Below are positions 1 through 34,267 of a stretch of DNA of 34,267 bases, piece after piece; position 1 is the first letter of the stretch; each line of letters starts with the position of its first letter. The position numbers were made by a program, and so were the translations under genes. This stretch comes from Bacteroidales bacterium (GTDB lineage Bacteria > Bacteroidota > Bacteroidia > Bacteroidales > JAIPAP01), in contig JAIPAP010000045.1 of the NCBI GenBank assembly GCA_021740045.1, forward strand, positions 1 through 34,267. The letters run 5' to 3'. The notes under the pieces were generated by a model. It saw nothing but the letters and a program-made list of their open reading frames with translations. It did not search any database and was not told where the DNA came from.

Positions 1-171
1 AGTACCTGCCATACAAGCCAGCGTATCGCTATCGCCACCCAGTGAAATGGTATTGCGAATAGCATCTTCGAAATCCGTTGATTCCAGAAACGCTATAATT
101 GCTTCGGGGACTGATCCCTGACAGGTTACATCAGAAGAATACCCGGCCTGTAAATAGTAATAAATAATCAC
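1..171 (-). pseudogene. ADP-ribosylglycohydrolase C-terminal remnant (partial)
   Basis: Read on the minus strand, this stretch encodes a C-terminal piece of the ADP-ribosylglycohydrolase (DraG/ARH) family. Visible are TCQGSVPEAI, then FLES-DFEDAIRN and the metal-binding stretch ISLGGDSDTLACMAG, which runs off the left edge. In the family these enzymes remove ADP-ribose from proteins or nucleotides using two magnesium ions bound partly by the GGDSDT aspartates. An in-frame TAG at 172-174 closes the frame on its 5' side and the DNA beyond is AT-rich and non-coding, so roughly the first two thirds of a normal protein of about 270-300 residues is absent. It is most likely a decayed remnant. A frameshift with the rest lost elsewhere is possible. 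The family call is fairly safe; the pseudogene call rests on the missing N-terminus. Confidence 0.6.
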
Positions 172-232
172 CTATTCGACCAACAATGACACTTCCTCAG
201 TATTTTCATTCGCATATATCAACATATTTATT

Positions 233-240
233 TATATTTG
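233..240 (+). promoter_or_regulatory. Candidate -7 box upstream of the acyl-CoA cluster
   Basis: TATATTTG matches the Bacteroidota -7 consensus TAnnTTTG exactly and lies about 80 bases before the crotonase start in an AT-rich gap. No clear TTG is seen at the expected -33 position, so this is a weak promoter call for the following operon. Confidence 0.35.
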
Positions 241-319
241 TGCATAGATAAATGTATATATGGCGATATTTTTCATATCAAACATTTGTCATACTTACAT
301 TGTTTTAATCGAAACTCAA

Positions 320-1096
320 ATGCGCATGGAATATCAGACACTTCGTTTTGAACAGGACGGCGATGTGGGAACCATTTTCATCAATCGACCCAAAGCAATG
401 AACGCCCTTAACTCGGCCTTTTTTGATGAGATGGAAGCCTTCCTTACCGAGATAGACAAAGGCAATGTAAACATCAGTGTATTGATCATTACCGGTGAAG
501 GCAAGGCTTTTGCTGCCGGCGCCGATATTTCGGAAATGGTAAACATGACCCAAAAGCAGGGTGAAACTTTCTCACAGAAAGGACAACAGGTATTCAATCA
601 TTTCGAAAAACTTGAAACACCTGTAATTGCAGCCATCAATGGCTTTGCGCTTGGTGGCGGCCTGGAATTGGCCATGGCTTGTGATTTCCGCTTTGCCAGT
701 TCCAAAGCCAAATTCGGGCAACCTGAAGTGAACCTGGGATTAATCCCCGGTTATGCAGGAACACAGCGCCTGCCAAGACTTGTCGGTTTGGCTGAAGCAC
801 TTTACATGCTTACCACTGCCGAAATGATTGATAGTCCGGAAGCTTTGCGGATCGGATTGATCCAAAAGATCTATGAGCCTGAAGAACTACTGGATAAGGT
901 TAAGGAAACAGCCCAAACCATTGCGGCTAAAGGCCCGAAAGCGGTTAAGAAGGTTAAAGCCGTTACCCGCTTTGGCGTAAGAAACGACTTTATGGAGGGC
1001 AGTGAAAAAGAATCAAGCGAATTTGGTTCTCTTTTCGAAAACGAAGGTGCCGAAGGCATGCGTGCCTTCCTTGAAAAACGCAAACCCAATTGGTAA
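320..1096 (+). CDS. crt: Enoyl-CoA hydratase / 3-hydroxybutyryl-CoA dehydratase (crotonase)
   Basis: A crotonase-fold hydratase of 258 residues, the usual length for the family. It would interconvert 3-hydroxybutyryl-CoA and crotonyl-CoA in the cytoplasm. The oxyanion-hole segment GEGKAFAAGADISEM and the block NGFALGGGLELAMACDF are present, and both catalytic glutamates of classical enoyl-CoA hydratase can be seen (in GGGLELAM and in FGQPEVNLG). I start at the ATG at 320 (MRMEYQTLRF); the ATG at 326 (MEYQTL) is equally plausible. The frame is open back to 260, but those extra residues (MAIFFISNICHTYIV) are hydrophobic and unlike the family N-terminus. It is the first gene of the cluster and sits 16 bases before the dehydrogenase for the next step. 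Chain-length specificity cannot be read from sequence; the butyrate role is inferred from neighbours. Confidence 0.9.
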   Translation: MRMEYQTLRFEQDGDVGTIFINRPKAMNALNSAFFDEMEAFLTEIDKGNVNISVLIITGEGKAFAAGADISEMVNMTQKQGETFSQKGQQVFNHFEKLETPVIAAINGFALGGGLELAMACDFRFASSKAKFGQPEVNLGLIPGYAGTQRLPRLVGLAEALYMLTTAEMIDSPEALRIGLIQKIYEPEELLDKVKETAQTIAAKGPKAVKKVKAVTRFGVRNDFMEGSEKESSEFGSLFENEGAEGMRAFLEKRKPNW

Positions 1097-1112
1097 TCAA
1101 AAATATTCATCT

Positions 1113-2450
1113 ATGGATTATATAGAACGACTTGAAAATGTATCGGTACTGGGCGCTGCCGGGAAAATGGGCAGTGGCATACTGTTGCTGGCAGCCCTTG
1201 AGCTTACCGATCAAAGCCTTCAACCGGAAAACAAGAAAAAGGCATTTACCCTCAATGCCATTGATGTTTCGCATCCGGCTTTGGAAGGTTTGATCAAATA
1301 TGTAAAAACACAGGCCATTAAAAGAGGGGAAAAACGCATTGTGGAGCTCAGGAAATTATACGCCGGGCGCGATGACCTGATCGAAAATACCGACATCATC
1401 CATCAATACGCCGATGATGTAGCCGGTAAAATAAAGCCCACCACAAGGATAGAAGCTGCCTATGAGTCGAAGCTGATCTTTGAAGCTGTTAGTGAAGACC
1501 CTCAGCTCAAGGAGAAGCTTCTTTCACAAATAAAGGAAAATAACGGCAAGGCTCCGTGGTTCTTTACCAACACCTCATCCATTCCCATACAGGAAATTAA
1601 TCAGAAGGCCGGGCTCGATGGTCACATCATCGGTTTCCATTTCTACAATCCGCCTGCTATCCAAAAGCTGGTGGAAGTCATTAAAGCAAAAGACACCAAA
1701 GATGAACTGCATGATTTTGCCCTTGAATATGCCAAGCGCTTAAAGAAAGTGGTGGTTCCCTCCAATGACATCCCCGGCTTTATTGGCAATGGTCATTTTA
1801 TGCGCGATGCCTTATTTGGTATTCAGATGGCCGAAGAGCTTTCCGGTGAGATGTCATTACCTCAGTCAATTTATGCCATCGATAAAGTCACCAGAGATTT
1901 CCTGATCCGACCGATGGGCATATTCCAGTTGATTGATTATGTAGGATTGGATGTTGTTCAGTTCATTCTTACGGTGATGCGCGAGCGCCTCGATGATCCA
2001 AGCCTGAAGAGTGAGCTGCTCGATAAACTGGCCGATGCCGGTGTAAAGGGTGGCCAATATTCGAACGGAAGCCAGAAAGACGGCTTTTTCCAATATGAAA
2101 AAGGGAAGCCCGTTGCAGTTATCAACCCCGATAACCAGCAATATCAAAAGCTCGATGAATTTGCCAAAGACGTTGATGAAAAAGTAGGAACTCCACCTGC
2201 ATCGGCAATACCATGGAAGAAGGCCATTAAAGACCCTGAAAGTGAAAGCAAGATCAAGACCTATTTCCAGGAACTCAAATCGGCCGACACGCTGGGCGCC
2301 CGACTGGCAATAAAATACGCCAAAAACTCACGCGATATTGGCTTGAAGCTAGTTGAAGATAATGTAGCCAGCCATGATGATGACGTCAATACCGTGTTAA
2401 AAACAGGCTTTTTCCATGCCTATGGTCCTGTAAATGATTTTGTAACCTAA
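1113..2450 (+). CDS. 3-hydroxyacyl-CoA dehydrogenase (3-hydroxybutyryl-CoA dehydrogenase type)
   Basis: NAD(P)-dependent dehydrogenase interconverting acetoacetyl-CoA and 3-hydroxybutyryl-CoA. The Rossmann loop is near the N-terminus (VSVLGAAGKMGSGI), followed by TNTSSIPIQEI and GFHFYNPPAIQKLVEVI, the segment around the catalytic His of the family. The C-terminal dimerisation domain begins near PGFIGNG and contains RPMGIFQLIDYVGLDVV. The start is set at ATG 1113 (MDYIERLENVSV) because it places the nucleotide-binding loop at the usual distance; the longer open frame overlaps crt. At 445 residues it is clearly longer than the roughly 280-residue clostridial Hbd. The extra C-terminal part, about 120 residues, holds no motif I recognise. 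The next gene starts 12 bases downstream, so the two are almost certainly co-transcribed. Confidence 0.88.
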   Translation: MDYIERLENVSVLGAAGKMGSGILLLAALELTDQSLQPENKKKAFTLNAIDVSHPALEGLIKYVKTQAIKRGEKRIVELRKLYAGRDDLIENTDIIHQYADDVAGKIKPTTRIEAAYESKLIFEAVSEDPQLKEKLLSQIKENNGKAPWFFTNTSSIPIQEINQKAGLDGHIIGFHFYNPPAIQKLVEVIKAKDTKDELHDFALEYAKRLKKVVVPSNDIPGFIGNGHFMRDALFGIQMAEELSGEMSLPQSIYAIDKVTRDFLIRPMGIFQLIDYVGLDVVQFILTVMRERLDDPSLKSELLDKLADAGVKGGQYSNGSQKDGFFQYEKGKPVAVINPDNQQYQKLDEFAKDVDEKVGTPPASAIPWKKAIKDPESESKIKTYFQELKSADTLGARLAIKYAKNSRDIGLKLVEDNVASHDDDVNTVLKTGFFHAYGPVNDFVT

Positions 2451-2462
2451 AAAAAGATCACC

Positions 2463-3710
2463 ATGAGCAAGCTCAGAAAAAAAGTATATATGACCGCCGG
2501 TAATAACACCATATCGCTGGGAACCGGCCGCAAGGAATTCAATCCGAAAAAAGCACGTCCGGGAATTGAGCACTACCTCAAAGAAGCCGGACAAGCAACC
2601 ATAAAGCAACTTGGAGGAGCCAATAATATCGACGAAGGAGTTGTCGGTAATTTTATGGCTTCGCGCTACAACAAACAGGGACACTTGGGTGCTTTTATGC
2701 CCATGATTGATGAAGGCATGAAATATAAGCCCAGTTACCGGGTTGAAGCGGCCTGTGCATCGGGTGGAATGTCATTACTCACCGGCATTCGCTCAGTCCT
2801 TTCAGAAAGTGCCGAAACGGTGCTTTCGATGGGTGTGGAAGTACAAAATGCCGTAAAAGCCGTGTATGGCGCCGATATTCTGGCCGGTGCCGGATGGTAC
2901 CAAAAGCGGAAGAACGGACATGCGCACTTTTTCCCCGGGCAGTTCAGTGACCGGGCCGGAGCCTATTATGAAAAATTCGACCGGGAAAAAACCCGCAAAG
3001 CCTTTGCCCGGTGGTATAAGAATGCCATTGAGAATGCCCGCCTCTGCCCTACGGCGCAGGAATACCACAACACTCATCCCGACCCCGAAAAGCTGGCATT
3101 AGGGACTGAACCCAACCCCAAAGTCTTCACACCCCATCTAAGCGTTCTGGATTGCTCCAAGGTGTCTGATGGAGCCTCTGCCATTGGCATCCTCTCCGAA
3201 GAGGGCCTGAAGCGCTCGGGTATCAGCAAGGATCAGGCAGTGGAAATTGCAGGATATGGTCATGCCGTGGAGGATGTCACCATCGATCCGCCTGAACCCA
3301 CCCGGTTGGACACCATGCGAAAAGCCATTGAAAAGGCCTTTGAAAGCGCCGGTATCACCAAGGACGACCTGGCTACGGTTGAAATACACGATTGTTTTTC
3401 CATTGCCGCTGTTCTCGGTATTGAGGCATTGGGCTTTGCCGAATACGGTAAAGGAGCCGACTTTATCCTCGAAGGCCATACCGCCCGCGACGGTAAAGTT
3501 CCTTTTAACACCACCGGTGGATTACCGGGCTGGGGCCATCCCACCGGAGCTACCGGCGTGCACATGGCTGTAACCATATGGGAACAATTGACCGGAAATG
3601 CCGGGGATGCTCAAATTAAAATACCCTCCGACCGCCCCTATGGAATGTCGATCAACATGGGCGGCGATGATAAAACGGTTTTTGCAGTTGTTTATAAAAA
3701 AGCCGAATAA
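2463..3710 (+). CDS. Thiolase, SCP-x-like acetyl-CoA acetyltransferase
   Basis: A 415-residue thiolase-fold enzyme expected to condense two acetyl-CoA to acetoacetyl-CoA or to run the reverse. The nucleophilic cysteine is in VEAACASGG (Cys98). The C-terminal half has EIHDCFSIAAVLGIEALG and GGLPGWGHPTGATG, carrying the second Cys and the catalytic His. The HDCF motif and overall pattern fit the SCP-x/SCP2 thiolase branch rather than classical ThlA/AtoB, which has the active-site cysteine in a different setting and a C-terminal CxGGG motif. The position directly after the 3-hydroxyacyl-CoA dehydrogenase supports a role in the same pathway. The stop codon is 16 bases before the next gene. The family is secure; direction of catalysis and chain length are inferred. 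Confidence 0.85.
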   Translation: MSKLRKKVYMTAGNNTISLGTGRKEFNPKKARPGIEHYLKEAGQATIKQLGGANNIDEGVVGNFMASRYNKQGHLGAFMPMIDEGMKYKPSYRVEAACASGGMSLLTGIRSVLSESAETVLSMGVEVQNAVKAVYGADILAGAGWYQKRKNGHAHFFPGQFSDRAGAYYEKFDREKTRKAFARWYKNAIENARLCPTAQEYHNTHPDPEKLALGTEPNPKVFTPHLSVLDCSKVSDGASAIGILSEEGLKRSGISKDQAVEIAGYGHAVEDVTIDPPEPTRLDTMRKAIEKAFESAGITKDDLATVEIHDCFSIAAVLGIEALGFAEYGKGADFILEGHTARDGKVPFNTTGGLPGWGHPTGATGVHMAVTIWEQLTGNAGDAQIKIPSDRPYGMSINMGGDDKTVFAVVYKKAE

Positions 3711-3717
3711 AAGGAGG
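3711..3717 (+). promoter_or_regulatory. Strong Shine-Dalgarno site before the OYE gene
   Basis: AAGGAGG lies nine bases before the ATG at 3727. It fixes that ATG as the start, although the frame is open back to 3598 inside the thiolase gene. Such a strong site stands out in this window, where most genes have none. Confidence 0.7.
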
Positions 3718-3726
3718 GACAAAGGG

Positions 3727-4845
3727 ATGAACCAAAGCCCAAAGGAAAACCTGTTACTTTCTTCATATCAACTCGGATCTTACAAACTAAAAAACAGGGT
3801 GATCATGGCCCCGCTTACAAGGCGTCGTGCAGGCGACTGCAATGCCCCCACCGGTATGAACGTGGAATATTACCGGCAGCGTTCCAGCGCCGGATTGATC
3901 ATTGCCGAAGCCACCCAAATTTCCAAACAAGCCCAGGGTTATCCGCATACGCCGGGCATTTACAATTCGCAGCAAATTGAAGGTTGGAAAAAGGTTACCG
4001 AAGAAGTCCATAAGAACAATGGGCTAATCTTCCTTCAGTTGTGGCATGTTGGGCGTGTTTCTCATCCCGACATACAGGAAGATGGAAAGTTGCCGGTAGC
4101 GCCATCAGCAATAAGGGCTGATGCCGATGTAGCCACTTATGAGGGACGCAAGCCAATGGTAACACCTCATGCCTTGTCCAAAGACGAAATCGAAGCGATT
4201 CTCCGGGATTATCATCAGGCTGCTAAAAACGCTATGGAAGCCGGTTTTGACGGAGTGGAAATCCATGGGGCCAATGCCTACCTGATCGATCAGTTCCTGC
4301 ATGATGCTTCCAATAAGCGTGAGGATGAATACGGGGGAAGCATTGAAAACCGAAGCCGATTTCTCTTTGAAGTATTGGAAACTGTATTGGATGTGTGGGA
4401 CAGGCAAAAGATAGGCATTCGCCTTTCACCAAGCGGCACCAAATACGGCATGGATGATTCCGATCCGGTTAAACTTTATGATCATGTGGTTAAACGCTTG
4501 AATGAATATAATCTGGCCTATCTCCACCTGCTGGAACCATTGTCATCGTTGGAAAATTACCCGCATATGCTTAGGGAAGTCTCTTCACATTTCAGGAAGA
4601 TATACGAAGGAACATTGATGACCAATGGTGGTTTTACCAAAGAATCAGCCAATAAAGCCTTGCATAAAGGTTATGCGGATCTGGTTTCATTCGGAAGAGC
4701 ATTTATTGCCAACCCTGATCTGCCGGAACGCTTTGCTACCGATCATCCCCTTAACGACTGGAACAAGGACACCTTTTACACAAGAGGCCCCGAGGGCTAT
4801 GTGGATTATCCCTTTATGAAAAAGAAATCAATAATCAACCAATAA
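3727..4845 (+). CDS. NADH:flavin oxidoreductase, Old Yellow Enzyme family
   Basis: A 372-residue FMN-dependent TIM-barrel enzyme of the Old Yellow Enzyme/NemA class, which reduces activated C=C bonds with NAD(P)H. Family hallmarks are RVIMAPLTRRRAG near the N-terminus, LQLWHVGRVSHP, the HxxN substrate-binding pair in EIHGANAYLIDQFL, the loop REDEYGGSIENRSRFLFEVL, and the FMN-phosphate region TNGGFTKESA with LVSFGRAFIANPDLPER. No Fe-S or extra FAD domain follows, so it is the short OYE form, not the 2,4-dienoyl-CoA reductase form. It is sandwiched between the thiolase and the acyl-CoA dehydrogenase and read in the same direction, suggesting a link to acyl-CoA or enone metabolism. The true substrate is unknown. 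Confidence 0.87.
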   Translation: MNQSPKENLLLSSYQLGSYKLKNRVIMAPLTRRRAGDCNAPTGMNVEYYRQRSSAGLIIAEATQISKQAQGYPHTPGIYNSQQIEGWKKVTEEVHKNNGLIFLQLWHVGRVSHPDIQEDGKLPVAPSAIRADADVATYEGRKPMVTPHALSKDEIEAILRDYHQAAKNAMEAGFDGVEIHGANAYLIDQFLHDASNKREDEYGGSIENRSRFLFEVLETVLDVWDRQKIGIRLSPSGTKYGMDDSDPVKLYDHVVKRLNEYNLAYLHLLEPLSSLENYPHMLREVSSHFRKIYEGTLMTNGGFTKESANKALHKGYADLVSFGRAFIANPDLPERFATDHPLNDWNKDTFYTRGPEGYVDYPFMKKKSIINQ

Positions 4846-4865
4846 TAACCAAAAACACCATAAGC

Positions 4866-6008
4866 ATGAATTTTGAATTAACCGAAGAACAACAAATGAT
4901 CCAGCAAGCCGCCCGCGATTTTGCCCAGCGTGAACTGATAAAGGATGTGATCGAGCGTGATACCAAAGCTGAATATCCCACCGAACATGTAAAAAAACTG
5001 GCCGAGCTGGGCTTTCTGGGCATGCTTGTAAGCGAGGACTACGATGGTGGTGGTATGGACACCATCTCTTATGTTCTGGCCATGGAAGAGATCTCCAAGG
5101 TGGATTCTTCCGTTTCCGTCATCATGTCGGTGAATAATTCGCTGGTATGCTACGGCATTGAAGCTTTCGGTACCGAAGAACAAAAGGAAAAATACTTGAA
5201 GCCTTTGGCTCGCGGGGACAAAATCGGGGCATTTTTGCTATCGGAGCCCGAGGCAGGCTCGGATGCCACCATGCAACGGACTACCGCCGAAGACAAAGGT
5301 GATCATTACCTCCTGAATGGAACCAAGAATTGGATCACCAACGGTGGCACCGGCTCCATTTACCTGGTAATGGCCCAAACCCATCCCGAAAAGAAACATA
5401 AGGGCATTAATACGTTTATTGTTGAAAAAGGCACCCCCGGAGTTACCATTGGCCCACACGAGGATAAAATGGGCATGCGCAGTTCCGATACCCACTCAAT
5501 AATGTTTAATGATGTTAAAGTTCCTAAGGAAAACCGCATCGGTGAAGATGGCTTCGGCTTTAAATTTGCCATGAAAACACTTGATGGAGGTCGCATTGGC
5601 ATTGCTGCCCAGGCACTGGGAATAGCCTCAGGAGCCTATGAACGCGCCCTTCAGTATTCAAAGGAACGCAAGGCGTTTGGAACGGAAATTTCAAATCACC
5701 AGGCCATTGCCTTTAAATTGGCCGAAATGTATACCAACATAGAAGCATCCCGGTACTTTTGCTTAAAAGCCGCCTGGGATAAGGATAATGGTTTACCCTA
5801 TGCCAAATCAAGCGCCATGGCAAAATACTTTGCCTCGGAAACAGCCATGTGGGTAACCACTGAAGCTGTCCAAATCCACGGTGGTTATGGCTATGTGAAG
5901 GAATATCATGTGGAAAGACTGATGCGCGAAGCCAAGCTCACACAGATATACGAAGGAACAACCGAGGTACAGAAACTGGTAATATCCCGTCATATCCTGA
6001 ATGAGTAA
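4866..6008 (+). CDS. bcd: Acyl-CoA dehydrogenase (butyryl-CoA dehydrogenase type)
   Basis: A 380-residue FAD enzyme, standard length for short-chain acyl-CoA dehydrogenases. Seen in order: the N-terminal helical domain from MNFELTEEQQMIQQAARDFA, the FAD/substrate segment AFLLSEPEAGSDA, the middle strand domain with GTKNWITNGGTG, and the C-terminal block IHGGYGYVKEYHVERLMREAKLTQIYEGTTEVQ. The Glu of IYEGTTE is the expected catalytic base. With the EtfBA genes directly after it, it should reduce crotonyl-CoA to butyryl-CoA in butyrate formation or oxidise butyryl-CoA in beta-oxidation. The gene symbol reflects context. Start at ATG 4866 gives the usual family N-terminus. Confidence 0.88.
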   Translation: MNFELTEEQQMIQQAARDFAQRELIKDVIERDTKAEYPTEHVKKLAELGFLGMLVSEDYDGGGMDTISYVLAMEEISKVDSSVSVIMSVNNSLVCYGIEAFGTEEQKEKYLKPLARGDKIGAFLLSEPEAGSDATMQRTTAEDKGDHYLLNGTKNWITNGGTGSIYLVMAQTHPEKKHKGINTFIVEKGTPGVTIGPHEDKMGMRSSDTHSIMFNDVKVPKENRIGEDGFGFKFAMKTLDGGRIGIAAQALGIASGAYERALQYSKERKAFGTEISNHQAIAFKLAEMYTNIEASRYFCLKAAWDKDNGLPYAKSSAMAKYFASETAMWVTTEAVQIHGGYGYVKEYHVERLMREAKLTQIYEGTTEVQKLVISRHILNE

Positions 6009-6028
6009 AAGGCATAAAGCCCCGACAA

Positions 6029-6058
6029 TTGAACATCACATTTGGATTTTACGTTTTG
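6029..6058 (+). promoter_or_regulatory. Possible internal promoter before etfB
   Basis: TTG at 6029-6031 is followed after 18 bases by TACGTTTTG (6050-6058), close to the Bacteroidota TTG-N19-TAnnTTTG pattern with one extra T. It falls in the only sizeable gap of the cluster (75 bases). Weak call. Confidence 0.28.
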
Positions 6059-6083
6059 ATAGTGCTATAAAAAAAATAATGTT

Positions 6084-6833
6084 ATGAATATTCTTGTATG
6101 TATAAGTAACGTACCCGATACCACCACCAAGGTTAGGTTTAAGGATAATAACACAGCATTCGACGATACGGGCGTTCAGTGGATCATCAACCCCTGGGAT
6201 GAGTTAGCCCTTACCCGCGCCCTTGAATTAAAGGAAAAAAGCAACGGAGCTATCGAAAGCATCACTGTGGCTAATGTTGGCCCCAAGGTAACCGAGCAAA
6301 CCATCCGCAAAGCATTGGCAGTAGGAGCCGACAAAGCTATACGGGTGGACGCCGAACCCAAGGATGCCTCTTATGTGGCCACCCAACTGGCAGAAGTGGT
6401 AAAGAACGGCTCATATGATATCATTATGAACGGCATTGAATCAAGCGACTACAATGGCTCCTCAGTAGGCAGCATGCTTGCCGAATTGCTGGATTATCCT
6501 TCCGTATCATCGGTAACTTCACTGGACATCGAAAATGACGAGGTGAAGTTGGTTCGTGAAATTGCCGGCGGTAAGGAAAGTGTTGAAACCGAATTGCCTT
6601 TTGTGGCCGTTGTACAGAAAGGTATCGCTACAGATCCCCGCATTCCGGCCATGCGTGGCATTATGATGGCCCGGAAGAAGCCCATGGAAGTTCTTCAACC
6701 GGTTGATGCCGAGCCATTGACTGACTTTGTTGAATTCGAGATGCCGGAGCCCAAAGGGGAGTGCAGAATGGTGGAGCCCGGCAATGAAAAAGAACTCATC
6801 GAATTGCTTCACAATGAAGCCAAAGTTATTTAA
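6084..6833 (+). CDS. etfB: Electron transfer flavoprotein subunit beta
   Basis: A 249-residue EtfB/FixA-family protein that pairs with the alpha subunit encoded next. It would hold AMP or a second FAD and pass electrons to or from the acyl-CoA dehydrogenase upstream. The N-terminus MNILVCISNVPDTT, the stretch INPWDELALTRALELKE, the repeated ALAVGADKAIRV and the C-terminal RIPAMRGIMMARKKP are typical. At the nucleotide-binding loop the protein reads NGIESSDYNGSSVG, where common and bifurcating forms have a GxQAxDxD-type sequence. It therefore belongs to a divergent branch, and electron bifurcation cannot be claimed from motifs. It lies 75 bases after the dehydrogenase and 18 before etfA. Confidence 0.87.
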   Translation: MNILVCISNVPDTTTKVRFKDNNTAFDDTGVQWIINPWDELALTRALELKEKSNGAIESITVANVGPKVTEQTIRKALAVGADKAIRVDAEPKDASYVATQLAEVVKNGSYDIIMNGIESSDYNGSSVGSMLAELLDYPSVSSVTSLDIENDEVKLVREIAGGKESVETELPFVAVVQKGIATDPRIPAMRGIMMARKKPMEVLQPVDAEPLTDFVEFEMPEPKGECRMVEPGNEKELIELLHNEAKVI

Positions 6834-6851
6834 TCCGAAAACCGAAAAATT

Positions 6852-7823
6852 ATGTCAGTACTTGTATATAACCAGAATTGGGACGGAAAATTCAAAAAGG
6901 CCAGTTATGAGATCCTTTCCTATGCCCGCGAAGTTGCCGATCACATGGGAACAGAGGTAACCGCCCTATCCATTGGCAATGTGGAGGAAGATGAACTGAA
7001 AAAGCTGGCCATTTATGGTGCCGATAAGATTCTTTCGGCCGATGATGAACGCTTGGCAGGTCTCGAAAACCAGGCCTTCTCATCCATAATCGCCCAGGCT
7101 GCCGAACAGGAGAATGCATCCGTTGTGATCTTTGCTAACGACTTCACCGGAAAGGCCATAGCTCCTCGTGTTTCGATTAAGCTTAAAGCCGGTTTGGTAC
7201 CGGGGGTTGTAGATGTTCCCTCTTCCTATGATCCGCTTAAAGTAAAGAAGAAAGCCTTTTCCGGAAAGGCCTACGCCCATGTTGAGGTGAAAACACCGGT
7301 ACGGATCATCGCCCTCGAAGGAAACAGCTTTGGGGTAAGTGAGAACCGTAAAGAAGGGGTAGTTGAAACTTTCCACCCTGAGTTGCGTGATGAAGATTTC
7401 CGCACCAAGGTAACGGATGTAAATAAAGTAACCGATAAAATATTGCTCACCGATGCCGATATTGTTGTTTCGGGGGGCAGGGGAATGAAAGGACCCGAAA
7501 ACTGGCAACCTCTTGAAGAGCTGGCCAACTTACTCGGTGGAGCAACAGCTTGTTCGCGCCCGGTTTCCGACGAAGGCTGGCGACCCGACGAAGAGCATGT
7601 GGGCCAAACCGGAAAGATCATTGCACCTGATCTTTACATTGCATTAGGCATATCCGGAGCCATTCAGCACCTGGCCGGAGTAAGCGGCTCTAAAGTGATC
7701 GTTGCCGTAAACAAGGATGAAGAAGCGCCCATATTTCAGGCTGCCGATTACGGTGTAGTGGGTGATTTGAAGGAAGTCATGCCCAATTTAATTTCTGCGA
7801 TTAAAGAATTTAAGAAAGAATAG
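6852..7823 (+). CDS. etfA: Electron transfer flavoprotein subunit alpha
   Basis: A 323-residue EtfA/FixB-family subunit. The N-terminal alpha/beta domain starts MSVLVYNQNWDGKF. The C-terminal FAD-binding domain shows the family signature from about residue 205 on: DIVVSGGRGMKGPENW, the segment GGATACSRPVSDEGW, VGQTGKIIAPDLYIALGISG with IQHLAG, and VAVNKDEEAPIF followed by ADYGVVGDL. It carries the FAD that exchanges electrons with the acyl-CoA dehydrogenase. It is the last gene of the cluster and is followed by a clear intrinsic terminator 31 bases after its stop codon, which marks the end of the transcription unit. Confidence 0.9.
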   Translation: MSVLVYNQNWDGKFKKASYEILSYAREVADHMGTEVTALSIGNVEEDELKKLAIYGADKILSADDERLAGLENQAFSSIIAQAAEQENASVVIFANDFTGKAIAPRVSIKLKAGLVPGVVDVPSSYDPLKVKKKAFSGKAYAHVEVKTPVRIIALEGNSFGVSENRKEGVVETFHPELRDEDFRTKVTDVNKVTDKILLTDADIVVSGGRGMKGPENWQPLEELANLLGGATACSRPVSDEGWRPDEEHVGQTGKIIAPDLYIALGISGAIQHLAGVSGSKVIVAVNKDEEAPIFQAADYGVVGDLKEVMPNLISAIKEFKKE

Positions 7824-7854
7824 TTCTTCTTAGCTTTTGACATATTAGCTCTTG

Positions 7855-7880
7855 AAAAGCCGGTGTAAGCCGGCTTTTTT
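7855..7880 (+). terminator. Intrinsic terminator after etfA
   Basis: Nine-base stem AAAAGCCGG / CCGGCTTTT with a six-base loop (TGTAAG), running into TTTTTT. It ends the acyl-CoA gene cluster. Confidence 0.85.
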
Positions 7881-7988
7881 AATATAGAATCTTTTAAGTT
7901 GTTCGTGTAAATTAACGGACTATAATTAGGATGTAAGGGGCATCAGGATAGCGGCCGTGTGGTTTTATCATAAATAAATCTCAAATTG

Positions 7989-8023
7989 AAAATGAAAAAT
8001 CACTGCCCAACTTGACAGTGATT
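7989..8023 (-). terminator. Intrinsic terminator of tRNA-Arg copy 1
   Basis: On the minus strand AATCACTG and CAGTGATT form an eight-base stem with a ten-base loop, followed by TTTTC. It sits just downstream of the tRNA at 8035-8131. A near-identical copy follows the second tRNA at 8162-8196, showing that the terminator was duplicated with the tRNA. Confidence 0.65.
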
Positions 8024-8034
8024 CATATACCATT

Positions 8035-8131
8035 TGGTGACTCCGGAGGGACTCGAACCCCCAACCTTCAGAACCGGAATCTGACATTCCCTGCCAGCCG
8101 GCAGGCTGGTATCCAGTTGAACTACGGAGCC
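8035..8131 (-). tRNA. tRNA-Arg(CCG) copy with a 20-nt palindrome in the D-loop
   Basis: The minus strand reads a full tRNA-Arg: acceptor GGCTCCG pairs with CGGAGTC, the anticodon arm is TCAGA-TTCCGGT-TCTGA (anticodon CCG), the T-arm contains GGTTCGAGTCC, and CCA is encoded. Compared with the intact copy at 8208-8284 the only difference in the body is 20 extra bases, CCAGCCTGCCGGCTGGCAGG, placed between GGATA of the D-loop and GAAT of the D-stem. This makes it 97 bases instead of 77. The insert can fold on itself and would extend the D-arm as a hairpin. Whether the RNA is processed and charged is unknown; it could be a pseudogene. Confidence 0.7.
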
Positions 8132-8161
8132 AATGAGCTCATTGGAGGTGCTTGGTAATAG

Positions 8162-8196
8162 AAAATGAAAAATCACTGCCCTGCTTGACAGTGATT
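8162..8196 (-). terminator. Intrinsic terminator of tRNA-Arg copy 2
   Basis: Same hairpin as at 7989-8023: AATCACTG / CAGTGATT, then a T-rich tail on the minus strand, immediately downstream of the intact tRNA-Arg. Confidence 0.65.
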
Positions 8197-8207
8197 CATA
8201 TACCATT

Positions 8208-8284
8208 TGGTGACTCCGGAGGGACTCGAACCCCCAACCTTCAGAACCGGAATCTGACATTCTATCCAGTTGAACTACGGAGCC
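8208..8284 (-). tRNA. tRNA-Arg(CCG), intact copy
   Basis: Cloverleaf of 77 bases with encoded CCA. The acceptor stem is GGCTCCG/CGGAGTC, D-arm GTTC-AACTGGATA-GAAT, anticodon arm TCAGA-TTCCGGT-TCTGA giving anticodon CCG (reads CGG), and T-arm with GGTTCGAGTCC. It is the middle of three tandem copies and the only one with a normal D-loop, so probably the functional gene. It shares its downstream terminator sequence with copy 1, indicating a tandem duplication with a period of 173 bases. Confidence 0.93.
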
Positions 8285-8323
8285 TATTATATGCTATAAT
8301 TTGTACTTTAAATCATGCCCCGT

Positions 8324-8383
8324 AACCGGAATCTGACATTCCCTGCCTGCCTGCAGGCAGGTATCCAGTTGAACTACGGAGCC
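8324..8383 (-). pseudogene. 5' half of a third tRNA-Arg(CCG), also with a D-loop palindrome
   Basis: The minus strand begins with a perfect tRNA-Arg 5' part (GGCTCCGTAGTTCAACTGGATA), then has CCTGCCTGCAGGCAGGCAGG at exactly the position of the copy 1 insertion, then GAATGTCAGATTCCGGTT, after which homology stops inside the anticodon loop. The T-arm and 3' acceptor strand are absent, so it cannot form a tRNA. Its insert contains the perfect 16-base palindrome CCTGCCTGCAGGCAGG and differs in sequence from the insert of copy 1. Confidence 0.8.
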
Positions 8384-8477
8384 ATTTTCAATGAAATCAA
8401 TGGCAAAAATACGGATAACTCATTAATGCCATCACGGTGCATTTGAATTAAACTGATTAAAGGCTTTGCTGTTGCAT

Positions 8478-8519
8478 AATGAAAAAGGAAATACCAATGC
8501 CGGTATTTCCTTTTTCATT
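8478..8519 (-). terminator. Long bidirectional-type terminator hairpin after the ExbD operon
   Basis: A perfect 18-base inverted repeat (AATGAAAAAGGAAATACC and its complement) with a six-base loop, 20 bases past the stop of the last exbD gene. A/T-rich arm ends give U-runs on both strands, so it may also shield against the tRNA side. Confidence 0.75.
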
Positions 8520-8539
8520 GTTATGATTTACTAAATGCA

Positions 8540-9025
8540 TTAGTAAATATTTCCACTGCGTTTTTTATCAGCAGCCTTCCGGGTCGAATAGTTGATTTTC
8601 AACGCATTCGCCTGCCGCAATTCCTGCTTTACATCCGTTACAATTCCCATTCTCACATCCTCGTCTACCTTGAGTGAAAAGGTAATCTTTTGACGGTCAC
8701 TTTCGTCACGTGCTTGCCTTTCGGCGGTGACAAACTCCTGTATACTGGCCACATTGGCAAAGCGGTCATTCAACTGTATCCGGGATTCCGTACCATATTT
8801 GTTTGTATTCAATGGCGGACCGATATTAATATAGCTTACCAATGACTTCTTTTCCAGCTTTTGGACCTCGGTTGCCTCTGGTGTTTTTACTTGCACCAAT
8901 GGTGTTGTTTCACGCATAGTAGTGGTTACCATGAAGAAGAACAACAGCATAAATATAATGTCGGGCAATGACGCGGTCGAAATTGCCGGAGTTTCTTTCG
9001 ATTGACTTGTTTTAAAACGAGACAT
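8540..9025 (-). CDS. exbD: Biopolymer transporter ExbD (second copy)
   Basis: A 161-residue ExbD/TolR-like protein: short cytoplasmic N-terminus (MSRFKTSQSKETPAIST), one membrane helix beginning ASLPDIIFMLLFFFMVTTTM with the conserved Asp near its start that carries protons, then a periplasmic domain. ExbD works with ExbB to turn the proton gradient into force for TonB-type outer-membrane import or related processes. It is the last gene of a four-gene minus-strand operon, 13 bases after the other exbD, and is followed by a strong terminator. Two different ExbD paralogues in tandem are common in Bacteroidota and may form mixed pentamer channels. No tonB gene is in view. Confidence 0.87.
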   Translation of the reverse strand: MSRFKTSQSKETPAISTASLPDIIFMLLFFFMVTTTMRETTPLVQVKTPEATEVQKLEKKSLVSYINIGPPLNTNKYGTESRIQLNDRFANVASIQEFVTAERQARDESDRQKITFSLKVDEDVRMGIVTDVKQELRQANALKINYSTRKAADKKRSGNIY

Positions 9026-9038
9026 ATCAATATTTTAA

Positions 9039-9608
9039 TTATTCTCCAACATCTTCTGGTTCTGCTTCTGAAATTGGGACAGGCACGGCTTCCTGAATGG
9101 CTTTTCTATATTCCTCATTCTTGAGCTTATCGTACTTGATGCCGAACTTGCGTTGCGCCAGATCGTTTCGCATTTCGTTCACGGCTTTGGTCAACTCATT
9201 TTGCACCTGTATATACATATCGTAGGAGGTACCCCGGTCGTTTTTGAGCGATATAATTCCTTTCGAAATTTTCACTCTTCCCAGGTAATCGATTTCCTCC
9301 ACTCTCATTTCAGGCATATTTTCCTTATTTTGAGGGTTGGTCAGAAATGTTTTAGTCCTTTCGGCCAGATTACTTAGGGTCGCCGGTTTTCCATCGACCA
9401 TCAGGCGATCATTTTTATTGACCAATACCTTCAGAATGTTCCTTTCCTTTACCTTAGGCGGTTCTGCATTGGGGTCCAGCGGTGGCGGCAACTTCCTGGT
9501 GATACCCGTGTCCACGTCCATGGTAGTGGTTACGAGGAAGAATATCAACAATAGGAAGGCAATGTCTGCCATGGATCCCGCATTTATTTCTCTAACAGGT
9601 CTAGCCAT
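9039..9608 (-). CDS. exbD: Biopolymer transporter ExbD (first copy)
   Basis: A 189-residue ExbD-family protein. The N-terminus MARPVREINAGSMADIAFLLLIFFLVTTTM contains the single membrane helix with the conserved Asp, followed by a proline-rich start of the periplasmic part (RKLPPPLDPNAEPP) and a soluble domain. It ends in an acidic tail (SEAEPEDVGE) that the second ExbD lacks. Same operon as the neighbouring ExbD, the small membrane protein and ExbB. Divergence from the second copy, mainly in the periplasmic domain, suggests different partners rather than redundancy. Confidence 0.87.
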   Translation of the reverse strand: MARPVREINAGSMADIAFLLLIFFLVTTTMDVDTGITRKLPPPLDPNAEPPKVKERNILKVLVNKNDRLMVDGKPATLSNLAERTKTFLTNPQNKENMPEMRVEEIDYLGRVKISKGIISLKNDRGTSYDMYIQVQNELTKAVNEMRNDLAQRKFGIKYDKLKNEEYRKAIQEAVPVPISEAEPEDVGE

Positions 9609-9623
9609 ATGATGTATTATTTT

Positions 9624-10079
9624 TTACTTGAACAAATTCGAGATGCCGGAAACGATCAAGCTCAATACTGCCAGCCCACCGATTATATAGGTACCGATCA
9701 ATGCAGCGCCTACACGTTTAGAGATGAGTTGGGTAGTTTGAAGCTCTTCCAGTGTTTCCAGCGACAATTGATTAGTTGCCATGCTGTAGGCAATGAAACC
9801 GATGATCACAACCACGGCCAGGGCAATGAGTACACGAACGGCACTCTTGGGGTTCATGGCTATGAAAAATATCGGGAACAAGACAGCCGTCAGGGCACAC
9901 AATCCAACAGCAACATACGCTGTGTAAATAAAAGGATCGAGAACTTTTTCCCGAAGGCCAGGCCCACTCTCGAAGGCTGCATCACCATGATACCAAACCA
10001 GTGCTATAAATACCACTGCAGCAAGCATGATGATGATCGAGATGCCTTTGAATATTTTCGTTACAATACTATTTTCCAT
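9624..10079 (-). CDS. Small multi-pass membrane protein of the ExbB-ExbD operon
   Basis: A 151-residue protein with about four predicted membrane segments: IIIMLAAVVFIALVWY near the N-terminus, FIYTAYVAVGLCALTAVLFPIFFIA, VLIALAVVVIIGFIAYSM and IGTYIIGGLAVLSLIVSGI near the C-terminus. I recognise no catalytic motif or named family. It lies 15 bases after exbD's upstream side and 25 bases below the exbB stop, in the same direction, so it is very probably part of the proton-channel complex or assists it. The function itself is unknown. Confidence 0.75.
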   Translation of the reverse strand: MENSIVTKIFKGISIIIMLAAVVFIALVWYHGDAAFESGPGLREKVLDPFIYTAYVAVGLCALTAVLFPIFFIAMNPKSAVRVLIALAVVVIIGFIAYSMATNQLSLETLEELQTTQLISKRVGAALIGTYIIGGLAVLSLIVSGISNLFK

Positions 10080-10104
10080 AACGGTCTTTCAATTTTCAGA
10101 ATTC

Positions 10105-10941
10105 TTACTTATTCTTTTTCAGGTGCGCTGTCAGCAGATCGATAAATGAGATGGTGCTGTCTTCCATGTCATTTACAAGGCTATCAACCTTCGCTACGAT
10201 ATAGTTGTAGAAGATCTGTAGAATAATAGCGGTAATAAGACCGAATACGGTGGTCAACAACGCTACTTTAATACCGGATGCCACAATAGTAGGTGAAATG
10301 TCACCGGCCGCAGCAATAGCATCAAAAGCGCCGATCATACCAATTACCGTACCCATAAAACCGAGCATCGGGGCAATGGCAATGAACAATGAAATCCATG
10401 AAAGGCCTTTTTCCAAACGGCCATTCAACACACTACCGTATGAAACAATTGATTTCTCCACGGTTTCCATTCCCTCGTCCATGCGATCAAGACCCTGGTA
10501 GAAAATGCTGGCAACCGGGCCGCGGGTGTTTTTGCACACGTCCTTGGCTGCATCCACACCACCAGTCTCCAGTGCCGATTCAACCTTGTTGAGCAACTTT
10601 TGAGTGTTGGTGGTGGAAAGGTTCAGATAAATGATCCTTTCAATCGAAAGTGCAAGACCAAGAATAAGGGTTACCAATACGATACCCATAAAACCAGGAC
10701 CACCCTGAATGAACTGTTCCTTCAAAATCTGGTGAAAGGTTTGGGCCTCTTCTGTATCCTCACCTTCACCTCCTGCCGCCGGAGTAGCCGTATCGGCCGC
10801 AGCCGTATCAACTGCTGTGGTATCACCGGCCATCATTTCGGTATTGTCGGTTACTGCTTCCTCATCCTGAGCAAAAACCACATTGTTAAGCCCGAAAGTT
10901 AGCATTCCTGCTATGGTCAAAAACGCAATTAATTTTTTCAT
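10105..10941 (-). CDS. exbB: ExbB/TolQ/MotA proton channel protein with signal peptide
   Basis: A 278-residue protein. It starts with a signal-like sequence (MKKLIAFLTIAGMLTFGLNN, cleavage likely after VFAQ), then an acidic Ala/Thr-rich linker of about 45 residues (roughly 25-70), then the MotA/TolQ/ExbB domain with three membrane helices: FMGIVLVTLILGLALSIERI, ISLFIAIAPMLGFMGTVIGM and VALLTTVFGLITAIILQIFY. The conserved APMLGFMGTVIGMI and TTVFGL segments line the channel in the family. E. coli ExbB lacks the cleavable N-terminus and acidic linker, which are usual for Bacteroidota members. It is first in the operon exbB - membrane protein - exbD - exbD and likely energises outer-membrane transport. 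Confidence 0.9.
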   Translation of the reverse strand: MKKLIAFLTIAGMLTFGLNNVVFAQDEEAVTDNTEMMAGDTTAVDTAAADTATPAAGGEGEDTEEAQTFHQILKEQFIQGGPGFMGIVLVTLILGLALSIERIIYLNLSTTNTQKLLNKVESALETGGVDAAKDVCKNTRGPVASIFYQGLDRMDEGMETVEKSIVSYGSVLNGRLEKGLSWISLFIAIAPMLGFMGTVIGMIGAFDAIAAAGDISPTIVASGIKVALLTTVFGLITAIILQIFYNYIVAKVDSLVNDMEDSTISFIDLLTAHLKKNK

Positions 10942-11019
10942 AACTGACTCTTCTTAGTTTTGACAATGAAATTTGAACTTCTATTTAATTTTAAATTTTA
11001 CAATTTATCAATTGCATCG

Positions 11020-11107
11020 CGGAGAGAGAGGGATTCGAACCCTCGATACCCTTTCGGGGTATACACACTTTCCAGGCGTGCGCCTTCGACCACTCGGCCA
11101 CCTCTCC
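11020..11107 (-). tRNA. tRNA-Ser(GGA)
   Basis: Class II tRNA of 88 bases. The acceptor GGAGAGG pairs with TCTCTCC, the anticodon arm CACGC-CTGGAAA-GTGTG gives anticodon GGA (reads UCC/UCU), there is a long variable arm TACCCCGAAAGGGTA, and the T-arm is GAGGG-TTCGAAT-CCCTC. CCA is not encoded. It lies alone between exbB and the asparaginase gene. Confidence 0.95.
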
Positions 11108-11330
11108 GTAGATTGCTGTATTTCACAGAACTATCGCTTCATGCAATTTGAGTGCGCTAAAATACAAAAAATTATTTCTATAATAAAAGTGCCCTCAAAA
11201 TTTATAACTTTCTCAAAGCCCTACTATCTCCTTAATATTCAAGCAGTAAAATGTAACTCCGATCCTTAAGGCTTTATTGCCGCTTTACCCCAAATTTAGA
11301 ACGCAAATAAATAATCAAACCCATTACATA

Positions 11331-12356
11331 TCAACTCATTTCGCCTCTCAAGGGAATTATCAGCTTCTCTTCCAATTCTCTTCCGCTATATCTTTGCCCG
11401 AGCAAAAACATCATTTTCGATATGGCTGCTTCGGTAGTAATATCGGAACCTCCCACCACGCCAATTTTTTCCATGCTAATGCTTGTTTCATAACGCCCCA
11501 ATTCCACAGACCCCCCTTTACATTGGGTCACATTCATAACGGTTACGCCGCGTTGCACAGCATCTTCCAATTCCTGTAAAAACCATGCATCCGTCGGTGC
11601 ATTCCCTGAACCATAGGTCTCCAGAATGATTCCTTTCAATCCATCGATATTCAATATACAATTCACTACGTGCTTTGAAATTCCGGGAAACAATTTAAGA
11701 ATGGCCACATTAGCATCCAGATCTTTGTGGGCTTTTAGCTTTTTAAAATTAGGCTTACGAATGTATTGCCGCTTGTATTTAATATGAACGCCCACTTCGG
11801 CCAGTACCGGATAATTTACCGAGAGAAAGGCCTCGAAGTTCTCAGCATTGAATTTTATCGTGCGGTTGCCCCTGAAAAGCTTGTTTTCAAAATAGATACA
11901 TACTTCCGGTACAATGGGGGTATCCGCTTCCCGGGCTGCCGCAATTTCAATAGCTGTGATGAAATTTTCGCGCCCATCGGTACGAACCACTCCCAGGGGT
12001 AGTTGCGAACCGGTTAACACTACCGGCTTATTCAGGTTCTCGAGCATAAAGCTCAATACCGATGCTGTATAAGCCATGGTATCCGAACCATGAAGTACCA
12101 CAAAGCCATCATAAGTTTCATAATTATCTTCGATAACCGTTGCCAGCTCCTTCCAAAAGCTGGGGTTCATATTGGAGGAATCGATGAGCGGATCGAAGGA
12201 ATAGCTATCAATGCTGCAGGGAATGCTCTCCAGAACAGGTATATGACGATAAATCCGGTCAAAATCGAATGGCTTTAGCACACCGGTTTCACTATCGCGA
12301 ATCATACCGATGGTACCGCCTGTATATATGACCAATATAGATGCTTTGTTTTCCAT
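11331..12356 (-). CDS. ansA: Type I (cytoplasmic) L-asparaginase
   Basis: A 341-residue asparaginase hydrolysing L-asparagine to aspartate and ammonia. The first catalytic threonine is in ILVIYTGGTIGMI at the N-terminus and the second in the block VVLHGSDTMAYTASVLSFM. The motif TGSQLPLG and the C-terminal QCKGGSVELGRYETS are also typical. No signal peptide is present, which fits the cytoplasmic AnsA type rather than the periplasmic AnsB type. It starts two bases after the stop of tatD, so the two are translated as one operon. The link between the two activities is not functional as far as known. The gap of 220 bases on its 3' side to tRNA-Ser shows no gene. Confidence 0.92.
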   Translation of the reverse strand: MENKASILVIYTGGTIGMIRDSETGVLKPFDFDRIYRHIPVLESIPCSIDSYSFDPLIDSSNMNPSFWKELATVIEDNYETYDGFVVLHGSDTMAYTASVLSFMLENLNKPVVLTGSQLPLGVVRTDGRENFITAIEIAAAREADTPIVPEVCIYFENKLFRGNRTIKFNAENFEAFLSVNYPVLAEVGVHIKYKRQYIRKPNFKKLKAHKDLDANVAILKLFPGISKHVVNCILNIDGLKGIILETYGSGNAPTDAWFLQELEDAVQRGVTVMNVTQCKGGSVELGRYETSISMEKIGVVGGSDITTEAAISKMMFLLGQRYSGRELEEKLIIPLRGEMS

Positions 12357-12358
12357 GG

Positions 12359-13141
12359 TTATTTGTCCGTGGGAATAAAGTTGAAAAGCTCATTGGCATT
12401 GCGGGTGGTAATATCAGCAATTTCATCAACTGAAAGGCCTTTCACTTCGGCCAGCTTTTGAGCCACATAAAACACATATGCACTTTGATTTCGTTTACCG
12501 CGATAGGGATGCGGTGTTAAATAAGGACTGTCGGTTTCAAGAATGATGTGCTTCAGGTTAACCTGTTTAATGGACTGATCCAGCTTGGAATTCTTGAAGG
12601 TAAGCACCCCGCCCAATCCAATCTTAAATCCTACATCAATCACCTTATCGGCTTGCCCGGCACTTCCGGTAAAACAATGAAAAACACCACGCAAATCAGG
12701 CGAGGCTTCCTGTTTTACAATCCGGTATACCTCATCAAATGAATCGCGCATATGGATTACAATGGGAAGTTTCAACTCTTTGGCCAGGCCAATTTGATAA
12801 GCAAAGGCCTTTTCCTGCTGCTTCTGCCAGGTTTTATCCCAATACAGGTCAATTCCGATCTCTCCAATGGCATAAAACTTTTCCTTATCCAGCCATTGTT
12901 CCACCATCTTCAGCTCATCTTCATAGTCCTCCCTTACTGAGCCGGGATGCAACCCCATAAACGGAAAACAATGCCCGGCATAAGTTCTTACCATTTTCAT
13001 CATGGCTTCGGTGGTGGAGCTGTCGATGTTGGGAAGAAGCATATATTGCACACCTTTTTCGATTGCATTGTTTACAACCTCCTCGCGGTCTTCGTTAAAT
13101 TCCTCCAAATAGAGGTGTGTATGTGTATCGGTTAAAACCAT
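12359..13141 (-). CDS. tatD: TatD family metal-dependent hydrolase (DNase)
   Basis: A 260-residue TIM-barrel hydrolase of the amidohydrolase superfamily. Metal ligands are in place: HTHLY at the N-terminus (MVLTDTHTHLYL), the Glu of AIGEIGIDLYWD, His in IVIHMRDSFDEV, His in VFHCFTGSAGQ, and the Asp of ILETDSPYLTPHPYRGKRN. TatD proteins act as 3'-5' exonucleases or phosphoesterases in DNA repair or fragmentation. Length and motifs are standard. It is followed after two bases by ansA, and its 5' side faces a divergent glycosyltransferase gene 73 bases away. Confidence 0.92.
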   Translation of the reverse strand: MVLTDTHTHLYLEEFNEDREEVVNNAIEKGVQYMLLPNIDSSTTEAMMKMVRTYAGHCFPFMGLHPGSVREDYEDELKMVEQWLDKEKFYAIGEIGIDLYWDKTWQKQQEKAFAYQIGLAKELKLPIVIHMRDSFDEVYRIVKQEASPDLRGVFHCFTGSAGQADKVIDVGFKIGLGGVLTFKNSKLDQSIKQVNLKHIILETDSPYLTPHPYRGKRNQSAYVFYVAQKLAEVKGLSVDEIADITTRNANELFNFIPTDK

Positions 13142-13214
13142 AATTTATATGAGCATTAAACGATGCAAACCTAATGAATATGATTCATAATTAAGCTATA
13201 TCTTCGCCGTTAAT

Positions 13215-14204
13215 ATGGCAGCTTTGAAAAAGATATTGATCATACGGTTCAGCTCCATCGGTGATATTGTGCTTACCACACCGGTGGTAAGATGCCTGAA
13301 AAAGCAGCTTGATGCCGAAATCCATTACCTGACTAAAAAAAGATTTGCCACCATACTTAACCATAATCCGTATATTGATAAGTTGTGGGCAATAGAAAGG
13401 AAGATAGATGAAGTAACTCCTGATCTGAAAACCGAAAACTTCGACCACATCATCGACCTGCATAAGAATTTCCGCTCTTATGGAGTAAGGATGAAATTAA
13501 GAAAACCCTCCACCACGTTTCCCAAGATCAATTTTCAAAAATGGCTGCTGACCAATTTCAAGATCGACCGCATGCCTGAAGTACACATTGTTGACCGTTA
13601 CTTTAAGGCTACAGAAAAATTGGGAATTTCCAATGACCAAAAGGGTCTCAATTATTTTATCCCGGAAGATGCGGAAGTTGATATAGCACAGTTTGGAAGC
13701 CCTTACCAGGAAGGATTTATAGCTTTGGTCATTGGTGGGAAGCACCACACCAAGATATTTCCGATGGATAAGCTAAGCTCTGTTATCCAAAATACTACTC
13801 AACGCTTTATTATTCTTGGTGGAACTGAGGACCGGGAAAACGGCGAATTATTAAGAAAGGCATTCCCTGGCAGAATTTATAATGCTTGTGGCGAATTAAA
13901 CCTGGATCAATCGGCCTCGGTGATCCAACAAGCTCGCAAGGTGATCACCAATGATACCGGCTTAATGCACATAGCAGCGGCCCTTGAAAAGAATATTCTT
14001 TCCATATGGGGGAATACGGTTCCTGAACTCGGCATGTATCCCTATCTACCGGAAAACTCCACTGCCCAATCCGAAATAGCTGAAGTAAAAGGACTTTCCT
14101 GTAGGCCTTGCAGCAAAATAGGATATGAAAAATGCCCTAAAGGCCATTTTAAATGCATGAAACTTATCGATGAAGCGCGGATAGCACGTTTTGCTAATCG
14201 TTAA
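13215..14204 (+). CDS. Glycosyltransferase family 9 (heptosyltransferase-like)
   Basis: A 329-residue GT-B enzyme of family GT9, used for LPS inner-core assembly on the inner face of the inner membrane. Typical elements are ILIIRFSSIGDIVLTTPVVR at the N-terminus, IIDLHKNFRS, the donor-site GGTEDREN, and NDTGLMHIAAAL followed by SIWGNTVPELGMYPY. Near the C-terminus there is a Cys cluster, LSCRPCSKIGYEKCPKGHFKC, common in this branch. The exact donor sugar cannot be told. Its 3' end overlaps the convergent hydrolase gene by 11 bases. Confidence 0.87.
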   Translation: MAALKKILIIRFSSIGDIVLTTPVVRCLKKQLDAEIHYLTKKRFATILNHNPYIDKLWAIERKIDEVTPDLKTENFDHIIDLHKNFRSYGVRMKLRKPSTTFPKINFQKWLLTNFKIDRMPEVHIVDRYFKATEKLGISNDQKGLNYFIPEDAEVDIAQFGSPYQEGFIALVIGGKHHTKIFPMDKLSSVIQNTTQRFIILGGTEDRENGELLRKAFPGRIYNACGELNLDQSASVIQQARKVITNDTGLMHIAAALEKNILSIWGNTVPELGMYPYLPENSTAQSEIAEVKGLSCRPCSKIGYEKCPKGHFKCMKLIDEARIARFANR

Positions 14205-14847
14205 CAGCACCCTGGAAAAACGGATTGCTTCTTTTTTCATCTCCAATGGTGGTGTCAGGGCCATGCCCGGGATATACTATAAAGTCATCATCGAGGGTAA
14301 ATAGCTTTTCTTCCACATTGGAAATAAGGATTTGATAATCGCCTGTTGGCAGATCGGTCCTTCCGATGCCCCCATTGAATAAAACATCTCCTACTATTAC
14401 ATATTTTTCTTGATTATTGATCAGGCAAATACTGCCTTCGGCATGCCCCGGTGTATGAATGGCCTGAAAGGCCGTGTTACCGAACTGAATCTCCTGGCCC
14501 TCTTTAATATATTCACGGGGATGGGGAACATGCGTAATATCCACTCCAAACATCATGGCATATTCACCGGCTTGATCGTAAAATACCTGAGCACCCTGAT
14601 GGGCCTCGGGATACAAACCATATTTCCGGCGAATAAAATCATTGCCCAATATATGGTCAATATGACTGTGGGTATTTATTAGCCTTACAGGCTTAAGTTG
14701 CTTCTTATCAATAAATTCAACCAGTTCATGCTGTTCATCACCCGAGAAACATCCCGGATCGATAATAATGCATTCATGGTTATCATCATATATCAGATAA
14801 GTGTTCACCTGAAAATCATTAAATGTAAATTTTTGTATTTCCGACAT
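14194..14847 (-). CDS. MBL-fold metallohydrolase (glyoxalase II-like)
   Basis: A 217-residue metallo-beta-lactamase-fold hydrolase. The metal-binding THSHIDHILGN (HxHxDH), HTPGHAEGSICL, VGDVLFNGGIGRTDLP and the late VYPGHGPDTTIG are all present, giving the full set for a two-metal site. The family covers hydroxyacylglutathione hydrolases and persulfide dioxygenases; the protein lacks the longer C-terminal domain of true glyoxalase II, so I call it only glyoxalase II-like. It is a single gene on the minus strand, convergent and overlapping with the glycosyltransferase and divergent from the large surface protein. Confidence 0.87.
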   Translation of the reverse strand: MSEIQKFTFNDFQVNTYLIYDDNHECIIIDPGCFSGDEQHELVEFIDKKQLKPVRLINTHSHIDHILGNDFIRRKYGLYPEAHQGAQVFYDQAGEYAMMFGVDITHVPHPREYIKEGQEIQFGNTAFQAIHTPGHAEGSICLINNQEKYVIVGDVLFNGGIGRTDLPTGDYQILISNVEEKLFTLDDDFIVYPGHGPDTTIGDEKRSNPFFQGAVND

Positions 14848-14947
14848 AAGCGTTTGCTTTGGTTTGTTTTACAGGATCAGTGAAAACTTTTTTATGGCAT
14901 TGGCGTTCAAATTTAGAGGCATCTCAAGGAATTTAAACTGAATTTAT

Positions 14948-14956
14948 GCAAATTTA
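14948..14956 (-). promoter_or_regulatory. Candidate -7 box for the MBL hydrolase gene
   Basis: On the minus strand TAAATTTGC matches the Bacteroidota -7 consensus TAnnTTTGY exactly, about 100 bases before the start at 14847. No TTG at the -33 position is seen. Confidence 0.33.
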
Positions 14957-15021
14957 CACATTATTAAGCGGTAATTTGCAGAAAATTTAACTTATTGGTT
15001 GTGAAGCTTAAGCCTTATAAA

Positions 15022-18000
15022 ATGGAATACCGATCAAAATCACCGTTAATGATGACATGCATAGCTATGTGCATTTCCATTTTATTGGTCATTTTTTCCT
15101 TTCAAAATAGTAAGGCGCAATTTTACAATGGGTTGCAAATGGAATTTGGAAAAAACCGGGTTCAGTATAAGGATTTTCTTTGGACCTACTATCAGTATGA
15201 CTCCTATGATGTTTACTTTTACCGCAATGGACGGGAATTAGCTCAGTATACTTCGCGCTATGTGTACAATCACCTCCGGCAATTCGAGCGCCTGCTGGAC
15301 GCCAACCTGGAAAACAAGATACAGTTTATCGTTTTCAATACGCTATCCGATCTTAAACAAACCAACATTAGGCTGTTGCAGGAGGAATCATACAATGTAG
15401 GTGGTGTAACACATATTATCGGGCGCAAAGTTTTTCTTTATTTTAACGGCGATATAACCCATTTTACACGGCAAATCAGATCGGGGATGGCACGAACGCT
15501 TATCAACCAAACGCTTTACGGTAGTTCAATAGGGAGCCAGGTAAAAAACAACACCCTTTACACCTTACCCGAATGGTACATCGAGGGTCTTGTATCCTTC
15601 CTTTCCCGCGAATGGAGCACTGACATGGACAATCGCCTTCGCGATGGATTCAGGGAAAACCGGTATAAAAATTTCAATCACCTTAACGGACAAGAAGCCA
15701 TATATGCCGGCCATTCCCTGTGGAAATTCCTGGCCGACCGGTACGGCAAGTCCATTTTGGCTGAGATCATATACATGACCAAGGTGAGCCGCGATGTGGA
15801 AGATGGGTTTCTGTATGTGCTGGGCATTAGCTATAAAGAGCTTATAAAGGAATGGCGTAATTATTTCGAAAACCAATACAACCAGCTTGCCAATAACCGG
15901 GATATCCCGCAGGGGAATACGCTACTCAATCGCTTCAAAGATGACCGGGTATACCGGCAAGCTCAAATCAGCCCGGATGGGCGTTATGCCGTTTTCGAAA
16001 CCAATGAAATCGGGCGCCATAAGGTTTGGTTGCATGATATGATCACCGGTAAAAAAGATAAGCTTTTCAAGAAGGGCTTCCGGCTAAACGAAAAAGTGGA
16101 CTATACCTATCCTTTATTTTCATGGCATCCCAGCGGTAAGCTTTTTGCCATGATCACCGAACAAAAGGGTGAGATCTACCTGTATTTTTACAATATTGAA
16201 GAAGAATCACAAGAACGGCGTATTTTGTATGATTTTGAGAAAATCCGGCATATCGCCTATTCTCCCGACGGCACTAAATTCTTACTTTCAGCTGTAAGAA
16301 AAGGGCAATCGGACCTTTACCTGTATGATATTCCATCCAATTCATTCGAGCAGCTTACCGATGACCTTTTTAACGATCTCGATCCCCGCTTTCTGGGAAG
16401 TACCGGTAAGCTGATCTTTCGTTCCAACCGTGTAAACGATACCCTAAGGTTTGATCAGGACACCATACCCTGGAGCATAGCCCAAAACCATGATCTGTTC
16501 ATATACGATTATGAAAGCCATGACCCGGTATTAAAAAGAGTTACGCGAACGCCCCTTGCCGACGAGAAACAACCCCGGCATTACAAGGAAAATTTCTTTT
16601 CTTATCTGAGCGACGCCAATGGCATCTATAATCGATACATTGGCCGGCTCGACAGCGCTATTACCTATGTTGATACCATCACCCATTACCGGTACTTTAC
16701 CGAAACTTTTCCGGCCACCAATTATTCGCATAATATCACCTACCACCATGTAGCGAAAAAGGCCGGCAAGATCACAGAAATCATTTACCATAAGGGGGAA
16801 TATAAAATATATAGCCGTGATCTCATCCTACCCCAATACCTAGAACCCCATGAGCTTGCCGAAACGGCCTACTCCAGGCAACAAACTGCGATGGGGGAAA
16901 AGGAGAAGAAAAAGGCTAAGATCGACCTGAAAAAGCAAAAGAAAAGGCAGCCACAGCGAGGGTTTAAAAACCTTTACCGGAAGAAGCAAGAGGAAGAAAA
17001 ACCCAAAGAGGAAGAAAAAAGGGATAAAATAAATATCGATGATTATGAGATCGATAAGCAGCAGTTCATCCGTATTAATGAAACGCCGGCCGACAGCCTT
17101 CGACGGATTAGCCAGAGCCTAAAACAGGAAATGGACAGGCCAAAACCAACCAAACGCCGGCAAAAGTCCGGCAAACCAAAGGGCAAGCCGGCAACCGACA
17201 CCTTTGAAATACCCAAAGCCCGACTTTATGGCGTAGAGTATAGTATTAACCGGCTGGTGAACCAGGTAGACTTTACTTATTTGAATCAGTCTTACCAGCC
17301 TTATATGGGAGGGAATACACCTTCGTTCCAGAATCCGGGCTTTAACGGATTGTTTAAGGTAGGTATTAATGACCTGTTTGAAAATTACCGGATTACAGGC
17401 GGAGTGCGACTTAACAGCACCCTGGTGAACAACGAGTACGTATTGAGCTTTGCCAACCTGCGAAACCGCATTAACCGCGAGATCATTTTTCACCGGCAGG
17501 GTTATGAAAACAGTACTCAACAAGGTTTGAACCGATATCTCACCCATGAAATCCATTATGTTTTAAGTTATCCTTTTAATCGTGCGATGCGCCTTGATTT
17601 AACCGGTACCCTTCGCAACGACCGCTTATTATACATAGGCTTAAATCCCGAAGTATTGGGAAAGGAAAATGAAAACACCAACTGGGGCCGCCTCAAGCTC
17701 GAGTTTGTTTTCGATGCCACCCGGAAACTGGACCTGAATTTGTATGATGGTTTACGTTATAAGGTTTTTGGCGAATATTACCAGCAAGTCGATCAGGTAA
17801 AGGAAAATATGATTGTTTTAGGGGCCGATTTCAGGTATTACAAAAAAATTCACCGCACCTTTATATGGGCTAACCGACTGGCCGGCAGCACCTCCTTTGG
17901 CGCCAACCGCTTGATATACTACCTGGGCGGGGTTGACAACTGGATAACCCCCAAATTCAACCAGGATGCCCCTGTTGACCAGGATCAAAACTTCGCCTAT

Positions 18001-18411
18001 CAAACCCTTGCTACCAACATGAGGGGATTTAATCAAAATGTAAGAAACGGGAACAATTTTGCGGTGATCAATACGGAATTGCGTTTCCCGCTGTTCCGCT
18101 ACTTTTTTAACCGGCCTATCAAATCAGGGTTATTAAACCACTTCCAGATTGTAGGGTTTGGCGATATCGGGACAGCCTGGAACGGCTGGGACCCTTATTC
18201 GGAAAAGAATACATTATTCACTAATACCATCAGTAAGGGTCCTTTAAGGATTACGCTCGAAGAATATAAAGAGCCTATTGTTATGGGGTATGGCGTGGGG
18301 GCACGCACAAAGTTATTGGGTTACTTTATAAGAGGTGATCTGGCCTGGGGCGTGGAAGACGGCAAGATCAAGGAACCCCAATTATATATTTCATTAAGCA
18401 TGGATTTTTAA
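15022..18411 (+). CDS. Surface protein: degenerate peptidase MA-like + TolB-like propeller + Omp85-like barrel
   Basis: A 1129-residue exported protein. Start at ATG 15022 gives a signal peptide ending near SFQNSKAQ; GTG 15001 and TTG 14995 upstream are less likely. Residues about 33-300 resemble a gluzincin peptidase MA-like domain: LPEWYIEGLVSFL (from Leu182) matches the region after the active site, but where HExxH is expected the protein reads RSGMAR, so it is probably not a protease. Residues about 310-590 carry TolB/WD40-like repeats (FSWHPSGKLFAM, IAYSPDGTKFLLSA). A Lys/Glu-rich linker (about 620-725) follows. The rest looks like an outer-membrane barrel with RGF (Arg1001) and VGFGDIGTAW as in Omp85 proteins, ending in aromatic F. 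Role unknown; location at the outer membrane is inferred. Confidence 0.75.
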   Translation: MEYRSKSPLMMTCIAMCISILLVIFSFQNSKAQFYNGLQMEFGKNRVQYKDFLWTYYQYDSYDVYFYRNGRELAQYTSRYVYNHLRQFERLLDANLENKIQFIVFNTLSDLKQTNIRLLQEESYNVGGVTHIIGRKVFLYFNGDITHFTRQIRSGMARTLINQTLYGSSIGSQVKNNTLYTLPEWYIEGLVSFLSREWSTDMDNRLRDGFRENRYKNFNHLNGQEAIYAGHSLWKFLADRYGKSILAEIIYMTKVSRDVEDGFLYVLGISYKELIKEWRNYFENQYNQLANNRDIPQGNTLLNRFKDDRVYRQAQISPDGRYAVFETNEIGRHKVWLHDMITGKKDKLFKKGFRLNEKVDYTYPLFSWHPSGKLFAMITEQKGEIYLYFYNIEEESQERRILYDFEKIRHIAYSPDGTKFLLSAVRKGQSDLYLYDIPSNSFEQLTDDLFNDLDPRFLGSTGKLIFRSNRVNDTLRFDQDTIPWSIAQNHDLFIYDYESHDPVLKRVTRTPLADEKQPRHYKENFFSYLSDANGIYNRYIGRLDSAITYVDTITHYRYFTETFPATNYSHNITYHHVAKKAGKITEIIYHKGEYKIYSRDLILPQYLEPHELAETAYSRQQTAMGEKEKKKAKIDLKKQKKRQPQRGFKNLYRKKQEEEKPKEEEKRDKINIDDYEIDKQQFIRINETPADSLRRISQSLKQEMDRPKPTKRRQKSGKPKGKPATDTFEIPKARLYGVEYSINRLVNQVDFTYLNQSYQPYMGGNTPSFQNPGFNGLFKVGINDLFENYRITGGVRLNSTLVNNEYVLSFANLRNRINREIIFHRQGYENSTQQGLNRYLTHEIHYVLSYPFNRAMRLDLTGTLRNDRLLYIGLNPEVLGKENENTNWGRLKLEFVFDATRKLDLNLYDGLRYKVFGEYYQQVDQVKENMIVLGADFRYYKKIHRTFIWANRLAGSTSFGANRLIYYLGGVDNWITPKFNQDAPVDQDQNFAYQTLATNMRGFNQNVRNGNNFAVINTELRFPLFRYFFNRPIKSGLLNHFQIVGFGDIGTAWNGWDPYSEKNTLFTNTISKGPLRITLEEYKEPIVMGYGVGARTKLLGYFIRGDLAWGVEDGKIKEPQLYISLSMDF

Positions 18412-18427
18412 CTGAAAGAAGTTGGAT

Positions 18428-18796
18428 ATGAGTACATCATTATTTTTAATACTGTTAGCCATTGGTTTAGTAGCCGGTACTATTAGCGGATTGATCGGAG
18501 TTGGTGGCGCCATCATTATTATTCCGGCATTACTTTATCTCATTGGAATGGATCAATATCAAGCCCAGGGTACAAGCCTTGCCATAATGTTACCACCCAT
18601 CGGTTTGTTAGCAGCTTATAACTATTTCAAAGCCGGTGAATTAAACCTTAAATATGCCATGATCATAGCCGTAGCCTTCTTTGTTGGCGGCTATTTTGGA
18701 TCCAAACTGGCCTTAATGATACCTGTTGATAACTTGCGAAAAATATTTGGTTTTGTATTGCTGGTAATTGCCATTCATATCATCTTTTCAAAATGA
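18428..18796 (+). CDS. TauE/SafE (TSUP) family permease, half-size
   Basis: A 122-residue membrane protein with about four helices. The N-terminus (FLILLAIGLVAGTISGLIGVGGAIIIIPAL) matches the glycine-rich start of TauE/SafE proteins, which export sulfite, sulfoacetate or related organic anions. Full-length members are about 250 residues made of two such halves; this protein ends after one half, with a clean stop after IHIIFSK, so it would have to work as a dimer. Start is set at ATG 18428, 17 bases after the preceding stop; the TTG six bases earlier is less likely. The substrate is unknown. Confidence 0.8.
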   Translation: MSTSLFLILLAIGLVAGTISGLIGVGGAIIIIPALLYLIGMDQYQAQGTSLAIMLPPIGLLAAYNYFKAGELNLKYAMIIAVAFFVGGYFGSKLALMIPVDNLRKIFGFVLLVIAIHIIFSK

Positions 18797-19077
18797 AAAA
18801 TTCAGGCCACGCGCACTTTATACTTATTATCCTGATTTTCAATCCAATTAAAAGTCATTAAGTATTAAAAACCGGCATTTAAAATTTATCAAACAACTAG
18901 TTTATTTTTTATCAGATAATTACGAATTTCCTGTTAATAAATGTTTTTGTAAAATACCCTTTGGGGTTGTTATCTTAGTAATGAAATTTAGCAGGGATAT
19001 TTCATTCCTTAACGTATATCAGATCAGCAATTTAGCAAAACAATTAATGTACCATTAACATAATAACTTGGGGCCCT
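18797..19077. other. Intergenic leader of the ribonucleotide reductase gene
   Basis: A 281-base AT-rich gap. I see a possible promoter (TTG at 18947-18949, TATCTTAG at 18971-18978, one mismatch to TAnnTTTG) and an eight-base inverted repeat AATGAAAT / ATTTCATT shortly downstream in the presumed 5' leader. No B12-box-like conserved stretch is recognisable, and no gene. Confidence 0.3.
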
Positions 19078-21759
19078 ATGAGTAAGGATCAATATTCACA
19101 GCCGAGCAGCAAAACGGATAATAAACCAACGCGGCAATACGATAGCTTAGTAAAACAACGTGAAAGACCGGATTTACCAGAGGAAGATATGAAGGAAGGA
19201 TTAACAGAGATGACGGAAAAGAAAGAGAAACAGGCCCGGAAGACATATTCCCATGAAGAGGTGCTTGAAAAAGCTACCGAATATTTCAATGGTGATTCAC
19301 TTGCCGCCAATGTTTGGATGCATAAGTATGCTTTAAAAGACAGTGACAACAACATATATGAGTTAACCCCCGATGAAATGCACTGGCGCATCGCCTATGA
19401 AATTGAACGGATAGAGCGAAAATACCCCAATCCAATGACGGCCAGGGAAGTGTATGAAGTGCTTAAGGGCTTCGATCATATCGTACCACAGGGGAGCCCG
19501 ATGGCCGGGATCGGTAATCCATTTCAAATCTCATCGCTCAGTAATTGCTTTGTGATAGGAAAAGACAGCAATTTCGACTCTTACGGAGGTGTTTTAAAGG
19601 TTGATCAGGAGCAGGTACAACTCATGAAGCGGCGGGGAGGAGTTGGTCACGATCTTTCTCACATCCGTCCATCAGGAAGCCCGGTAAAAAACAGTGCCCT
19701 TACCTCCACTGGCGTAGTGCCCTTTATGGAACGCTTTTCCAACTCAACCCGCGAGGTGGCCCAGGATGGCCGGCGTGGGGCATTAATGCTCACCATCTCC
19801 ATTAAACACCCTGATGCTGAGCAGTTCATCGATGCTAAAATGGAACAGGGGAAAGTTACCGGAGCCAATGTTTCGGTTAAGGTAGATAATGAATTTATGC
19901 GGGCTGTTACGAGTAATGAAAAATATGTGCAGCAATTTCCGGTTAATTCCGACAATCCTTCCATGACTAAAGAAATTGACGCCCGAGAGCTATGGGAAAA
20001 GATCATTCATAATGCCTGGCAATCGGCCGAACCGGGGGTTCTTTTCTGGGATACCGTTATTGCGGAAGCAGTACCCGATAATTACGCCGATCAGGGTTTT
20101 AAAACATTGTCGACCAATCCTTGCGGGGAGATCCCACTATGCCCCTATGACAGTTGCCGCCTCCTGGCCATTAACTTATACGGGTATGTTGAAAACCCTT
20201 TTACCAAAAAGGCTAAATTCAACTTTGATAAGTTTAAAAAACATGTCCATATGGCCCAACGCATTATGGACGATATTATCGATCTGGAAATTGAAAAGGT
20301 GGATGCCATAATAGAAAAGATCAACAATGACCCCGAAGATGAGGAAACCAAGCGTACCGAGCGTCAGCTATGGGAAAAGATAAAGGAAAAATCCTTGCAG
20401 GGCCGTCGAACAGGTATAGGCATAACAGCCGAAGGTGATATGCTGGCTGCCCTGGGTATTACTTACGGTACAGAAAAAAGCATCGACTTTTCAGTAAATA
20501 TTCATAAAAACCTGGCTGTTGAAGCCTACCGCTCATCTGTTGAGCTGGCAGAACAGCGCGGGAGTTTTCCCATTTTCGATTTCAACCGCGAAAAGGAGAA
20601 TCCCTTTATTAATCGTATTAAAGAAGTGGAACCTGCGGTTATTGAAAAAATGGAAAAGGTTGGACGTCGCAATATTGCCTTGCTTACCATTGCGCCAACC
20701 GGTAGTGTGAGCATTTGCACGCAAACCACCTCGGGTATTGAGCCGGTATTCAGGGTAAGCTATAAGCGTCGCCGCAAAGTGAACCCTAACGACCGTAATT
20801 CCAATATCGCCTTCGTTGATGAAGTGGGCGACTCCTGGGAAGAATACCAGGTATTTCATTCCAAATTTTTCACCTGGCTCGAGAAAAATGGTTACGATCC
20901 TGAAAAAGTCCGCAAGTATTCCGATGAAAAAATGGCTGAAATTATTGCCAAGTCGCCCTATCATCAGGCAGCAGCCAATGACATCAATTGGGTGAATAAG
21001 GTGAAGCTGCAAGGAGCTGTTCAAAAATGGGTTGACCACTCCATTAGTGTTACCGTGAATCTTCCAAAAGATATTTCGGAACAAATGGTAAGCCAGGTAT
21101 ATACTACTGCCTGGGAAAGTGGCTGCAAAGGCATGACCATCTACCGCGAAGGAAGCCGAAGCGGTGTATTGATCACCGACGAGGACCAAAAGGACAATGA
21201 GTTCCGTGAAACTAACGCTCCGGCCCGGCCAAAAAAGTTAGAAGCCGAAGTGGTAAGATTTAAGAACGAGGACGAAAATTGGTTGGCTGTTGTAGGATTA
21301 TTGAACGGCAGGCCTTATGAGATCTTCACCGGTAATGCCGAAGGATTTTGGTTGCCTCAATGGGTTACCAAAGGCTGGGTTATCAAAACCAAGAATGGGG
21401 TTAAAAACAAATCCCGCTATGATTTCCAATTCGAGGATAAAGATGGATATAAAATCACGATTGAAGGCCTGTCCAGGTCATTCCGCAAAGAATACTGGAA
21501 CTATGCCAAGCTGATATCCGGCATACTACGGCACGGTATGCCATTGCCCTATGTGGTTGAGCTGGTTGAAAACCTCACCCTTGACCGTGAGTCCATCAAC
21601 ACCTGGAAAAAGGGGGTTACCCGGGCCCTGAAGAAATTCATTCCCGACGGCACCAAAATAAACGGTCAAAGTTGCCCCAATTGCGGCGCCGAAGATGGCT
21701 TGATGTATAAGGAAGGCTGCATGACCTGCGATGCTTGTGGCTATTCTCAATGCAGCTAA
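19078..21759 (+). CDS. nrdJ: Class II (adenosylcobalamin-dependent) ribonucleoside-diphosphate reductase
   Basis: An 893-residue enzyme making deoxyribonucleotides with a B12-derived radical, independent of oxygen. The hydrophilic N-terminus of about 55 residues has no clear ATP-cone. The catalytic ten-stranded barrel shows SLSNCFVIG (first redox Cys), GRRGALMLTISIKHPD, NPCGE at 347-351 (Cys349 is the expected thiyl radical residue) and LTIAPTGSVSICTQTTSGIEP. The C-terminus has six cysteines from Cys866 (CPNCG, CMTCDACGYSQC), combining a zinc-ribbon-like site and the shuttle thiols reduced by thioredoxin. It stands alone with its own leader and a strong terminator. Dependence on cobalamin is known for the family. 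Confidence 0.93.
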   Translation: MSKDQYSQPSSKTDNKPTRQYDSLVKQRERPDLPEEDMKEGLTEMTEKKEKQARKTYSHEEVLEKATEYFNGDSLAANVWMHKYALKDSDNNIYELTPDEMHWRIAYEIERIERKYPNPMTAREVYEVLKGFDHIVPQGSPMAGIGNPFQISSLSNCFVIGKDSNFDSYGGVLKVDQEQVQLMKRRGGVGHDLSHIRPSGSPVKNSALTSTGVVPFMERFSNSTREVAQDGRRGALMLTISIKHPDAEQFIDAKMEQGKVTGANVSVKVDNEFMRAVTSNEKYVQQFPVNSDNPSMTKEIDARELWEKIIHNAWQSAEPGVLFWDTVIAEAVPDNYADQGFKTLSTNPCGEIPLCPYDSCRLLAINLYGYVENPFTKKAKFNFDKFKKHVHMAQRIMDDIIDLEIEKVDAIIEKINNDPEDEETKRTERQLWEKIKEKSLQGRRTGIGITAEGDMLAALGITYGTEKSIDFSVNIHKNLAVEAYRSSVELAEQRGSFPIFDFNREKENPFINRIKEVEPAVIEKMEKVGRRNIALLTIAPTGSVSICTQTTSGIEPVFRVSYKRRRKVNPNDRNSNIAFVDEVGDSWEEYQVFHSKFFTWLEKNGYDPEKVRKYSDEKMAEIIAKSPYHQAAANDINWVNKVKLQGAVQKWVDHSISVTVNLPKDISEQMVSQVYTTAWESGCKGMTIYREGSRSGVLITDEDQKDNEFRETNAPARPKKLEAEVVRFKNEDENWLAVVGLLNGRPYEIFTGNAEGFWLPQWVTKGWVIKTKNGVKNKSRYDFQFEDKDGYKITIEGLSRSFRKEYWNYAKLISGILRHGMPLPYVVELVENLTLDRESINTWKKGVTRALKKFIPDGTKINGQSCPNCGAEDGLMYKEGCMTCDACGYSQCS

Positions 21760-21781
21760 CCATAAATTCCTATTGACATTG

Positions 21782-21833
21782 AAAGGCCCCCTTCGTACTG
21801 TCTGAAGCCAGACAAGATGAAGGGGGCCTTTTT
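21782..21833 (+). terminator. Strong intrinsic terminator after nrdJ
   Basis: Outer stem AAAGGCCCCCTTC pairs with GAAGGGGGCCTTT; nested inside is a second perfect hairpin TGTCTG-AAGC-CAGACA. A T-run follows. The symmetric ends mean it could also stop transcripts from the convergent buk gene, whose stop codon is 50 bases away. Confidence 0.9.
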
Positions 21834-21882
21834 ATTTAAAGTTCAAAACTATTTATCGTAATCCAATAATCACCTGTTCAAT

Positions 21883-22959
21883 CTACAGGTATTCCTGCGG
21901 TTCGGCTTCCCCCTGAAGGATACGTAATCCGTTCATAGCAAGGGCGCGCATTTCGTCTTCGCCGGGATAAACATGCACAGGACCAATTTTATAAACCCGC
22001 TCAATGATCATATTCACAAACCATTTGCTGTTGGCAACACCTCCGGTGATCAAAATGCCGTCTACCTCACCTTTTAAGACTGTTGCCATAGCCCCTATTT
22101 CCTTGGCTGTTTGATAGGCCATGGCTTCAAAAATGAGTCTGCTCTTTTCATCGCCGTCGGCAGCTTTTAGTTCCACATCATAGGCGTTATTGGTGCCCAG
22201 GTAGGCTGTCATGCCGCCATTGCCCTTAATCATTTTCTTCATTTGGGCCAGGGTATATTTTCCGCTAAAGCAGGCCTTGGCCAGATCACCAACCGGTAAA
22301 GTCCCGCTGCGTTCGGGCGAAAAAGGGCCTTCACCGTCGAGCGCCTGGTTCACATCGATAACTTTACCCTTGCGGTGAGCGCCCACGCTAATGCCCCCAC
22401 CAAGGTGTACCACAATGAGGTTCATTTCTTCGTATTGGCGCATGATTGATTTGGCATGAGAACGTGCCGTGGCCTTCTGATTAAGGGCATGGAAAATAGA
22501 ACGCCGTTCAAAATCGGGATGCCCTGAAACCCGGGCAATCTCTTCAAACTCATCCACCACCACCGGATCGGCAATAAATGCCCTGGCATCGGGGAGTGAT
22601 TTAGCGATATCATCGGCAATTAACGCTCCCAGGTTACTGGCATGTTCTCCCAACGGACTGTTTCTAACATCAGCCTTCATGCGTTCATTCACCGTGTAAA
22701 CCCCAGAGGGAATAGGTTTCACCAATCCGCCCCGGCCTACCACAGCCCGGATCTTCGAAAGCTCAACACCGGCTTCTTGTAATTGATCATAAATCACATC
22801 CTTACGAAATTCATATTGATCGGTGATCTTATCGTATTTTTCGATCTCCTCACATGAATGACGAATGGTTTTCATAAATACCGGTTTGGCATTCTGAAAC
22901 ACCGCAATCTTGGTGCTGGTCGATCCGGGATTAATGGCAAGTATTTGATACTCTTCCAT
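21883..22959 (-). CDS. buk: Butyrate kinase
   Basis: A 358-residue acetate/butyrate kinase-family enzyme that makes butyrate and ATP from butyryl phosphate. The N-terminus ILAINPGSTSTKIAVF is the phosphate-binding signature; the second signature is in VVHLGGGISVGAHRKGKVIDV followed by DGEGPFSPERSG, and the adenosine region in ILITGGVANS. The length fits butyrate kinase (about 355) rather than acetate kinase (about 400). Directly upstream, 33 bases away and in the same direction, is phosphate butyryltransferase, which supports butyrate over branched-chain or acetate substrates, though branched-chain acyl phosphates remain possible. Confidence 0.93.
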   Translation of the reverse strand: MEEYQILAINPGSTSTKIAVFQNAKPVFMKTIRHSCEEIEKYDKITDQYEFRKDVIYDQLQEAGVELSKIRAVVGRGGLVKPIPSGVYTVNERMKADVRNSPLGEHASNLGALIADDIAKSLPDARAFIADPVVVDEFEEIARVSGHPDFERRSIFHALNQKATARSHAKSIMRQYEEMNLIVVHLGGGISVGAHRKGKVIDVNQALDGEGPFSPERSGTLPVGDLAKACFSGKYTLAQMKKMIKGNGGMTAYLGTNNAYDVELKAADGDEKSRLIFEAMAYQTAKEIGAMATVLKGEVDGILITGGVANSKWFVNMIIERVYKIGPVHVYPGEDEMRALAMNGLRILQGEAEPQEYL

Positions 22960-22992
22960 ATGGTTAATTTTTTAATTGCATTGATCATCGAT

Positions 22993-23889
22993 CTATCCAA
23001 TGGCCGCCGCCAATGAGATCGACATCATTTTACTCTTTTCTGAGTCGGCACGCGATGTAAGTACGATGGGCACCTGCGCTCCCATAATAACCGCTGCTGT
23101 GGTTGCTCCGCCGATAAAGTTCATCGACTTGTAAAGGATGTTTCCGGCTTCAATGTCGGGGGTTACGATCAGGTCAACATCACCGGCCACTTCGCTTTCA
23201 ACCTTTTTCTGCTTAGCCGACTCCTTCGAAACAGCATTATCCAGTGCCAACGGACCATCTATAACACAACCTTTTATTTGTCCGCGCTTGTTCATCATGG
23301 TAAGTATGGCAGCATCGGTAGTAGCTTCCATTTTTAGGTTTACCGTTTCTACAGCACCAACAACGGCCACCTTCGGTTTTTCGTATCCCAGCTTATTAAA
23401 GGCTTCAACTGCATTTTTGATGATGTCCACCTTTTCGGCAAACTCAGGGGCTACATTCATAGCAGCATCCGTTACACCCAACAGCTTGTGGTAATAAGGT
23501 GATTCGAAAAACGCCACATGGCTTAAGGTTCCGCCTTTACGAAGGCCCTTTTCCTTGTCGAGTACCGCTTTCATCAATGGGCCAGTACTTACCAAGCCTT
23601 TCATGAGGATTTCGGCCTTACCTTCCCTGATCAGTTCAACTGCCTTAACCGAGGCCTTATAGGCATTTTTTTCATCATGAAGCTCAATATTGCTCAGGTC
23701 CAGATCAATCTCCAAGGCAATTTTTTCAATATTTTCCATATTGCCCACCAAAACGGCTTCGATAATGCCTTCTTCCTGGGCCTTTTTAACGGCTTCCAAC
23801 ACATGCTTGTCATCAGCTGCAGCTACTGCCAGCCGCCTTTTTGTTTTGCTCTTAGCCAGATCGGTTATCTGTGATAATGTTTTTAACAT
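22993..23889 (-). CDS. ptb: Phosphate butyryltransferase
   Basis: A 298-residue phosphotransacetylase/phosphotransbutyrylase-family enzyme converting butyryl-CoA and phosphate to butyryl phosphate. The start is placed at the ATG at 23887-23889 (MLKTLSQITDLAKSK), the usual Ptb N-terminus; the open frame extends 16 residues further but through promoter-like sequence. Family segments include RLAVAAADDKHVLEAV, ILMKGLVSTGPLMKAVLDKE, GVTDAAMNVAPEF, IDGPLALDNAVS and the C-terminal SRADSEKSKMMSISLAAA. It forms an operon with buk and completes the terminal steps of the pathway whose earlier enzymes are encoded at 320-7823. Confidence 0.92.
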   Translation of the reverse strand: MLKTLSQITDLAKSKTKRRLAVAAADDKHVLEAVKKAQEEGIIEAVLVGNMENIEKIALEIDLDLSNIELHDEKNAYKASVKAVELIREGKAEILMKGLVSTGPLMKAVLDKEKGLRKGGTLSHVAFFESPYYHKLLGVTDAAMNVAPEFAEKVDIIKNAVEAFNKLGYEKPKVAVVGAVETVNLKMEATTDAAILTMMNKRGQIKGCVIDGPLALDNAVSKESAKQKKVESEVAGDVDLIVTPDIEAGNILYKSMNFIGGATTAAVIMGAQVPIVLTSRADSEKSKMMSISLAAAIG

Positions 23890-23934
23890 TTTATCTGAAG
23901 TTTTATCGTTGTTATTAAATTTCAAGAATTTATG

Positions 23935-23962
23935 CAAAATAAGTAAAAAAAGTCCAATCCAA
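23935..23962 (-). promoter_or_regulatory. Candidate promoter of the ptb-buk operon
   Basis: On the minus strand TTG (23962-23960) is followed after 18 bases by TATTTTG (23941-23935), close to the Bacteroidota promoter pattern. It would start transcription about 40 bases before the chosen ptb start, which supports that start over the longer reading frame. Confidence 0.42.
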
Positions 23963-24006
23963 AATGGGAGGTATTCAATATGGAATAGGTCTACATAGTA
24001 TCGCCG

Positions 24007-25275
24007 CTACTCCGCATAATAGTCAATCATACGTTGAATAGCCCTCCTGCACACCGGGCAAAAATTATCAAATTTCCCCGATTTCATAGTACAATCGATG
24101 AAGGGCCGGTATACGCCATTGGCTTCGTAACCGCCGCCTTCAAATGCGCCAACCACATGTTTATAATGCTCCGATGCGGGCGTAGGCACCGGAACCGTAT
24201 CGGTTACCATATTTTTCCATTTCATGTCAAAATTCACCAAGGTGGTAAGATTGGGCTCCCAGGGCTCCACATCCAACGAATAGAAATTTTCATAGGCCAC
24301 ATCCGAGGTGTAATACTCATCCCCAAGTCCGGCAAAGGCATGGCCGAGTTCATGGACAAACACAAAATCGGAAACCCGGTGATCTACCGAGGTAACCGAA
24401 TAATAATTGTATAAACCCCCACCGCCGTATTTCTCAGTGTTCACCAAAATGTAGATCTGATCATAAGGAGCATTGGCGGCCAGGTCTCGTACTCCTTTGT
24501 TGTCTAGTGTAGTAAGGTAATGGGGCAGGTCAAAAGTGTAAAAATTGGAATTTACCTGGGTTTTCTTCCATACATTTTCTCCGGGGATATCGGTTCCCGA
24601 TTCTTCCGAGGGAGCCTCTATACCCCAGATATTGATCTTGTCTTTGTTTTCATCGTATGGGCGGCAGGCGAAGAGGTAACTGGCATATCGCTCACAATCC
24701 GCATGGAATTTTTCCATCTCTGCCTGTGTATATCCTTCGGGGATAAAAACAATATCCAGCCGTTTAGCCGGATCGCCGGAATTGTGAACCTCAAAGTTGG
24801 GATATTCCTTGCGGCGCTCCGGTTTAATAAAATAGCTGGAAGGATCGACTACGTACTCAAAATTCTTTGTCCAGTTGTTATAACGGTCTCTGCCATAGAA
24901 CCTAATGATTACCGTGTTTTTGGGATAGGGAAAGATAACGGTTTCGGAAAAGGAACGGCGGGTTTGTTTTGCTTCGGCAGTTGTTTGCCATTCCCCAAAG
25001 AGTGTGGAATAGCCGCGGGAATAGATCAGTTTGTTGGTGGCTGAATCATAGACTTCGAATTTATAATTCCCATAATCGAATTCATCCACCAGCTTTGTTT
25101 TTGAACCGCCCCAATGCGGCTCTTCCAATAATTCGTCGATGGAATAGAATTCTTCGGTATCGGTGCCTGAATGATAATAATCGAGCCGCAGGGTTTTATT
25201 TTCAAAATAGGTATCGAATTGGGCAAACCCGGACAGGCAAAGTAATGTAAGTGTTATTGATAATGCTGATCTCAT
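24007..25275 (-). CDS. Secreted M64 family metallopeptidase (IgA peptidase-like)
   Basis: A 422-residue exported zinc peptidase. Start at 25275 gives the signal peptide MRSALSITLTLLCLSGFAQ. The N-terminal part (about 20-140) is the beta-sandwich domain usual in peptidase M64 N-terminal regions. The catalytic domain contains LDIVFIPEGYTQAEMEKFH and the zinc site FVHELGHAFAGLGDEYY (HExxHxxGxxD). A late CPVCRRAIQRMIDYY ends the protein. The family was named for an IgA-cleaving enzyme of a gut clostridium; here only a general role in protein breakdown outside the cell can be inferred. It would feed amino acids to pathways such as the neighbouring tryptophanase. Confidence 0.9.
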   Translation of the reverse strand: MRSALSITLTLLCLSGFAQFDTYFENKTLRLDYYHSGTDTEEFYSIDELLEEPHWGGSKTKLVDEFDYGNYKFEVYDSATNKLIYSRGYSTLFGEWQTTAEAKQTRRSFSETVIFPYPKNTVIIRFYGRDRYNNWTKNFEYVVDPSSYFIKPERRKEYPNFEVHNSGDPAKRLDIVFIPEGYTQAEMEKFHADCERYASYLFACRPYDENKDKINIWGIEAPSEESGTDIPGENVWKKTQVNSNFYTFDLPHYLTTLDNKGVRDLAANAPYDQIYILVNTEKYGGGGLYNYYSVTSVDHRVSDFVFVHELGHAFAGLGDEYYTSDVAYENFYSLDVEPWEPNLTTLVNFDMKWKNMVTDTVPVPTPASEHYKHVVGAFEGGGYEANGVYRPFIDCTMKSGKFDNFCPVCRRAIQRMIDYYAE

Positions 25276-25426
25276 GGTTGTTAATTTTAGAAACAATACA
25301 CGGCCACGAAATTAGGAAAAATAAAATGAGCATCACTAATCCGGTTGTAGTTTGTAGTTTACTTACCTTACAAACCTTATCAAGTAAACACCTTCTGATT
25401 TTTCCCCGGAATTTCTAAAAAACTGC

Positions 25427-25434
25427 TAAATTTG
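25427..25434 (+). promoter_or_regulatory. Candidate -7 box for the tryptophanase leader
   Basis: TAAATTTG matches the Bacteroidota -7 consensus exactly and lies 20 bases before a 31-codon reading frame and 183 before tnaA. No good TTG at -33 was found. Confidence 0.4.
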
Positions 25435-25453
25435 CCTCTCAAAACAAGCAGTT

Positions 25454-25549
25454 ATGAAACGGTGGAATGAAATAACATATTTATTGCTGCTTTCCCACCT
25501 CGCCAAATTCTTGTATCTCAACATCAAGAAGCGGGACGAGTATTTGTAG
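25454..25549 (+). CDS. Small upstream reading frame, possible tnaA leader peptide
   Basis: A 31-residue frame (MKRWNEITYLLLLSHLAKFL, then YLNIKKRDEYL) between the tnaA promoter candidate and tnaA. It has one Trp at position 4, a hydrophobic middle and a basic end. In E. coli and relatives a 24-residue leader peptide with a single Trp (TnaC) senses tryptophan and controls tnaA. This peptide shares only the position, size range and single Trp; the TnaC residues around Trp12 and the terminal proline are absent, so it is not a clear homologue. It may be a regulatory leader, a small membrane peptide, or chance. Confidence 0.4.
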   Translation: MKRWNEITYLLLLSHLAKFLYLNIKKRDEYL

Positions 25550-25576
25550 CGCTTCACCTCCATCTATCATTTTTTT
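25528..25576 (+). promoter_or_regulatory. Hairpin and T-run between the leader frame and tnaA
   Basis: GAAGCG (25528-25533) and CGCTTC (25550-25555) can pair across the stop codon of the small frame, and a run of seven Ts follows at 25570-25576. The stem is short and the T-run is 14 bases away, so this is at best a weak attenuator-like arrangement. Confidence 0.28.
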
Positions 25577-25616
25577 ATAATCAAATTCACATCTAATTTT
25601 TAAAAATTCATTAGCT

Positions 25617-26996
25617 ATGGAATTACCATTTGCCGAATCCTATAAAATCAAAATGGTGGAGCCGCTGCGTAAAAGTACCCGTGAGGAGCGCGAAGAATGG
25701 ATCAAAGCGGCCCGTTATAATTTATTTAACCTCAAAAGCGAACAAGTCTTTATCGATCTGCTCACTGATAGCGGCACCGGCGCCATGAGCGACCGCCAAT
25801 GGTCACAAATGATGCTGGGCGACGAAAGCTATGCCGGCGCTTCCTCCTATTATAAATTGAAGGAAGCCATTCGCAAAATAACCGGTTTCGAATACTTCCT
25901 GCCCACCCACCAGGGAAGGGCAGCAGAAAACGTACTTTTTTCTGCCTTGGTCAAAGAGGGCGACCTGGTCCCCGGAAATGCTCATTTCGACACCACCAAG
26001 GGCCATATCGAATTCCGTAAAGCCACCGCCATCGATTGCACCATTGATGAGGCTTACGACACTACACTGGAACATCCCTTTAAAGGAAATGTGGATTTGA
26101 ACAAGCTGGAAAAGGTGTTTAAGGAAAATCCGGCTGAAAAGATCCCCTTTATAGTGCTAACCATTACCTGTAATACCGCCGGCGGGCAACCGGTTTCCAT
26201 GCAAAACATCAAAGATGTGCATGCCCTGGCGAAAAAGTATGGCATCAAAGTGTTGTTCGATTCGGCGCGCTTTGCCGAAAATGCCTATTTCATTAAGATA
26301 AGGGAAGAAGGTTACCGGGATAAATCCATCAAGGAGATCGTAAGGGAGATGTTCCAATATGCCGATATGATGACCATGAGCAGTAAGAAGGATGCCATTG
26401 TAAACATGGGTGGTTTTATCGGGATGAGGGATGAGGAGTTGTTCCGGAAGGCCAGCACCTTTAACATCATGTTCGAAGGTTTTATCACCTATGGCGGTAT
26501 GTCGGGACGTGATATGAATGCCCTGGCGCAGGGACTGGATGAAGGCACCGAATTCGATTACCTGGAAACCCGCATTAAACAGGTGGCCTATTTGGGGCAA
26601 CGTCTTCGTGATTTCGATATCCCGGTGCAGGTACCTTTTGGTGGTCATGCTATTTTTGTTAATGCCCGTAAATTTTTACCCCATGTGCCCAAAGAAGAGT
26701 TCCAGGCTCAAACCCTGGCTGTGGAGCTTTATCTCGAAAGCGGTGTGCGTGGTGTAGAAATCGGCACCCTGCTTGCCGACCGCGACCCGGTAACCCGTGA
26801 AAACCGTTTTCCGGAACTTGAACTGCTCCGCCTCACCATTCCACGAAGGGTATACACCAACAACCATATGGAGTATATTGCGGTAGCTCTTAAAAATGTT
26901 TACGAACGTCGCGAGAAGATCACCAATGGATTGAAGATCGTAAGCGAGGCGCCTATTATGCGGCATTTTACGGTGGAATTGGAGAAGATGGATTAG
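25617..26996 (+). CDS. tnaA: Tryptophanase (tryptophan indole-lyase)
   Basis: A 459-residue PLP enzyme splitting tryptophan into indole, pyruvate and ammonia. The PLP lysine is Lys258 in MSSKKDAIVNMGG. The closest alternative is tyrosine phenol-lyase, but the residues that separate the two favour tryptophanase: Asp125 in HFDTTKGH (Thr in phenol-lyase), Ile in GVRGVEIG where phenol-lyase has the phenol-binding Arg (MERG), and His in the C-terminal MRHFTVEL where phenol-lyase has Phe. The segment FITYGGMSGRDM is more phenol-lyase-like, so the enzyme is somewhat intermediate overall. Start ATG 25617. It may be preceded by a leader peptide. Nothing else is in its operon. Confidence 0.93.
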   Translation: MELPFAESYKIKMVEPLRKSTREEREEWIKAARYNLFNLKSEQVFIDLLTDSGTGAMSDRQWSQMMLGDESYAGASSYYKLKEAIRKITGFEYFLPTHQGRAAENVLFSALVKEGDLVPGNAHFDTTKGHIEFRKATAIDCTIDEAYDTTLEHPFKGNVDLNKLEKVFKENPAEKIPFIVLTITCNTAGGQPVSMQNIKDVHALAKKYGIKVLFDSARFAENAYFIKIREEGYRDKSIKEIVREMFQYADMMTMSSKKDAIVNMGGFIGMRDEELFRKASTFNIMFEGFITYGGMSGRDMNALAQGLDEGTEFDYLETRIKQVAYLGQRLRDFDIPVQVPFGGHAIFVNARKFLPHVPKEEFQAQTLAVELYLESGVRGVEIGTLLADRDPVTRENRFPELELLRLTIPRRVYTNNHMEYIAVALKNVYERREKITNGLKIVSEAPIMRHFTVELEKMD

Positions 26997-27244
26997 TTGG
27001 TAGTTCGTAGCTGGTAGTTGGTAGCAGGGGGGAGAAGAATTCCGGGGCTTTCTGTAATAACAGAGAGATATTGGTATTCTAAGTGAGTTTCCAACTGCGG
27101 TGAGCTCTGTTAATTGGTTAATTGGTTGATTTGTGAATTGGTTCAGAACCTCAAACCACAAATTAACCAATTAACATATAAACAAATTAACACCAGATGC
27201 ATTGAAACGATGATTAAGATAAATCACATTTACAACACTATGCA
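26997..27244. other. Repeat-rich gap after tnaA
   Basis: No gene seen. The left part contains imperfect reiterations of TAGTTGGTAG-like sequence; the right part holds the AT-rich inverted repeat listed separately. The DNA looks like non-coding repeat debris. Confidence 0.5.
27109..27175. repeat. AT-rich inverted repeat, copy 1
   Basis: GTTAATTGGTTAATTGG at the left end is mirrored by AATTAACCAATTAAC at the right end, with TTTGTG / CACAAA inside, so the 67 bases can fold into a long imperfect hairpin. A related element lies on the other side of the tRNA-Leu locus at 27568-27655. Confidence 0.55.
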
Positions 27245-27274
27245 TTGGTAGAAACAATAATTTACTTATTTTTG
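27245..27274 (+). promoter_or_regulatory. Promoter of the tRNA-Leu locus
   Basis: TTG at 27245-27247, a spacer of 19 bases, then TATTTTTG at 27267-27274: a complete match to the Bacteroidota TTG-N19-TAnnTTTG promoter. The transcript would start near 27280 and run first through the split tRNA-Leu copy (27304) and then the intact tRNA-Leu (27442). Confidence 0.6.
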
Positions 27275-27303
27275 CACCTTCTTTTGAAGTTCATTGCATT
27301 CAA

Positions 27304-27406
27304 GCCCAGGTGGCGGAATTGCCCCGAAAAACCAGCAATCTTTGATTGCATAGTTTTTCGTGGGTCCTCGCAAGGCAATTTAGCCTTGCGGGAGTAGACG
27401 CGTTGG
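27304..27406 (+). pseudogene. tRNA-Leu copy split by a 72-nt double hairpin in the D-loop
   Basis: GCCCAGGTGGCGGAATTG (27304-27321) equals the first 18 bases of the intact tRNA-Leu at 27442; GTAGACGCGTTGG (27394-27406) equals its next 13 bases, after which similarity ends. Between them are 72 foreign bases (27322-27393) made of two hairpins: one with GAAAAA...GCAATC-TTT-GATTGC...TTTTTC pairing, the other GCAAGGC-AATTTA-GCCTTGC. The break falls between the two conserved D-loop guanines. The anticodon, variable and T-arms are missing, so no tRNA can form. Confidence 0.75.
27322..27393 (+). mobile_element. Double-palindrome insertion (REPIN/MITE-like) in tRNA-Leu
   Basis: Two adjacent imperfect and perfect hairpins with no coding capacity, inserted in a tRNA D-loop. 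The ends are CCCCGAAAAA and TTGCGGGA; no clear target duplication can be seen. A REP-type non-autonomous element is the best description, by structure only. Confidence 0.45.
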
Positions 27407-27441
27407 CTTGGCATTCGTACTTAGAATAAAGGTATCTACTA

Positions 27442-27525
27442 GCCCAGGTGGCGGAATTGGTAGACGCGTTGGTCTCAAAAACCAATGAGGTAACACTCGT
27501 GCCGGTTCGATCCCGGCCCTGGGCA
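27442..27525 (+). tRNA. tRNA-Leu(CAA)
   Basis: Class II tRNA of 84 bases: acceptor GCCCAGG / CCTGGGC, D-stem GCG/CGC with loop GAATTGGTAGA, anticodon arm TTGGT-CTCAAAA-ACCAA giving anticodon CAA (reads UUG), variable arm GAGGTAACACTC, T-arm CCGG-TTCGATC-CCGG. CCA is not encoded. It lies directly behind a broken copy of itself and is served by the promoter at 27245-27274. Confidence 0.95.
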
Positions 27526-27567
27526 CTGTTTCACACTTTAAGCATAAGAGCTAACCCTCACAAAAAT

Positions 27568-27655
27568 GTTAATTGGTTAATTCGTTATTAGCCAATTTAT
27601 GACGTAATTCATTGATACAGACACCAATTAACAAATTGACCTATTAACCAATTTA
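27568..27655. repeat. AT-rich inverted repeat, copy 2
   Basis: Starts GTTAATTGGTTAATT like copy 1 and ends with TATTAACCAATTTAC, able to form a long imperfect hairpin. It and copy 1 bracket the tRNA-Leu pair. Confidence 0.45.
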
Positions 27656-27691
27656 CCCGGAAAGTTTTCTGGCACAATTCCTACTTGGTAT

Positions 27692-28000
27692 TTACCTCGG
27701 TTCTTGAAATTCTTCCACCTCATAAACCAACTCCCCCTCCTCATTCATTCTGAACAAATAACCCTCACCCGGTTGCATGTTACCGATGTTGTTGACCCAG
27801 GTATCCCCGATCTTTTGCAGGGTTTCGCCCTGGGAATTGCGGATAAAATCCAGTTGATCGAGGATTCCCAAAACGGCTTGCAAAGCATCAATGGGATTTT
27901 CAGGAAGATAGGATACAAACTGGTAACCGGCAGTTAGCGGTAAAGGTGTTTGAGAGGCACGAGACGAAACAAGTAAAATTAAGTTCGGATAGCAAGCCAT
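27692..28000 (-). pseudogene. C-terminal fragment of a secreted Bacteroidota repeat protein
   Basis: The translated part LTAGYQFVSYLPENPIDALQ followed by VLGILDQLDFIRNSQGETLQ, KIGDTWVNNIGNMQPGEGYLF and RMNEEGELVYE resembles a domain found near the end of large secreted Bacteroidota proteins with a sorting signal (consensus-like AGYQFVS, LDFVRNS, IGxxWVNxIG, EGYLFKM). Here it is only about 85 residues, with no signal peptide and no C-terminal sorting domain, and the first 15-18 codons (MACYPNLILLV) belong to unrelated DNA that overlaps the neighbouring kinase fragment. It is a stranded piece of a lost gene. Family resemblance is from memory of such sequences and moderately sure. Confidence 0.45.
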
Positions 28001-28233
28001 CCATACAGGAAGATATTACAAAAAAATGGCAATCCTTAATTGACACGGCGGCTAAGCTGGCCAATGTTCTGTCGGGGTTAATCATGCGTTTGAATGAAGA
28101 ATCCATCGAGGTGTTTTTAAAAAGTAATACCAAAGGCAATCCTTATAAAGTGGGGGAGGAAGCAGATCTTGTTTATGGGCTATACTGTGAAACCGTGATT
28201 GGAAACCAGGAAAATATAAGAATGGAACGCTGA
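27946..28233 (+). pseudogene. N-terminal fragment of a GAF-domain sensor kinase
   Basis: KKWQSLIDTAAKLANVLSGL, IMRLNEESIEVFLKSNTKGN and PYKVGEEADLVYGLYCETVI are the typical first half of a GAF domain as found in GAF-containing histidine kinases. After IGNQENIRMER a stop codon ends the frame where the rest of the GAF domain (a further 80-100 residues) and the kinase should continue. Of 95 residues only about 65 match. The 5' end overlaps the fragment on the other strand, so both appear to be leftovers joined by rearrangement. Confidence 0.45.
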
Positions 28234-28323
28234 TGCAACGGATTATAACGGATTGACACAAGTCTAAGTTGGCAGTTAGCACAAAAAAAAATCAACACAT
28301 CAACCTTCAACGATAAAGGTTAT

Positions 28324-28899
28324 TTAATCCGAATTCGCATCCAAGCTCCTGAGTATACCTGAAACCCTTTCCACATCTTTGGTGATACCTTCGGCAGAGA
28401 TGGTTGCCCCGGTAAGTCCATCGATGTTTTTGTTCAGCGCCAGATCTTTTGAACCTTCGTATCCGTTGAATTGCCTTAGCCAGCCTCTGGCAGTAATTTC
28501 ATAGCCATGGGTGGCCTGGTAGTTGAAAACCCTCACCAGCTCAACTTTTTTCCCGGCATTGAATACGATGAAATAGTCAAAATACTCTGAATTGCCCTGA
28601 AAAGAACCCATGCCGGGGGAGGAACAGCCGCCTGCTCGGCAGCTGTGCACCCGTCCGACGTAGATATATTTATTTTGACTTACGTTCTTTTGAGCATGAG
28701 ACATAAAAAACCTGCCCCGGTTAGTATCCTGGTCCGATACATCAGGCGATACAGCCATCGGTTGTAAATCGGTACTTATATCGTTTCGTTTAAGTTTTCT
28801 GAGCATCGACCGGTCTTTGTAATCAATATCACCCTGGCTTGCTGTGATGCCGCTGATTAAAACGGCAATTAGTACTAAAGCTATGTTTTTTAGTCTCAT
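28324..28899 (-). CDS. Exported FMN-binding domain protein (NqrC/RnfG-like)
   Basis: A 191-residue protein with a signal peptide (MRLKNIALVLIAVLISGITA) and a C-terminal FMN-binding domain. The flavinylation motif is DGLTGATIS at 160-168; Thr166 is the residue expected to carry FMN covalently, attached by ApbE in the family. A Cys pair, Cys87 and Cys92 in VHSCRAGGCSS, is unusual for the domain and might form a disulfide or bind a cofactor. It follows the porin gene after 13 bases and is in the same operon, which points to electron transfer across the periplasm or at the outer membrane. Substrate and partners are unknown. Confidence 0.82.
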   Translation of the reverse strand: MRLKNIALVLIAVLISGITASQGDIDYKDRSMLRKLKRNDISTDLQPMAVSPDVSDQDTNRGRFFMSHAQKNVSQNKYIYVGRVHSCRAGGCSSPGMGSFQGNSEYFDYFIVFNAGKKVELVRVFNYQATHGYEITARGWLRQFNGYEGSKDLALNKNIDGLTGATISAEGITKDVERVSGILRSLDANSD

Positions 28900-28912
28900 A
28901 TATCGGTTTTAA

Positions 28913-30121
28913 TTAAAACATTACACCAAATCCTGCATTGAAGGAAGTGGTGAAATTATCTGAAGCTCCATCTTTGATAAACTGCATATCGGCTTTTACC
29001 ACTGCTCCGCTGTCAAGAAACAGCGACAATCCGGTTGTAATCACATCTTTTTGATAGGCATTGTTTCGTGCAATATTTTTAGACACCGAATAATGGGTAT
29101 CAAAATTCGAATACCGGATAAAAGGGATCAACTCTTTTTGGGTTTGTGCGCTTTTGAGCACATCGTAGCTAAAATCCACATAATATCCGAACATGCTGTT
29201 GCCTAAATCGCCGCCGCCTTTATCGGAAGTGAAGGCATTATATTCCTCCACATTATCCAGTCCATTATAGTAAAGCTGCCCGGTAAATTTAAACCCTTCG
29301 AAAGAATACCTGGCATCCACGCCAATCATGGAGATCCCCGCAACCGAAGAGTCAGCCTTTGCTTCAGCCAGCTCATCGTCTTTTTCCATGCCGTCATATA
29401 GCGTGCTTTGCGTTTCTCCGAAATACCCCGACAGGCCAAGGTTCAATCCGCGTATACCAAAATACTCAACCCGTCCGGTAAAATTGGGAGAGCTGATAAA
29501 CGATTCGGCCGCTTTTTGCCGGCCTCCTCTTAAACCGCTGGCACCGCCTATTTGAGCCACCCCATTGTCATAGCTTTTAAATCCGTTCATGACGTATACC
29601 TGGTACTTAAGGAAGGCGGGTAAGATGAGTCCGCTGGCACCAAAACCAATTTCGCGCCATGTGCTCGGGGCTATGTCATGACTCAAAAGCGGTCGCTCCA
29701 CCCCATTGTACACGGTGGGTTCATGATAGAGGTTGACCACACCCATAGGCGCAAGCAGCAATCCCCCGCGAAGGTCTATGAAATTATTGAGTTTGTATTG
29801 CAGAAACATCTGCTCGACATATATTTCTTTTACGTGCTCAAACTCGAGTTCTGTAACAAGTTGGGTGCGTGAATTGAACTGGTATCCTATCATCATAATA
29901 AAACGATGTATATCCAGCCTGCCATTATTTCTAATGTCTCCGGAGAGCGACTGGTTGTAGTGGGCTCCCCCATAGCCTCCTATTTTCAGATTGCCTTTCG
30001 TGCGCAGCAACTTCTCTGCACTGTTAAAATAAAAGTTATCGGGAATGCTGTCGGTCATCTGTGCTTTGGCAAATATTGAAATCAAAACCATAACCATCGT
30101 CAACAATAATACTTTCTTCAT
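28913..30121 (-). CDS. Outer-membrane porin (OprP/OprO-like)
   Basis: A 402-residue exported beta-barrel protein. Signal peptide MKKVLLLTMVMVLISIFAKA, then KIGGYGGAHYNQSLSG and repeated alternating strands such as IDLRGGLLLAPMGVVNLYHEP, YFGIRGLNLGLSGYFGE and GLSLFLDSGAVVKADMQFI, ending in an aromatic C-terminus (FGVMF). The layout fits phosphate-selective-porin-like proteins of Bacteroidota, but selectivity cannot be inferred. It precedes the FMN-binding protein by 13 bases. Functionally linked flavoprotein-porin pairs are plausible but inferred. Confidence 0.82.
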   Translation of the reverse strand: MKKVLLLTMVMVLISIFAKAQMTDSIPDNFYFNSAEKLLRTKGNLKIGGYGGAHYNQSLSGDIRNNGRLDIHRFIMMIGYQFNSRTQLVTELEFEHVKEIYVEQMFLQYKLNNFIDLRGGLLLAPMGVVNLYHEPTVYNGVERPLLSHDIAPSTWREIGFGASGLILPAFLKYQVYVMNGFKSYDNGVAQIGGASGLRGGRQKAAESFISSPNFTGRVEYFGIRGLNLGLSGYFGETQSTLYDGMEKDDELAEAKADSSVAGISMIGVDARYSFEGFKFTGQLYYNGLDNVEEYNAFTSDKGGGDLGNSMFGYYVDFSYDVLKSAQTQKELIPFIRYSNFDTHYSVSKNIARNNAYQKDVITTGLSLFLDSGAVVKADMQFIKDGASDNFTTSFNAGFGVMF

Positions 30122-30156
30122 TTTTTTATTTTTTGATTAACATTAAATATCACCGG

Positions 30157-30187
30157 CAAAATAAGCGATGGCTTTTTGCAGGTACAA
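30157..30187 (-). promoter_or_regulatory. Candidate promoter of the porin-FMN-binding operon
   Basis: On the minus strand TTG (30187-30185) and TATTTTGC (30163-30156) are separated by 21 bases, a little long for the Bacteroidota pattern. Expected start of transcription is about 28 bases before the porin ATG. Confidence 0.33.
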
Positions 30188-30447
30188 TCCCTATTTGTAG
30201 GTATATTGTTATCCTGTTTTAATACTTTCTCTTTTTGCTGATGTTTTTCAGAATTAATTTGAATAATGACTTCCATCAACCCATGCAGCGTTATTTTTAT
30301 ATTTCTATCCACTGTTGTCCGGGAAAAATGCATTTAGCAGGGAGATTCCCTGCCCTCGCCTGAGGTAAACCCCTTGTCTTTCCGAATTTTAAGTCTTTTT
30401 TAAAGCCCACATAGCTAAAATGACAATTAGCGCTGCGAATATATATT

Positions 30448-30613
30448 GCCCCCGAAGTATACGGGGCAGGCGTTCGCTTCAGCGAAAGGGTTTGAGAATC
30501 TACAACCTATGCCGGGCTTTAGCCCATAGGATAGGTGCCGGGTTAAAACCCGGAAAGAGGGTTACTCATTTTGTAATCCGTCGGCTAACCCCGAAAGCTT
30601 TCGGGCCGACAGC
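30448..30613. repeat. Array of five REP-like palindromes
   Basis: In order: CCCCG-AAGTATA-CGGGG (30450-30466), TTCGCT-TC-AGCGAA (30473-30486), GGGCT-TT-AGCCC inside CTATG...CATAG (30507-30529), CCGGGTT-AA-AACCCGG (30539-30554), and CCCGAAAGCTTTCGGG enclosed by GTCGGC...GCCGAC (30579-30610). Arms differ between units. The array fills the gap of about 400 bases between the porin promoter and the end of the restriction-modification gene; no gene is seen there. Confidence 0.75.
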
Positions 30614-30730
30614 CTGTTCTGATTAACCGGGAGCAATTCATATTTACCTCACGATCAATACAAAACAAAAACTTGTCATTAATAGTGAGGGGTCTCATCA
30701 TTTACACCAATTTCGCCGAGCGGAGCATCC

Positions 30731-33700
30731 TCACCCCACACTCTCCTCCACAATTTTGATTTCCTCCTCAGTAAGGCCGTAGAGGTCGTAAACCATGCGG
30801 TCGATTTCGCGGTCGATTTGGGTTATTTGGGATTGGAGGTCCCGGGCTTTTTGTTTTTGCTCGTTGAAGTAGTGCATCCATTCGGATTCTTCGCTTAGGC
30901 TGAGTTTGACCTTTTGCTTTTTGAGTTCTTTGATAAATTCATTGGGTTCAAGGGAAGGCCAGTTTTCAAGTTTTCTGCTCACTTGATTTACGGAATATCG
31001 GCTTTTAAGTAATTGGATGAATTTCTCTGTTATCTTACTCAATTCTAAATTCTTGTTTGTAATTGTCTGAACCTTAGCAATAAATTTAGCTTGCTCAACT
31101 ACGGGTATGCCTTTAATAGGAAACTCTTTGGAATCTTTAATTAATATCTTTTGAAACCTATCTTTATATTCTTCCAAAAACTGTTTTCGATGATAAAAAG
31201 TTATTAGTGAACTATTAATTATGGCAACCAGAAATTCCGGTTCGAATCCTTTCTTCGCTATTAAATTGAAAGCATTTTGCGTATTATAAAGCTCTTTGTC
31301 TGTTAAGGCAGCCCATATTCTTTTATCGGTCCAATCGATTATTTGTTTTATAAGTATCCTTTTTTCAGTGAAAAATCTCTTTTCTCTTGGGGCGCCTAAC
31401 CAATCCCCATAACTAATGCATTCCTTTCCACCCCAGCGAACGATGTATCTTTTAATATCATTCCCTGCTAATAGCTTCCTATACGTATCATTCTCCTGCC
31501 TTGTGGAATGAAAAACCCGTTTATCGATCTGTTCTTTTGTATGACCTTTATATTTGTCATAAGGTGTTAATCCCAAAGAAAAATCAGCACAGTCAATAAG
31601 CTTCTTTGAATCTTTTTGACATTTCTTTAGAATATCTAATGTTTTTTCATCAGTATTAATCCTGAAAATATAACTATCATCATTACTCCATTTATTAGGA
31701 CTAATGGTAAAATAATCATCAGCAGTGATTTTTGAGATTTCATCAATTCTATCAAAACCTTTATAAACAATTATTTCGGCTTCAGAATCATATTTTAAAC
31801 CGGTTCTGAACGTCAGGATTATAGTATCAACTTTGACCTCACCTGCACTCCCGCCAAACGATTCATTAGGAAGTCTTACAATGTTTTCTATACTTGTATT
31901 ATTCAGTAATAATCTTCTCAAGTCCTTATACGAGACCTGTGTTAAAAGTGAAGATGGTATTATAAAGGAAAAGAACTTATTATTCTTTATTAGCCTTAAA
32001 GAGTTTTCAATAAAAGATGAGTATAAATTAACCCGGTTATTGGCACTTTCAAATTTTTCAAATATGTAATCAACAACTGTAGGCTCTAAGCTTTTAATGT
32101 CTACATACGGCGGATTCCCAATCACCACATCAAACCCACCTTTGTATTCCAAGCGGAAAGCATGACTGTAGGAGCAGGTCATTCTATCAACGAGGCGTTG
32201 CAGTCCCATAGCAAGAGGTTGATGTCTGCTGATAACAAGGGGTTGATGTCTGCTAACAAGGGGTTGAAACCCCTTGTTATGATGGTAGCTTTCACCCCCC
32301 TGGTTATGATAGTATGATTCATCCCCCTTGTTATGATCGTAGTTCTCACCCCCCTGGTTATGATAGTATGATTCATCCCCCTTGTTATGATCGTAGTTTT
32401 CACCCCCCTGGTTATGATAGTATGATTCATCCCCCTTGTTATGATGGTAGCTTTCACCCCCCTTGCCATGACAGTAGGATTCATCTCCCTTTTCATCCCC
32501 CTTGCCATTACTGTTTCGATCGTTAGTATCCTGCTCTGCGGACGAGGGGCTATTTTCAGAAGTGTGGCTACTCTCAGACCAAGTGCTGTTCTCAGACAAG
32601 GGGCTGTTCTCAGGCAAGGGGCTGTTCTCAGGCAAGGGGCTACAGCCCCTTGTTGGGTCGCTGGATTTTTCTTCATACAAGGGGCTACAGTCCCTTGGTG
32701 GGTCGCCAGCTTCTCCTTCAGACAAGGGGCTACAGCCCCTTGTTGGGAGATAGCTTTGTTCTGCTTCATTGATATTTGGTAGATCGTGTCGCTCGCGGTT
32801 GGTTTTGATGTATTTTATTACATTCTCCAACTGTTTATCTGATTCAATTTGTTTCCAGTTGAATTTCTGCGCCCACAGATTGTAGGTTTCCTTTTTTGAA
32901 ATGCCAAGGTGCTCTTTGAATTTTTGTGCCGATTTACCTTTTAGCTTTCGCACAATTTCAGGAAGTTCCTCTTTTTCACATACCAAAAGAATATGAACAT
33001 GGTCATTACAGATATTGTATGCCAAACAATTGAAATTGTTTTCTACGATAATATCCGCAATGAATTCTGTCACTTTGAGGGCATCATTATCTTCCAGAAT
33101 AACGGAACGATCAACATGCATTTCACCGGAAGCTCTTCTTTCCCGTACTCTATACTTTTTCATTCTTTCCGATGTGCGGGTGTCATGCGTAACCCAGGTT
33201 ACATGCCATGCTTTTTTATTCTTCTTTTTGAAGACTTCCGGGAATTCCTCTTCCCACCGGAAGGCTTTGTCACCGGCGACAGCGGGTTCGTCGATAAGGG
33301 AGTTGCCGCACTTGATGTTTTGGCTGAGGGTGTTGAGTCTGCGGCCCTTTTGGGCGGTGCGCAGCCACAGCGATAGCTTGGCGATTTCGACGGACTCCTC
33401 GTTGAGGTCGACCCCGTAGATGTTGTTCTCGAGGATATCGTTGGTGATATCGCTCAGCACGAGGCTCTCGCCCAGCAGTTCGGCGCGCAGCTCGTCGATT
33501 TTGCCGTGTTCTTTAATGAGGAAGTCGAGCGCCTGGTTAAGAAATGCGCCCGACCCGCAGGCCGGGTCGAGGATGGTGAGCGACAGTAGCCACTCGCGGT
33601 AGTCGTCGAGCTTTTGGTTGAGGGCTTTGAGGGTGGCCTTTTTGCGGTTGCGGCGCCCCCGGGTGTACTCTTCGTCGACAATGCCCAGTTTGCGGCGCTT

Positions 33701-34267
33701 TTCTTCACACAGCCTTCCCACGGTGTTTTCGACGATGTACTTGGTGATGTATTTCGGAGTATAGAAAATGCCCTCCTTCTTGCGCTGCGTCTTTTGCCGG
33801 TCGACGGGCTCGCCCTGGATTTCGGCCTGTACCTGTTCGATTTCGCCTATGGAGTGCTCGAAGATATGACCCAGGATGTTGACGTCGACGTCCGTCTCAA
33901 AGTCATAGCCGCTGAGGCGCAGGGTGTGTTTGCGCAGCACCTCGTCATCGATGGTGATGCTGTCGAGGATATCATCGGGCTTAAACAGTCCGCCGTTGTA
34001 GGGGAATATCTCGTACCGTTGGCCTTTGTAGCCCTCGTTGAGGTATCCGAAATATTTTTTAAACCGGTGGTACAGCGGGAAGTACTCGTCGTAGCTGTCT
34101 TTGAGGTCGGCCCACTGCTGCACGATGCGACTGATGGGGTTGGGCGGCAGCAGCAACTTGTCTTCGGCAAAAAAGATGAACAGGAAGCGGTCTAGCAGCT
34201 TCTGCGTTTTGCGGAAGAGCAGCAGCTTGTCGTGGCCGGGGTTGTTGGCCGTGAGGTTGTGGTACAG
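30731..34267 (-). CDS. Type IIG restriction-modification enzyme (Eco57I-like) with an in-frame RAYT transposase insert; 5' end outside window
   Basis: 1178 residues are visible; the frame is open to the window edge, so the start is missing. The Eco57I-type N6-adenine methyltransferase has motif I DPACGSG at 234-240 and motif IV NPPY at 718-721. Specificity and C-terminal helical regions follow, ending in QITQIDREIDRMVYDLYGLTE. The N-terminal nuclease lies mostly outside. Between motifs I and IV, residues about 347-708 are foreign: an IS200-like Y1 domain from AWHVTWVTHDTR, with HVH at 423-425 (NDHVHILLV) and the expected catalytic Tyr486 (VIKYIKTN), then repeats rich in Ser, Pro, Gly, Tyr and His up to SHAFRLEYKGGFDVV. 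No stop codon interrupts it. Whether the methyltransferase still works with this insert is unknown. Confidence 0.83.
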   Translation of the reverse strand: MYHNLTANNPGHDKLLLFRKTQKLLDRFLFIFFAEDKLLLPPNPISRIVQQWADLKDSYDEYFPLYHRFKKYFGYLNEGYKGQRYEIFPYNGGLFKPDDILDSITIDDEVLRKHTLRLSGYDFETDVDVNILGHIFEHSIGEIEQVQAEIQGEPVDRQKTQRKKEGIFYTPKYITKYIVENTVGRLCEEKRRKLGIVDEEYTRGRRNRKKATLKALNQKLDDYREWLLSLTILDPACGSGAFLNQALDFLIKEHGKIDELRAELLGESLVLSDITNDILENNIYGVDLNEESVEIAKLSLWLRTAQKGRRLNTLSQNIKCGNSLIDEPAVAGDKAFRWEEEFPEVFKKKNKKAWHVTWVTHDTRTSERMKKYRVRERRASGEMHVDRSVILEDNDALKVTEFIADIIVENNFNCLAYNICNDHVHILLVCEKEELPEIVRKLKGKSAQKFKEHLGISKKETYNLWAQKFNWKQIESDKQLENVIKYIKTNRERHDLPNINEAEQSYLPTRGCSPLSEGEAGDPPRDCSPLYEEKSSDPTRGCSPLPENSPLPENSPLSENSTWSESSHTSENSPSSAEQDTNDRNSNGKGDEKGDESYCHGKGGESYHHNKGDESYYHNQGGENYDHNKGDESYYHNQGGENYDHNKGDESYYHNQGGESYHHNKGFQPLVSRHQPLVISRHQPLAMGLQRLVDRMTCSYSHAFRLEYKGGFDVVIGNPPYVDIKSLEPTVVDYIFEKFESANNRVNLYSSFIENSLRLIKNNKFFSFIIPSSLLTQVSYKDLRRLLLNNTSIENIVRLPNESFGGSAGEVKVDTIILTFRTGLKYDSEAEIIVYKGFDRIDEISKITADDYFTISPNKWSNDDSYIFRINTDEKTLDILKKCQKDSKKLIDCADFSLGLTPYDKYKGHTKEQIDKRVFHSTRQENDTYRKLLAGNDIKRYIVRWGGKECISYGDWLGAPREKRFFTEKRILIKQIIDWTDKRIWAALTDKELYNTQNAFNLIAKKGFEPEFLVAIINSSLITFYHRKQFLEEYKDRFQKILIKDSKEFPIKGIPVVEQAKFIAKVQTITNKNLELSKITEKFIQLLKSRYSVNQVSRKLENWPSLEPNEFIKELKKQKVKLSLSEESEWMHYFNEQKQKARDLQSQITQIDREIDRMVYDLYGLTEEEIKIVEESVG
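32254..32279. repeat. Perfect REP-like palindrome, 12-base arms
   Basis: TAACAAGGGGTT and its exact complement AACCCCTTGTTA, separated by GA. It codes for part of NKGFQPLV in the host frame. A half copy (AACAAGGGGTTGATGTCTGCT) precedes it at 32234. Confidence 0.85.
32273..32488 (-). repeat. Eight tandem 27-bp units coding for a 9-residue repeat
   Basis: Eight consecutive units of 27 bases, each read as G(D/G)E(S/N)Y(Y/D/H/C)H(N/G)(K/Q). Two unit types, GDESYYHNQ and GGENYDHNK, alternate, giving a higher-order period of 54 bases in the middle. Unit length is a multiple of three, so gain or loss of units keeps the reading frame. Confidence 0.9.
32597..32650 (-). repeat. 18-bp tandem repeat (ENSPLP)
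   Basis: CAAGGGGCTGTTCTCAGG recurs with an 18-base period at 32597 and 32615 and merges into the palindrome at 32633. It encodes ENSPL(P/S) repeats; decayed units continue to about 32540 (ENSTWS, ESSHTS, ENSPSS). Confidence 0.75.
32633..32742. repeat. Three REP-like palindromes with a 45-bp period
   Basis: CAAGGGGCTACAGCCCCTTG at 32633-32652 and 32723-32742, and a copy with one altered base at 32678-32697. Arms CAAGGGGCT / AGCCCCTTG flank two bases. Spacing is exactly 45 bases, so each unit codes for 15 residues (TRGCSPL... or PRDCSPL...). Confidence 0.88.

Follow-up and report, generated by a model that had tools for sequence, protein, structure and literature searches.

The odd tRNA-Arg(CCG) gene described here is a redundant and probably non-functional copy interrupted by a hairpin. 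It is apparently the relic of a widespread and apparently undescribed tiny genetic parasite that splits bacterial tRNA genes, supplies a replacement for the lost half and leaves a hairpin in the discarded copy. In complete relatives of this arrangement, a short SLX1-like GIY-YIG nuclease gene lies between a broken tRNA remnant and an intact tRNA of the same type. The nuclease gene is absent from the locus studied here, which we therefore read as an ORF-less relic of a tRNA-splitting, homing-like element rather than as a complete member.

Three tRNA-Arg(CCG) copies in one contig

The window (the whole stretch of DNA analysed, 34,267 nt) is an entire contig of a 161-contig, 3.9-Mb draft genome of Bacteroidota type (G000). 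Three tRNA-Arg(CCG) copies lie on its minus strand, in the transcription order C, B and A. Copy A (8131..8035) is identical to the intact copy B (8284..8208) over all 77 nt, including the encoded CCA, except for a 20-nt palindrome, CCAGCCTGCCGGCTGGCAGG in tRNA sense (8109..8090), inserted after gene nt 22, between canonical A21 and G22 (that is, between the D-loop and the 3' D-stem). In full symmetry two of the ten pairs of this insert mismatch, but it folds as a perfect 6-bp hairpin with a 4-nt loop. Terminator-like hairpins follow copy A (8024-7997) and copy B (8197-8170). The observation made in the preliminary description is thus confirmed, coordinates and sequence included, although copy C (8383..8324) had been missed. 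This 5' remnant consists of tRNA nt 1-22, a different 20-nt palindrome (CCTGCCTGCAGGCAGGCAGG in tRNA sense, 8361..8342) at the identical D-arm site, and nt 23-40. A 39-nt spacer (8323..8285) separates copies C and B, at the place where complete relatives carry a GIY-YIG ORF; that an ORF was lost here is an inference. No GIY-YIG ORF appeared among the listed ORFs near the locus, and no GIY match was found in the contig.

The interpretation offered in the preliminary description is only partly supported. It was correct in seeing a palindromic insertion in a tRNA D-arm with the acceptor, anticodon and T-arms, CCA and terminator kept, but the view that the palindrome sits in the gene without destroying it is not supported. 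The Rfam tRNA model still scores copy A at 52.2 bits (gathering score 29) against 61.5 for copy B, while ARAGORN finds no normal anticodon ("tRNA-???") and the predicted minimum-energy fold is not a cloverleaf. The insert separates A21 from G22 in the tRNA core, and copy B, the only intact tRNA-Arg(CCG) found in the assembly, makes A and C redundant. Moreover, truncated remnants at other loci, which cannot be tRNAs, carry the same insert. In spite of the conserved tRNA nucleotides, CCA and terminator, a functional, transcribed tRNA with an extended D-arm, in which the hairpin is tolerated or regulatory, appears very unlikely. The statement that such insertions are rarely described agrees with what we found in the literature, but the arrangement is common in genomes and is part of a larger structure with a GIY-YIG nuclease gene.

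An assembly artefact is also very unlikely. A second related MAG (G347), sharing another locus of the genome (L002, see below) identically, did not contain the window locus, so that an error here is not excluded by an independent assembly. However, the same site is hit twice in this contig, once more in the same genome (L002, with L070 identical over 2154 bp), and in over 100 other loci, including those of cultured strains such as Thermoflavifilum thermophilum DSM 14807 and Flavobacterium, Algibacter and Sphingobacterium strains, which is far beyond chance.

Elsewhere in the window, a 1141-aa Eco57I-type restriction-modification protein (30731-34156, minus strand) contains, by Pfam, an in-frame IS200-like Y1 transposase domain at aa 350-452, followed by degenerate short repeats, before the methylase motif resumes. 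Two other contigs of the genome, C95 (215-329) and C161 (9462-9579), carry short tandem arrays containing CCTGCCTGCC with periods of 21 and 27 bp.

Recurrence of the junction and its association with GIY-YIG genes

The locus that changed the question was L002, in the same genome, whose nearest named relative is from a Bacteroidales MAG. It contains a tRNA-Arg(CCT) 5' remnant with CCTGCCTGCCGGCAGGCAGG at the same D-arm site, an 82-codon GIY-YIG gene, an intact tRNA-Arg(CCT), and a 3' remnant with a palindrome in its T-loop. A genome of another family of the order (G066, locus L042) has the same order for tRNA-Arg(ACG). L139, from another Bacteroidales MAG, has the same tRNA-Arg(CCG) layout as the window (remnant, intact copy, full-length hairpin copy) but with a GIY-YIG gene in each gap.

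In order to assess how widespread this junction is, we scanned a species-level genome collection for a tRNA D-arm followed by this palindrome. At least 116 stretches were recovered, against a rough chance expectation of about 15. Together with our own loci this made 132 hits, with 61 loci from Bacteroidota and 12 from Omnitrophota, along with many Patescibacteria lineages, WOR-3, Chlorobiota and others. Of the 132 hits, 102 have an intact tRNA of the same type within 1.5 kb on the same strand and 15 lie near contig ends; of the other 15, three are not palindromic. In nearly all checkable loci the hairpin-bearing copy is redundant to an intact neighbor. A GIY-YIG ORF lies within 2.5 kb downstream of 58 hits. 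The typical layout is tRNA nt 1-21, palindrome, nt 22 to about 35, ORF, and an intact tRNA starting about 300 nt after the remnant; ORF-less loci have 60-140 nt instead. The ORF stop often overlaps the first 10-38 nt of the intact tRNA, for example on its T8-A9-G10. Exact placement at A21^G22 in this large set was partly imposed by the query. L087 (3200-4100) contains tRNA-Arg(TCT) copies with palindromes in both the D-loop and the anticodon loop, while L331 (around 1501; G187:C17) has a tRNA-Gly-like copy with TCCGCCGTAAGGCGGA replacing the 3' D-stem and part of the anticodon arm, and no GIY-YIG gene was found near it.

The reverse link was examined in an unbiased search from the nuclease side, with an HMM of 12 of these proteins, which gave strong matches in 44 of 119 Bacteroidia genomes. 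Of the 50 loci examined (including a few duplicates), 41 have a tRNA next to the gene. Two mirror layouts exist, 5' remnant-GIY-intact tRNA and intact tRNA-GIY-3' remnant, and 27 of the 31 loci of the second kind have a recognizable 3' tRNA remnant downstream. Most remnants are interrupted by an insertion, nearly always at a loop: the D-loop (21^22 or 17^18), the anticodon loop or the T-loop. The inserts differ between lineages and are palindromic beyond shuffles (Fisher p = 4e-17), although taken one by one only 11 of 20 are significant at p < 0.05 and nine are not. A cruder comparison, of the best hairpin in the whole remnant-side flank with windows elsewhere in the same loci, gave 18 of 40 against 42 of 542, but is partly confounded by terminators. 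Tandem arrays were also seen. L260 (G205:C9:905300-911300) has ten copies, with a period of 457 bp, of a GIY-YIG gene plus tRNA-Met 3' remnants downstream of an intact tRNA-Met, and L261 (G192:C2:233600-236000) has three GIY-YIG copies, with a period of 345 bp, each followed by a tRNA-Leu(TAA) 3' remnant with a palindrome.

The proteins of these relatives match the Pfam GIY-YIG domain (PF01541, E 4.7e-14) with invariant Y, Y-G, R, H and E columns (the conserved catalytic residues), and their nearest solved relatives are UPF0213 proteins and SLX1 structure-specific nucleases.

Empty sites, tRNA specificity and the nature of the palindrome

A way to learn what was inserted is to compare occupied sites with empty ones in congeners. 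In genome G193, the leader upstream of the tRNA-Glu remnant matches the leader of the single tRNA-Glu in its congener G313, so that the remnant is the original 5' part in place and the new 5' part came with the ORF. This remnant also has a hairpin, in its anticodon loop. In the genus of G187, at least seven genomes have one plain tRNA-Met flanked by the same upstream and downstream sequence that flanks the intact copy and the remnant in G187. The inserted unit is thus the ORF plus tRNA material. On a tree of 84 GIY proteins, the tRNA type needs 36 changes against 58.9 in shuffles (0 of 200). tRNA-Met forms one group, and Arg(TCT) elements from several families group together, while phyla are mixed, although many forks are unresolved because there are few columns. 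GIY lineages follow their tRNA across phyla. A search for vehicles gave only three weak phage matches and no plasmid match.

The palindrome itself is not confined to tRNAs. Exact CCTGCCTGCCGGCAGGCAGG occurs in 33 of 247 Bacteroidia genomes, in up to 43 copies, and 71 of 74 copies examined lie outside the D-arm site (two of the 71 sit 4 nt earlier in a tRNA D-loop). TCCGCC-type palindromes are also dispersed in G187, G142 and G154, and L068 shows a tandem double insertion. In T. thermophilum (G132, L193-L197) the 20-mer is inserted repeatedly inside another intergenic repeat (CACCAGCGAGG, palindrome, AATC) within a 33-kb stretch. In some genomes, therefore, it is a dispersed repeat, and an independent mobile palindrome could have done the inserting, with tRNA remnants as merely tolerant targets and the GIY-YIG element creating only the redundancy. 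We consider this unlikely as the whole explanation, since tRNA loops are hit far beyond chance, remnants in different lineages carry unrelated palindromes, and the one in G193 is unique in its genome; in G000 the exact consensus occurs once. Inserts sit in loops of the remnants, whereas junctions of dispersed copies fall in predicted hairpin loops in 25 of 65 cases (38%) against 40% in shifted controls; they show no preference for hairpin loops, and hairpin-loop targeting by the dispersed palindrome was rejected. The 20-mer has a common C13 to T variant, to which we gave no weight as pairing-preserving variation because the query had fixed positions 1-10. The recurring feature in remnants is the hairpin, not one sequence.

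A proposed tRNA-splitting element and its known counterparts

With moderate confidence, we interpret copies C, B and A as the relic of a tRNA-splitting GIY-YIG element. The layout, its recurrence, the empty sites, the target-linked lineages and, in most loci, the hairpins in leftovers come directly from the sequence comparisons. That the nuclease most likely cuts tRNA genes and spreads by being copied into them (homing) is inferred from sequence alone, as are the probable lack of function of copy A and, from L139, the loss of the nuclease gene from the window. The inference that the hairpin most likely stops the leftover copy from being cut again, or from acting as a tRNA-like decoy, is the weakest step. 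The restored intact tRNA should still contain any cut site, which leaves self-protection unexplained in this view. Full-length redundant copies with hairpins (copy A, L139, L087) suggest that hairpins can also reach complete copies, perhaps by conversion at the cut site.

A version of this reading that differs in what the hairpin is for regards it as a product of repair at the nuclease's own cut, with breaks at loop-encoded positions in redundant copies healed by capture or gene conversion of a palindrome. The loop positions of the inserts in both halves and in full-length redundant copies, and the relatedness to structure-specific SLX1 nucleases, would fit, but repeated exact 20-mers across phyla are not expected from random capture, and this remains a doubtful alternative. 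More speculative, and less likely than not, is a cross-phylum class of minimal selfish elements made only of an ~80-aa SLX1-like GIY-YIG nuclease and tRNA pieces, in which the hairpin in a loop of the discarded copy would be a required working part (a self/non-self mark, or a substrate of the structure-specific nuclease) and not a by-product.

We found no description of GIY-YIG genes with tRNA remnants and hairpins in the literature searched, which left out most subscription journals. Free-standing GIY-YIG homing endonuclease genes that insert in a host gene and carry a replacement for the displaced part likewise involve a small nuclease gene in a conserved gene, host function restored by a duplicated segment, presence in some congeners and absence in others, and target-specific lineages. 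Here, however, the protein is SLX1/UPF0213-like, of about 80 aa and without a recognizable DNA-binding domain, its putative targets are tRNA genes, it works from either side of the tRNA, and a palindrome marks the discarded half. Integrative elements with attachment sites in tRNA genes (tyrosine recombinases) also restore the tRNA on one side and leave a partial tRNA on the other, but the insert found here, of about 0.3 kb, has room only for the GIY-YIG ORF and no recombinase, either the 5' or the 3' half is left, and the leftover has a hairpin. In form, the palindromes resemble Nostoc small dispersed repeats, Rickettsia palindromic elements and REP/REPIN sequences (REPIN, PMC3116915). Those are short, dispersed palindromes able to sit inside structured RNA genes. 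The ones described here are linked to tRNA remnants beside GIY-YIG genes, with several unrelated sequences in the same role. Group I introns in bacterial tRNA anticodon loops are also insertions in tRNA genes, some with nuclease genes, but no intron RNA family or other known RNA was detected (only tRNA exceeded the gathering score in loci L001, L002, L139 and L243), and the tRNA is restored by duplication, not by splicing.

tRNA genes are essential and highly conserved. A tiny element that splits them, repairs them and marks the leftover would be one of the smallest selfish genetic elements, spread over Bacteroidota, Patescibacteria, Omnitrophota and others. It poses for SLX1-like nucleases the question of whether they cut tRNA genes or tRNA-borne hairpins, and it would explain many odd or truncated tRNA calls in genome annotation and why short "GIY-YIG nuclease family" genes sit beside tRNAs.
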